Part shown: positions 1 through 64,000 of the stretch, one piece after another
Position numbering within the stretch: the stretch's first letter is position 1
Layout: every line of letters starts with the position of its first letter
DNA from: Thozetella sp. PMI_491
Lineage: Eukaryota > Ascomycota > Sordariomycetes > Chaetosphaeriales > Chaetosphaeriaceae
Direction of reading: 5' to 3'
Assembly (NCBI GenBank): GCA_021432635.1
Contig: MU270033.1
Location: 350,537 to 414,536, forward strand
DNA length: 64,000 nucleotides
The notes under the pieces: model-generated
Told to the model about the DNA's origin: nothing
Databases searched by the model: none
Seen by the model: only the letters and a program-made list of their open reading frames with translations
Position numbers and translations under genes: made by a program

Positions 1-882
1 AACCCCGATGAGGCTGTTGCCTACGGTGCTGCCGTGCAGGCTGCCATCCTTTCGGGTGACACCTCGTCCAAGTCGACCAGCGAGATCCTGCTTCTCGACG
101 TCGCTCCCCTGTCTCTCGGTATCGAGACTGCTGGTGGCATGATGACCAAGCTCATCCCCCGCAACACTACCATTCCCACCAAGAAGTCTGAGGTCTTCTC
201 GACCTTCTCCGATAACCAGCCTGGTGTGCTCATCCAGGTCTACGAAGGTGAGCGTCAGCGCACCAAGGACAACAACCTGCTCGGCAAGTTCGAGCTCACC
301 GGCATCCCGCCTGCGCCCCGTGGTGTTCCCCAGATCGAGGTTACCTTCGATTTGGACGCCAACGGAATCATGAACGTCTCGGCTCTGGAGAAGGGCACCG
401 GCAAGACCAACCAGATCGTCATCACCAACGACAAGGGCCGTCTCTCCAAGGAGGACATCGAGCGCATGCTTGCTGAGGCCGAGAAGTTCAAGGAGGAGGA
501 TGAGGCCGAAGGCCGCCGTGTCGCTGCCAAGAACGGCCTCGAGTCGTACGCCTACTCGCTGCGCAACACCCTCAACGACTCTAAGGTCGATGAGAAGCTT
601 GATGCTGCGGACAAGGAGACCCTCAAGACCGAGATCGACAAGGTCGTCAACTGGCTCGACGAGAGCCAGCAGGCCTCCCGCGAGGAGTATGAGGAGCACC
701 AGAAGGAGCTCGAGGCCATTGCCAACCCCATCATGATGAAGTTCTACGGGGCTGGCGGTGCTCCCGGTGGCGCCCCCGGTGGCTTCCCCGGCGGCGCGCC
801 CGGCGGTGCTCCCGGCGGCTTCCCTGGCGGCGCTCCCGGCGCCGGCCACGACGACGGTCCGACCGTCGAGGAGGTCGACTAA
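1..882 (+). CDS. Cytosolic Hsp70 (SSA type), C-terminal part; 5' end outside window
   Basis: This is the last 293 residues of an ATP-dependent cytosolic Hsp70 chaperone, open from base 1, so the 5' end lies upstream. Visible parts in order are the end of the nucleotide-binding domain ([11 protein letters not shown]), the interdomain linker and start of the substrate-binding domain ([14 protein letters not shown]), the beta-sandwich with the VYEGER segment, the helical lid ([15 protein letters not shown]), a Gly/Pro-rich tail of GGAPGG-like repeats and a terminal EEVD. EEVD is the cytosolic TPR-cochaperone docking motif; an ER BiP would end in HDEL. No intron is seen in this part. The gene converges on the Emi1-like gene. 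Identity as cytosolic Hsp70 is essentially certain; the paralogue (SSA1-like against another SSA) cannot be told from this part. Confidence 0.97.
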
Positions 883-1630
883 ATTAGTCAACCACCTACT
901 CTCTTTTCTTAATCCACTCGTCTAGATTGGGTTTGCCGCATTAGCTCGAGTTGCAGTGCGCGCTCGAGTTGTCTTGTGCGGACAGGTTTTTTCGGCTTTT
1001 ATGGCATGACAAAGGGGTTAGATTTGCTTTTTTTTTTACGGGCAACGACACCATGACATAGGGGGGAAAAGTTCTCAAACGGTGGTTGCCTCATGGCGTG
1101 GATGTATCTTAATGGATTCCCCAATTTCCTTGCGATGAATCAAAATAATTCATAAAAACATTTGTGCCTTCCGTATGTGACTATGTAACCAGCTCCATCC
1201 AATCTGCCTTCGCCTGTCACTTGCCTTGCTCTTCCACCGGAGTCTGATAGGTAGTGGATGGGTTGAGGCCAATTTACCTAGACGCGTCTGTCTGTGTGCA
1301 TCTTGATTTTCTAGGCAAGTCCTGGCAAAGTACTCCATTTGCTGTGCATGGCTCCTCAACCATCTATCTCCCGGTATATGGATGAAGCACTCAGTCTCTA
1401 GATCGTTGAAGCGCTCAACCTCTGTGCGGCTATAAGGATGCCTCGACACGATGCTTTGCGAATTAGCTTAAGAGGAGTGTATACATGCATGCATCTATCT
1501 CTCGCCCTCTCCGTGGACGACTTTCGTGGTTACTTGCTACTCAGCTTCACCCATATACTCCGTAGACTCCATAGACTTAATTATCCCAGCCCGAAACGAT
1601 GTTCCCAGTCTCCGATACCATGCTCGCCCC
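883..1630. other. Intergenic, convergent 3' ends
   Basis: The stretch lies between two genes that converge, so it should hold both 3' untranslated regions. A run of ten T lies near 1028-1037. No gene or RNA is recognised. Confidence 0.6.
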
Positions 1631-2401
1631 TTAGTTCTTGTCGTCGTAGCCCAGGCCCTTCCTCACCTCCCGCCTCCGCCGGAGCTCGTCCCGCTGGAAC
1701 TGCGCATCGTCTGTGTCGGGCATGTCGAACTTGTGGTTGAAGACGCTCCCGGGCGCCACCAGCTTGTCGCGGCTCTCCCACACGTCCTCGCTGCTGGGCT
1801 GCCCGCCGCCGTACTTGGCCGCCTCCTTGGCCCGGTAATGCTCCTTGATCGCCGCCGCCCGCAGCTCCGGCGCGAAGCTGCGCGTCCGCATGCAGAACCA
1901 GAAGTCGTCCCACAGCTCCGTGCACGACCGCACCCCACCGTACCGGTACACGGCGTTCCACTGCGCACCGGCCGTGTGGCAGTGCCACGCGTAGTCGAAC
2001 GCGTCCCGGCACGACATGGTGGTCGGGATGGACTCCTCAGACATGGCCAGGGATGCGGCCGAGCGCTCACGCGGCCGGGCCTGCGGGCCCGCTGTCGTGG
2101 GTGCTGAGGCGGCGGCTGTGGCAGCTGCAGGCGGGCTCGGGGAAGGAGAGCTGCCCCAGGAGAACCAGGAGGAGGCAGTCGGCTTGGGTGCGATAGGTGT
2201 GGGTTGGGCAGGAGCTGGGGGCGGCTGCTTCTTGGCCCCGGGGTTCACTTCGTCCTGCAGCATCTCCCAGAACTTGGCCAGCTCACGGTCGGCATTGTCT
2301 GGCTTGGAAGGCGCGGCGGGGGCGACAGGCTGAGTGGGGAGGGCCGATGAGGGGGCGGCGGCCTTGGAGGCGTCCGGAGACGATTGCCAGAACCAGCCCA
2401 T
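1631..2401 (-). CDS. Emi1-like twin-CX9C (CHCH, DUF3128) protein
   Basis: A 256-residue intronless protein of the DUF3128 family, named after yeast early meiotic induction protein Emi1. The C-terminal part carries a twin CX9C motif: C131/C141 (in MSCRDAFDYAWHC) and C160/C170 (in SCTELWDDFWFC). Such motifs form a disulfide-linked CHCH hairpin in small proteins of the mitochondrial intermembrane space. The first ~110 residues are Pro/Ala/Ser-rich and look disordered, with two short aromatic patches (WFWQSS and SSWFSWGSS). The first ATG (MGWFWQ) is used because the frame is open from there and the WFW start resembles other members. Molecular function is not established; the name rests on the family. 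Confidence 0.85.
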   Translation of the reverse strand: MGWFWQSSPDASKAAAPSSALPTQPVAPAAPSKPDNADRELAKFWEMLQDEVNPGAKKQPPPAPAQPTPIAPKPTASSWFSWGSSPSPSPPAAATAAASAPTTAGPQARPRERSAASLAMSEESIPTTMSCRDAFDYAWHCHTAGAQWNAVYRYGGVRSCTELWDDFWFCMRTRSFAPELRAAAIKEHYRAKEAAKYGGGQPSSEDVWESRDKLVAPGSVFNHKFDMPDTDDAQFQRDELRRRREVRKGLGYDDKN

Positions 2402-3296
2402 TGCGGAGGAATGTCGTTCTCGCGAGGCGCGTGCAGGCAGAAGAATTGCGTCGGATCTGGGGGTTCGAGGATCGAGGATCGAGGATTGCCTGTCGGGGGA
2501 GGCGGCGAGAATGAGGAGGACTGGGAGAGGGGGGAGAGAGTGGCAAGGGGGGAAATAGGGAGGGGAGCCCGGTTTTCGACACCGAACGACGAAAGTGAGG
2601 GGCAGGCACTACAACAGCAGAGCAGCAGTGAGGAGAAGATGCGGGCGGGCCAGTCTCGTGATGGCCATCCCGCGCCTCAGAGACAGCAGCAGCCAGAGCG
2701 CAGACTCTGGTCGACCAATGGTGGGGCCGCACCCCAAGCTCTGGGGCCCGCTTTTTGCCTGACGTGGGGCGGGAGCGGGAGCTTACTTGGCAGGACGGCT
2801 CCCACACTTAAGCAACCTTTCGACGACCTCGTACGGTTATCACCTGTAGTCATGCCGTTAAAAAAAGATGAATATTGTCGCGAAACAGGAAGGCTTGTCC
2901 TGGCTAGATAGAGCAGCCGTGTAGATGAGCACCTAATTGCGAGCCAGCGGGGCCATTACAAGCCAATTGGCCCATCAAAGCTAACTGGACTACTACTAGC
3001 AGGTCCATGTTCCATGTTCCGTGGCACAGAAAGAACACGCACAGGAGAGGATCAAAGTGTTCATCTAAACTGGTCATAATAGCGCAGCCATTAATTCAAG
3101 ACACATAGGTCCGTCTAGATAGTCTAGCTAGTGTGGCATCTGCCAACGGGTAATAATACTTCTCAGCTGAGGCTCGTCCATGATTCTGATAATATAAAAT
3201 CCGCAATCCCGAAACGCCATAGGTGGCGGCCTCTTGATGCCTCAACGGCGCCTCCCCTCTACCGTCCAATGCAACGTCTTGCTTTGGCCTATTGGC
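2402..3296. other. Intergenic, promoter side of the Emi1-like gene
   Basis: This is the upstream region of the Emi1-like gene and the downstream region of the channel gene. The first ~250 bases are purine-rich (GGGGAGAGAG-like). No further gene is supported. Confidence 0.5.
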
Positions 3297-6117
3297 TTAG
3301 GACCTTCCGCCCTGGTACTGATTCTGTCCCGGGTACTGAGGCTGGCCCTGTGCCTGCGACCGGCTCACGCTCGCGCCACGCGGCCGGTTACCCGATGTAG
3401 GAACGGTAGGCGCGCTCTGGAGGGGATGAGTGCCGTCCGGCCCAACGCCCCCCTGGTAGGCGGTGGGATACGCCTGCTCAGTAGGGAACACGGTGTAGGG
3501 GTTGTAGCCGCCACCTGCCTGTCGCTCCACGTCGAAGGACTGGTTGCGCGCGCTCGACGACGTCCTTGTCACCTGAACCGCGGGCATGTCGGCCGTTGGC
3601 ATGGGCGGCAGCGTGTCGCCGGCCTTCCGCCGTCCGCGCTGGGACTGGTTGGACGCCAAATTACGGCCCGACGAGCCCCGGCCCACGCTAGGCTGTGCGC
3701 TGAGCGGGCTATCGTAGCCCCAGTCATCAACGGCGTCGGCCAGAGGGTTGCGGGTGTTGAGTTCGTCGGCGGCTGCCTCCTCAGCCCGAAGGGTAGCACT
3801 GCTCTGTTTCCGGCTGGGCTCGTTTCCGCCAGTCTGGTTCGACAGCTTAGCAGCTTTTTTGTCGGTGTCGACCTTAGAGCGGGTGTTCGAAGCCCAGTCG
3901 TCGGAGACAGCCACACTGTAGCTCGGGTTGGTCGGTCCACCGAGAGCCTCACCACCGCCACCAGGAGCGTGAATGGGCACGCGCTTCATGGCCAGGGTGA
4001 GACCGCAGATGAACTTGGACCGGCGGGTGGCACGGACGCCGTCGTTGTGCCAGTTGGACTTGTGCTTGATCGCAATCTTCAGGTTGAGCTTGTCGAGGTC
4101 GCCAACACCGCCGATGCCGATGCCCACGTCGGGCTGGAAGTCCCTAGAGTTCTCGGGAGCACGCACGAACTTCTCCATCTCCAGACGCAGCAGCTCGATG
4201 TCCTCGAAAGTGGTGTCGAACGCCACATTGATGTCAAGCACCTCCTTCATAGCCTTACTGCGGGTGACGTTCTCAATCCACAAGTTGTTCAGGGTGATGT
4301 TGGGCACCTGCACGACCTGGTTCTTGTCGATCCGGGTGAAGACAGTGAACAGCAGCGAGATCTTCTCCACGATCAGCTGCTCCTTCTCGGGTCCGGTGAT
4401 GTCTACCCGGTCGCCAACGTCGTACGGGTGCTTGACAAACAGAAAGATGCAAGAGCCAAGGAACTCCTGTGTGGTGACGGCGAAGACAAATGACAGTGAC
4501 AACAGGGTAGTACCAGCTGTGGTGAGCGTCGCGATGAAGCTGCTCTGGAAGACGGCAACTGTGGCAGATGTTAGAGCAAAATCCTCCCCTCCAAAAACGA
4601 GCCAGTCGATCGGGATACTTACGGAAGATGATGACCACGATGATCAGCACCACGAAGAGCAGGATCTCGTCAAAGACCCTCAACGCCTGGCCGATATCCT
4701 TCATGCTGTTCGCGATGGCCTTGCGCTCCTTACCAATGTCGACCACCTTGCGGATCATCTCGTCCAGCTCGATGTCGCCATTTCCATCGGCATCGATGGC
4801 CGCGAAGCACTCCTCGGCATCCTCCTTGTGGGCAGGGCCGAGGACTTCAATGATGTCGTCCACGGAGAGCGAGTCGCTACCCTCGACGACGAAGGACATC
4901 CAGATACGGCGGGCCAGAGCCTCCGAAGAGCGCAGCTTCTCGAGCGCCTCCACCACGACCGAGTGCGCCGAGTTGGGGTTGAAGACTTGCTTGCCGGTGA
5001 TCTCAGAAGCGATATTGCCAAAAACCGAGGTAAGCTTGTCACCGAAGCGGCCGACGTCACCGATCAGGCGCATAGGAGTGACGGAGCCATTGCGGCGATG
5101 GCCCCGCTTGCCTCCCGACAATATCATATCGAGACTATCGTTGATGACATAGTCCTCTTCCATGAACTCGGGGCAGTACATGGGGAAGAGGGTGCGCGAG
5201 GCATCGTAGAGCAGTCCGAGCAGGTGTACTTCACGCTTCGAGTCCTTGATGCGGTTGGCGAACGACCGCTGGTGATATGAGATACTGATGAGCTGTACGA
5301 TGGTCTTCTCCACTAGCAGGACGGCCGATGCCAGGAACAGGGAGAGCAGGATGCGCTTGATGGTGTCAACCCACTGAAAGGCGTCGTTGGTGAAGAAAAA
5401 CTTGAAGGTGAGCCACGAGGCGAGCCCCCAGAAGAAGAAAGACAAGGGGATCTCAAGGGCGCCAAGCACGGCGGCGTACTTGCGGGTTCCGGAGCTGACG
5501 ACACCGCAGAAGAACATGAAGATGGGCGGGAGCAGGTGGGCGACGACCTTCCCGACCCAGAGCGAAAGCCAGGCGATCTCGATCCAGAGGAACAGCATGA
5601 ACAGACTGGGGCCTTTCTGGGTCACGTTGCCGTTTTCATCCTTGATGTCGCCGACGGTGATGCGGTCCTTCGGGGACGGGTTGGTGTCGGCGTTGAAGGG
5701 CGGGCCGGTGATGGGGAGCACAATGAGGGGCACAGCTAGGGCGGCGGCCACTGGCACGACGTAGACGAGGTACCGGGTGACGACCGAGAAGTTGATGATC
5801 TTGTTGTAGAACTTTCCCATGGCGTTCAGCTCTATGCTCTCGCTGCCGCCGGTCCCTGCCCTCGACAGGTCCTTCTGGACCCGCCGGCGGCCAGCAGGAC
5901 CGGAGCCCCCCTTCCTCTTGAAGAGGCCGCGCTTCTCGGAATCTCCGTTCTCGCCCATATCGACGGCCTGGAAGGTGGTTTGGTTCGGCTTTCGGGAGCC
6001 CGAGCTGGCGTTGCTGCGGACGGTGGAGAGAGGAATCTCAGTGTCGCCGCTGGCGGCGTTGCCGCTGAGGGGCATAAATCCCATGGCAGATGGCGATCTG
6101 GGGGACCTCAGAGACAT
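3297..6117 (-). CDS. MscS-type mechanosensitive ion channel with EF-hand
   Basis: Two exons, 6117-4623 and 4558-3297, joined over a 64-nt intron (GTAAGT donor, CCACAG acceptor) that restores the frame as IIF/LAVFQSSF, give 918 residues. Order: a disordered N-terminus; several hydrophobic segments between about residues 115 and 300; a canonical EF-hand loop (DADGNGDIELDE) near residue 440; then the membrane segment and beta domain of the MscS pore (after VFDEILLFVVLIIV, with FLFVKHPYDVGDRV). The C-terminal ~250 residues are low complexity. This architecture matches fungal Msy1/Msy2-type channels, which in fission yeast sit in the ER and control calcium on hypo-osmotic shock. Reading through the intron gives an early stop, so splicing is needed. 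Confidence 0.93.
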
Positions 6118-8001
6118 TGGCGGGAGGGTCTCACGATGTGAGTCAGCCTCTTCTCGTTAGCGAGGCGTGCGGGTTCGCGTCCAGAGACAAAGTATGCGGT
6201 GGAATGTAGGGAAGCTCGGCGCAGGCGCGATGGCGGCGGGACCGAGATGAAGAAATATGGAAAGCAGGGCTCCTGGCCACGAGCAGACAGGGACACAAAG
6301 AAATAACGAGAGTGAGGTGATAGGAAACGGTGAACCAAGGCACGCCGCGAACCAACGGACGTTACAGAGGCCACCAACACTGGAGGGAGGGGGTATAGGG
6401 AAGGATGAAGAGAAGGAAGGGGGGATCGAGGGTCCCAGGGGCGGGATTCGCGAACTTTTTGTCGAGGGCGTTAACGGGCGGCCCTGGAGCTTCTACACGC
6501 ACTGTAGCAAACTGTAGTGCCATCGAAGGCGGCGCTGTCCGCACTGTGACCTATCCCTTTCCGGACAGGTGGGGGGCCTTCAGCTGGGTGCATCGCAAGT
6601 CGATTTCCACGCTCACGTTCCCGGGGGGCCAGATGCATGACGACTCTCTCTCCCAGTCATCACCTCACGTATCACATGGAAAGACACTATGGAAGTTTCC
6701 GTGACATTGTACAATTTTTTTTTTACAATATTTCTTGCACAATTTTGGCTCCATATTTTCGATCCAGAGGGTCCAGAGGCACGCAATTGAGAGCTATGAT
6801 GGAGGTGCGCGGCGGACGCGCAAAGACGAAGCCTCGGTGCTCGTAATAGCCCCCCCAAGCTAGCGAGCATGACAGCATACAGTGGATTTAGCGCGCTGCC
6901 AGCTGCGGGCCGGTGGGTGCTGTGGCCTCCGACCAAGTGGTTCTGAAAAGGGGGGGGAGGGGACCTGGCGGCAGGCTTTGTCCCTACCCGTGGCGTTGGT
7001 GGGCAAGTGTGGGTACGGCACTGCACAAACTCAATTCAGGGGTCCGCCGCCGACCCAATGGCAGACCCCCTGGCCTGGGCCCCGCGGGCGGCGTCAGCCA
7101 CTCGTGAGATGCAAAACGGCTAGCAGCGCTGTTCCCTGTTTCAGGTTCCTGCAGCCCCTGTTCGTGGTTGGCTTTCCTGCGCCATTGTTGGCCCGCCGCG
7201 CGCCGGGAGGAGCGAGCATATCCAGGAAACGGTGCTGACCCTTCATCTAAATTTACGATTGAGCAAGCTCGCCTGTTCAAGGCAGCCAGCCAAACCCAAG
7301 GGAAGTGCAGGTGTGCCCTGCACGAAGGGACAGAGAAAAAAAAAAAAGATTGCATGCGACGTCGAGTAGTAACGACTAGCGAAAGGCGAGAACCATCCAA
7401 GTTTCTCTCTGAGAGGAATACGAAGCGAAAAGAATAAAAATAAAACCCAAGGGCCGCCGTCCAGTAGGAAGCGAGAGCCACCGAGAGAACTGGTGCTCCA
7501 CCATTCACGCAAACCCAGGACCCCGCCACCATGCCGCTCACTGCCACACGGCGAGACTCTGCCTCGACTGGGTTCAAGGCGCCGGAGGAGGCGACTAGTT
7601 GCTGCTGTTGGCCGTCCCTCGGTGTTCCTCTGTGGCTAACCCGAAAGTAAACTTTTTTTGGTTTTTTTGCGCGGAGGCCTTGGAGGAACGCGCTATTACG
7701 TCTCACTTAGACAGCGCCGAGTGGGCGGATGGCGCGAGCGAAGGAAAAGAGCACATCCCCGAGCGAGAAAAAAAAAATTTAAACAAAACAAATGCCACGA
7801 CTTGCAGCTCTGCGAGGGCCCACGACCGCCGCGTAACGCTGGTACGGTCTGCATGCTCCCAGGGGCAGGCTCAATTCCTGCGATGCATCTTGGCGTGTCT
7901 GCGGCTGTCGTGCCCGTCCCCTTTTTGTCCCTTTCTGTCCCTCTTCCCCCCTCTGGCACATGCTCCGGGCAGGGCTGTCCCCCCCAGGCTCAGGCTCAGC
8001 C

Positions 8002-8019
8002 GATCCCATCGATGGGATC
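8002..8019. repeat. Perfect 18-bp palindrome
   Basis: GATCCCATCGATGGGATC is identical to its reverse complement. It lies in non-coding DNA between two divergent genes. A dimeric regulator site is possible but unproven. Confidence 0.6.
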
Positions 8020-8561
8020 ACCCACCTGCATTGATGCCGTGCGGCACTCTGACGGGTTGGCGAGGTTAAGGGGGGTGGAGACGGGAGCGAGGATCTCTCT
8101 AAGAGAATCGAGAGGGGGAGTTCGTGCCTGCTCTGGTGTGACGGCGGGAAGCCGAAGCAGCAGGCAATATCAGGCCGTCCTATTGAAACGCCGCGAGGCT
8201 CCTCCGCCGTGGACACCCGCAAAAGTCGAATTGAAACACGCAGTCTCCCCATTTTGTTTTTCCTTTCTTTTCTCTCTACCGGCAGGAGTGTCGCCATCGT
8301 ACGTGTTTGGTCAGGGGCTGCAGACAGCGCCCCCCGGGCGCCGGCTCCGGACGTCTCAGCGGCACTTGTTGGCAGCGTAATACTTAATAGTCCCTAGTAC
8401 AAAAAGACTGTGCGTCCCAGTGGGCACAGCCAACAGTGCAATCGGACAGGGAGGAGAGTGGCAGTGGCAGAGGGTAAACGACTGTCACACAACCTTAATC
8501 TCCATCCCTGCCCATCTGCCAGCCACTGTCAGGTTGCTGTAACATGAGATGCGTACCAAGC

Positions 8562-8747
8562 TCATCTTGGGGCGGTAGTGTTCTTCGGGTAGCGCTGATC
8601 CGCGTAGTCCCCTGGGGGGGCCTTGCCGAGACCGAAATGGTTGAAGATCTCATCCTCCACCGCGAAGCCCGCCAGTGCTGACCGATTCGGCACGATCTCC
8701 GCTAGGGAGCCGCAGTCTCGCAATCGCAAGGGATACTGCAGAGTCAC
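8562..8747 (-). other. Possible gene relic or orphan exon
   Basis: A 61-codon minus-strand frame has protein-like composition (for example EDEIFNHFGLGKAPPGDYAD) and ends in TGA. It has no ATG, only a GTG near the start, and a TAG lies just upstream. No intron linking it to another exon was found. It may be a decayed gene end or chance; no family is recognised. Confidence 0.15.
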
Positions 8748-8752
8748 GATAG

Positions 8753-8772
8753 GAGCCTAGCTCTCTAGGCTC
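8753..8772. repeat. Perfect inverted repeat, 8-bp stem and 4-nt loop
   Basis: GAGCCTAG, CTCT, CTAGGCTC reads as a perfect hairpin. It has no T-run after it and lies in non-coding DNA. Role unknown. Confidence 0.55.
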
Positions 8773-9359
8773 AGCTGCTGACGGGTTTTGCAAGGTTGCC
8801 AGATTCAATTGTCAGTCCGCAATTTTGGTCCTCATACGTATGTACTTGCGCTGGTGCTCACTCCGGGCAGGGCGCCCTCGGCGGGAGGAGAACCAACCGA
8901 GCCAACAAGTGGCGTCTCCCGAAAGGAGCCCTGGTGGGTAAAGTTGCCTTGCTTGTCCCAACAAGCCGTGCACACGACTACCACGTACTACTGGTGCGCA
9001 CGTCACTGGCCGCGAATTGCGATCTGCCCGGAAAACCGGCCGGCCGCGGCACGTTGGCCCACGCCGGCCTGCCGCTGCCAAGCGGGAGCTGCTTAGGCGC
9101 CGCGAGTGGGGCGCGCCGGCGACGCCTCCTACGTCGTCGCCAGCTGCTGAATACGAATGAGCGGGCCCATGCGAGGGGCGCCGATGAACCTGCTCCGGCT
9201 GCATATGTCAGGAGCCAGCGCACCACGAGCGCTGATCGGCGGCCCACATGGGCGCGAGCTCGAGAGGCTCAGGGGCGCGGCCGTCTCCCCAAGATCGCCT
9301 CGGGTGGTCGGCCTGCTGCCCGAGATCGCGTCGGGACGTGGTGCTGCACTATGAGTGAA

Positions 9360-9373
9360 TTTTTTTTTTTTTT
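9360..9373 (+). repeat. T14 homopolymer
   Basis: A run of fourteen T in intergenic DNA. A mononucleotide tract of this kind is likely length-variable. Confidence 0.8.
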
Positions 9374-11687
9374 CCTGGCGTCCGCCTAAACCGCAGTCTA
9401 TGACAACCCAAAAATACCATGGCCTGGTGGGTCGTTCGTCTCTCGTGAGTGCTGTATATTTAGTTGTCTTGGAGTGTCTCGGGCTCGTTAATGCGCTGAA
9501 GAGACCAAGTACGGGCAACTCGGTCCAAGCCCCCACCCCCTTTTTGTATGAGGCTGATGGACTAAAGGGTTACGACCACAGGCTTGTCATCCCAACTTCG
9601 TAAGACACATTAATGCGCCAGGCACCGGCAAGTGCGGGAGCAGGCGCCGTCGCACCCCAGTGGCGAGCCACTAAGGCGTGAGCGGGCTACGGCATGCACG
9701 CCGACCACGCTTCCCACCCCTCGGGCCGAGTCGAGGCATGGACTCGCCCAACCTCGCCCATTCTCCGCCATTCAGGGCCATGTCGTCTGCAGCCGTCACA
9801 CTTTTCGTCTTCAACGTGCTTGCCTACTGTGTGACGTGATCTGGCTGGTCTTCGACGAGATGGCCCTGGCACTTGGTGAAGTCATCTCGATCCAAGGGGG
9901 GATCGGCGCTGCGGGGCCACAGGACTACGCGAACGCAAACGGATCGGGCCAGGAGGCGAGGGTTGGGCCTCATCGCAGATTTCCAATTTTGAGGGAAGCA
10001 GCCTATCCTTCATCAAGTTCTCATCACGCAGTCTCCTGCTAGCTTGTTTGTGAGGCTCCTCGTGGTGTTCCGTGGTACAGTTGATGAGACATCAATGGCG
10101 TGCGTCGTGCAAGCTCTGTGCCCTTAATCAACTTGAGACTGTATGTTCACCTTGTTTAGCATACGGGAACTCCGATGGTTATGGGTCTGAGGACATGTCT
10201 TAACTCTGTAGACCTGCTCGTGGATTGTCCTCCTCCAACTAGACGCTATGGTGCGAATTTGGCCGATGACCAAAGCTTGCCTGCTTCCAAACGGCGTTCT
10301 TTCTCATAATTTAGGCCAATCTTCTAAATATTTAGGCCCTCGTTAGGCTAAACTCAAAGACAGACGCGATTATACCAGTCTTAGACCTCTCACGACGGCT
10401 GTGAAGCAGCTTTCCTGAAAGGTCGACATCTCGTCAGGGTTTGATTAAGCAGTCTACCCTCATCAGTATTGGTGGTACACTTGCCATTGATCTAGAATTC
10501 CTATCCCCTAAATGTCTTAGACATGCGTGGCGAGAGAGTTGATCTAGCCAGCAGAGACAAATGAGAGACGTCGTATCGAGGGAGAGGACGCAAGTGTCAC
10601 CCAGGTCGACATCAAAGATGGTTACAGGCTTCGAAGGTCAATTCTCGTACGTATTACAAAAAGAAACAGAAGCATCGAAAATGTGTCCAGTCAATGATAG
10701 TCCCAACTCTCGCCTCCCGTTAGCTGATTAAGTATTAACGAGCACAGAGTCTGAGAGATGACCTAATATTGTCCTCACCACAACCAAGGACGAAATGCAG
10801 TAATCAAGAATGAGCACCTGACGTAGCACCGCCTTATAAAACTACACACACCCAATTTATCAAGCTAGTAGCGCCCCCGCGGCCCTTGACCAGCCTTTTA
10901 AGAATCCCAGGAAGCTGCTGGTGGTAGGTAAGAGATCCTAAGCAAGCTGCCTCGCTTTGCTTGCTCCACCCGGAGGCTAGCCGGGGAAACTTTATGTTTT
11001 GCCTCTAATTCCAGAGACGACTGACGGAGAAAGTACCGACGGGACCGTATGGGAGCTTATACCAGTGAGCCGGTTCCTGGCTCTGATGCTGAAGTGCGCG
11101 CAGAAGAGCAAGATGAAGGGCAGGTGGTAGGGCAGGAGCAAGAGTAGGAGCAAGAGCATTGCGATGCCGAATAGTTGGGTGTGAGGCCATCACAAGAAGG
11201 GTTCGCTGCCTTTTCTTGCTTTACTTGTCCTTGTCCCGTTTTATATCTACGCTCGTTCGTTTTAGTATTTATCTACAACACATAGTCACTCCTTTTTTGT
11301 TTAAGCTGAAGAATTCACTATTCTATCAATCAAGCAGCTATTCCTCATCTTGAGTTTCGACGAGGATAAAATCCGTACTGACTCGTATCTAAGTGTGAAC
11401 CTCTAGAAGGTAGACGACGTTGATTTTTTGCCAAGACTCCGTTTTAGCGACCAGTGAAAGGGTAGGTGTGGTGGACCTTAGCCAACGGCCTGTGCACGGG
11501 CCAAGTGGGCTGTCCATACAAGGGTCCAGATTGAGGTCATAGCTTCTGTGGAGAACTAAGCTTTGCTTTCCGAGCATCTCCTGATCTTGAAGCAGAATTG
11601 GAATCTGGACCGGAACCGACCAAGGGGACGACGATGAGACCGATTAATTGACACCCTCTATCACCATTAACAAGCCTTCTCTCCAAG

Positions 11688-13277
11688 ATGCGGCCGCTAC
11701 GCAGGCCATTCACCTGCGCGCAATGCCTCGGCTCCCTTCTCCGCCGCCCGCAGCGGCCATTGCCCGCCCGAGCGCTCTCTCTCCCCCTCGCCTCTCGAGC
11801 TCTACACCAGACGACACGCCTCGGCCACGCCTCCGTCTCGGAGACGACCCCGCTGCCCGGCGGCCGCCCCTCTATTGCGCCTAGGGCCACGATTGACACC
11901 AAGCACATCCGCCAGAACCCCGACCTCTACAAGCAGACCTGCCTCGAGCGCAACTACCCCGCCATGGCTCCCTACCCGGCGCGCATCGTCGAGCTCTTTG
12001 CCGAGTGGAAGGCCCACCAGACCGCCACGCGCCGGCTGCGCGAGCGGGCCAATCTGGTCCGCAGCCAGCTGGCCAATCCGGCCACGTCGCGCGACGCCCA
12101 GGACGGCATCGACGCCGGCCTGCGCGGCCTGACACGCGAGCAGCTCCTTGACGAGGCCCGCGACATCAAGGCCAAGCTCAGCGGTGTAGAGGACATGGAG
12201 GCAGCTTTGACCGAGGAGATGAAGACGCTGGCGCTCGCGCTACCCAACCTGACCAGCGAAGCCACCCCGCGCGGCGAGGAGCCGCGGCTGCTGAGCTACA
12301 TCAACGACCACCCGGAGCCAGGGCCACAGCCCTCTGACCGCGTGTGGCGGTCCCACGTCCACATTGGTGCGGAGCTAGGTATCCTGGACTTCGTCGCCGG
12401 CGGGACGACGAGCGGGTGGGGGTGGTACTACCTCCTCGACGAGGCTGCGCAGCTCGAGCAGGCCCTCATCTCGTACGCGCTTGCCGCGACCACGCGGGCG
12501 GGATGGGGACAGGTCAGCCCGCCCAGCGTGGTCTACAGCCACATAGCCGCGGCATGCGGGTTCCAGCCCCGCGATGCCAACGGCGAGACGCAGATCTACA
12601 CGATCGGCCAGAGCGAGGAGGACGCAGCTCGCGGCAAGCCCGAGCTTTCCCTCGCCGCGACGGCCGAAATACCACTTGCGGGGATGAAGGCGAACGCAGT
12701 GCTGGACCTGGAAGCGCTCCCGCTGAAGCGGGTGGCCGTCTCGCGATGCTACCGCGCCGAGGCCGGCGGGCGCGGCGTCGAGACCAAGGGCCTGTACCGG
12801 GTGCACGAGTTCACCAAGGTCGAGATGTTCGCCTGGACGCTGCCCGATGCCGAAGCCACCGAGGAGATTTTCGACGAGATGATCGACCTGCAGACCGAGC
12901 TACTGGGGTCGCTGGGTCTACACTGCAGGGTGCTGGAGATGCCGAGCACGGACCTGGGGGCGTCGGCGGCGCGCAAGTGCGACATCGAGGCCTTCTTCCC
13001 CTCGCGGCAGGAGCGCAACGACGGCTGGGGCGAGGTCACCAGCGCGAGCATCTGCACTGACTATCAGTCGCGCCGACTAGCGACGCGCACCAAGATTGAC
13101 GGCAAATCTGTGTTCCCGTGGACCGTCAACGGGACGGCCCTTGCCGTGCCGCGCGTGCTGGCTGCCATCTTGGAGAACGGGTGGGACGAGCACAGCATGA
13201 CGGTCACGATACCCGAGGTGCTGAGGCCGTGGATGGATGGAAAGGAAAAAATTGGGCTCAAGCATCGGCTACGGTAG
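11688..13277 (+). CDS. Seryl-tRNA synthetase, mitochondrial
   Basis: A 529-residue class II aminoacyl-tRNA synthetase, intronless, that charges tRNA-Ser. Residues 1-~65 are rich in Arg, Leu, Ser and Ala without acidic residues until the middle, as expected of a mitochondrial presequence. A Ser-tRNA-binding helical arm follows (about 70-190: KHIRQNPDLYKQTCLERN onward). The catalytic core shows motif 2 (CYRAEAGGRGVETKGLYRVH) and motif 3 (NGTALAVPRVLAAILENG). The yeast counterpart is Dia4. A cytosolic SerRS would lack the presequence and would normally carry a basic C-terminal extension, which is absent here. The ATG at 11688 begins the presequence; a nearby out-of-frame ATG at 11648 precedes it. 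Confidence 0.93.
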   Translation: MRPLRRPFTCAQCLGSLLRRPQRPLPARALSLPLASRALHQTTRLGHASVSETTPLPGGRPSIAPRATIDTKHIRQNPDLYKQTCLERNYPAMAPYPARIVELFAEWKAHQTATRRLRERANLVRSQLANPATSRDAQDGIDAGLRGLTREQLLDEARDIKAKLSGVEDMEAALTEEMKTLALALPNLTSEATPRGEEPRLLSYINDHPEPGPQPSDRVWRSHVHIGAELGILDFVAGGTTSGWGWYYLLDEAAQLEQALISYALAATTRAGWGQVSPPSVVYSHIAAACGFQPRDANGETQIYTIGQSEEDAARGKPELSLAATAEIPLAGMKANAVLDLEALPLKRVAVSRCYRAEAGGRGVETKGLYRVHEFTKVEMFAWTLPDAEATEEIFDEMIDLQTELLGSLGLHCRVLEMPSTDLGASAARKCDIEAFFPSRQERNDGWGEVTSASICTDYQSRRLATRTKIDGKSVFPWTVNGTALAVPRVLAAILENGWDEHSMTVTIPEVLRPWMDGKEKIGLKHRLR

Positions 13278-13830
13278 TTAATGAAGAAAGGGGGGCGCTA
13301 GCGATATGCCAGTGTTTGTATCAGTATTGTAAAAAGCACCATCGAATTCTATTCACTCTGTACATGAGGCGTATGTTATTTACACGGTCCCATCCTGGGC
13401 ATGACACGAAATGGTCTACGACATTCATCACAATAGAACAGAGGCAAGGTTGTAGGGCAATATCAACTTCGTTCAGAACATGCTACGGGCCATCGACGAT
13501 CCTAAACTGCTTAGAGGGTATATGTCATACCTTCATGCAGCTTCGTTTCCCCCTTCCTGTCCCCGAATAAACAAGCAGACCAACACAGCTAGGTACCAGA
13601 CTCCAACAACCCATCAAGCACAGTTTGACCTCGGGAAAATGCCCGAGCCCGATCGGCACCAATCCATCGTCCCCAAAAGCGTTAACTAACGTACAAGAAG
13701 TGAAAAGGGGAGGGCGAGAGGAATCGATTATTCAATCTGCCAGCGACTCCTCGTCAGATAATGCCATATCCCGCGCCTGCCCACCTCGGCATTATTTTCC
13801 CTTGCATCAACGTCCATCTTCCTCGGGGCC
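13278..13830. other. Intergenic, convergent 3' ends
   Basis: The stretch lies between converging genes and should hold both 3' untranslated regions. Small open frames show no family features. Confidence 0.55.
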
Positions 13831-16800
13831 TTAGTTTTCGAAGAGGACTACCTCACCTCCGCCGCCTTCGGAGCTTACAATGCTCTCACTGCCACTGACA
13901 ATGCTCTCTGTCCCGACGTTGCTCTCCGTCCACTCGCTGCGCGTCTCGTCGTCCGAGTAATCCGAGTAGTCCTCGGTGCCAGTATAGCTCTCGGTTCCGG
14001 TTACAACGGTACCGCGGCTTGACCGCCTCAGCGTCTCGGTGTCGCTGTGGTCATCAGCGCCTTGAGCCGGGCCAGGTGGGTCCAGGTCGGGCTCCGAGTC
14101 AACGATCGACTCGGTGGAGGTGGGGACCATGCCCGCAGGCACAAGCGCGAAGGCGTCCCTGTCGTACTCGCTTCGGTGCTCCTCGTCGCTCTCGGGGAGG
14201 TTCATGTTCTCCTTGTCGCCGCCCAAGTCACCGTAGCCTTTGGCCGCCCCGGCGGCAGAAGGTCTACCTCCGGCCCAGCTCGACTTGCGGAGGGCACCAG
14301 CGCCACCGGGTGTGCGCACGCTTTGGCTGCGCTTGAAACCTCCGGCGGGGACGTTGCTGTTGATCTGGCTCAGCGACAGGATTCTGCGGGCAGAGCCGGC
14401 AGGGCTGGGCGGCGCGAGGTTCCGGTTGCCGGACATGGCCATTGCGATGGCGACGCTCTTTGGCTTGGTTTGCTTCTCAGCGCCGGCGTTATCGGCAACA
14501 GCTGCGTTGGGCTTCTTAGTCCGTTTGCGGCTCATCGCATCAGATCCGTTGGCCTTGGTGGCCTTGGTCATGAGCAAGACGCGCGAGTGGTCCATGACGC
14601 CCTCGAGTATACGCCGTTCGAGGGCCTCAGCACGAACGTCCATCTCGTGGAGCTCCTCGCGCCGGATGCGTAGTGCTGTCTCGAGCGAGGAAACGTCTCC
14701 GGCGAGGCGCATCTTCTGTCGGTTCATGGTCTCCTGTTCCCCACGTAGCTCCACGATGCTGTCCCTAAGGCGCGCTTCTTCGTCACGCAGATGGCTAAGG
14801 ATCGCCTCCTTACGCTCCTCCTCTTCGCGGAGGCGCTTCTCCCTGATCTCCTCTTCCTCACGCAGGCGGTTTGTCATCCTCTCGTGAAGAAGCTCTTCTT
14901 CCTCGCGGAGACGCTGGAGAATGGCGTCTGTGCGCTCTTCCTCTTCTCTAAGCCGTCGTTCCCTGCGCTCCTCCTCGTCCCGGATGCGGTTCTCGATGGT
15001 CTCCTTGAGCTTCTGCTCCTCTTCCCTGAGGCTCGCGAGGCTAGCTTCGACCTGTTCTTGCTGAGCTAGCTTGCGCTCGAGGCTAAGCGCCGTCTCCTGC
15101 AGCGTCTTCTCCCGATCCTCATGCTCATCAGCAATGCGCTGAGTCTGCGCGGTGAGGAACCCTGAGAGCTCTGAGGCTGTCGCATTGACCTGATTGTGGA
15201 CCTTGTCTAGCGTTTCAAGTTGTGAGAGCTGTGCGAGCGCCTTGTCTGTGACATCGCTTTGCGCAACAAGTCTGTCGAGCTTCTCGTGCACGACTGTGTC
15301 GTCATACTGTGGGATCTCAGGGAGCAGAGGCTGCTCCGGCGGCTTGGCCTCCTCGATCTTCTCCTGGATGGTGACAGTCGAGTTCTTGGAGTGCTCATAG
15401 TGTTGATCGACGATTGCGAGCACATCTTTGATGGCTTCCAGGATCTTGGGCTGGTACTCAACCACGTGGCCTTGGACGCCCTCGACGATACCGATGGCCT
15501 CCTTGACCTGGTCGCGGGTCATCTGGTGCTCTGCCTTGTCGTCGGAGTGGAGTTCGTCAGCCTTGGTGACCATGTCTTCGACGCGGTCGAAGACAGTCTT
15601 TGAGGCTTCCTCCATCTTCTCCATAGAGTCGGTAACAGCAGTTCCGAGGGTATCGATCAGAGACTTCAGCTCATCCGCGATGGCCTTGGTGCCAACCACG
15701 GCCGCCTCCATTTCGATGTCGCGGGCCTCACCCTTGGTGGCGCGCTCTTCCATGCTAGCCTGGAACTCTTCGTATTTAAGTACGAGCTCATCGATGCGTG
15801 CGTCGATCTTGCCGACGAGGGTGTCGGTCGTCTCCTGAAACTTTTCGTCCGTGTCAAGCTTGGCGCCGACGACTCCGGCCCTCGACTCTTCAAATTCGCC
15901 CTTGATCGTGTCAAACATCTCCTTCAGATCGTCACCGACGGTGGCATTCTTGGTCAGAGACTCGTTCATGGTTTCGAGAAGCTTGTTGACCGCACCCAGG
16001 CCCTCGGCACCTTCTTCCACCTTGCTCTTGATTGCACCTTGGAATTCTTCCAGGAAAGTTTTAACCTCGGTCACGCGGTCGCTGACACCCACAGTCTCAG
16101 CCTGGCGCTCCTCGAAGGCTTTAGCGTTGCTAGCGGCGTGAATGTCGAGGTGGTCTTTGAACTCCTTCACGAGCTGTTCTAGCCCCTTGAGGTCGTCCCT
16201 TGTTGGCAGAGAAGCGAGATCAGCCTTGACCATCTGTTCGACGCAGGACTTCACATCGAGACAGACTGCTTCGATGGCATCCACGTCGGTCTTGGTAACC
16301 TTCTCGGGATCCTCGAGGGCCTTCTCATGACGCTCCTTCATCTCGTCGAAGGCCGAGACGACCTGGGTAACGAGGGACTCGACGGCGTTGATGTCCTCCT
16401 TGCGAGAGAGCACGTCCATCTGGACAACAAGGTCTCCAATGCTACCCTTCGTCTCCAGGATGAGAGCTTCCAAAGTATCGATGTGGTCCTTCCGGACGGC
16501 CTGCTCTCCCTCGATGAGGTCATCAAGACAGGCCTTGGTGTTCCGGAGAATGGTCTCGATCGCCTGGACGTCCTCCCTCGACGCAGGGTCAGAGCTCGTG
16601 GGCGCGTCCTTGGTGGCCATTCCCGCAACGGACTCCTGCACATTGCGGATCATCTCTTCCATCTCGACGATGTCCTCTTTGTGAAGAGAGTCTTCCGTGG
16701 GAATAGTCGTGGGCTCCATGGCCTCGACCTTGATGCGGAGTTGAGTGATGAGCACCTCGAGGTTCTTGATGTCTTCATGCTTCAGGATATCGGCAGGGGC

Positions 16801-19800
16801 AGGGATGACCGCCTTGCTGGCCGCATCGTCGCTCACAGTAGCTAGCGCCTTGTCATTCTTGCCTTCTCCGCGAAGGCAGTCGATGTCGGATCGCACACTT
16901 TCGAGGCCTGACTTGAGAGCATCGAGAATCTCGTCATTGGCAGTCAAGTCGGTTGGCTTGTTGTGCAGCTTTTCTATGCTGGTGCGGATGTCGCCGAGTC
17001 CTTCGCTCAATGCGTCCAGTATCTCAGTCATGCCAGAGACAGGACGGGTGCTAATCTCAGTCCGGAGGCTGCTGAGCCCGTCTTGTAGAGCGTGGAGAAT
17101 CTCCTTGTAGTCGCCCTGCGGGCCAGCTGGCACAAGGGACGAATTCATGGCATCCCTCAATGCTTCTACCTCCTCCTTAAGCATGTCGCGGGAACTTGTA
17201 GCAACCAGGTCGGCAACTTCGTCCTGGAAGCTGTCGAGACGGTGAACCAAGGTGGCCATAAGCTGCTCTTGACCAGCTTGTCCAGAGACTCGCTCAACGT
17301 AGGCCACCATATCAGCACGCAGCTTCTCGAATCCGTCCTTCGTGGCGTCGAGGACTTGCTCCGTGTCCCTGCCGTTCGCAGAGACGTTCTGCTTTGACTC
17401 CTCAGAGACAGCCTTGAATTCATCCCGCATGAACTCCATAATCTCTTCTAGACGGCCCACGATCTCCTGGTTATTGCCGGAGGCGGATGGGATGAGGGCC
17501 TGGCCCGAAAGCAAATCGACATCTCGGAGGCCTTCCTTGACAGCAAGGACAAGCTCGTGGTGCGAATTCCCGGCGGGGAAGTCAAAAGATTGCAGTCCCT
17601 CTCGGACCGCGTCGATCATGTCGTCTCTGGATAGGTCGATGCTCCGGGAAGAGCTAGCAGCCGGGAGGCCGCCGAAGGACTCTATGCCCCTCTGGACTGC
17701 GTCCACCATATCTTCCTTGGAAAGCTCGGCGCCTATCGCTGATGGTGCGACGGGGAATTCGAACTCCTCCAAGCATTCTCTAACTGCCTCGAGGATTTCG
17801 TCGCGGGACAGCCCAGCCTGTGTCTCAACCCGAGGAGGCGGGAAGTGCTTGAGGCCTTCAATGACCGCCTTGAAGACCTCTTCACGCGTGGCGCCGACGG
17901 CCTGCTGTGGATGTGGGGCATAGGCCTCTAGGCCCTCCTGGAGGCAGGCGAGGATCTCATCTCGCTCAAGCCCGACATGGTGAGCCAGCTCGGGCTTGTA
18001 GGCTTCCCATGCATCCCGTATGGCATGGATGACATCATTGCGGCTTAGCTCCTGGCCGCTGCGGGTCGGCTTGTGCGCCTGTGTCTCGTGGAGTGCGGCT
18101 CGGATCGTGGTGTTGAGCCGGTCAAACTCAGCGCTCGTCTGCGCGCTCGTCGAAGAGGCAGATTGGCGGCGATGCTCACGTAGCAAGTTGTTCATGTGCT
18201 GCTTCAGCTCTTCCAGGCTCTGGTCGACAATACGAACCATTTCGGCTCCTGTAGCAGTCTCTTCTTTGCTGGAACTCTTCGTACCCATCTCATCCAGTCG
18301 TCGCCCAAGCTCTCTTCCCATGCCCAGGACTTCGCCGCGCAATTCCCGAACGAGCGCCTTGACTTCGGCGGTCAGGCCACCTCCTTGGGAGACACTGTCT
18401 TTGACAGTGCGGATGGCCTTCAGGACGTCCTCATTCACGAGGCCAGCTGGGGCCGAGGAGCGTCGGCTCTCCGCCTTCAGCAGCATGGCGGCGCGTGTAG
18501 TCATAGGTCCAGCCTCGGTGAAGCCAAGTTCCCTGGGGCGAGCACCATCGTCATCCTCGTCGAAGCTGAAGTTGCGTGAACGTCCGTAGCCTCCCCCATT
18601 ACCACCACTGCCACCCCCAGCGGCATGTACCATGGTAGTTTCCGTGTTGGCCTTTACGAATTGGATCAGTTCCTCCACCTTTGCACCGGTGGCAAGGCCG
18701 CACAGCTTGTCGGCGACCTCGGCGAGACGATCGATAAGTTTTTCCTGGCCCTCATGTGTGCCCATGTCCCGCAAAATTCTCTCGAGGATGGCAATGCTGG
18801 CTGCCGAATCGTGGCTGGCGAGTGAGGGGGTGCTAGCGGTGTCCCTATCTAGAGACGCCGAAAAGCTGTTAGGGGACGGAATCCGGGGAAGGGAGAACGG
18901 CCGCATAGCCTTGGAGATGCTAGGTGGCGGTGAGGAGGAGTGCGGCCTGGCTTCGAGCAAGAGGTGCCCGCCATATTGATCCCTGGTTCCCAGAGATGTC
19001 CTCGTCTTGTTATCCTGGATGAGGTCGCGCAGGCTCTTTCTGATATCTTCGTCCCTAGTATTGGTTGCTTCCTTCAGGCTCAGCAGGTCAGTGGCGTTGT
19101 CCCTGCTCCGACGGCTCAATTGAGACATCTCCTTCTGCAGAGAAGTGGCAATGTTGGTCAGACTCAAGATCTGGGTCGAGAGCGTCTCCAGAGACTGGGG
19201 AACGCGGACTAGCGCGTTGGAGGGGGTTGTATTCCCGTTGGTGATGTTAGCAAGAGGAGCTTCGGGCTCCTTGGGCTGTGGTGGCGTCGGGTTCGGCATG
19301 TTCTGAAGGGCCAGCATTGTGGCTGACTGAGGGGGGGTATTCTCGCCCAGGATACTTTGATGCGGACGGCGCACGATCGGCCGGACGATCGGAGTGAGGC
19401 TGGGGCCAGGTCGGGGCGACTGTACGATTGACCTCTCTTCTTTGTCGTCGGTGAAGGGATCTCGTTCTCGGTTCCGCGATGGCGTGGATGGCCGCTCGGT
19501 CTTCTCCTGTGGCCGAGGAGTCGAGTTCTGGGAGTCCCGGCCACTTTCAATCATCAAACTAAGATCCTTGACACCCGCGGGCTGGAGCGATTGCATCCGT
19601 CGATGAGAACCCCCACGGGAAGGACGCTCGGGGGCGATCTCGCTCATACGCTTGGTAAAATGCGGTACCAAGACTCCGCTGTTCTCACGTGCCTTCTCCG
19701 TCAGGGCGTTATGGGCGGCCTGGATTGCAGTTGATGTGCCGGCCCTGCTAGTGCCGACCTTCGGTGACTGAGGATTCAAGGGCAGCGGTGGTGGCGCCCG

Positions 19801-19857
19801 CTCGGGGTCTGAGCTATCCCACCTGCGCTTGTTTAGTCTCTGCCAGAGATACGACAT
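13831..19857 (-). CDS. 2008-residue coiled-coil protein with two internal repeat families
   Basis: One uninterrupted 6-kb frame. The N-terminal ~580 residues are Ser/Pro-rich and mostly disordered. Residues ~600-990 hold about ten degenerate copies of a helical module with consensus [DE][IVM][LIV]xA[VL]x[DE]G[LI] (for example RDDMIDAVREGLQSF and RDEILACLQEGLEAY). Residues ~1020-1240 hold about seven copies of a second module, [KR]xD[IV]xx[IL]Ex[LI] (KEDINAVESLV, REDVQAIETIL). Long coiled coil follows, with a highly charged REEEER-type helix at ~1600-1700 and an acidic Ser/Thr/Glu-rich tail ending VVLFEN. Similar long fungal proteins are often labelled 'chromosome segregation ATPase', but no Walker motif or SMC hinge is visible. 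It is more likely a structural scaffold; function unknown. An alternative start using an upstream exon (ATG near 20026) needs a poor AGAG acceptor and is less likely. Confidence 0.85.
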   Translation of the reverse strand: MSYLWQRLNKRRWDSSDPERAPPPLPLNPQSPKVGTSRAGTSTAIQAAHNALTEKARENSGVLVPHFTKRMSEIAPERPSRGGSHRRMQSLQPAGVKDLSLMIESGRDSQNSTPRPQEKTERPSTPSRNRERDPFTDDKEERSIVQSPRPGPSLTPIVRPIVRRPHQSILGENTPPQSATMLALQNMPNPTPPQPKEPEAPLANITNGNTTPSNALVRVPQSLETLSTQILSLTNIATSLQKEMSQLSRRSRDNATDLLSLKEATNTRDEDIRKSLRDLIQDNKTRTSLGTRDQYGGHLLLEARPHSSSPPPSISKAMRPFSLPRIPSPNSFSASLDRDTASTPSLASHDSAASIAILERILRDMGTHEGQEKLIDRLAEVADKLCGLATGAKVEELIQFVKANTETTMVHAAGGGSGGNGGGYGRSRNFSFDEDDDGARPRELGFTEAGPMTTRAAMLLKAESRRSSAPAGLVNEDVLKAIRTVKDSVSQGGGLTAEVKALVRELRGEVLGMGRELGRRLDEMGTKSSSKEETATGAEMVRIVDQSLEELKQHMNNLLREHRRQSASSTSAQTSAEFDRLNTTIRAALHETQAHKPTRSGQELSRNDVIHAIRDAWEAYKPELAHHVGLERDEILACLQEGLEAYAPHPQQAVGATREEVFKAVIEGLKHFPPPRVETQAGLSRDEILEAVRECLEEFEFPVAPSAIGAELSKEDMVDAVQRGIESFGGLPAASSSRSIDLSRDDMIDAVREGLQSFDFPAGNSHHELVLAVKEGLRDVDLLSGQALIPSASGNNQEIVGRLEEIMEFMRDEFKAVSEESKQNVSANGRDTEQVLDATKDGFEKLRADMVAYVERVSGQAGQEQLMATLVHRLDSFQDEVADLVATSSRDMLKEEVEALRDAMNSSLVPAGPQGDYKEILHALQDGLSSLRTEISTRPVSGMTEILDALSEGLGDIRTSIEKLHNKPTDLTANDEILDALKSGLESVRSDIDCLRGEGKNDKALATVSDDAASKAVIPAPADILKHEDIKNLEVLITQLRIKVEAMEPTTIPTEDSLHKEDIVEMEEMIRNVQESVAGMATKDAPTSSDPASREDVQAIETILRNTKACLDDLIEGEQAVRKDHIDTLEALILETKGSIGDLVVQMDVLSRKEDINAVESLVTQVVSAFDEMKERHEKALEDPEKVTKTDVDAIEAVCLDVKSCVEQMVKADLASLPTRDDLKGLEQLVKEFKDHLDIHAASNAKAFEERQAETVGVSDRVTEVKTFLEEFQGAIKSKVEEGAEGLGAVNKLLETMNESLTKNATVGDDLKEMFDTIKGEFEESRAGVVGAKLDTDEKFQETTDTLVGKIDARIDELVLKYEEFQASMEERATKGEARDIEMEAAVVGTKAIADELKSLIDTLGTAVTDSMEKMEEASKTVFDRVEDMVTKADELHSDDKAEHQMTRDQVKEAIGIVEGVQGHVVEYQPKILEAIKDVLAIVDQHYEHSKNSTVTIQEKIEEAKPPEQPLLPEIPQYDDTVVHEKLDRLVAQSDVTDKALAQLSQLETLDKVHNQVNATASELSGFLTAQTQRIADEHEDREKTLQETALSLERKLAQQEQVEASLASLREEEQKLKETIENRIRDEEERRERRLREEEERTDAILQRLREEEELLHERMTNRLREEEEIREKRLREEEERKEAILSHLRDEEARLRDSIVELRGEQETMNRQKMRLAGDVSSLETALRIRREELHEMDVRAEALERRILEGVMDHSRVLLMTKATKANGSDAMSRKRTKKPNAAVADNAGAEKQTKPKSVAIAMAMSGNRNLAPPSPAGSARRILSLSQINSNVPAGGFKRSQSVRTPGGAGALRKSSWAGGRPSAAGAAKGYGDLGGDKENMNLPESDEEHRSEYDRDAFALVPAGMVPTSTESIVDSEPDLDPPGPAQGADDHSDTETLRRSSRGTVVTGTESYTGTEDYSDYSDDETRSEWTESNVGTESIVSGSESIVSSEGGGGEVVLFEN

Positions 19858-20868
19858 AACGACGACGCCAACACGGCGTTGAAGCGTCCATGGCCGGCAT
19901 CGAGGAAAGAAATTTCACGTACATCGGAATCAGGGCTCGACCTTGGTCAGAAGAAGCGGAATGCTGGTGTCTCAGGGAGCGATCAGCCTCCCTGATGGCG
20001 GGCACGTCCCGCTCCACGGGAGGCATTGTGTATGGGAATTCAGTCGAAGTTCTACTGGTATGTTGATGTAGGGATCGCGCGGAATGGAAACGGGCGGCTG
20101 AGGTCGCCGTCGAATGACGCAGCCGAGACAAGAAAGAAAAAGGACGCGATGCCGGCTGGGTTAAACCTCCTCTCTGAAGAGATTAAAAACACGACGTGCA
20201 GTGGTAGGGCAGATGAGGGAAAGTCTCGGAACGGTAAGGTGGTGATCTATATGGGAATTGTTAAGTGGAGGGGGCTCGGGCACCAACAGAGACGTTGCAC
20301 TCGACCTGGCACCACTTTACGAGGTGCAAGGATGTGTTGATTGTTTTTGGTTGTCCCGAGCAACGGGCTAGCGCGACCGGGGCCCCCTGCCAATTGCGGT
20401 ACCGCCCGCCAAAACACCTTATCGATAAGCCCATCACACGTCACTGAGCTGCGCTGCAGGGTCAATCCCCCGCCAAATATTGAAACAGCGTGCCGTGGAC
20501 AAGCCTGAAATAGCCCTAGTGACCAAAAGCCTCGCAGTTTGGGATATACTGCCTGGCTGCACGCCATGTTGGTTTCTAGGTATCGTGGTTCTCAATAATA
20601 TAAGGAAAGTCTACTCTGATCCAATGCACCAATCATTTCACGGGGTTCGTGGCATGGTAGAGTTTTGTCCATCCAATTTATTGAGGTAGGAGCACCCAAG
20701 GCCACCCTCGTGTCGACCCCGGGGCTAGCCACGTGTACAAGGTGGAAAGAGCTGCCCGGGAAGGAGTCATTAGCTGAGCAGAAGCCATCTCGAAATATTA
20801 GAGCCTGTGGTTACCCAGAACACACGAGATCCAATTACCAAGATCAACTTCTCCGCCCGTGCCCAATC
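19858..20868. other. Intergenic, promoter of the coiled-coil gene
   Basis: This holds the upstream region of the 2008-residue gene and the 3' region of the YggS-type gene. A palindromic pair of GATA words lies at 20418-20429 and a GCGGTACCGC palindrome at 20396-20405. No gene is supported. Confidence 0.5.
20418..20429. promoter_or_regulatory. Palindromic double GATA-type site
   Basis: CTTATCGATAAG is a perfect 12-bp palindrome that contains CGATAAG on both strands. Fungal GATA factors of the AreA/NIT2 type bind such words, often in pairs. It lies about 560 bp upstream of the coiled-coil gene start. Binding is inferred only. Confidence 0.3.
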
Positions 20869-21797
20869 TCATACCGTAAGCTTCGCATCAGCCTTTGCGG
20901 GCCGCTGCCCAAATATAGTGCTGCCAACCCGGACCTCTCCGCTGCCCATAGCGATGGCGCCTTCGTAGTCCTCACTCATACCCATGCTCAGCTCCAGCTC
21001 GCGGTCTAAACCAAGCTCCTTAGCCACCAGATCTCGCTGCTCTCTGAGTGATACGAAGTCCTCGTTCTCATTCTCCGGCGTGGTCGCCACACTGCGCGCA
21101 ATGGCACCAATCGTCATGAGGCCTAGCAGGTTCAGGTTTGGGCACTCATCGACGATGGCTCGGCACAGCGCCACCGTGTCGGCGCCCGGGGCACATCCCG
21201 ACTTTGACTCCTCGCCAGACGTATTGACCTGGATGTGGATGTTGAGCTTGGGCACGGACGCCTCTGAGGAGATCAGCTCCCCTCGGGACTTGTCCAGCAG
21301 TTGCGCCTTCTTGAGAGTGTCGACGCTCGAGACAACCCAAAGGTTAGGAATCCGGGCTAGGTTCTTGCAGTGACCTGGCGCGATGTTAGTAAGTTCTGTG
21401 GCAGGCATGGGCGACGCGGTAGCAAAGCGAGAGGGCGTCTGTATACCCGACTGCAAGCCACCGATGAAGTGCCAGTGGATGGACTTAGGCAGGAGCTCAG
21501 CCTTTTGGCCAAGCTCCTGTGCATAGTTCTCGCCAAAGTGCAGCTGCTTCTCTGGCGCCTGGTGAAGCGCCAGGATGTCGTTCGCAGGCTTCAGCTTGGA
21601 CACGGCGACGAGCCGGACCTGGGGAGCGGCGTCAGCGCAACTCCGAACGGAGGAGGGGCAAAGTAGGACGAAGCAAGCCTTACCGACCGTCCCTTGGCGA
21701 CCGAGGCGATGCGCTCCGCGACGGACTGCAATTGGGAGATGAGGGCGCTTGCCCTCGCCGGATCTATCTTCATCTCTTGGTCGCTCATCGGTGGCAA
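20869..21797 (-). CDS. PLP homeostasis protein, YggS/PROSC family
   Basis: Two exons, 21797-21684 and 21618-20869, with a 65-nt intron (GTAAGG donor, CCCCAG acceptor) joined in phase 0, give 287 residues. The family is a single-domain fold-type III PLP-binding protein (E. coli YggS, human PLPBP, yeast YBL036C) that buffers pyridoxal phosphate rather than catalysing a known reaction. The PLP lysine is K46 in RLVAVSKLKPA, right after the splice junction. Other family marks are FGENYAQEL, the HWHFIGGLQS block (IGxLQxNK in most members), VNTSGEESKSG and ELSMGMSEDYEGAI, then GSTIFGQR near the end. Translation may begin at either of two nearby ATGs (21797 or 21785). The gene is divergent from the AA9 gene. 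Confidence 0.94.
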
Positions 21798-22713
21798 TAC
21801 TGTGTGCGGCGGTGATTAGACCGAGTGCCTAATTGATGGTGAGTAACGATTTTGTATATGGGGCTAGGCATCTCCGAAATCCTTGATCGCCGGTCGCCAC
21901 ACTTAGTGACCCACCTAACCAGTTCCCAAACAGGGGAGCTAAGCTCTGTACCCCAGGTATAACATCGTTACAGTTTTGCTCATAAACAACACCATTTCTA
22001 GGTAGGTAAGGCACGTCACAAAGCGTGGGAATCTAGCAGTCATTTGTTGCTCATGAAACCACTTATTTTCAGCGGCACTTGTACAAACCAATGTGTGTGG
22101 AATTCCGTTCTAACCCACAACTGGCCGCGTCATGAAAATATGCTTATTGACTTTGGTATAATCCAGACTCAAGAGCGCGTGTAAGAAGCGCAGATATTCA
22201 TGATTCACGTGCTTAACCTAATGGAGAGCATTTATAGTTTGGCCGTTAGGCAAGCAGAAGTAGGACGCTACGTGTCTCAGAAGCAAAAGTGCCGGCAGTG
22301 GGTATCGGCAAAGGTTGTCTGTACCGGATGTCCGGATGCAGACGATTCTGGGGTGCATATTCCTCTCGTGGTGCCTGCCGATGGCCAATATGGTATGCTC
22401 GATAAATATGTGCCAAAGATCATCTACGACCCCAGTCACGCGGGGGTACAGGCTAAAAGTCAGAACCAGTAGGATATTTTGTCTGCCCCCAATTCATATA
22501 AGCTTCCCGGATTTACAAGCCCCATTAGACCAAAGAAAGGCAAATGGAAACCTACATTGTCACTTATACCCCCATTCTTGAGGTGCTGTTCCGTGCGGCC
22601 GACCTATTTACTCACGCCCGCCTCTGTTCTTGTCTAACTACCCGCCTCGTCCACTATGTCCGCTACTCTTCCTTAGATCGCGTGAGGACTGGAAAGCTTT
22701 CGCTCTTGTCAAG
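21798..22713. other. Intergenic, divergent promoters
   Basis: A shared upstream region of the YggS-type gene (-) and the AA9 gene (+), more AT-rich than the genes. A 90-codon open frame at 22200-22472 has no recognisable family and no counterpart signals, so it is not called. Confidence 0.5.
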
Positions 22714-23521
22714 ATGAAGTTCGCTCCAGCATGGCTGCTCATGGCAGCTGGCGTCTCTGCGCACTGTGAGCTTCCCCCGAGAGCCGACGCGCAGAGCGCG
22801 GGTTTCTAATGCAGCACAGACCGCTTCTCTAAGCTCGTTATCAATGGCGAGATGGAGGCGAAGGAATGGACATCTATCCGTACGACCAAGAACTATCAGG
22901 ACGATCACGGCGTGACGGATGTCAGCAGCGTCGACATCCGCTGCTTCCAGATGAAAGCGGGCACGGGCACCGCCACTGTGGCAGCCGGTAGCACCCTCGG
23001 CTTCGTCGCCGACCAGGGCGTCACGCACCCGGGCCCGGTTCAGTTCTACATGGCGAGGGTGCCAGATGGCAAGGACATCAACACGTACGAGGCCGCGGGC
23101 AAGGAGTGGTTCAAGGTCGGCGCCATCGACGGCACGCCAGGCGGCGCGTCCGGTGGCACTTCGTTTACTTGGCCTACCTATAGTATGTACAACCCTACGC
23201 CGTCTGGAAGGATCGGCTGAGTAGTAGCTAACCAAGTCGCCTGCAGACAAGAAAACAGTGAGCTTCACCGTCCCGAAGAGCGTGCCGAGTGGTAATTACC
23301 TCGTCCGCGTGGAGAGCATCGCGCTGCACCAGGCAGAGAACCCCGGCGGCGCGCAATTCTACCTGGCATGTGCTCAGGTTAAGATCACGGACGGCGGCAA
23401 CGGAACCCCAGGGCCATTTGTTTCGTTTCCCGGGGCATACAAGTCGGGCGAGCCTGGTCTCATCTTCAGCTGGAGGACTAAGGCATACACGCCCCCAGGC
23501 CCACAGGTGTGGGAGGGGTGA
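22714..23521 (+). CDS. AA9 lytic polysaccharide monooxygenase (formerly GH61), secreted
   Basis: Three exons, 22714-22765, 22820-23182 and 23247-23521 (introns of 54 and 64 nt), give 229 residues. Residues 1-16 are a signal peptide ([16 protein letters not shown]); cleavage exposes H17, the N-terminal copper ligand. H87 (in [10 protein letters not shown]) and Y177 (in AQFYLACAQ) complete the copper site; H166 and Q175 are the expected second-sphere residues, and C59 with C180 can form the usual disulfide. AA9 enzymes cleave cellulose or hemicellulose oxidatively with a copper cofactor and a reductant, outside the cell. There is no linker or CBM1, so it is a single-domain form. The first intron falls right after the codon for H17. 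Regioselectivity and substrate cannot be read from the sequence. Confidence 0.96.
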
Positions 23522-24093
23522 ACAATGAGCCAGCGAATAGCCATCAGTCTGTATTTGGATGCTGAGATGCAGGCAAGAGCCATAGCCGCATCGGTCCTAG
23601 ATCTTTCCAGTAGACCTACCTCTCTATTCATGGACCAAGTCGTTACTTATCCACCTTTTATGGTGGAGTATCTATTTTGGTTCGTACGTATTTGTTGTCT
23701 CTCTGTGCTAAAGCAGTAGCCATTGTGCTTTTGTCTAGCAAATTGGAATCTCCGCTTTTAGACACCGGGCAAATTTTAAGGTGCATATAAACAAGGCATT
23801 AAGTTGTGAAGTTGGGGGGTTAAGTCTAGGTTGATCCGAGTCATTCCAGGATGCACACCTTAGGTATACCTATGCAGCATCCTCAGCCCGGGCCTTGGAC
23901 GTCTACAAAAGGACGACTGGTAGCCCCACATGAGGGAATCCTGGCACTATTTTACGCCAAAGCCAAGCCCAGCGGCCGACTTAGTCTGGCTTATAATGTG
24001 GGATTGCGGCGGCTGCTTACCCCCCTCAAACCTCCACACTTCCACTTTCTACGAGTTGCGAAGTGACGGGAATCGCATGAGCGTCAAGGCGGC
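23522..24093. other. Intergenic between AA9 and NLR-like genes
   Basis: Tandem spacing of about 570 bases, holding the AA9 3' region and the promoter of the NLR-like gene. Nothing else is recognised. Confidence 0.5.
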
Positions 24094-27000
24094 ATGGGGC
24101 TAGGGAAAAAGTTAAAGTCTAAATTTTTAGGGGACCGTGGCGATAAGGATGAGCAGGAGAAGGGGCTGCCGTCGCGGAGTAGCAGCCAAAGTGTAGCTGC
24201 AGCGCAACAGGCGCCGCCGTCGGAGATCAAGTCGACAGCGGTCGCGGCGGTGGCCGGTTCGAATGCCGCGGTGCCCGGCAGCAACTCGACAGTATCGAGC
24301 AATAATGGCCTCTCGGTAGTCAGCTCTACGTCCCTACATGCCCTCAAGACAACTCCGGAGGCGTCACACTCGACGGCCACCCTTTGGGACCAAGCGTATG
24401 CACAGCTGTCGAGCGAGAAGACCGACCTGATACAAGAATACCAGGAGCTCCTATCTAGAGCCCTTCAGAGCAGTGAGTGCACAGCGGCCCCGCGCACTCG
24501 ACCTTGCCGCTGAATTACGTCGTGACAGAGGACGAAGGCAGCGGACAGATCTCTGCGGACCCTGCCGAGCGGCGGAAGCAAATGGACGACATCATTCGCC
24601 TCGGCCTCGAGCACATGCAGAGCAAGCGGGTCAAGGTCACCGTGGCAGGTCATGAGATCGACCTCGCCGAGCAAGCAGACAATCTGATCGCGGCCGTCAT
24701 CTGGTCTAAGGACTGGATTGGCGACGCCGTCCAGGATGTCCCGTATGCCAATGCCGTCTGGGCCGGTGTTTCTCTCATTCTTCCTATCCTCACGAACCCC
24801 AGCGAGGTAGAGAAGGCTAACAAAGAGGGCTTCACCTACGTGACCTCGCAGATGCGCTGGTACCACGAGCTGGAGGTCCTGCTCCTGCCCCCTGACATGC
24901 TCGCGGGGGTGCGGGCCGATCTCGAGGGCCGGTTCGTGGGCCTGTACAAGCTCATCATTGACTTTCAGGTCCAGAGTGTCCTGAGGTGCTACCGTGGCCG
25001 CGCCAAGAACTACGTGCGCGGCGCCGCCAAGTGGGATGACTGGGGATCCATGCTCGATGGGATCAAGAGCGAGGAATCGCTCCTGGGGGCCAAGGTCACT
25101 GCCGAGACAGCGGCGGCCAGCCGTTCCCATCTCGCACACCTCGCGCGCGAGGCAGAAGCCGCACGTAGCAACGCCGAAGAGCTCGTTGCGGTGGCGAAGC
25201 AGCAGCTTGAGGTGCAGCGACAGAATGCTGCTACGAGCCAGCGCCTCCTCGAGGTCAGCCAGGAGCGGCTGGAAATGGAGCGCAAGACAGATGAAGAGCG
25301 CCGTGAGCGGGAGCTAAAGGCAATGTCTGAGAAGCAGAAGAAGCTGCACCAGTTGTTCCACGTTGCAGACTACGAAACACTGAAAGACCAGGTCCAGGAC
25401 CGGCTGGAAGGGACATGTCTTTGGCTCCTAGATCACCCCAACTACAAGGCATGGTGGAATGCCACCAACGGACCGCTGTTGGTGTCCGCAGATCCCGGCT
25501 GCGGGAAGTCCGTCTTGTCCAAATATCTCGTGGACCATGCCCTCCCGAGATCCGCCGCCATCTGCTACTTTTTCTTCAAGGACCGGCAGCAGACGACCAT
25601 AAAGGCGGCCCTCTGCTCCCTGATCCACCAGCTCATAGCCCAGCGGCCGACGCTCATTCGCCACGCCGAGGCCCAAGGGGTCAGCGAAGAGTCGCGCCTG
25701 TACAACAAGGACCTCTGGAGGATCTTGGAAGGCTCGTGCTCAGACCCGGACGCCGGAGACGTCATCTTTGTTTTAGACGCATTGGATGAATGCGATGGTG
25801 CCGACACGGAGCTAGGGTTCCTCGCCCGCACATTCAACCAGTACTTCTCGAGTGCGCAGTGCGCGAAAGGGAGGCTGAAGGTGCTCCTGACGAGCCGGCC
25901 GTACGAGGGGGTGACGCAGGAATTCGGCGAGCTCGAGGACAGCTTTCCGCTGGTCCGGATACACGGGGAGCAGGAGCTGGAGGCCATTGCCGGAGAGGTG
26001 GACAAGGTGGTCGAGTTTCGGCTCGCGAAGCTGGCCCGCAAGCGGCGGCTCTCGCCCAAGGCCGAGGACCACCTGCGGGCCAAGCTGCGAGAGACGCCGC
26101 AGAGGACGTACCTCTGGGTCCATCTCGTGTTCCGCTACCTGGAGAAGAACGTGTTCAAGAACACGCCGGCCGGCATCGACGATGTACTCGAGAACCTTGG
26201 TGAGGTAGATACGCTGCCCGGAAACATCTTTGACGTCTACGAGCGGACCCTGCAGCGGTCGCGTGACCCGGAAGAAGTGCGCAAGGCCTTGTCCATCGTT
26301 GCGTGTGCGTACAGTCCCCTCACCGTCGATCAGTTAAGCATCGCCCTCGCCGCCTCACCTGGGCAGGAGTGGTTCGACGACTGGGCGGATGAGGACCCGC
26401 GAGACTTTGAAGAACGTCTCCGGGACCTGACTGGCCTCTTGATCGTGCTTGTGAAAGGGAAGGTCATCTTCATCCACCAGACGGTCAAGGACTTCTTGCT
26501 GATGCAGCCGAGCGAGGGTGCCGCTTGCGATCCTCCAGTCGGCTGGAAACATTGCCTCACACTCCCTGGGTGCCATGAAGTCCTCAGCGTGGCCAGCATG
26601 TTGTTCCTGCAGTCCCGACTCGTCTTAGATTCGCTCCTTGAGGATCTGCCAGAGCAAGTAGGGCCTCCCGAGGATGGTACCAGCCGCAATAAATCTATGC
26701 TATACATGTTCATTCCGTACGCATCGCAACACTGGGTTGGGCACGTCCGGGATGCAGGCGGGCCATCAGCACAAGTCCGAGAGACATATGCTGCCCTCAT
26801 CGGCCCAAGAGGACCAATCTTGGAGACCTGGATCTTCGAGTGGATCCAAAGCGACTCCCTCAGCACCGCGGTCAAGATCCCTTACACCCTGCGGGCCATC
26901 GCGCAGATGTCGGTGCTCACGCTGCAGGCACTCCTGGGACACATGTTTAGCGTCCGCTCCAGCCTGGAAGCCGGGTTGGACATTGAGGGACGAACCGACT

Positions 27001-28436
27001 ATCAGGACCTCGAAGACCCCAACGATTACTTCTCGCCCCTCCGCGCAGCCTGCGTCGGCGGCCACGAGGACATCATAGACTACTTGGTGGCGCAGGGTGC
27101 GGATGTCGCCCATACGTGGCACGGGTCTCCTCTCGCACTGGACCTGATCAAGTGTTGTGAGGCGGCCCCTTGGCTGCCTCGGATACTAAAAACTATGGCT
27201 AGCCGTGGTATGGACATCAACCAAGCTGCGCCAGACGGCAACAGGCCACTCGCCTGGACGAGAAATACGGCAGTGCTACGGACGCTGTGCGAGCTCGGGG
27301 CAGACGTGAACGCCAGGCACCGGAGGGACCAGAACACGGCCATCTTCCTTCATAGCGACCTAGAGGGCGTTCAGATCCTGCTCGAGTTCGGGGCGTCGGT
27401 CGACCTCCAAAACGCTCTAGGAGACACCGTCCTACACCGGGCCGCAAAGCTGGACCCGAACGTCCTGCGCCTCGTTGTCGAAAAAGGGTGCCCCATCGAT
27501 GCCCAGAACGTGCTAGGCGAAACACCGATATTCAACATGTATAACATAGAGTGCCTCGCCTTCTTAGCAGCCCGCGGCGCCGATTTTTCCGTGGTGGACC
27601 GGAGGGGCCGGAATCCTCTCCACCACGCCGCCGGCGCCGAGCACATCGACTTTCTCGTCGAGCGCGGCGTCGACGTCAACCAAGCCGACGAGTCCGGGAA
27701 CACCCCGCTACACGCAGCCCGCGCCATGGAGACGGTGGAGGCGCTCCTGAAGCACGGGGCGCGCGTGGACGCGCGCGAGAAGCACGGCAGGACGCCCCTC
27801 ATGGACCTCGTCCTGCGCAACCGGCGGCCGGAGGGCCACGCCGTGACGCGGGTGCTGCTGCAGCACGGCGCCGATGTCAATGCCGCGGACGAGCGTGGGC
27901 GCACGGCGCTGCACGAGCTCGTCGCCATCATGGGCGACCACCTCGTGCCCACGCTGCGGGCCTTTGTGAGCATGGCGCGCGAGTTCCAGCTCAACGCCAA
28001 CGCCAGGGACCACCAGGGCAACACGCCGCTGCACGTCTTCTTCAGCACGCCCCGAGCGCAGATCTCGGCGGCGCTGCCGGGCGTGAAGCCCGGGAGAGGG
28101 GTGTCCCTGCCGCTGCGGGCGGCGGCGCGGCGGGAGGTGGTGGAGCTGCTGGTAGACGCGGGAGCCGACTTGGCGGCAACCAACGCGAGCGGCCGGACCG
28201 TGCTCCACGAGGCGTGCGCCTGCGCGCTGGAGACAGGAGGCGTCCAAGCCACGCGGCTGCGCACCGAAGCGGATACCACGCTTGCGACCAAGCTGCTAAT
28301 TACAAGGGGCGGAGATGTGCGCTGCAAGGACGCAGACGGCAACACGCCGCTGGATCTGTGCCAGAAGGAGGACATTCGCCAGAGGCTGATAGCCTTCGCC
28401 GATGGCGAGGCCTCAGCAAGCGTCGGCCGACGCTAA
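24094..28436 (+). CDS. NLR-like STAND receptor: NACHT N-terminal domain, NACHT NTPase, ankyrin repeats
   Basis: Exons 24094-24472 and 24529-28436 (56-nt intron, phase 1, junction LQS/K/DEGS) give 1428 residues. Order: a short basic and Ser-rich N-terminus (MGLGKKLKSKF); a helical domain at ~95-310 of the type found before fungal NACHT domains (NWD/NACHT_N-like, with LWDQAYAQL and WAGVSLILPIL); a coiled coil at ~317-404; a NACHT NTPase with Walker A DPGCGKS (448-454) and Walker B VIFVLDALDE (538-547); a winged-helix-like region; then about eleven degenerate ankyrin repeats from ~950 to ~1420 (for example GNTPLHAARAMETVEALLKHG). Fungal proteins of this build are regarded as NOD-like receptors for non-self recognition or programmed cell death. 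Ligand and effector output are unknown. The repeats differ from each other, unlike the near-identical repeats of fast-evolving incompatibility genes. Confidence 0.93.
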
Positions 28437-28894
28437 AGAAGGCTGAGGCACGGGCCGATATCTCGAACCCACGGGGCTTACGTGGACGGCCGACGAAACC
28501 TCATCTCCTTCTAATGCTTGAGTCAAGCATAGGCCCCACGCCAAGAAGGAAAAAAAAAGTATGGACCTTAAGTTGACTAGGGTCTTTGAATTTAGTCATG
28601 CTATCCCGCTGGGTTAATTATCATCCCGAGTATGCAGCAGGCGTATTCGTCATTAGCGCTGAGATCCAAGAAAGGGAAAAAAAAAAAAAAAAAAAGGCGT
28701 AGTCTCCAGCTGGTATCGTGCGTCCTGGCCATGCCAGTTCCTCAATCGCCCATAGTGTACAGTATACAGTTCCCGTTCCCGGGGTCCCAGTCGTTTGTTT
28801 GTTCGCCAGGTCATGAATCGCAAACCCCCCTTTTATCCGCAGCCTGTTGACGCCAGTCCCCCCACCCGATGAAATACGCCATGCAGCTAAGCTC
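28437..28894. other. Intergenic, convergent 3' ends
   Basis: The stretch lies between the converging NLR-like and DUF5672 genes. It holds an A20 tract and a shorter A tract near 28551. No gene is seen. Confidence 0.55.
28677..28696 (+). repeat. A20 homopolymer
   Basis: Twenty consecutive A residues about 240 bases beyond the NLR-like stop codon. This is either a simple repeat or the remnant poly(A) of a retroposed sequence; no element or target duplication is seen next to it. Confidence 0.85.
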
Positions 28895-29883
28895 CTATGA
28901 CACCATCTCGACTTCGGGGCAGTATTTCCGAATGTCGTCCATGCGGTCCTTCTGCCAATACCGCGGCTTATGGAAGCCGAGAGGCGCGTCGTACCAGATA
29001 GTCTCTACCGAGAAGCGCATAGCGACGTCGTCGGGTGGCAACTTCGGGTAGCCAAGTTCCGTCATCTTCCTGTAGAACCACTGGTCCTCGATGGACATGG
29101 CGACCTCGCCCTTCATGGCATCTTCGTCAAAGTTGTTGGTGTTGATGATGTCGAGCATCAGCTTTGGGTTGCGCACCGACAGGCCGCCGTTGTAGCCCCT
29201 CGCCTTGCCGTGGCCCAGAGGGGCGCCGATAAAGTCCCACTCGAGGAAGTCGTCCACCGTCTGGTTGGAGTTGCTGCAGATGATGCTGTCCATCTGGAAC
29301 AGCAGGATGCGATTCGCCGACTGCAGCTGCTCCCAGAGGAAGGGCCGCGTCAAGAAGACAGACACGTATACCCAGTTGAGGAACAGGGTGTCGGCGGGGA
29401 TGAAGCCGACGCTGATGCGCCCCTCCTTGACGGCGCGACGGAAGGGCGCCGAAGCCGGCATGGTCCAGTTCGCCTCCATCGTGTACAAGATTAGGTGCCA
29501 CGAAGGGCCCAGCACCGACGAGAAATGCAGCACCAGGGGGATGAGATTATCCTGGATGCGCGTCTCGACGATGACGGCGACCTTTTCGCCGAGGGGAGGC
29601 TTGGGCGCTATGTTGGCCACCGAGAAATCGTCCGTCTCGAGCGAGACACCGGTGCCCTGCTGGCCATGCTACCACCACCCGGCAGTTTAGTTGGGAGCTC
29701 GACGTCGACGTCATTCGCGGAGAAACACCCAGCACTTACCCACTTGGCCAGCGAGTCGTTGATAGCGGAAGGGTACGTCGCCGACAAGAACCACAACGTC
29801 AGGACGGTGCCGAAGATGCAAGTGGCGGCCAGCACGACGCGCATCGCACGCTGGTTCGACGGGAACCATCTTGGCGTCGACAT
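28895..29883 (-). CDS. DUF5672 family protein, type II membrane, glycosyltransferase-like
   Basis: Exons 29883-29740 and 29659-28895 (80-nt intron, donor GTAAGT, branch CTAAAC, junction LAKW/QGTG) give 302 residues. Residues ~15-34 form one membrane segment (VVLAATCIFGTVLTLWFL) after a basic N-terminus, predicting a type II protein with a lumenal catalytic domain. The body matches DUF5672: VAVIVETRI, WHLILYT, ILLFQMDSIICSNS and WDFIGAP. Members resemble glycosyltransferases, and the QMDS segment sits where a DXD-like metal motif would be; this is inference. An acceptor three bases later (CAGCAG) would drop one residue. The gene lies in the accessory block, convergent with the NLR-like gene. 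Confidence 0.85.
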
Positions 29884-31189
29884 TGTAAGTGTGGGCCCGG
29901 CGCGGAGGAGGCGAGGAGAAACCGGGATCGAGGCCGGAGCTGCTACGCGGGCGTGGGCGTGGGCGAGCAACGGCGTCGCCGGGGCATGGTATCACGGCAC
30001 AAGGAGAAAGGGAGAGAAGCACGATCGGGGGAGGGCGAGAGCGTGACTTGGCGCAACCGAGGCGCGAGGGATGAATGATATACTACCCAAAAGACTAAAA
30101 GGGACAAGAGAGGGGAAGACCCGTCTGGGGGGTGCAGTGACGTGGAGCCGCGAAACAGTCGGGCTAGGCAGGGGGATGGACGGACTGGACAGGCCTTGGA
30201 ACAAGGCTCCTACCTCTTCGTCCATGTGCCAGGCCATGCGCATGGTGGTGGATTGTATGCGCGGCCGCCGGTTGAACCTTGCCAAGTTTGGGGCTAACAA
30301 GGCTTTCTTCCCCCTCCCCCCTCCGGGCCCGGGGGCAAGCTCCCAATTTCGCGGACAAGCTCTGCTGGGTACTTCGCGCAAACTATCCAATAACTACCGG
30401 CCGACGGGCTAGCAGCGATTGGAGTGGGCACGCTTGAGTAAAAGAGCTCAAAAAGGGGCGGGGGGTGTGGCGGGGGAAGGCCGGGGCCTAACCGCCTGTC
30501 GTTGCATGGCGATGTCGAGGGGGAGTGTCCCTATTCTCGGCTCGGTGGGCGAATCATTCAAGCGATGGCGAATCGTTTCAAAGTGCTGCCGTCCCTAGTG
30601 ACTCCCCCGAGCCCCCCGAGCCCCCCCCCTCCTCCTCCCCCGGCCTCCGCACAAACAGGGCCTAATTTCTAGGCCCGAGCGTCTATACCTTGGATACTTC
30701 CCGCAAGAAGAAAGAACGGCGAAAGTGCTACGCATCATTGGTGCATCGCTCCAGGGTTGCGCCCGGGTATGCAGCGGCCACCAGCGGCCAGTCCAGGCTA
30801 GCGCACGAACCCCGACTAGCTGCAAATGGCCCAAACAGGGCAGCCAATTTCATTTGCTTCGGCCGTATTCTTCCTTTGATTCGAGTGCAGGAGCATGTGA
30901 ACAGCTTTCCCCGAGCATGTGAGCCGAGCCTGCAGCACCTCTCGTTTCTATTTTGCTCCCCTACCCTTTCCAGATAATCTCTGCGACTTCTCCAATTGGC
31001 TTTCGGGTCAGCACGTCACACAACGCCTCTTCATCCATGCAGATCTCGCAGACGCGCATGAGGGCGACGCCCACCGCGCCTTTCTCGATCACCTAGCAAC
31101 CAAGATCACCGTCCGCCGGGTCCTCTTCCGAATCCAACACCATGGGTTTGATTAACGCAGCGTCCCGCTAGAAGGCACCGCTTCTCTGT
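29884..31189. other. Intergenic
   Basis: Upstream region of the DUF5672 gene and downstream region of the GH1 gene, with C-rich patches near 30310 and 30610 (CCCCCCGAGCC-like). No gene or RNA is recognised. Confidence 0.5.
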
Positions 31190-32965
31190 TTAATTCTTTC
31201 TCCTTTGACTCCCACAGCCACCGCTCCCGATGTGCCTCTCGAAAAAGTCCACAAGGTCAAAGAAGCTTCTCTTGTACGTACGTGCAAACACCTCGTCTGT
31301 CCGGTTCACCACCTGCAGCCCGAACTGGTCCACGAAGCTACCCCACTCGTTGTTGTCGGTTGCAGCCCATGCGATCGCCCCCATGACCTTGACCCCGTCC
31401 TCGTGGATGGCCGCGAGCACCTCCTGCAAAAAGGCCTCGTAGTATATCGACCGCTCCAGGTCGAACCGCTGCTGGTCAAGCGTCTTGCGGGCTTCGTTGA
31501 GCACGGGGAAGCCAAACTCGCTCACCACGATTCCGCCCGCCGGCCGGTACACGTCCCATATGTATTTGAGCTGCTGCCGCATGTACTGGGGGGTGATGTA
31601 GACATAGGAATTCGATGCATCTCCGCTGAGCCATCCATCCCCCTGGACGTTGGACAGCTCTACGCAAAACGGGAACGCCGGATGGGACGGATTACCCACG
31701 CATTGGTCGATGCCCCCAGGCAGAGCGGTCGCGAACTGGGCAGTATAGTGGTCAAGGGCAAAGAAGTCCACGGTTCCGTTGAGGCGCTCCATCTGCGCCT
31801 GCGTCAGCGGCGTCAGTCTCGCTCCCAGCGTCGTCAGCGCCGAGTCCGGGATCTGCTGCCCCAGGAGCAGCGGGTTCCCCATGATTCCAAAGACGATCTC
31901 TTGGTACCGCAGGGCGGCATCGACGTCGCTTGCGTTGCTCGGCCCGTGGAGGGGGTAGGCAAGGTTGTTGGCAAACTTCATGCTGAGCCGCCCGGTGCCC
32001 TCGAGCTCTTCCTTGTACCAGTGATAGACCTCAGCGTGGGCGATCGCCATGCGCGTCAGGGTGTTGTAGTCTTTGAACAGGTATGTGAAGCCGATGTTAG
32101 CCTCGTTGAACGTTATCCAGATGGGCACGCGGTCGCCATAGTGGGCGATGACCACTTTTGCATAGTAGACGAAGTCGTCAATCATGCTATCATTCGTCAG
32201 GTCCACAAGCATGGGTGTATCGAAGTGCCAGAGCGTGACGATTGGGGTGATGCCGTACTCTAGGCACGTATTAATAAGGTCGTCGTAGTGGCCAATGGCC
32301 TCTAGGTTGACCGGGGAGTTTGCGACACCAAAAGGAAGAATGCGTGACCATGATATGGAGAAGGAATAGTGCGGCACGCCCATGGCTGCGATTCTTGCTA
32401 TATCCTGTTTATACAGGTAATAGTTCATGGCATTGGTCACCCCATCGCTAGTACCGTCAGTGTTTGGCAGTGATCCCAGTCGGTCAACATCGGGGGCAGG
32501 CCCCCGTCCTTCCGCCTGGAGGGCCCCTTCTACCTGCCAGGCGCTACTCGCGACGCCCCATAGGAAGTCGTCGGGGAGCGTATAGTCTCCAGAAGGCGCA
32601 AGCAGAGGTAGAGGGGGCGGAAAGACAAGCTCAGAGGAGGCCACCGGTGTTGGCTCTACAGTGGTGGTGAACGGAAGCGTGCTGGACGACCAGGTAAGAT
32701 TTGCTTTGGCCCAGAGCGCGTTGTATGCACTCTGGCCGTAGGTACCATCGTTGACGGAGGTGGCGTCGGGACTGTACGAGTAAGTTGTGTAAGTCACGGC
32801 TGCCGGAAGCAACGTTGACGCTTGCGAGAAGGCTGGGCCGGGAGCTTGCTCCAGAACTAGGGGACTTGGCAGCGGTGTGGCGTAGCGTTCACGGCCTGTT
32901 AGAGTGTAAGTGAAAGCACAACTACGCGAGGAGAAGGCCAACACTATGAGCAAAAGGGGCGCCAT
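31190..32965 (-). CDS. GH1-like glycoside hydrolase, secreted, with N-terminal extension
   Basis: An intronless 591-residue protein with a signal peptide (MAPLLLIVLAFSSRSCA) and a ~110-residue extension before the GH1 barrel, which begins at YTLPDDFLWGVASSAWQVEG. Usual GH1 enzymes are ~470-490 residues. The acid/base glutamate is E288 in WITFNEAN (family TFNEP), and the nucleophile is E483 in VVSEFGFP (family ITENG). The C-terminal DNNEWGSF matches the family's DNFEW block. Both catalytic glutamates are therefore present but the residues around them differ, so beta-glucosidase activity is uncertain. Possible N-glycosylation sites include NLTW and NGTV. The gene is next to the AA9 region but on the other strand and separated by two genes. 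Confidence 0.9.
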   Translation of the reverse strand: MAPLLLIVLAFSSRSCAFTYTLTGRERYATPLPSPLVLEQAPGPAFSQASTLLPAAVTYTTYSYSPDATSVNDGTYGQSAYNALWAKANLTWSSSTLPFTTTVEPTPVASSELVFPPPLPLLAPSGDYTLPDDFLWGVASSAWQVEGALQAEGRGPAPDVDRLGSLPNTDGTSDGVTNAMNYYLYKQDIARIAAMGVPHYSFSISWSRILPFGVANSPVNLEAIGHYDDLINTCLEYGITPIVTLWHFDTPMLVDLTNDSMIDDFVYYAKVVIAHYGDRVPIWITFNEANIGFTYLFKDYNTLTRMAIAHAEVYHWYKEELEGTGRLSMKFANNLAYPLHGPSNASDVDAALRYQEIVFGIMGNPLLLGQQIPDSALTTLGARLTPLTQAQMERLNGTVDFFALDHYTAQFATALPGGIDQCVGNPSHPAFPFCVELSNVQGDGWLSGDASNSYVYITPQYMRQQLKYIWDVYRPAGGIVVSEFGFPVLNEARKTLDQQRFDLERSIYYEAFLQEVLAAIHEDGVKVMGAIAWAATDNNEWGSFVDQFGLQVVNRTDEVFARTYKRSFFDLVDFFERHIGSGGCGSQRRKN

Positions 32966-34183
32966 GGTGTCACAACCCGGAAGATTCTATGGCCATAAAG
33001 AGCACTGCTACGTAGATCTGGGCTCCTGCCGTTGGAATTTATAGACCGGAGCATAGACATGAAGCTATATTCCGTATTCCGCGGCTCGGTAACTATCGGG
33101 GAGCGGGGAGATAAGTATTTGGCTAGCTCAACTTGGTTCTGAGAAGCATCCCTCATCCGGAGCTTTCTGGAGCATGCAACCGTTGCATTGCTATGAATCT
33201 CCAAGTGTCTAATAGGTGGCTTACCTCCGGTACTTTCGTTGGAATACCACCTTGTGGGGCCCCACGTTTTCGGCTCGGTACTTGGATTGTCTCCGTTCTT
33301 GGGCAACATTTGACCTAGTTCCGAACCGAAGGAGCCAAGGCCGCGCCGGCCTCTTCTCCAGCATAAAGTGCCATTTGGAGCCACTAACATCCCCGATTTC
33401 TTGTTAAGCCTTAGTGCCGCCGGGTCGGGTCGACTATCGGCCATATGAGGCATCCTTGCATGGTAGCCATTATGGTGCTCCCAAACCGGGTCTGTATTAG
33501 GACACCATGTATATCTAGTGGTTACAAGTCAGCCGTGTGGCCATGAGTATGTCATGGCTTGGAAATGAAGGCCACTGATAGCCACCGGACAAATTTCTAG
33601 GAAACTTTGTATATGATACGTCGTAATTGTCACATTCTGTCTCCGAAGCCAAGCCCCGTTAGAGTAGCTCTCATTTTGTGCAATTTCTATCGACAACATT
33701 GTGGTCCTTGTCAAGAACCTTACCTTCGGAGGATATCAAGTCTTGGCTACCATTTGTTGATCCCCCTTTATTTTCACTAGGATTCATCATCGATCCACTA
33801 ACTAGCTATCTCGGAAGGGGTAAGGCAGTCAGTGTTATGGAAAACTCCGAGTCATGACGTCCACTGAACTCTAGTGTGTCTCAACAGACACTTAAGCGTA
33901 CATCACTGAGCTTGGATCGATGCGATGCCAATCTCATGAAATCATAGCGATTACCACTATAGAGTGATGATTCACTTGTGTGATCGTGCTTCATCCGCAT
34001 TACGGGCCGATAGAGGTAGCCCAATGGTCGCAGAGGACGGACAGAGAATCGTCTCTCTGTAAGTATATATAGAGCGACTGCTGCTCTCTCACAGGCTACA
34101 GGACGTGCGTCAACAACAATTGATTATTCGAATTCCCTAAGTACATTTATAACCAACAAACTACTGATTTCAACCCTTTCGCA
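32966..34183. other. Intergenic, divergent promoters
   Basis: An AT-richer upstream region shared by the GH1 gene (-) and the 96-residue gene (+). A minus-strand open frame (32944-33453) overlaps the GH1 start and has no family features. A TATA box near 34064 belongs to the downstream gene. Confidence 0.5.
34064..34071 (+). promoter_or_regulatory. TATA box upstream of the 96-residue gene
   Basis: TATATATA lies about 120 bases before the ATG at 34184, with a CCAAT word about 44 bases further upstream. Spacing fits a core promoter with a leader of roughly 80-90 bases. A strong TATA box is less common at fungal housekeeping genes and may point to regulated expression. Confidence 0.4.
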
Positions 34184-34587
34184 ATGTCTCACGCATCGCC
34201 CGCACTTACTGGCAAGAAGTCTGGAGACGCGCTCCCTAGCGAAGCTCCATCCGGCCAGGTTTATGATTCCTCGTACAAAACGAAGCAGTCGGAGCCGATC
34301 CCAGTCGTGGATGACACTGCTCAAGTGGAAGACGGAGTGGGGCCTGAGATGGCGGATTCTGATGAGCAACTTGGTAGGTGCCAGATCCCCAACTTGATAG
34401 CTTGTCTGCCTAGCCAGCTTGTCGTTTGAGAATCCTTATCATAGTAGCAATAGTTTAATATGTGCTAATTCAAGCGCTCGGTTTAGCCCAGGATGATATG
34501 GACGCTATCGATAAGGGCAACATCATTGAAGACCGGACACGCGGGGCCAAGCCGACAGGTTCCTACTCGGAAGGACAGGAGGAATGA
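34184..34587 (+). CDS. Small acidic disordered protein, 96 residues, fungal-specific type
   Basis: Exons 34184-34373 and 34487-34587, joined over a 113-nt intron (GTAGGT donor, TGCTAATT branch site, TTTAG acceptor; phase 1), give 96 residues. The protein is hydrophilic, without signal peptide, membrane segment or cysteine. Readable marks are MSHASPALTGKKSGDAL at the start, a DDTAQVEDGVGPEMADSDEQ acidic middle, and AIDKGNIIEDRTRGAKPTGS near the end. Small proteins of this kind are, to my recollection, widespread in Pezizomycotina without known function; I cannot confirm this here. The second exon reads cleanly only after splicing, which supports a real gene. The alternative, a chance 81-codon frame read through the intron, is less likely. 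Confidence 0.75.
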
Positions 34588-35133
34588 TTCCGGTACCTCT
34601 GTGCTAAGTGAAGACACCTATAGAATCGCCATCGCATCCAAATTGAAGTTCCATAGTGCCTTGTGGTGGTTGAGTAGGTTATTGCGACTCGTGGCCATCA
34701 GTGTGAAAGAGAGGAACCGATGTCCCTTTTACTCTATTCAAACTAGCCCATCTTAACAATATTGAGATCAGTCCTCCCAATCCACCTTGTGATGCATTGT
34801 GACTGGCTCTAGTATTTTGAGCTTGGTAGTCTCGCATACCGATGACGAATGATACCGACGAAGAACATGAATGATATGGATTCGTTCTCCAGATTGCGAA
34901 TCCAGCTCTAGCAGTGTGCCTGTCCCTTTCTTCCTGTCTTCCTGTCTTCGGCATATAATCGTAGCCTCGTGATGTGCTCTTCTCTTTCAATAACCCTGTT
35001 TAGACACGCACGCACACACTTGCATGAACTATCGCTGTCTCTGTATCTGTCATCGCAGAGTAGAGCTCGTATCTCCCCGACCCCTGGTCCGTCCTTCTCC
35101 TCCACCCGATCTTAACAGAACCGCAAACTACAC
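34588..35133. other. Intergenic, convergent 3' ends
   Basis: The stretch lies between converging genes. Nothing beyond 3' untranslated regions is recognised. Confidence 0.5.
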
Positions 35134-36449
35134 CTAGCGATGCGGCGGTACTGGCACGGGCGGCATGTTTTTGATTTGCTTGATGAGGAATTCGCGTTCG
35201 TCTATGAACTGCTCATCCTCATGGCGTTCCTCCAGGAAGTGGGACAAGAAGTTGAGCAGCTTCTCCCGGTTCATAAGCAGGATCTTCTGGACAGGTACCG
35301 ACTTGTGCGGGTTGGCCACAAACACCTTGAAGACGTGAAATCCTTCGTATTGCACCATCTTGCGGTCATCCCGGAGGAGGTTCATGCAGATCTTGAGGTG
35401 CTCTCCACGGTCGACGTAGGCGGTCATGACATTGTAATTAGATCGGTCTAGCAGGATCTCGCCCAGGAGCTTGATCGACTGCCGCTTCGTAACGTAGCTC
35501 TTGGACTGAACAAGTATGTTGTTGTACTTGTCGAAGAAGAGTTCGAAGTTGACCATGAGGTATCTGGGGACCAGCTCTTTGTGTTTCGTGAGTAATTCCT
35601 ACGGAAAAGCTCCGTTAGCGGGGGGGTCAACAAGTGCCAGGAGGATTGGGGCAGCTGTACCCGAAAGGTCGTGAATGCATCTGCAGCGACCTCGAAGGAG
35701 CTCTTGTCGATCCAGTCAAAGAACTCCCAGAAGATACCCCGACCGCTCTGCGGCCGGTCTCTGTCTATGCCGCCCACCCCTCTAGAGCTTGAGCCGGGTT
35801 CGTCCCCATCGTCGAAGAGGATGATGGCGGCGGCGGCCTCATGCTTGAGAATCTCTCGCAGGACAGAGCCGGCAAAGGTGGCGCTCTCTTTGGCCTCATA
35901 TCCCCTGCATAACTCTACTAGCACCTGCGGGCGCTTCTCGACCACGTAGGCGAGCGCAAGGGGTTCGCTGTTTGGCGGAGCGGTTGGCGGCCGGAAGCGG
36001 AACGTGTATGAGAAGATGACCTGGGTGTCTTTTCGGGATTCGAAAGGGAGCTTCGAGAGATGTGTTGCGAGGAGAAGGAGGAGATCTTCTTCGATTATTC
36101 CCGTCACCAATTGATAGATCTGCTCGGGGCTTGAGTCGGCTTCTACAGGGTCGTCAGTCTGGCCTTTGGCCGATGCAAGCAGGGCGGCTAAGAGCCAAGG
36201 CGGCGGGCGGGGCGGGGCGGAGCGATCTACCTTGCGTTCCTTGCAAGATCGCCTTCATCTGCGAGAGGATCTTGGCCAGTTCTTCGGCCTGCAGGCTGGG
36301 GGTCAACCTCGAGCATAAGGCGAGAGGAGCGCTTTGTTTACCTTGGCGGCAGCGGTCGGGCCTTCGAGCTTGGTGACGAGTTCTCTCGCTTGCCTAGGCA
36401 GCTCGGACGCATTGGTCCTTGTTCTGGCCCTTCCGAAGAAGAACGACAT
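35134..36449 (-). CDS. hymA: Mo25/Hym1-family scaffold (conidiophore development protein hymA)
   Basis: Four exons (36449-36342, 36288-36231, 36142-35661, 35598-35134; introns of 53, 88 and 62 nt) give 370 residues, close to other fungal members. Mo25 proteins are helical-repeat scaffolds that activate germinal-centre and NDR kinases in morphogenesis networks; the Aspergillus member hymA acts in conidiophore development and yeast Hym1 in the RAM network. Visible marks are the start MSFFFGRARTRTNASELPRQ, ALAYVVEKRPQVLVELCRGY, RYLMVNFELFFDKYNN and the C-terminal FLEERHEDEQFIDEREFL. The residues GDEPGSSSRGVGGIDRDRPQ form an insert not expected in animal Mo25. The gene is divergent from the IleRS gene. 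Confidence 0.95.
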
Positions 36450-37264
36450 GATGGAGGGGGATTCGTATTACTCGGCGGGTGTGGTGTTGGGTTGGGGAGA
36501 CGCAAGGATGAACCGGGGGAATATGGGCGTCGGCGCGACGTTCGAGATGAATGTTTCTACTCGTCTGAAGAGCGCGCGCAAAGTCCCTTTCCTTCCGTGT
36601 CCTCAGTGGCCTGTTCCCATCTCAGGTGAACAAGCCGCCTCAATCGTCCGTCGGCTGCGGGAGCAGGTGGTGTCGGGGACAGGGTTGTGCAGAGCGCAGT
36701 CGGCACGTCAGAATTCGGCTGCGGGGGATGCTTTTGTTATGACTTCAGCTCGTTGCTGTTTTGGCTCTCCTGGCACAGGGGACAGGGGCAACCTGGCGCT
36801 AAAGGGTTGGAGATACAGGGCCCCGGGCCTATCACACCCCTGTAGCTCGCGGATCGGGCGTTACAAAGGGTTTGGCATTGCTGTTGTGTCAATATCCGGA
36901 TCGAATGACTCCCTGCGCCAATTTGTTAGCGGCCATCCAAGGTCCCGGATCAAACACTAACAGATACTTTCTCTCCCCTTGGCATAAATACCTGCGGATT
37001 GGGCTGCAAGGCTATCTGCGCGAGGGCCAATCGCACCGACCCCGCAGTGTGGTTTGAGCAACCCCGCCATCGAGAGGCGGGACAAATTTGAAGCCTTGTT
37101 AGAGTCATCCCACAGAGTTGCTCTGCAGTGAGTCACGGTGACAGTGCATAAAAACAATAGGAAGGACCGGCTTTCCCACCCTAACCAGAAAAACTCGGCA
37201 AACCGCAACCATATCCCTTTCTGCAACGTGGGCCACCAGCAGCTGGTCTTGAAGCTCGCCCACC
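36450..37264. other. Intergenic, divergent promoters of hymA and IleRS genes
   Basis: A shared upstream region. Open frames within it lack family features. No regulatory site is called. Confidence 0.5.
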
Positions 37265-40200
37265 ATGTCGATTGACTTTCCCAAAGAAGAAGAGGCAGTC
37301 ATCCAGAGATGGCGAGAGATCAAGGCCTTCGAGCGTCAGGTACGCATTCGTCCAAGAGCCCAAGAGCCAGAGGCCGGAAGAAACCATTCCTAACGTCAAT
37401 CTTACCAGCTCGAGCTGTCTGAAGGCCGGCCCCTCTATACCTTCTACGATGGTCCTCCGTTCGCCACTGGCCTGCCGCACTACGGCCACTTGCTCGCCTC
37501 GACCATCAAAGACATCATCCCACGGTACTGGTCCATGAAGGGCTTCCACGTTGAGCGCAGGTTCGGTTGGGACACACACGGCCTTCCGATTGAACACGAG
37601 ATCGACAAGAAGCTTGGTATCTCCGGCCGAGATGCCGTCATGGAGCTTGGCTTAGAGAAGTACAATGCCGAGTGCCGTTCCATTGTGATGCGGTACCGTG
37701 AGGAGTGGCGCCTTACCATTGAGCGCCTGGGCCGTTGGATCGACTTCGACAATGATTACAAGACTATGGACCCGAAGTTCATGGAGTCGGAGTGGTGGGT
37801 CTTCAAGCAGTTGTTCGAGAAGGGCCAGGTGTACCAGGGTCATCGCGTGATGCCGTATTCCACGGCTCTCACTACCGCCTTGAGCAACTTCGAGGCCAAC
37901 CAGAACTACCAGGACGTGACCGATCCGGCCGTTGTCGTTTCTTTCCCACTCCTCTCGGATCCGGACACGGCCCTGCTTGCCTGGACGACGACGCCATGGA
38001 CTCTGCCTTCCCACACAGGCCTCTCGGTCCACCCCGACTTCGAATACGTCAAGCTCAACGACGAGAAGTCTGGAAAAAATTACATTATTTTGGAAAAGCT
38101 CATCGGAACACTTTACAAGGATCCTAAAAAGGCGAAGTTCAAGATCCTGGAAAAGTTCAAGGGCAAGGACATGGAGGGTTGGAAGTATGAACCGCTTTTC
38201 AAGTACTTTTACGACGATTACAAGGATATCGCCTTCAAGGTCCTCAACGCTACATACGTCACCGCAGACAGCGGTACTGGTATCGTCCACCAAGCCCCCG
38301 CGTTCGGTGAAGACGATTACAACGTCGCTATTCAGTACGGCATTGTGACGGAGAAGCGGCCGCCCCCCGACCCTGTCAACGAGACGGGTCACTTCACCGC
38401 GAAGATCAGCGACTTCGCCGGCATGCACGTGAAGGAGGCGGACAAGCACATCATCAAGTACCTCAAGGGCACTGGGCGTCTGATTGTCGACTCCCAGCTG
38501 AAGCACTCCTATCCCATGTGCTACCGCTCTGACACTCCTCTGATCTACAAGGCTGTGCCCTCATGGTTCATCCGCATCCCTACCATCATCCCGCAGATGT
38601 TGAACAACATCGAGGGGTCCCAATGGGTGCCGTCTTTCGTCAAAGAGAAGCGGTTTGCTAGCTGGATTGCCAACGCGAGGGATTGGAACGTCTCCCGAAA
38701 TCGATACTGGGGCACCCCCATCCCGCTCTGGGTGAGCGACGACATGGAGGAGAAGATTTGCATTGGTAGCGTCGCCGAGCTCAAGGAGCTCAGCGGATAC
38801 GAGGGCGAGATCGTCGATCTCCACCGCGACAAGATTGACCACATCACTATTCCAAGCAAGCAGGGCAAAGGCACGCTGAAACGGGTAGAGGAGGTCTTTG
38901 ACTGCTGGTTCGAGTCTGGAAGCATGCCGTACGCCAGCCAGCACTATCCCTTCGAGAACGTCGAGAAGTTCAAGAAGTCGTTCCCTGGTGACTTTATCGC
39001 CGAAGGTCTCGACCAGACGAGAGGCTGGTTCTACACCATGTTAGTTTTGGGCACTCACCTCTTTGGAGTCTCGCCATTCCAGAACTGTGTCGTGAACGGC
39101 ATTGTGCTCGCTGAGGATGGAAAGAAGATGTCAAAGCGTCTCAAGAACTACCCAGACCCCGGAATCGTCATGTCCAAGTACGGCTCTGATGCCCTCCGAC
39201 TCTACCTCATCAACTCGCCAGTGGTGCGTGCCGAGCCTCTCCGGTTCAAGGAGTCGGGCGTCAAGGAAGTCGTACAGCGTGTCCTCCTTCCGCTGTGGAA
39301 CAGCTACAAGTTCTTCGAGGGACAGGTGGCACTCCTCAAGAAGGTCGAGAACGTCGACTACGTATTCGACCCAAAGATGGAGTCGACGAACACCAACGTC
39401 ATGGACAAGTGGATTCTGGCCAGTTGCCAGAGCTTGCTCCAGTTCGTAAACGAGGAGATGAAGAGTAAGATACCACTGCTCTGGCCTTCGGGTAAGAGAC
39501 ACTCAACTGACCCAATACGCTAGGTTATCGGTTGTATACCGTCGTCCCCCGACTACTGAAGCTCATCGATTTCACCACCAATTGGTACATTAGGTTCAAC
39601 CGCAAGCGCCTCAAGGGAGAGAATGGACTGGAAGACACAACCCATGCCCTCAACACTCTCTTCGAGGTTCTCTACACCATGTGCCGAGGACTTGCGCCTT
39701 TCACGCCCTTCCTCACCGATACCATCTACCAGCGTCTTCTCCCTCACATCCCCAAGGAGCTCCAGGGAGAAGACACGCGCAGTGTTCACTTCCTGCCCTT
39801 CCCAGAAGTCCGGAGCGAGCTCTTCAATCCCGAAATCGAGCGACAAGTGGGGCGCATGCAAACCGTGATCGAACTGGTCCGATACTCGCGCGAGAAGAAG
39901 GCTATTGGGGTGAAGCAGCCCCTCAAGACTCTCGTTGTCATCCATCGTGACCAGCAGTACCTCGACGATGTGAAGTCGCTCGAGTCGTATATCCAGGAGG
40001 AGCTCAACGTGCGAGACCTGGTTCTGACGTCAGATGAGGACAAATACAACGTCCAGTACAGCATCACTGCGGATTGGCCTGTCCTCGGCAAGAAGCTCAA
40101 GAAGGACATGGCCAGGGTCAAGAAAGCCCTGCCGAATGTCACTAGTGAGCAGGCCAAGGGCTACATGCTCAACAAGACCATCGTCCTGGATGGTATCACG

Positions 40201-40632
40201 CTCGAGGAGGGAGATCTCGTCGTCAAGCGCGGGCTCAAGGAAGATGGCACGTCCCAGAGCATCGAGACGAATACCGACAACGATGTCCTCACTCTCCTCG
40301 ACACTGAGATCTACCCGGGGCTCGCCGAAGAAGGCATTGCGCGCCAGATCATCAACCGTGTCCAGAAGCTGCGCAAGTCAGCAGGCCTGGAACCCATCGA
40401 CGACATCAAGATGGAATACAAGGTGCTTTCGGACCCGGACAACATCGGACTGGCCAAAGTCCTCGACACGCACACAGCGGCCTTCGTCAAGGCGCTGCGC
40501 CGTCCGCTGGACAAGCATGAAGTGACGCAAGTGGAGGGGGAGATTCCTGCGGAGAAGCAAGAAGGTGTTATTGCCGAGGAAGAGCAGGAGATCCAAAAGG
40601 CCACGTTCCTGTTGCGATTGTTGAAGCTATGA
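37265..40632 (+). CDS. ILS1: Isoleucyl-tRNA synthetase, cytosolic
   Basis: Exons 37265-37339, 37409-39464 and 39524-40632 (introns of 69 and 59 nt) give 1079 residues, near the yeast Ils1 length. It is a class I synthetase that charges tRNA-Ile in the cytosol. Marks: HIGH-like motif HYGH at 49-52 within PPFATGLPHYGH, the editing-domain block after it (WTTTPWTLPSHTGL), WFIRIPTIIPQM, and KMSKR at 598-602 with K601 the active lysine. The anticodon-binding part follows the second intron (SYRLYTVVPRLLKLIDFTTN). The gene has no presequence: the N-terminus MSIDFPKEEEAV is acidic. A few bases into each intron an in-frame stop or shift shows that splicing is needed. Confidence 0.97.
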
Positions 40633-41035
40633 GAGCTAGAACGCCTCTAGAGAGAACTTAAAAAGAAGATAGATGTGATCATATTCGTCACATGCATGAA
40701 GACGGACACACATCCAAACCTTTCTTGTGCAGTTGCTGTGACTAGTTCAAGTGGTACTCTACAGGCGGACGGACGGAGCTCGACTCTGTAGAGCAGCGGG
40801 ACCATTCCGTCTGCTCAAGCTACCCGCTACTCCGTCATTGATTCCTCTCTTTAGGCTCTCATGAAATCGTAGCACGCATTGCTCGAGCGGAGACTTTTTG
40901 CTGCTTGTGAGAAGTGCCAACCACCACACTCATCGCCGGCAACATTCGCTTTGTATAGATTTACATGCCGAATGCGTACCCGAAACTTCCAGCTAAAAGA
41001 GGCCGTAAGGTGGTTTGGGACTGGTAAGGACATGG
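40633..41035. other. Intergenic, convergent 3' ends
   Basis: The stretch lies between the IleRS gene and the small CX9C gene that converges on it. No other feature is seen. Confidence 0.5.
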
Positions 41036-41346
41036 TCACCTCAACCCCTTAGAAGCAGCCTGCAGGACAAGTTAGGCGCCTCAGATCCAATCGTTGGCAA
41101 CCGTTCAGGGGGCTCACCAGGTAGCAATCCTTAAGCTTCATGAACTCCTTGGCGCACTGGTCCTTATGGACGGAATTGTAGTCGGCAACAATGCATTTGC
41201 CGTATATGGCAGCCTGTCGACGGAAGAAGGGGGTTAGGAACGACGAAATAGCGGTTGCCATTGTTTGCTTTGGGAGCTCCTACCTCTGCCGAACATTTGG
41301 ATACTGACTGCGCGAAGCGCTGGATCGGACGCGTCTTGGGCTGCAT
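41036..41346 (-). CDS. NDUFAF8-like twin-CX9C protein, 60 residues
   Basis: Three small exons, 41346-41284, 41213-41118 and 41059-41036 (introns of 70 and 58 nt, each with a CCTAAC branch site), give a 60-residue protein. It has two CX9C pairs: CSAEAAIYGKC, formed across the first splice junction, and CAKEFMKLKDC. Pattern and spacing match human NDUFAF8 (C17orf89), a complex I assembly factor of the mitochondrial intermembrane space and matrix boundary that partners NDUFAF5. Function here is inferred from the family. No exon alone contains the full motif, so it is easily missed. The gene is divergent from the Sfi1-like gene. Confidence 0.85.
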
Positions 41347-42234
41347 CCTGTGGATGTCTAGACTCTAGGCGAGCTAATCAGCTGATGCCAGCTCCTCCAA
41401 CACTCAGGTTACTCTTGATGCAAGCTAAGCTCCTAAGTGATTGATGTTCTATGGAGCTGGTTTGGCTAAGAGCTTGCGGTTTGTCTCCTTCTCCGGTACG
41501 GTGCGACTACTGAGCAAATTCGTGACCGCACTGTGATATCTCTGGATGAGGGCCCTGTGTTAATCAGATACCTGAAAATCAAGTATAAATCGCGCACCTA
41601 TTCAAGTCATATCATATTAAAATCCCGATGGCAAAGCGCGAATGGAAAGTCTTAATCATCGACCAGAATTGTCGTGGAGGATCCACGTCTGGTAGAGTCA
41701 CCCTCTAACGCTCTTTCAGTGGGGCAGAGCTTGGCCATTGGCCAACTAGAAGCTAGAATCAAAATGCTAGTTGGAGACTTGGAATCTCACGTAAAATATA
41801 TGCAACTTTTAAGTTCACCTTGAACAGCAGCCAAATCGAGGCATGTGGGGATCGTCTGGTGGGGCTGGCCCAACTCGAGGGTCGTGATCCTCGACGCGTG
41901 AGCGAACACTTAAACGCGCCCTTTGTCTCGCGACGGGGCCTTCGAGTCCTTTCTTCCTTCTCCCAATCTTCGGACTCGTGAACCTTGCTCTTGCACTATG
42001 CACGTTGCACACTATCCGAGCTCTTTGTCCGAACACGTCTGCACTTTCTCGTTTTTGTAGCCCTCCCGTCTGCGCTTCCAACTCTTTCGGCAAGCCTTCA
42101 GCTTTCCAGTAACGCCTGCCTTTCAATCGCTCGCATCCCGGTTGGCTCGCCAGCCACTTGTCCTCCGTCGCGCCCCTTTCGACTGACGCCCGGCTTCGAT
42201 CCTCTACCATGCCTTCGTGGTGGACGAACCTCCA
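41347..42234. other. Intergenic, divergent promoters
   Basis: An upstream region shared by the CX9C gene (-) and the Sfi1-like gene (+), with a pyrimidine-rich part from about 41940 that is typical of a fungal leader. No gene is seen. Confidence 0.5.
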
Positions 42235-45200
42235 ATGGCCGCTCAACCCTCTCGGCCCCGCCCTGGCGGGGGACTCGGGCAGTCTTCCTCTTCACTCTCG
42301 GGCACCAGCCCCTACGCCGAACCCTTCTACTCGGCCGATGGTAGGCCTCACTGCGTGCCCTCGCGCTTGCGCCGAGCCCGGATGCCGCTGACACGTGCCT
42401 ACAGACATCCAAGTTCTCCACGACATCGTCGCGCTCGGAGAGGCCATCCTGCCCGCCCTCCCAGAGCGAGTGCGACTACCGACCAACGCGCTCTTTCAAG
42501 CCGCCGAGCAGGTCCTGCCGAATCACGGTTACGAACCCGACTTTACTCCAGCTCACATCTCCCGCTTCCTCTTCCGCCTTGGCGGCATACGTTCCCAAGG
42601 GTCACTATACGACAAGTTCGAATCCCTCCTAGGAGAACTGGGAATCAAACTTGCCTTCGACGACTCAGGCTCCAAAGACGAACAAATTACCGAGCAGGAC
42701 CTCTCGCCTCGTTCGGCTTCTGGTCGGGATAGCCACGCCGGCTCTCCGAGTCCTGTACGGCTCACCGTCCGACGGCGAGGATCCCACCCTGAGCACACAG
42801 ACCGAGTCTCTCTCTTGCAGCACCCAAGCCTTGGCCTGGGTCACCAAGTTAGGACGAGGTCTGTTTCCCCCCACTTACCTCTCCACTCACGCTCCTTGCT
42901 CAACAGGTTGCGCACAGGTCAGAATGCTGGCACTAATGCGCACCTTCGAGCCCTTCAAGACGCTGAAGAACGCATCCCTGATATCCCACCTCGTCCCCAT
43001 GCCCGCCCGTTCGCTCGCGACGCGCACGGAAACCCGCGCGATGAGACAGACGATGACACGACGCAGGATCCCCCCATCCCTACCAACCCTATTCGCCCTC
43101 ACATAGTGTCGAACGGCAAAATCAACGGCCATGGTGACGCCTACGCGGATGACGTGTCTCAAGATGACTTCACTCTTAACGATGATTCTATGGATGATGT
43201 CGATCTTCCGAAGCAAGACCTCACAGCCGAGGATGTGGACATTGGACCCGATGCTGTTGATTATGACAGCGAGATGCCCGAAAATCAGGTCAACCACTAC
43301 GACGAGGTTGCAGCTTCAGATGATCAACTAGACCTGCCGGCGAGCGGGCTTCCCATCAGGCTCGCTCCGCCCAGCGTCAGCCTAGCCGAGCTCGAGGCGA
43401 AAGCGAAGGCCTTCCAGCGCTATCGCGGTGATGCACCGTTGGGAGCCTTCCTCGGAAGATGGCACGAGAAGATGCTTGAGAAGCAAGAGATAGACGACGA
43501 AGAGGCTGAGTTCGCGGATCGATGTGATCTACTTGAATCAGCCGGCGCTGCTTTCCTCGAGTGGGGCAGCAAGGCCACTGCCGCTCGGAACAGGCGTGTT
43601 GGCACTGACGACTACGCCTCCTGGGTCGACCGGAACGAGCGCTTAGCGTCCCGTGCCTACACACTCCACGCTATGTTCAATGCGGTAGAGTATCTGAAGT
43701 GCCTGGCTAAGGACGAGGCCGAACGCACGGCTGTCGCCCGGAGACATGTCCTCAGGAAGCGATTGTTTTCCGGCTGGTCGCAGCAGCACAATGATGACCA
43801 AGCGAAAGTGAAGAACTTCGCCTTGAGCGAGGCAGTTGAGCACTGGACTAGTGCCACACTCGCCGTCCAAGTCCGGAACAATGCCATCGATCACGAGCGG
43901 AATACGAGGGATGCTCAGGAAGCAGTCGGCATTATGCGGTCGGTCCTGAAGGGCAGGCTGGCCGACTTCATGTACACGTACAGAGCCCGGGAAGAGGCGG
44001 TTGAGAAATGGCAAAGCAAGAAGCTTGAAGCGGACAATGAGGAGGAAGTCGCCGTCTTCTGCGAGACCCGCATGCCTGTCATAGCCGCAGTTAACAACTG
44101 GCACGACGCTCTGCGAGCCATTGTCGGCCACGTCTCGGAGGTTGCAAGCGAGGCCGAGCCAGAGTTGGAGCCAATAGACGACCAGGAGGAAAGCCGCAAT
44201 GGGCAACCCACGGCGCTTGAGTCACGGCTGGAGCAGCACTGCCAGCGGAGAGACGAGGAGGCCAAACACCAAGCTATTTCCTTGATGCGGCAACGCGCCC
44301 AAGAATCGATAGTCCTGCAGAAGTATGCTGATAAGGACTCTCTCGCCGAGTCCGTAGCGCACTGGGACCGAGAGCGGAAGCTGAAGACGTTCGTCAGGGC
44401 CCAGCAACGACAGGACCAAGCCGAAACCGTCAAGAGGCTCATTCTCGCGGAGCGTGAGAGTTGGTACGCGAAGGAGACAAGACGAGATGACCTACACGAG
44501 GCCGTAGACGCATGGGATTCCCTTGCCAAACAATCGCAGCAGGCCTCGGTACAGGAGCAAGCGAACGCCGACATGGTGTGTGGATACTACAGAAAGGCCG
44601 ATGCCCTCGAGATCTGGCTCGATAGAGTCGAGGAGATTGACCGGGAGAAGCAGAGAGCAAAGGCTGTTGATCTTGTTCGCGCTGCCGGCCCTCCGCTTAG
44701 TTCCTGGAGGGCCAAGACCCGCGACGAATTTTTCCGCAACAACGCATCATGTCGAAAAGCCGACGAGACCTTCAGTCTCGGGGAGAGCGAGAGTGTGACT
44801 GCCAGTTGGAGGCGGGTGGCACGCGAGAAGTATACCCGCAGCATGGCGGAACGATACCGCGATGCACGACGGGCCGAGAAGAGAGAAAAAGCTCTAGAGG
44901 CCCTAGGTGCATGGCACCAAGCGTGCGCTCGCAGTTACCAGCTTGGAGCATTGGCCAAGTACCACCGCGAGAGCGCGGAATGGGAAGCGGCCCAGAAGGG
45001 CGTTGATGACTGGCACATGTTTACGGGTAACGCCAAAGTGTTGCGCGAGGGCGCTGATCTGGCCAATCAAGAGGTATATGTCGACGAGTGGAGGGATCGC
45101 GCCGTGGACGTGAGACAAAACAAAGAGGATGCGGTGGACTATGACCACGAGCAGAGCTGTGCTAAGGCCGTCGCCGACTGGGAGCGCAAGACCCTGGAGC

Positions 45201-45646
45201 TTGATGGGCCGAAGCATACCGTCACCAAGGTGCAGCAGCGAAATGACCAACGCGTTGCCCAGGAAGCCATCAGCGCCTGGCATCAGCAGGCTGTACCAGA
45301 TGCACCCTCGTATCGCACGAGCATCGCCGCAAGACGCAGCGCTCGGCGGAGCACACGTGCGTCTACTTCAGCAGAGCCGCCTGCCCTGGTACCCCTCCAG
45401 CCACAACCCGAGCCGGCATTCAACGCCTTCGACGACGATCCGCTCGATGTTACAGACCTCGTCGCCAGCACTCCGGTGCGACGCAGCGCCCTGGCACCAT
45501 ACCGAGGGGCAGCCACCACCACGCCTTCGGCTATCCTCCCATCGCCGGCTGAGCGGGAACTTCGGCGCACTTATGTGGACCGCCATGTCATGTTTGCGGG
45601 CATCGAGGAAGAAGAGGAAGAGGGCTCGGGCTACTGGGAAAGCTAA
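42235..45646 (+). CDS. SFI1: Sfi1-like spindle pole body protein (centrin-binding)
   Basis: Exons 42235-42340 and 42405-45646 (64-nt intron; junction YSAD/DIQVLHDIV) give 1115 residues. The N-terminal domain (DIQVLHDIVALGEAILPALP to ~residue 110) is the part conserved in fungal Sfi1. After an acidic low-complexity middle (~200-330) comes a long helix-rich region from ~365 with recurring tryptophans (LGRWHEKMLEKQ, LFSGWSQQHNDDQ, VEHWTSATLAVQ, VNNWHDALRAIV, LGAWHQACARSYQ), each marking a centrin-binding repeat. In yeast, Sfi1 with Cdc31 forms the half-bridge needed for spindle pole body duplication. The C-terminus is basic, then acidic. The ATG at 42235 fits the splice phase; an earlier ATG at 42210 is in another frame. 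A further intron near 42862-42906 cannot be excluded, as the frame stays open there. Confidence 0.9.
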
Positions 45647-46317
45647 GTAGTATAACGGGTTCTGGATTGGTTTTGGAAATCGGGTTTTGGATTGCTTGCT
45701 CACAGGATATTATACCCATGCATTGGCTAGGAGTTTGGTGTTATAAACCAGGAAAATAAGAGTTTCTACTATTTCCACACTTGGGTGTTGCGCCGTGACG
45801 TTGAATATGTGCGACGATGTGAGGAGCCGATATTATCCACGACCGAACCGACACGCTATAGACGCCAGGAAGCCCGATGGCTGCCCCTGTGATTGTCGAC
45901 TATCTAGTTGACGATCACTTTCTATCGGACCGAGAGAGTACGAGAAATTACTGTGGATGAGTATAGAGTAAGAGCTCAAATATTAGGCAGCCGCAGTTTC
46001 ATTCCCCTTCTCTCGCAAAGAAATCATTCTCGTATACCACAGATGGCCCTGTTCAGTGAGACTTCCCGGTCACTCGCGTCCCAAGTACATGATAGTTTGT
46101 TGTATCGATTCAGGGGAAGACCGGAAATGTGGGGCGATAATTCTGCCGGATGGGGCTAAGGCAGGCACCCCGTAGGAGGAAGGCGGTGTCTAGGCTTTTG
46201 CTGAGGGCTTGCTTAATTTTCCCGCCCACACAAATGCGCGAACTTCTCTTCCACAATCCTCGTCCGCCAAATCTTGTCGTCAATCCATCCTCGACAGCAC
46301 ACGACAAATCATTCACA
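45647..46317. other. Intergenic between Sfi1-like and L26 genes
   Basis: A tandem spacer with the promoter of the ribosomal protein gene. A CT-rich leader lies near 46240-46290. No other gene is supported. Confidence 0.5.
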
Positions 46318-46868
46318 ATGGGTAAGGTCAACAAGGGTAAGTAAAGATATTTCCTCTAGATGCGTCTGAGATATCCATGATTGACAATGGCGAATACAGT
46401 CCTCCACTCCTCCCGGAGCAAGTCGCGCAAGGCGCACTTCAGCGCCGGCTCTGGCGAGCGCCGCAATATCATGAGTGCTCCCCTTAGCAAGGAGCTCCGT
46501 GAGAAGTACAACGTACGTTTTAGCATATCCATGATTCTTTCTCTCGTTGTCGGCGATTAGCTAACGGTGCTGTCCTCCAGGTCCGCAGCATCCCCATCCG
46601 CAAGGACGACGAGGTCCAAATCGTGCGCGGCTCCAACAAGGACAAGGAGGGCAAGGTCACCTCGGTCTACCGTCTTAAATACGTGATCCACGTCGAGCGC
46701 GTCACCCGCGAGAAGGCCAACGGCGCCAGCGTTCCTCTCGGCATCCACCCCAGCAACGTCGTCATCACCAAGCTCAAGCTCGACAAGGACCGTGAGAACA
46801 TCCTGGAGCGCATCAAGATCGGCCGTGAGCTCGCCGCCAAGGCGAAGGGCAAGAAGGTCAAGGCTTAA
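46318..46868 (+). CDS. RPL26: Ribosomal protein L26 (uL24), cytosolic 60S
   Basis: Three exons, 46318-46336, 46400-46512 and 46581-46868 (introns of 63 and 68 nt), give 139 residues, a usual length for this family. The start is [20 protein letters not shown], with the KOW-containing core [20 protein letters not shown] and the C-terminal GREL...KGKKVKA. The first exon codes only six complete residues and is a microexon; splicing there is fixed by the family N-terminus. It is a large-subunit protein near the exit tunnel. The short first exon is a common layout in fungal ribosomal protein genes. Confidence 0.97.
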
Positions 46869-47709
46869 ACAAGCCGACGACGACGATGTGGACGACGGCC
46901 GCCCTAGCGGGCTGGCAAAAAGAGGCTGAAAAAGCGACATTTTGATGACTTCGATCGACGGAAATTCTCGGCACGATATCCAGGTTTCCAAACATCGGTG
47001 GGTTTCTCTGGCGTCTAGCGGTTGCATGCATTCAACGGCAGCCCGTCTGGTCACGACGATGGCGGCCGCTTGGAAGGGTTTGGGTCGGATCTAGATGCAG
47101 AGAATACAACACACGAGACGTTTTGTTCTCAATGGCCATTTCACCTCGCCTCGCTCCGGTGCGCTGTGAAATGTTCCATGGGAGGTGCTCCCGAAGTCTC
47201 AATCTGTCCTCGAAGAGAGGGCCGATTCCCTCTCACTGCTATGGTGACATGTCCCCTGGCTAATCTCGGCAGCTGTAACCAAGTCCACCGGGCAACCCTC
47301 GTATACTCTTCCAAGAGGAACAGACTACACATCCCGGATGCCTAGAAAAGGTAGGGAAACCGCTAGATTATCTCCTCGTTAATCCAATATTCCGATGGAT
47401 CTCGAGGTATACGACTGGCGAAGAGCAAACTCAGCAGAGAGAGATCTCACCAGACTCTCCTGTTCTCGCCTGCAGACTTTCACCGAGATAGCTCCGTGAC
47501 TGTGGAAGTTTGATGGCGAGAGACATCACCATCAGAGGCAGGGACGTGGTTGATAGAAGACCTAGGCCGGACATAGCCGTCTGAATATAACAATTACGGG
47601 TTCGCCGCAGACTATTCAGTCCATCATGCGATCAACATTTGGCTATGACCATTTGACGTGAACCATGCTCTGCACAAGATGATACTTTTTTTGGCGGCAA
47701 TGGCGCTCT
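46869..47709. other. Intergenic, convergent 3' ends
   Basis: The stretch lies between L26 and the converging dehydrogenase gene. Nothing else is recognised. Confidence 0.5.
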
Positions 47710-48647
47710 CTACAGTTTCTGGCTGTCCATCCACTCCTGCGCCTTGCCCTTCCACTCGTCCCGCCACCTCGTCAGGGGCGGCCGGCCCTCAACGAGGTCG
47801 CCCACGCTCCAGAGCATGCGCTTCTTGTCCGTCTCCTCGGCCACGTCATTGTCCGGGCACAGCACGTAGAACTTACCCTCGGCCATCTTCTCCTCCAGGT
47901 AGTCGACCACTTGCTCGGGGAACCACGCACCCGCGGGCTTCTCCTTACCCGCACCCGGCTTGTTGCCCGTCAGCGCTGTGAAAGTCCAGCCCGGCACGAG
48001 CAGGTGCACGGTGAGGTTGGACTCGTTGCGCAGGTCGAAGCTCAGGTGTTCGGCCAGCGTCTTGACCGCTGCCTTGGACGCGTTGTACGCCGGGTTGCCG
48101 GGAGGGTTGGTAATGCCCTGCTTGGAGCCGGTGATGACCACGGATGACCGCGCGCCCGTAGCCGCCGCAGCCTTGACCGCCGGCAGGAAGGTCGTGATGC
48201 CGTGGATCACGCCCCAGAGGTTCACATCCAGGATCGCCTTGAAGTTGGCTGGGTCCTCCCACGACGTCGGCCTCCCGATGCCGGCGTTGAGGGCGAGGAG
48301 GTTGATCTTGCCTATGCGGCGGTCTCACTCAGCCCTTTCTGCGCACTTCACGAAAGGGGCCCCGCGAACCAAGTGCGGATGGATAGAGCTAGAGTCGACT
48401 CACCTCCAAAGTCGGCATCGACCATGCTCTTGAGCTTGGCCCAGTCCTCGGGCTTGGTCACGTCCGCCTTGATCGTGGTGACGTCGCCGCCGACCGCGGC
48501 GGGCACGGCTTCGAGCTGCGCGTCGTCCCAGTCGGCCACCAGCACCTTGAGGCCGTAGCCGCTTACTTTCTTAGCCAGGGCGAGGCCAATGCCCGAGGCG
48601 CCACCCGTGATGAGGGCCGTGTGCCCGGCTTTGAAGACGGCAGCCAT
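47710..48647 (-). CDS. Short-chain dehydrogenase/reductase (classical SDR)
   Basis: Exons 48647-48404 and 48311-47710 (92-nt intron, phase 1, junction DFG/G/KINLL) give 281 residues. It is a Rossmann NAD(P)-dependent oxidoreductase of unknown substrate. Motifs: TGGASGIG at 14-21, the cofactor-specificity acidic residue in VLVADWDDA, NAG at 90-92, catalytic S144, and Y157xxxK161 in AYNASKAAVK. The DW after the second strand favours NAD over NADP. There is no signal or membrane segment. Its neighbours do not suggest a pathway, so the substrate is left open. Confidence 0.93.
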
Positions 48648-49384
48648 TGTATGTTACTTGGGGTGATCTTGGAAGAGGATAATGGACCTTTCTCAAGCCA
48701 GTGAGATGAGGTGGGTGCGCTGAGAGGGGTAAGAACGGAGGTCAGTCAGTCTTCCTAACTCGGTAGAATGAGAAAGCGACCTGACGATTTCTTGGACTCG
48801 GGCCGCCCGTCATTTCTTTCTAACGCTTTCAAGGTTGGGAACTGACCTGGAGGAAGGGGTGATGCTCACTCTAGCACTGAGTAAGTGGGGTGTTCAGCAG
48901 AGCTCTACAAAGTAATGCTGCTGGGTGAGTGAGGGGATCAACGTCATGCATGAGCTCTAGGTTTTTAAAACCCAAACCGCCGGATATACCTCCTCCCCAC
49001 GGCACCTTTAAGTCCGAAGTTATCGGCGTCGTGGCCCAGGGCGTCGGGGAGTATTCGGGAAGAGGGGCTCCGGTGCTGCAGTATAGTACCATTTGGTATT
49101 GCTAATTCTTGGATAACAGGTTCCGCCCCTCCTTGTTCCTAGCCTCCTCCTCCAAAGAAGCCGTCTCTATCCGGACCACCGGTGAAAGACGCAGCTCTCA
49201 ACGCCGTCAAAACTCCACCATGTAGAGCCCGCCGTTATGGGGCCACGATGATTCGCACACAAAAAAAACCAATAGTAGACACGCATCATTCGCCAAGGTA
49301 TCGTAATTCACAACCCACCACGGCCCCCGTCGGTCAGCGTGCCTGAGTCGTAGATCCTAGGTGCTCTCTCCAGTAGCGCCCTTC
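48648..49384. other. Intergenic
   Basis: Upstream region of the dehydrogenase gene and downstream region of the SWI/SNF gene. An A8 tract is near 49261. No gene is seen. Confidence 0.5.
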
Positions 49385-51329
49385 TCAACGATACATCGGC
49401 TGCTTGGCCAACAAGACGTTGACGCTCTCGCGCGCATTCGATGTCGCCCAGATGCTGTCGGCCCCGCCCACACGCCACTCATCACCCGTGGCCTCCATTC
49501 CGCCTCGCGGCGCCTCCGCCATGATGGCCTCAAGGTCGCGCTTCTGCGAGCTCAGCCAGGTGCGAACGAAAGTGACGGGGTCTGCCTCGAGAGCTGCCAG
49601 GAACTCGTAGCGCGCTTTGTGGTCAACCAGCGCGTTAACGAGAGTCACAACCTGGTCATCCCGCAGTGCCACCTCCTTCAGCATCCCGTGGAAAGCCGGG
49701 TTGTGGTAGAATTTGGTCATCTTGACGCGCAAGGGGCAGTCCACCGTCACACGCACGTCGTAGACGGTCGGCTGGGCGTTCTTGTGGAACTCCTCATCGA
49801 CACGAATCGTGTAGGGCAGCTTGACGGGAGGTAGCGGCTTGAGGTGAGGGTTGATGTACTCGGACAGGTAGGGGATGAAACCCGCTTCGGAGCCACGGGG
49901 GAGGATCTGTCGTAACGGATTGGTTAGTGGCGAGCTCACTTTTCACCGCAGCATGGAGACAGCCATGGATTCCTTACCTTTCTCAACGAATCGTCGCACC
50001 GGAAATTCCTCTTCTCCTCGTCCTCCTGCAGCCCCATGAGCTTGATGTACTCCCACAGCGCGAGCACAACCTCCTGGCGCGTGGCCTCCTTCATGTCCAC
50101 CACCTCCTCGAGCTCGGGGCTCAGCTCGAATTTCTCTGGCTCCTCGTCCCGGAACAGGTTGATGGTGATGTTCATGTTTTCGTCCCCGTTCCTCTTGAAG
50201 GTGAACTCGTCGAAGTCGGCCGCAGCGGGCAAGTTGGATCCCTGCGGCGTCCGATCCGGCTTCTTCCACTCGATGTTGGCGTCGCCGCCCAGCCGCGACC
50301 GCGCGCTGCGGTCAAAGTCGACCGTTAGAGACTTGAAGAAGTGGGAGAAGCGGAATCGGTCGCCGGGCTTGCCATCGACGGGCTTCTTGGGCTTGTCGGC
50401 CTTGTCGGGCTTTTCGTCCGTATCCATCTTGTCAGCATCCTCCGCCGCGGGCTTCTTGTCCCCAGCCGCGCTGTCCTCGGCTTCCTCTTCCTTCGTGGGA
50501 TCCTCGTCGTCGTCAAGCAGGCGGGCCTCGATCTTGACCCTGTACGACGCTTCCGCGTTGGTGGAGAAATCAAAGTTGTCAATGTTGACACCGGTGGCCT
50601 GCCATGCCTGGTCCTCGACCGTGTTGGAGATCCAGAGACGCAGCGTCTTGGTGCGCTTCGCATTGCGGTTCATCGAGTCGTAGATGTCGACCCGCTTCCG
50701 CGTGATGGTCGCGTCCAGGCGGCGCTCGAAGTCGCGTAGACGGTTGTAGTTCTTGACCAGCTGGCCGCCGTCCACCACGACGTCCTCGAGGCCGGATGGC
50801 AACGTCTTGTCATTGGGCTTGCGCGCCTTGCGCTTGTTGAGATCGTTGGCGTAGGGCTGCGCGTGCTGCTGGTGGGTGGCCATCTGGGCCTGGTTGGCCT
50901 GCATCTGGTGGTGCTGGCCGGGCTGCATCATGGGGCCTGCGTGCGCGGAAGGCGGGATGGGTCAGCTATGGAAAGGTCGGCGCTCGAGGCGAGATTGGGG
51001 ATGGGATTGGTTTGACAGGGTGCGAGGGCCACGGCCGAGATTTTATGGACACTGGTAAACGATGGTCACGCTCCACATGGCCGAGCCTAGCTCAGACCGG
51101 GGGGTTTCTACAGGGCGCGGCGGGGAGACCCAAGGAAAATCCGTCGGGCAAAAAAGAGGGCCAGGTGGGATGGATGGGGATGTCATCACCGCCCCTAGGG
51201 AAAGGCTAGAAGATTGAACGTACCGATTCCACCGCGGCCCCGGCTGGGTTGAGGCCCTCCGTGATGGACTGGTGCAGCGGGTCGCGGCACGCCCTGTTGG
51301 GGGTATCCGCGAAACTGGTGCGCCTGCAT
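49385..51329 (-). CDS. SWI/SNF subunit with SWIB domain (Snf12/SMARCD/Ssr3 family)
   Basis: Three exons, 51329-51224, 50936-49978 and 49906-49385 (introns of 287 and 71 nt), give 528 residues. The first junction, RGRGGI/G/PMMQPG, is in phase and puts a Gln/Pro-rich N-terminus (MQAHQFRGYPQQG) on the protein. The middle has the family's N-terminal block (SGLEDVVVDGGQLVKNYNRL, RLWISNTVEDQAW), then an acidic Lys/Glu/Asp stretch (~180-220) and the SWIB fold (KFELSPELEEVVDMKEATRQ, ALWEYIKLMGLQEDEEK, RNFRCDDSLRKILPRGSEAG). Family members are core subunits of SWI/SNF or RSC nucleosome remodellers in the nucleus. Which complex it serves cannot be read here. The first intron is unusually long for this window. 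Confidence 0.92.
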
Positions 51330-52414
51330 CGTGAGCGCAAGTTGGGGCCAGTCGCTACTGCCTGTCGTGCGAACGTCGCAGGAATTGGGCGTATACGGGG
51401 GTGGACTCGTCGAGAGGCGCGTCAATCGCGTCGTGGTTTCTCGTCAGTGGTCGAGACTTGGGGTGTGAAAAGTCGGCCGCCAGAGCCCGGCGACATTTCG
51501 GTCCACATCAAGAAGGGAGAGCCAATCAGAGCTTCGCTCGAAGAAAATGTGGCCTGTGCGCCCAGCCTCCTGAACTCCTTCCCATGCTGCACTTGCAGGT
51601 GTAACGAGGCGTGGCCTCGACATGTCCAATAGATAAGGTAGTTATCGTCTACAACATCGATATTATTGTTTCTCTTTTGCTTTGTGCACATGATGGTAAA
51701 ACATGAGCAGCATCATCGCCTCGGCACGCTAGTGCACCGAGTTTCCCTCACGCGTTTTGCAAGCGCCGTGCCGTCTTACTCTGGGCCTAAACTTACATTG
51801 CCCATCTCAACTTGGACCAGCATACCAAATACACCCACACGCACCGGACCCACATAGCCTCCCCTGCGGACTACAGATACAACTGCCGTTGCACTTCTGA
51901 GAGCTGTGAGAAGAAGATTGCATTTTTAATGCATACCTTGTATACTAAAGTGATAGATGAGTGGCCGGATACGATGCATGCCCATCTTTAAACCTGCGCC
52001 ACGCTACCAAAATGCCGATTAAAGGTGCTACTAGCAAACAATGTCTCGCCGGCCTCCTCTACCCGGCCTTTCGTCTCTCCGAACCATCCCGAAGCAGTTC
52101 CAAGCCTGCGAACGCTGTTGGGAGTACTAAGAAGAGTCCCTATGTAGTGTGCAAGTGAGATGGGGCGAGACGGATCCCCGCCCGAGTCCCTTGACCCATC
52201 CTGTCCATTCCCATGCTCTCTGGTATTTTTCGTGGTCGAAGCGGTGACAAGAATTTTTTTCTTAAAGAAAAAGAAAACAAAAATGGCGGGGTTGGGGGTT
52301 GGTTATGGGCAGAAGTGTAGGGTGCAAGGTATTGAGTATATCGTCATGTACGTCTTCAAGAGCCGCCTGTCATCGTCTGGCGGGTTGTCTCAGGCAAATC
52401 GAGCTAAGCATCCC
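51330..52414. other. Intergenic
   Basis: The SWI/SNF gene promoter and the 3' region of the kinase gene. An A/T-rich patch with mixed A runs lies near 52252-52286. No gene or RNA is recognised. Confidence 0.5.
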
Positions 52415-55069
52415 CTAGAATTGAGCCGACGGCCCCAGTCCGTTCTTGGATTGTCGCTTGCTGAAGCGGTTCCTCTTTACGTTGGGCTCCTGGTCCAAGC
52501 TGGCCTGGCTCTTGGTAAGCTGGTTGCGACCGCCCCGGTCGCTAATGCTAAATCCGTCCGGGTAAGTGACCCTGCCGCCAAGAGTGCTAGCTGGGCTGGA
52601 CATGGATGAGTCCCCGAAGCCGTTGTCGCTGCTGTAGGACCCCGTCAAGTTCTGGCTTAGGGCGAAATCTTTCGCCCGCTCCAGACACGCCAGCCACTCT
52701 TCTACATTGGTCTGGCCACCATCGGAAGATGGGGAGGCTGATGACTTAGGCTCCTCAAAGCTGTAGTGCACACCGCCCTGTTCGATACGGTTAGGGTCAA
52801 TATCCGGGGCAAAGAGTTGTGAGAAGAGCCGGGCGAGGGAGGAGGCGTGGCAACTTACGGTATCGACGCACCAGACCACCTGGCCCTTGGCGTCAACCTG
52901 GCTCCTCCACGCACAGTCAGGCGCAAGCAACGAGATCTCTTGTTTCGCCCTCTTCTCCTCGCCACCTGCCGGCGCCAATACGATCCGTCCGCTGCTGGTT
53001 ACCATGACCAGCCTCTGCCTCTTCTTGGTCGTGCTGCCCCCGAAGAAACGGGACAGCTTCTTGTGTCCATCGTCTCCCTTTCCGTGCGGGCTATTAGGGA
53101 TCGGCGAGGAGATCACCATAAGGTCGCCAAGCTTCAGAATCCGCTCGTTGTTCCTCGTCAGGACGGGCGACCACTCGATATCCAGCTGCGTGGGCGGCGG
53201 CAGTTCAGTGATGATACGGGCGGGCCGTTGGCCGTTTGCCTGAGTTGGCGGTCCTCTGGTTGGGATAGGCTGAGGGGCGGTAGGTGCTGAGAGACCTCCG
53301 TTGAGCTGAATGATGTTTGGTGCCTGCGCTGGCGGGACGTAGGGGCGCAGGCGTGGCGCCTTGGTCTTCCAGAGCATCTTGCCAAACGGTTGTCCATCAA
53401 AGAATTCGTGGTTCTTGATGTGCTCAACCGTCACCCGACGGCCTGGGTCAAGCACTAAACACCGCTCCACCAAATCGCGAGCCGCTGGAGGGAACCCAGG
53501 TGGGAACTCATACTCGAGGTTTACGATCTTTTGGAAGGTGAGATACTCAGATCCTCCCTTGAAGGGTGGTCGCCCAACCAGGAGCTGGTAGATGATGCAT
53601 CCGAACGCCCAGATATCGCTGGGCTTGCCGGCAGACTTGTCTGTCAGCAGCTCAGGACTTACATACTCCGCCGTGCCGACGAACGACGCGTTGCGCTTCG
53701 TGTCCGAGTTCTGGCCCGGCACATCTTCCATTGGCCGTGGGTCCCTTGGGTCCGGTAGGAGTTTGGCTGTCCCAAAGTCTGTGATCTTAATGTGCATCTG
53801 GTCGTCCAACAACACGTTCTCTGGCTTCAGGTCACGGTGTATGACACCCCTCGAGTGCATGTACTCTATCGCATCGAGGATCTGGGCACCGTAAAATCTC
53901 GTGCACTCGACGTCGAAGGTCCCCGTCTTCTTCAAAACACCAAGCAGCTCTCCGCCGTTGCACAGGTCGAGGACGTAGTATAGGGATGTCTCGTCTTGGA
54001 AGGTGTAGTAGAGCCGAACGATGCCGGGGTGTTCGGTAAGGCGGTTGAGGGTGTTCTTCTCAATATTGACGTATTTTATCTTCTTCTCCTTGATTATGTG
54101 CTTCTTCTCCAGTACCTTAACCGCATACTCACGCAGTGTCTGGCGATCTGTGGCAAGGTACACCGTGCTGTATGATCCCTCGCCGAGGATCCGGCCGAAA
54201 GAGAAATCACGGACTCCTTTCTTGACCGACTTGAGGACGGTCCGGCCCTCGGCGTCGATCTCTCTCCTTACGCCGACTGCGGCGCCTTTGTCCTTCCACT
54301 CCTCGCTGCTCGTCATGGGCCCGATATCAGGCCCAATGCTGTAGTTGGCGCTCGACGGTGGCGCATGAGGCACCCCGGGCACAGAGGCGTACCCTCCACC
54401 CATACCTTTGGAGCTCCTCCTAGGGGGCAAAGGACCATTGGGGCCGACGGCGGGTGGAATCGCCGCTGGACGGCCGGCTGGGTAGGATCGACTCGACTCT
54501 CGCGAAGGCACTGGCGCCGTGTTCGGTATTCCGGATCTCGAATCACTTCTCGTCGGCATCCCGTACGTTGAAGATCGCGCCTGCTGGGAGCCGTACTGGG
54601 AGCCGATCAGGTCCTGGTCAGGGTTCACGGAGCTTTGAAACGCCGCAGATATGGGTCGTGAGCCGGGAGACCGTCCTACCGCTGCCGGCAGCGTCGGTGC
54701 TGCGTGGGACTGGTACTGATAATGTGGCTCCAGATGCGGCTCTTCAGGACCCGTGGACAAGGGGATGCCTCGTGCTGCATTCAGGCTATCCTGTGCCGAC
54801 TTGAGGATGGCGGCGGCGGACTCGTACGTATGGGGGGAGGTTCGAATGTGGTCTCTGCTACTCGTCTGGTATGCCGGAGTGGCTTGGGAGTTCGGTAGGG
54901 ATGAGTCGATCGAAGGGGGGATATCTTCCCCTGGATTCCTGACGGTCGGGCTCGGCTGGGCGTCATCGGGCTCAGCCGACGTCTCCCTGGCGGGACTCGA
55001 GGTGGCATCGTCGGGATTGGCGATCCTCAAGCCCCCGAGGGCCCTCGACAGGCTTAGGTCACCGTTCAT
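52415..55069 (-). CDS. PDK1-type AGC protein kinase (Pkh1/Ksg1 family) with PH domain
   Basis: Exons 55069-52859 and 52777-52415 give 857 residues; without splicing the 81-nt in-frame segment the frame is still open at 884. The first ~280 residues are Ser/Pro-rich. The kinase domain spans ~285-560: GEGSYSTVY, AVKVLEKKHI, HRDLKPENV, ITDFGTAKL, and the activation loop NASFVGTAEYVSPELL with a serine where human PDK1 has S241. A PH domain follows at ~645-770, interrupted by the intron at VVWCVDT/GGVHYSFE. PDK1 kinases phosphorylate the activation loop of AGC kinases and in fungi are linked to sphingolipid signalling. The intron is supported by a GTAAGT donor, a CCCTAACC branch and a CAG acceptor. 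The C-terminus is Ser-rich. Confidence 0.95.
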   Translation of the reverse strand: MNGDLSLSRALGGLRIANPDDATSSPARETSAEPDDAQPSPTVRNPGEDIPPSIDSSLPNSQATPAYQTSSRDHIRTSPHTYESAAAILKSAQDSLNAARGIPLSTGPEEPHLEPHYQYQSHAAPTLPAAVGRSPGSRPISAAFQSSVNPDQDLIGSQYGSQQARSSTYGMPTRSDSRSGIPNTAPVPSRESSRSYPAGRPAAIPPAVGPNGPLPPRRSSKGMGGGYASVPGVPHAPPSSANYSIGPDIGPMTSSEEWKDKGAAVGVRREIDAEGRTVLKSVKKGVRDFSFGRILGEGSYSTVYLATDRQTLREYAVKVLEKKHIIKEKKIKYVNIEKNTLNRLTEHPGIVRLYYTFQDETSLYYVLDLCNGGELLGVLKKTGTFDVECTRFYGAQILDAIEYMHSRGVIHRDLKPENVLLDDQMHIKITDFGTAKLLPDPRDPRPMEDVPGQNSDTKRNASFVGTAEYVSPELLTDKSAGKPSDIWAFGCIIYQLLVGRPPFKGGSEYLTFQKIVNLEYEFPPGFPPAARDLVERCLVLDPGRRVTVEHIKNHEFFDGQPFGKMLWKTKAPRLRPYVPPAQAPNIIQLNGGLSAPTAPQPIPTRGPPTQANGQRPARIITELPPPTQLDIEWSPVLTRNNERILKLGDLMVISSPIPNSPHGKGDDGHKKLSRFFGGSTTKKRQRLVMVTSSGRIVLAPAGGEEKRAKQEISLLAPDCAWRSQVDAKGQVVWCVDTVSCHASSLARLFSQLFAPDIDPNRIEQGGVHYSFEEPKSSASPSSDGGQTNVEEWLACLERAKDFALSQNLTGSYSSDNGFGDSSMSSPASTLGGRVTYPDGFSISDRGGRNQLTKSQASLDQEPNVKRNRFSKRQSKNGLGPSAQF

Positions 55070-57547
55070 GATGCTTCGAGCCGCGGCCCCACACTACACA
55101 CGAAACGCAAGCCGAAGCGGCGGTGGCACACACGCGCGGCTGGCCGGGGGTGGGAAGGGGAAGAAGACGGCAAGCAAATGATCAAGCAGTCGCCAGAGCC
55201 TGCATGCGGTCGGACGTATATCGCGATGGAGGGCGACCGAGGGAGCGACCGACGAAAGAGCGCGGGGGAGTAACGAATGACGGGGTAGGGGGGCGGTCGG
55301 ATGAGATGTCCGTGATGGGCCGGCCGGTCAGTCGATCGGACGCTGGAGGGGAAGTGGTGAGGGGCGGACAATGAATATCGCAGGAGCACCAGGCGGTCGG
55401 ATGGGCGGTGTCGACCCGGCTGCAGATGCAAAAAATCGGTGACGCACTGTCTCCTGTCTAAGGTCTTGGGACGGAAAATAGATTGCTGGGGGGTTCCCTG
55501 AGAAGAGGGTGGGTTTGCTGGTGTATCGTGGCTTCCAAGGCCCAAGAGAACCAAGCGAAAGGATGGGCGCGGTTAAGGAACCCGTTCGGGAGTCAATGGC
55601 TTTTGCCCCGAGTCGTGAAGGTCCTGACCACTTTCCCTCCCATGTTCTGCGTTAGCAATGCCAGCGCCCGACAGCAGCAGCACGCATCACCCACACCAAC
55701 ACGAAGGGTTTGCGGAGGGGAGGATATATTTCAAAAACGCAAGACCGGCCAGAGAGGCGCATCCCAGTCTGTTGTGCCAGGCTGAGGAATGTCGCGCGGT
55801 GCCTTTGTCCACGGTAAAGCGATTTAAGGTTCGGGGAGGAAAAGGATAGAGTGTCGTACGTACAGGAGAGACGGCAGCCACGGCGAAGCAAAGGCCCAGG
55901 CAAGCCAGGTGCCCAATCTCCAAATGTCTGGGTCCGCCTATCCGCTCTGGACTGGACTGGGGATTCGATTCAGTCCGGTCGGTCGGGGGGCCCTCTAGCC
56001 CCGGTTTTCCAAAATGGCTCTCGGCGAAGGACAAGAGCGAAGAACAGAGAGAGCGTGCGCGCAGGTTGCACCTTTGGCCCAGCTGTTTCGGGGCCACGAC
56101 CACGGCTGCTCGCACCTTCTCTCTTTTGCTCTCTTCTCAAGAACGGGTCGGCCGCTGTGAGGAAAACAAAAAAGGCGCCTCGCTGGCCTTGGGATATGTG
56201 TATCCGAATTTTACGCACATCACGATCTCCAACTACCTATCTTCGGAACCAGGGCCCAGCGCCGCATCTCGGTAACGCCTGCTAGGGCTCTCCCCTCAAG
56301 GCCCCAAGGGCAAATTTGGCGTCGCTAAAAGCCCGGGAGGCTGCAGGCCAAAAGCTAAGACATCGTCATTGGTGGAGCCTTGTCGGTCGTCGCGACCTGA
56401 GAGGCTGACGAGTGTTCATCTGGAACCGCCCCTCCAGAGGAGCCCCAGAGATTACGAGGCCGGCCGTTCCTCAATATGCAAGATGTCGTCGTTCTGCTGC
56501 ACCACAATCTGTGCTGGGTAAAAGACCTTCCTTCCCAGGGGGTTCATTGTGAAGCGCCTTCGCTCCCCCTTCCAATCAAAGAAGACGAGTCCATACTGCA
56601 AGGACCGGACAGCACAAGGAGGCAAGATAGGCCACGCAGCTTGGGAGGCTGCCCGAAAGAGAGAGATAGAGAGCACAGCGCAGGAGCATCTCGCTGCCCG
56701 TGCGCGGCTCAGGGCAAGGATACTTGACCGGGCCTTTGATTTGCGTGTCTCTACTGTAGGTACGGTCCAGTGAGCGGCGCCTTGCACTTTGGGCCAATGG
56801 CGCTGTCAAGTGTGGCCTTTGCAGCAGTTTGGCAACGCCATGCGAAGTCTTCTGGATCCAGGAACGCCTCGCACGCTTCACTAGGGCGCCGGTGGGTTTT
56901 GAGCGTTTTCCCCCTACTGGGACTTCTGGATGATGGGGCTGCCTGCCTGCATGCGGCGTCCCTGTCCGCTTTTGTCTCTCGAGGCTTCTTCGTCCCGCCA
57001 TCCTCGACATTTTGGCTCAGAACCCCATCTGATCTGACCACCGAATCTCCGGCATACGATAGAGCCCCACTGTGGTTCCTGTCCCCCCGTTCCCTTCAGG
57101 AACACAATCGTGCATTGTCAAAAGAAGACTGCTTGGCCAGCTGTACAGGGCGATTTCACCAGCCAAGGGGGATACTAGAGTCCATTTCTCATGGTTTCTT
57201 ATCAATTTCTAGTTGATTCTAGTCAAGGTTACTAGCGTCTCCGGGCGCAGGGAGCAAAGGAGCATGAAGCAACGTACTCGTACCTAGCACCTAGGTACCT
57301 TCTGAATAGAGAAATGCTGAGATGGAAAGGAGAGAGGCCCGTTGAGCTCTTTGCTCTTGCTTTCAAGATGAACACTGGCTGGGACAAACCCGTGACTGTA
57401 TCACACCTCGAAACCTAAAGGCAGGCGCAATGGGAGGTCCACGGGCCAGGGCCTCCTTGGTGTACGCTACACTTATGGGACGGGACGAGGCAACATCTCT
57501 TGCTCTGCGGCCCTTGACGTATCACGCCACATGAATAAAGACGACTT
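55070..57547. other. Intergenic, divergent promoters
   Basis: About 2.5 kb upstream of the kinase (-) and the 458-residue gene (+). Open frames here are mostly shadows. The only protein-like patches lie on the minus strand near 56452-57041 (listed separately). No RNA gene is recognised. Confidence 0.45.
56452..56595 (-). other. Possible terminal exon of an unresolved gene
   Basis: After a good acceptor (GTCCTTGCAG) the minus strand reads 47 residues in one frame to a TAA, with protein-like sequence (YGLVFFDWKGERRRFTMNPL). A second protein-like minus frame lies just upstream (to about 57041). No donor was found that joins the two in phase, and no family is recognised. It may be a gene fragment, a pseudogene or chance. 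Confidence 0.2.
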
Positions 57548-58980
57548 ATGCCGCGGGACCAAGCGCGAGTCTTCAAGCGAAGCTACATCGATATGTTACG
57601 GCTACGGCCCACAGTCATTTCCTTGACCTTGCTGGAGATCAAGGAGATGGAAGAGCGCCGCCTCGAGGAAAGACATTTAACTTTGCCGGAACGACTCAGG
57701 GGGAAGCAAAGCCACCTGGCTATCGCTATGCCAATCGCTTCGTCGACGTCGAGGGCAGTCTCTCCAAACAGCGCAGAAAAGTGGGAGCCACCATCGGCGT
57801 CCGTCAGCAATCGAGGGCCCTTAGCGAGCTCGTCCAACCAAGCGTCTGTCCAGCTCGAAAGCGGGGACGAGATACACACCGTAACAAGGACTTTCGAAGC
57901 CAGTACGCCGTATCTGCGGGGTCCCGATGGCGAGCTCCCAACCGGAACCGCCTCTCTGAGGCTTTTCGACATGACGCCGAGGAGGATCCCTCGAGAGATG
58001 CGGATTGGGTCGGCCGGGGCTGCCTTACCTTCCGCGAGTCCAACCGCGTCCAACCCCGCCGCAAGTCAGACCAGCTCCGACCAACACGACTTGCAGGTCA
58101 CTAGTAGAGGGATAAGAACCGAGCCGAGGGTTGGGGGTGGCCTTGCGCGTTCGGCACGAGGTGACGACCCGGCTCGAGCTGATTCCGTGCGGCTGCATGT
58201 CGAATCGCCCTCGGCGAGGCTCTCGCATCGCATAGAAGCTCACTCCACTGGTCGAACAGACGCCGAGGTAGGTGCTTCGAATAGAATCGCCTCAGAGACA
58301 TGCACTCACAATGCTGAGCTCAGTCAAGTCGGAGTTCCAGAGGTGGCGCCGGTATTCGCGAGCAAGACGGTGGCGACCGTCTACGTACACCGCCCAGACG
58401 ATCATCCCTGAATGCTCACCACGATATCGGGATGCCCACGAGCTCAGTCAGTCCTGCAACCGGCCAAGTCGCTCGACATCGAGGCGGTATGCCCCGCCAT
58501 CGGCTCACTTCGTCTCAACAACATGCCCGAGTCGGGCCAGAACTCGCGGCATCGAATGCTCATGATAGCACCCCAGGATGGAATCGCCAGGGCAACTCAC
58601 CCTCCAACTTGGGCCATATGCAGACAATACAGGTCTCCGGTGGCCGAGACGAGCCTGAGGTTCGCAACTTCCAGGTTTATGATGACGATCTTTCGGCGTC
58701 ACTGCAGCCGCAGACGCCGCAGAACCTGCCCGAGGCACGACACCGCAGCCGGCTCAACGGGGCCTATACAGCTGCTACGGGACAAGCCTCACCGCTGCCG
58801 GCTCAGACCAGAACGACTAGTCGACGGCGGCATCCGCGCCGGGGGAGCCCGAGCCCAAGGGGTTTGCAAACGCCGGGATTTGCGGGACTGTACGGGGGGG
58901 GAGAGAACACAGACGATGCAGTCTTGTTCGAACGCGCGGAGATAGCACGCGGGTCGGAAAGCGGAGATGGGGACGGCTAA
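57548..58980 (+). CDS. Uncharacterised fungal protein, 458 residues, mostly disordered
   Basis: Exons 57548-58267 and 58324-58980 (56-nt intron, donor GTAGGT, acceptor CTCAG; junction TDAE/SSRSSRGG) give 458 residues. The start has a short ordered patch (SYIDMLRLRPTVISLTLLEI then a charged helix EMEERRLEERH). The long middle is Ser, Pro and Arg rich. The C-terminal part reads as a compact conserved region (QTPQNLPEARHRSRLNGAY, GLQTPGFAGLYGGGENTDDA). There is no signal peptide or membrane segment. The frame shift between the two parts is resolved only by the intron, which supports one gene rather than two. No family is recognised. Confidence 0.65.
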
Positions 58981-60792
58981 GAGCATTCGCATCTGGGGTG
59001 GAAGAGATTGGCGGAATCGGGGCGGCGGGCTGCTTTCCATCGCTCCATGGCTGCAACTGGGACATGCAGGGGGAGGATGAAATCCTCGGCACATGAGTGC
59101 GAAGTGGGATGCGCGACAACCGACGCAGTATATTGTACGAAACAGGAGCAAGACACTACCATATACATTTTAATTGCTTCCTTGGCCTGCCTCCATGGCC
59201 TTCTCAGTTGACTCAGTTCGTGAAAAAACCTTGGCCGTCGTCGAAGGGCCAACTTCGAGCATGGCAGCATTGGTACCGGGGCTGGGTGAAACGGACCTGC
59301 GTGGTTCTCCTTACGCAAGCCACCATGGCCTCCACGGAAGATGCCTATCTCCCACATTGCACCACTGCTCGCCAGGACGCCCGTGACCTGCTTGCCTGTC
59401 TCAACCTAGGCTGGAGACAGAGGCGCAATGCTTGCACAACTCGCATAATAGAAATCCCCTTTATGCAGCCAGGCTGCCGGCCAATCAGGGCGGGCGGGCG
59501 ACGGGACCAGCTTTCTTGTGTCTGGATCGAGTCTAGCCTCTACTTTACGGCAGATGGCCGGCCCCCTTCGCCGCTCTGCCTGACTCTGAGGTTGCCCTGG
59601 CTTTTGCCGAGCATGAGTGGGGGCGTTGCCATAGCAGGCGTGGAGGCGGGTAAGGCGGAGCGGCGGTTGGTTGGCGGGTCCAGGTGGGATTGGCTAACGG
59701 AGGGGTGGGCACATTGGAACCGGAGCAAACTTTCAACTTTCGAGACGAAGGGGCGAGCACAGGCCACACTACTCTTGTGTCAGCAGCCAGCGACGACCGG
59801 TTGGCCGGCCACACCGGAGAGGGGGGGAGGAGGCTTGGGAGGGGGGCGTGATGGGGGGACTGAGCTCGAGCCAGCATCAGGTTGTGGGGTCGAGCGACTC
59901 TTGGCACGCAAAGCGAGACATTGTTGGCCGCTAAACCCGATTCGGACCTCGGCCTGCAAGCAATCGTCCCTGGCCCCTGCACGAGGCAGGCCGGCAGCCT
60001 GAGGCAACCACGAAGGACCCCAGCAACCCAGCCATCCTATCAGAGCCCGCGATGCCATTGCCCGCCCCACACGGAAGCTCCCACCAATCACGACGGGCGC
60101 GCCGGCTGTCCACTCCTTGCGGCCCCGTCAGTCGCTCGTCAGCCCAGTCCCGACGCCTTTCGTCGCTCGCTGGTAGGCTTTGCAGTCGCTCTCCATGCAG
60201 GCTCCGTCGTTCTCCTCCCACACGCATATTCCGCTACCCTTCTTCCCTTTTTCTTCCTTCCACTCCCTCACCCTTTCACATATTACCTAGACCTCTCTAC
60301 TTCCTCCCCCCCCTCCTCCATAAAGAGATCCCCATACCACCTCTTTTTTTTCCCACCTCCCACTTTCTCTCGCATCCTAGCTTCCCTCTCCCTGGGCCCA
60401 CCACCACTTACACGGCTCAAGGCTGGCTGTCGCCCTCAGCCTTCACCATCCTCGCCGCCCACCATAGTACTCGGCTCGCCCTCCTCTCGCCCACCCCCGT
60501 ACTCCCTCTTCGCTCCCCCCCTTTCTACCACACCGCTTCTTGCCATCAATTGGTCGTCCACGGCCGTCCACAACCTTGTCCCTCGTCTGGCCAACTGCTT
60601 GTCTCTCCCGTCCCTGGCCTAGCACCTCTCTGACCTCTTGATCTGATCTGATCAGCACAGGATCATCTGGCATCGGGCACCACGTCTCCAGCTTGACCAG
60701 TGTCACGTAGTGCATACCACACGCTTCACCTACTCTGCCTTTCCTCTAACCCTACCTCTCACACTCACCTAGGACCCCAGCAGACCGGCGCA
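58981..60792. other. Intergenic with CT-rich promoter
   Basis: The spacer holds a long pyrimidine-rich section from about 60220 to 60790 before the next gene, which is typical of a fungal promoter and leader. Open frames in it are low-complexity artefacts. Confidence 0.5.
60220..60420 (+). promoter_or_regulatory. CT-rich promoter/leader tract
   Basis: The + strand is strongly enriched in C and T (TTCTTCCCTTTTTCTTCC, CCTCCCCCCCCTCCTCC and similar) in the few hundred bases before the ATG at 60793. Such tracts are common near fungal transcription starts. The exact start site cannot be read. Confidence 0.4.
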
Positions 60793-61767
60793 ATGGCGTT
60801 CAACCGCGTCTACACATCCTCACCCGTCCTGGCCATGCCTGCCCAGAGCGCCTTTCAGGTTCCGTTTGACAGGCCTGTCCTGCAACACCAAACTTCATCG
60901 TTCAGTCAATCGTTCTCGTGGCAGCAGCCGCAGCAGCAGCAGCACAACCGCACCTCTTCGTTGGCCGGCCGGAAGCGGTCCCGGGATGAAGCCGCAGTCA
61001 ACCTCGACCCGCCTGAGAAGACGGTGGAACCTCCCGTCGTCATCCAGGAGGACGAAGACGAGTGGGTCTACGGCCCCGGCATGACCCTCATCAAGAAGAG
61101 CACCGGCTACGTAACCGAAGCTGCCAGCCAGTCCGGTACCTGGGTCGAGGAGCGCGCGGCCGAGGAGGAGTCGCGAAAGACCGAAGACGCCCTCCTCACG
61201 CAGCAGCAAGAGCGGCCATCCCTCCGCAGCAACAAGTCGCAGCGGCTCGACATGTCCAGCGCCCAGCTCCCTATCTCCGAGGGCCACGCCAGCAACCGAT
61301 CCAGCCCCGTGCGCGACATCGCCAGTGCTTCCTCAGACGCCCTCCCTCATCCCATCGTGGACGACTTCACCATGCACCTCGGCATCGGCTGGAGCCGCAT
61401 CAGCGACAGCGAGCACATCCAGGCGGCGGCCCGCGGCTGGGCGCGCTACATTGAGAATCACTTCCCCGTCAACGACACCAAGATCCTGCTGGAGAGCCGC
61501 GGCCTGCAGTCCTACCTGGTCGAGGCGTCCGAGGGCTTCTTCCTGTTCGGTGAGAACCTCCGCCAGGGCCGCCTGGTCAGCCGCGACGCCGAGCGTGCCC
61601 TCCAGAACCTCAAGAGCTCGCCGCCGCTCTTCGACTCTGACAACACAATGGAGGCGGCCGAGTCCCCCCGGCCTCTCGATGCCTTCCCGGAAGTCATGGC
61701 AACTACTGCTGCCGCCCCTGCTGCCGCCCCTGCGGTAGCGCCCCTCGTCGACATGGACATGAGCTGA
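60793..61767 (+). CDS. Uncharacterised fungal protein, 324 residues
   Basis: An intronless 324-residue protein, starting at MAFNRVYTSSPVLAMP; the upstream frame lacks an ATG. The first ~90 residues are Gln/Ser-rich with a basic patch (RKRSRDEAA). Next comes an acidic-aromatic motif (EDEDEWVYGPGMTLIKKSTG) at ~108-128, then a region that looks folded (FTMHLGIGWSRISDSEHIQA, RGWARYIENHFPV, SYLVEASEGFFLFGENL). The end is Ala/Pro-rich with VDMDMS. The basic patch could be a nuclear localisation signal. No family is recognised, although the ordered blocks look like conserved segments of an Ascomycota protein. Confidence 0.75.
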   Translation: MAFNRVYTSSPVLAMPAQSAFQVPFDRPVLQHQTSSFSQSFSWQQPQQQQHNRTSSLAGRKRSRDEAAVNLDPPEKTVEPPVVIQEDEDEWVYGPGMTLIKKSTGYVTEAASQSGTWVEERAAEEESRKTEDALLTQQQERPSLRSNKSQRLDMSSAQLPISEGHASNRSSPVRDIASASSDALPHPIVDDFTMHLGIGWSRISDSEHIQAAARGWARYIENHFPVNDTKILLESRGLQSYLVEASEGFFLFGENLRQGRLVSRDAERALQNLKSSPPLFDSDNTMEAAESPRPLDAFPEVMATTAAAPAAAPAVAPLVDMDMS

Positions 61768-64000
61768 TTGACTGCTACGAATGAAGTTTCGGCGTTAACG
61801 GATTTGGTTTTTTCAAACGGACTTGTGTGGGTGGTTTGGCGGCGTGGCTGGGATGGGTTCGAGGGTGGCGAGCGAACGAACTCGTTCGAGGTTGGAGATT
61901 GGGGTCCCTTGACCTGCTATAGTCTCCCAATGGGAAAAAGCTAACGCGGACATCGCATTTTTTGGGTTTCTAGAGACTCGCATTTGTCTCCTTGTGCTTG
62001 CATCGCAGCACAAGCTCTGTAACAAAATATAACAGCTAAATTATTGCATTAACCATTAACCATTAACCACGAGAAATCTCTCCTTGCCCATCCTGCCCGC
62101 ATCGTGAAGTTTTCTTGTCGGATCGCCTCGCTTCTAGGAGGCATGCCTGCGGAGCTGCTTAACTTGCCGACTGCTAAGCTTCCGCTAATGCTGTTAGTGG
62201 CCCCCTTCGCTTCGCACTGCTTAGCCACTCACGCTCTTTTCTGGAACAGCCTCGCCGGAGAGCTAGGTAGGCGAGAGGCAGGGAAGGGGGCAGCTTTTGG
62301 AAGCCGGCCCCGAGCTACCCATTGCCAGGCCACCACCGATTGGGAGGGACCATGGGTGCACTATGCGGGGTCCGATCCGCCTCCTCGTAGAGGGCCATCT
62401 CTTCTGAGGCGGCGGCAGATGGTCCAAGGGCCTCCCCCCGAGGATCCTACCGATACTGATTCACTGCGCGCCTCAGCTCGACCACCCGCATGCGCCCTCT
62501 TCGGCCCCAGCCAGCACGCTTACCTGCCCCCGAGCCGGGTGCTCCGTCCTGCGTCCTGCGTCCTGCGTCCCAGCCGCCCAGCTGCTCAGCCGAGGGAGGA
62601 ATGCAGAAACATTTCTCCGGCCCCGGCGCATGACCCGTCGGCGCTCGGCTTCTGGTATGCTTTCCACCTTGCAACTACTTTTTGCGTGTTAGTCTTCCGA
62701 GCCGTTCTGGGCCCCCCCTAAAGTAAAGCACCCCAGGCGTCATGAGAGCACCCATACTTTTCCATCCTTCGTAGGAGGCCTTCGTAGGTTTTTCATCGCC
62801 GGTTTGTGATGCATTTCGGCAGGCTTGACTGAGAGATACTCGAGGCTCGCCTTGGTTTCCTCGAATACGACCGCCTGTCTGTCTCGTGGACAGAAAGTGC
62901 ACACCCACCTTCGCGGGCGGTGTGGTTGGCTGACCCCTCCTGTGCTTCCTGTGCTCCTCCCCGCTGGTGGAGAGCTACTTAGTCAGCAACCCCGGTATTG
63001 GGGTGGCAAATGGCGATCCGGGTGTAGTTTTCGCTTAAACGGATGTTCCAATGGTGCACTGGAGCATGCCGGTAAAAGGTCTTCTACCCCGGTTGGCCCC
63101 TAACATTTTTGGGGATCTTCGCCGTGTGGTCCGTGAACTTGCCCCTAGCGTTCCTGGTCCTCGGCTGTCCAGCGAGACAGGCTGCTCCGGAGTGGCGTGA
63201 GTGGCTAGGAAGTGAATCCAAGAGCAGTGTACTCCGTAGTCCGTCACTATGCTGCTCTTCCCCGTTCCTCTATCCTGGTTGTGGGTTGCTTACCCTTTGC
63301 ACCTTACTTAAAGTAGCGTTGATTCCTCGGTTGTCCTAGAGATTAAGAACTGCCCCGGGGTCGCCCGAACGCACTCGCCCAGGCGCTCTTTCTGCCCGTA
63401 GAACCCCTAGTCCAAAGGTCCCCGACACCGGAACCGAGACGCCGGAAGCAGCGGCCGTTACCACGGGCAATTTAACGGATCAATAGACGGCGTAGCGGCG
63501 TGCGGGATAGCAGCCGAGGTCGATGACTTCCCCCTATTTAACTCGTTTTACTCTGCCGCCTGAGGTGATCGGTGTGAGGAGGCAACGAGTGGTCCAGACC
63601 CCACGGCTCCCGCCCTCCATTGCGCTCCCAAGGAACCCTGTGCAGACGAGAATGATTGGCCCCGGGGGGCCGCACAACCTGCGCAGATGCCCACAAGCCG
63701 CATGCAAGTCTTGGGCAAGCACCAGTCCCGTGAGACAGGCAGCCAAGCAGCCTTTCTAGCAGGGCGAGGGGGCGGGCACGAGTCCCACGGGTCTCTGCGA
63801 TGGCGAGAGACCACTGCAGGTCATTGCCTTCCCAGCTGCATGCGGCGGGAATGAATCAGAGAGGAGTATTTTTGGGGCTTAGGGTCTTGGGAGAGGGAAG
63901 TGGTGGGTAGCGTAGCAGAGACAGAGAGAGAAAGGCAACCTCAACCTGCAGCCGGCCTGGCTCTCGCCAGTGGGACGGGGGGAAGGGGGAAGGGGGAAGG
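61768..64000. other. Intergenic to window end
   Basis: No gene is supported. It contains AT-rich sequence just after the previous gene (with an ATTAACC direct repeat near 62050), short CTGCGTCCTGCGTC repeats near 62550 and the G-rich repeat at the end. Confidence 0.45.
63977..64000 (+). repeat. G-rich tandem repeat (GGGGGAA units), cut by window end
   Basis: Three to four units of GGGGGAA run into the window edge. Four or more G-runs could form a G-quadruplex. Its full length is unknown. Confidence 0.6.

Follow-up and report, generated by a model that had tools for sequence, protein, structure and literature searches.

A large predicted protein of Thozetella sp. PMI_491 with two tandem arrays of short helices and a possible scaffolding role

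The analysed window comprises 64,000 nucleotides of Thozetella sp. PMI_491 (contig MU270033.1, positions 350,537 to 414,536). A 2008-residue protein, reported by the first-pass annotation of this DNA, is encoded on its reverse strand by a 2008-codon open reading frame with GC1/2/3 of 0.645/0.423/0.704. Neighbours in the window are a seryl-tRNA synthetase, an AA9 enzyme, Sfi1 and a NACHT-ankyrin gene. The NACHT-ankyrin protein (1319 aa, 24477-28433, forward strand; NACHT_N at 1.7e-46) is of a kind tied to fungal non-self recognition. The Sfi1-like spindle pole protein (42395-45643, forward strand; PF08457 at 3.1e-53) is another helical-repeat protein. A class I aminoacyl-tRNA synthetase (tRNA-synt_1; Anticodon_1) extends across the adjacent frames 37490-39520 and 39532-40629 of the forward strand, a split possibly caused by an intron. 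The features of the 2008-residue protein and its gene are listed below; residue numbers throughout are those of the 2008-aa frame.

13831..19857, reverse strand: open reading frame of 2008 aa, residue 1 at 19857; in the gene it would form the last exon
19923..20026, reverse strand: probable first exon, MPPVERDVPAIREADRSLRHQHSASSDQGRALIP followed by two bases of a codon that the intron splits
19823..19922, reverse strand: probable 100-nt intron, GTACGT...GCGCAG, with GT...AG ends
18463..19857, reverse strand: Ser/Pro/Arg-rich N-terminal region, residues 1-465 (S 11.2%, P 9.5%, R 9.5%)
17512..18048, reverse strand: array A, seven early units, residues 604-782, starting at 608, 634, 660, 687, 716, 746 and 768
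17314..17370, reverse strand: weak unit of array A at residue 834; window pair 833/975 scores 50
16888..17115, reverse strand: array A, three late units (919, 945, 976) of the longer form EILxALxxGLxx[LIV]RxxI
16135..16782, reverse strand: array B, seven units at residues 1027, 1060, 1094, 1123, 1153, 1189 and 1220
15358..16125, reverse strand: region judged coil-like by eye, residues 1245-1500, Pro-free for 225 residues
14767..14991, reverse strand: C repeat, residues 1623-1657 and 1663-1697, two copies, period 40, score 118 over 35 residues
13834..14550, reverse strand: Ser/Gly-rich acidic tail by composition, residues 1770-2008

The start codon of the 2008-aa frame is probably wrong and the true start would lie upstream. 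There, a probable exon with an ATG at 20026, comprising 34 codons and two bases, is in frame and open once the intron is removed. By arithmetic the spliced protein would have 2031 residues (numbering +23), and MSYLWQRLNKR, the first residues of the frame, would be intronic. Both the N-terminal region 1-465 and the tail 1770-2008 appear disorder-like, as judged from composition. The tail holds a single KEN triplet at residue 1882 (14206-14214, reverse strand), followed by an acidic stretch; it could be an APC/C degron. The C repeat sits inside a highly charged C-terminal coil, the halves of which align with z 8.2.

Array A consists of 11 copies of an amphipathic helix of 15-17 residues, with starts set by eye and profile. 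The first-pass annotation had described a ten-copy helical repeat at residues 600-990, which do correspond to the positions it named (16880..18060). The repeat is real, and the count was low, as there are 11 starts, ten clear ones and the weak one at 834. Distances between the first seven units are 26, 26, 27, 29, 30 and 22 residues; the spacing first given (about 30) was slightly too high. In the whole A set the spacing is 22-86 residues. The six linkers between the early units have 5-13 residues each and are mostly rich in Pro, Gly, Ala and Ser. A typical unit begins with acidic residues, followed by two large aliphatics; then come Ala, present in 10 of 11 copies, another large aliphatic, Gly and a Leu-like residue, with an aromatic or aliphatic one three positions later. 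Nine of the 11 copies carry the Gly four residues after the Ala, the remaining two Ala and Cys. The consensus first proposed, [DE][IVM][LIV]xA[VL]x[DE]G[LI]xx[FYIV], matches just two places as written and nine in a relaxed form.

The repetition is significant in several comparisons. Without any picking of copies, 194 pairs of ungapped 18-residue windows within residues 600-1000 score at least 30, compared with expected means of 1.2 (60 shuffles) and 1.3 (60 block shuffles). Gapped alignment of the two halves of early A (596-709 vs 710-790) scores 84 (z 12.1), a value reached by none of 500 shuffles (maximum 44) and none of 500 block shuffles (maximum 45). Hence the self-alignment, on which the first-pass annotation had let its repeat depend, is significant. 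With a leave-one-out profile, all 11 copies outscore each of the 1680 non-member windows of the protein, the margin being thin for unit 768 (7.6 vs 7.1). When the 22 residues of each copy were shuffled 2000 times, no shuffle reached ten of the 11 copies and one reached 608, with 834 placed one residue off register. Against a profile made from all 11 copies, ten score at least 18 bits. Unit 834 scores 0.9 one residue off register and, in register, 12.4 (combined A+B profile) and 8.2. Early and late units align with z 5.8 (56 vs 53 for the best shuffle), early A and the middle region 790-905 with z 5.1 (59 vs 55), and late A and the same region with z 5.0 (53 vs 50); each score was reached by 0/500 shuffles, with a small margin. 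In an alignment holding the weak copy one residue off register, identity to the first copy ranges from 5 to 33%. No direct DNA repeat of at least 24 bases was found in 16050-18100, so the A copies look old.

Array B follows directly, spanning residues 1027-1240. Each of its units has 21 residues without gaps, one invariant Glu, and aliphatic or hydrophobic residues at 3-4 heptad spacing. Unit starts are 29-36 residues apart and linkers 8-15 residues long. The two halves of B align with a score of 80, which none of 500 shuffles reached (maximum 68). In the leave-one-out comparison each unit scores above all of the 1757 non-member windows, although the margin is thin for two units (10.5 vs 9.2; 7.7 vs 6.4). 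Shuffled per copy (1000 each), one shuffle reaches each of two copies and none the other five. As controls, the adjoining coil-like stretch 1246-1380 vs 1381-1510 gave z 3.6 and array B vs residues 1246-1500 gave z 3.4, each reached by 2/500 shuffles. Thus, part of the B score may be heptad composition. Array A aligns with the C-terminal coil at z -1.0. The first-pass annotation, whose interpretation as a whole is partly supported, had not noticed array B, the repeat in the C-terminal coil or the likely exon upstream.

The two arrays are not demonstrably related. Late A copies compared with B score above all 400 column shuffles; for early A the likeness to B is weak, reached by 17/400 column shuffles and in a different register. 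A profile of A alone fails to pick out the B copies, register 0 being no better than register +7. Gapped alignments of A and B are near chance (z 1.8, 30/500 shuffles; z 0.3, 163/500), and a profile comparison with hhalign (alignments A1 and A2) gave a probability of 3.3%. Both arrays place acidic residues where the helix starts and have a heptad-like face. A common origin was set aside on the A-only profile, the tie with register +7 and the near-chance gapped alignments, and these results point to a shared heptad pattern as the source of the likeness. A single array of 22 units, drawn from a combined A+B profile, was also rejected: 17 of the 22 were the seeds of the profile itself, and the threshold at which 22 units were kept is also passed by shuffles, about 0.6 times per region. 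Another 17 candidate places were scored with the A+B profile and none was counted as a unit. Places 476, 538, 798, 864 and 890 are similar by eye, yet score at most 0.1, and place 798 lines up in alignment A5. Residues 1260, 1313, 1392 and 1421 are weak matches to this profile; together with 1450 they score 2.3 to 6.3. Self-searches with hhalign and blastp returned no rows for the repeats, nor for the controls.

The first-pass annotation knew of no named domain with this consensus, and our searches agree with it. For the whole protein neither Pfam (E up to 10) nor NCBIfam (E up to 1) gave a match above cut-off or an enzyme family; sub-cut-off matches in Pfam were Cohesin_HEAT (E 1.2), FliD_N (3) and HSBP1 (6.1). 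No Pfam family, named repeat families included, was found for the 11 A copies, while one of the seven B copies matched Ribosomal_L12_N at 0.044, taken as chance. The whole protein had no PDB match at E up to 0.1. Profile searches of the PDB at E up to 10 yielded 16 and 6 distinct sequences with best E values of 0.12 and 0.96, none of them significant, and two of the best three matches for A are designed proteins. The ubiquitin-interacting motif has the consensus hydrophobic-x-x-Ala-x-x-x-Ser-x-x-acidic. It had 0 matches in the A copies and no Pfam match; its Ser position is Gly in 9 of the 11 copies, Ala in one and Cys in one. The cortical anchor Num1/ApsA bears a C-terminal PH domain, and Pfam at E up to 10 showed no PH family here. 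The parts searched against the organism's own genome, residues 600-993 and 596-1250, occur there at one place (72.3 Mb, 157 contigs; 596-1250 at E up to 10, best candidates scored only). Six short peptide patterns of the protein, scanned against viral and prokaryotic contig collections, matched 16 and 22 times, and no match was confirmed as a homologue. No description of the repeat was found in those parts of the literature that were accessible, which does not prove it unpublished.

The helical nature claimed for the repeat agrees with structure prediction. In a single-sequence model of residues 596-1250, which is of low confidence (pLDDT 44.4, pTM 0.24), a helix starts at most two residues from the expected place at 15 of the 18 A+B units; 12 of 5000 rotations reach 15 matches. 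The units without such a helix start are 976, 1124 and 1154, of which 1124 and 1154 are B units in A register numbering. A three-unit model built on four rows taken from the protein itself (pLDDT 59.2, pTM 0.39, again low confidence) has three separate helices, with 10-residue blocks at pLDDT 59-69 and linkers mostly under 50.

Several known systems may be compared, the Spitzenkoerper scaffolds and the tether Leashin, both described below, being the closest analogies to the role proposed here. Sfi1 (PF08457) likewise has tandem single-helix units, and its centrin-binding repeats lie about 30 residues apart. In contrast to the window's own Sfi1 gene, recognised at 3.1e-53, the protein described here has no Pfam match. 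SPZ-1, JNS-1, SPA-2 and LAH-2 are described as scaffolds of the Neurospora hyphal tip (Spitzenkoerper) which assemble via coiled coils (PMC7275032), and SPZ-1 (NCU02049) as a Spitzenkoerper cargo adaptor (PMC7275032; PMC5309816). By description SPZ-1 is similar, being a coiled-coil scaffold of multicellular ascomycetes with separate coiled-coil regions that bind motor and cargo; it is a possible orthologue. However, the accessible descriptions of SPZ-1 mention no tandem array of short helices, as present here.

Leashin (LAH), described as the Woronin-body tether, is comparable in being a tether of fungi that is large and acidic and contains internal repeat regions (PMC2690989). Its N-terminal 344 residues are reported to bind Woronin bodies, and its size ranges from 5,936 aa in A. 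nidulans to 10,821 aa in Neurospora, where it is actually two transcription units (PMC2690989), compared with about 2,000 aa here. The Leashin repeats differ in being rich in Pro, Leu and acidic residues (PMC2690989). The consensus of its R1 and R2/R3 repeats matches our protein at chance level or nearly so, as 46/100 and 5/100 shuffles reach the best scores. A membrane-spanning region is described near the C-terminus of Leashin (PMC5345055), whereas simple hydropathy detected no transmembrane-like segment in our protein (best 19-residue mean 0.97). The septal pore-associated (SPA) and SPP proteins are alike by description, since long disordered regions occur in many of them and they are located at the septal pores of multicellular ascomycetes (PMC10023807, PMC5345055). 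Spa10 differs, having been chosen partly for predicted transmembrane regions, of which hydropathy finds none here.

With about even confidence we propose that the protein is a large self-associating cytoplasmic scaffold or tether of this filamentous fungus, acting as a multivalent linker. Its layout comprises disorder-like ends, a central part with array A (11 helices) and array B (7 three-heptad helices), and then the long charged coil. The A helices alternate with linkers, and at the start of most of them stand a polar cap and acidic residues. Heptad-spaced hydrophobic helices and the lack of a recognised enzyme domain fit the general kind of a coiled-coil scaffold, with scaffolding itself as the putative role. 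The flexible ends would flank a rail of short helices, and the coil would serve self-association. Together, coil and array B may drive self-association into dimers or higher forms. In the A helices the hydrophobic face (I-V-L-F) could offer many weak, equivalent docking sites, either for the protein itself or for a partner. A cortical, septal or hyphal-tip structure would be the place of action.

It is conceivable, if less probable, that each A unit is an independent short linear motif which folds on binding a specific globular partner and is not a self-association helix. This reading overlaps the scaffold proposal and could hold inside it. The shortness of the units (15-17 residues) and the mostly Pro/Gly/Ala/Ser-rich linkers suit it, and so does the likeness of small flanking positions (Ala 10/11, Gly 9/11), although the latter may reflect common descent instead of selection. 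In the leave-one-out comparison each of the 11 A copies outscores every window of the coil 1245-1770, where the best scores are 0.4 to 7.7. Against this, when profiles are made from just the early or just the late A copies, the best scores in the C-terminal coil are slightly positive (1.5 and 5.1). For array A the candidate docking motif would be roughly [ST]-[RK]-[DE]-[DE]-[IVM]-[LIV]-x-A-[VL]-x-[DE]-G-[LI]-x-x-[FYV]. That A is an undescribed helical docking motif with a dedicated filamentous-fungal partner and B a second, independent one, both forming multivalent rails that space partners along a hyphal-tip or septal scaffold, seems to us rather unlikely.

We are similarly doubtful that the repeats are a degenerate, drifting helical spacer and serve no function themselves. 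Identity of 5-33% to the first copy and irregular spacing (22-86) would be expected of such a spacer, but the Ala, Gly and hydrophobic positions are largely fixed although no DNA repeat of at least 24 bases remains, which suggests selection on the pattern. Very unlikely is a role of A and B as lipid-binding amphipathic helices which, like those of apolipoproteins or perilipins, coat a membrane or organelle. The helices are tandem, amphipathic and partly Pro-punctuated, with mean hydrophobic moments of 0.42 (A) and 0.43 (B), as this role would have them. Yet their mean net charge is -2.3 in A and -2.7 in B, negative in 17 of 18 helices and zero in one, and the discrimination factor is at most 0.39 in 18/18. 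The combination of amphipathic moment and negative charge suits contact with protein better than contact with an acidic membrane. Practically no credence is left for a chromosome segregation (SMC-type) ATPase, the generic label that, according to the first-pass annotation, similar proteins carry. Long coiled-coil-like content and nothing else speaks for it, neither Pfam (E up to 10) nor NCBIfam (E up to 1) returned an SMC family, and no Walker A motif or ABC signature was found, in line with the first-pass remark that no ATPase motif is visible, so that this label is unsupported. One paper gives the same reading to another fungal hypothetical protein from an 'Smc' region (PMC11719821).

For the proposed scaffold the meaning depends on the units. 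Should they be docking sites, the misleading 'ATPase' label would give way to names for two unlisted repeat families, and the protein would be a ready test case for the way in which large polarity or septal assemblies of filamentous fungi are built from multivalent helices. As just a coiled-coil spacer, the protein would be ordinary.
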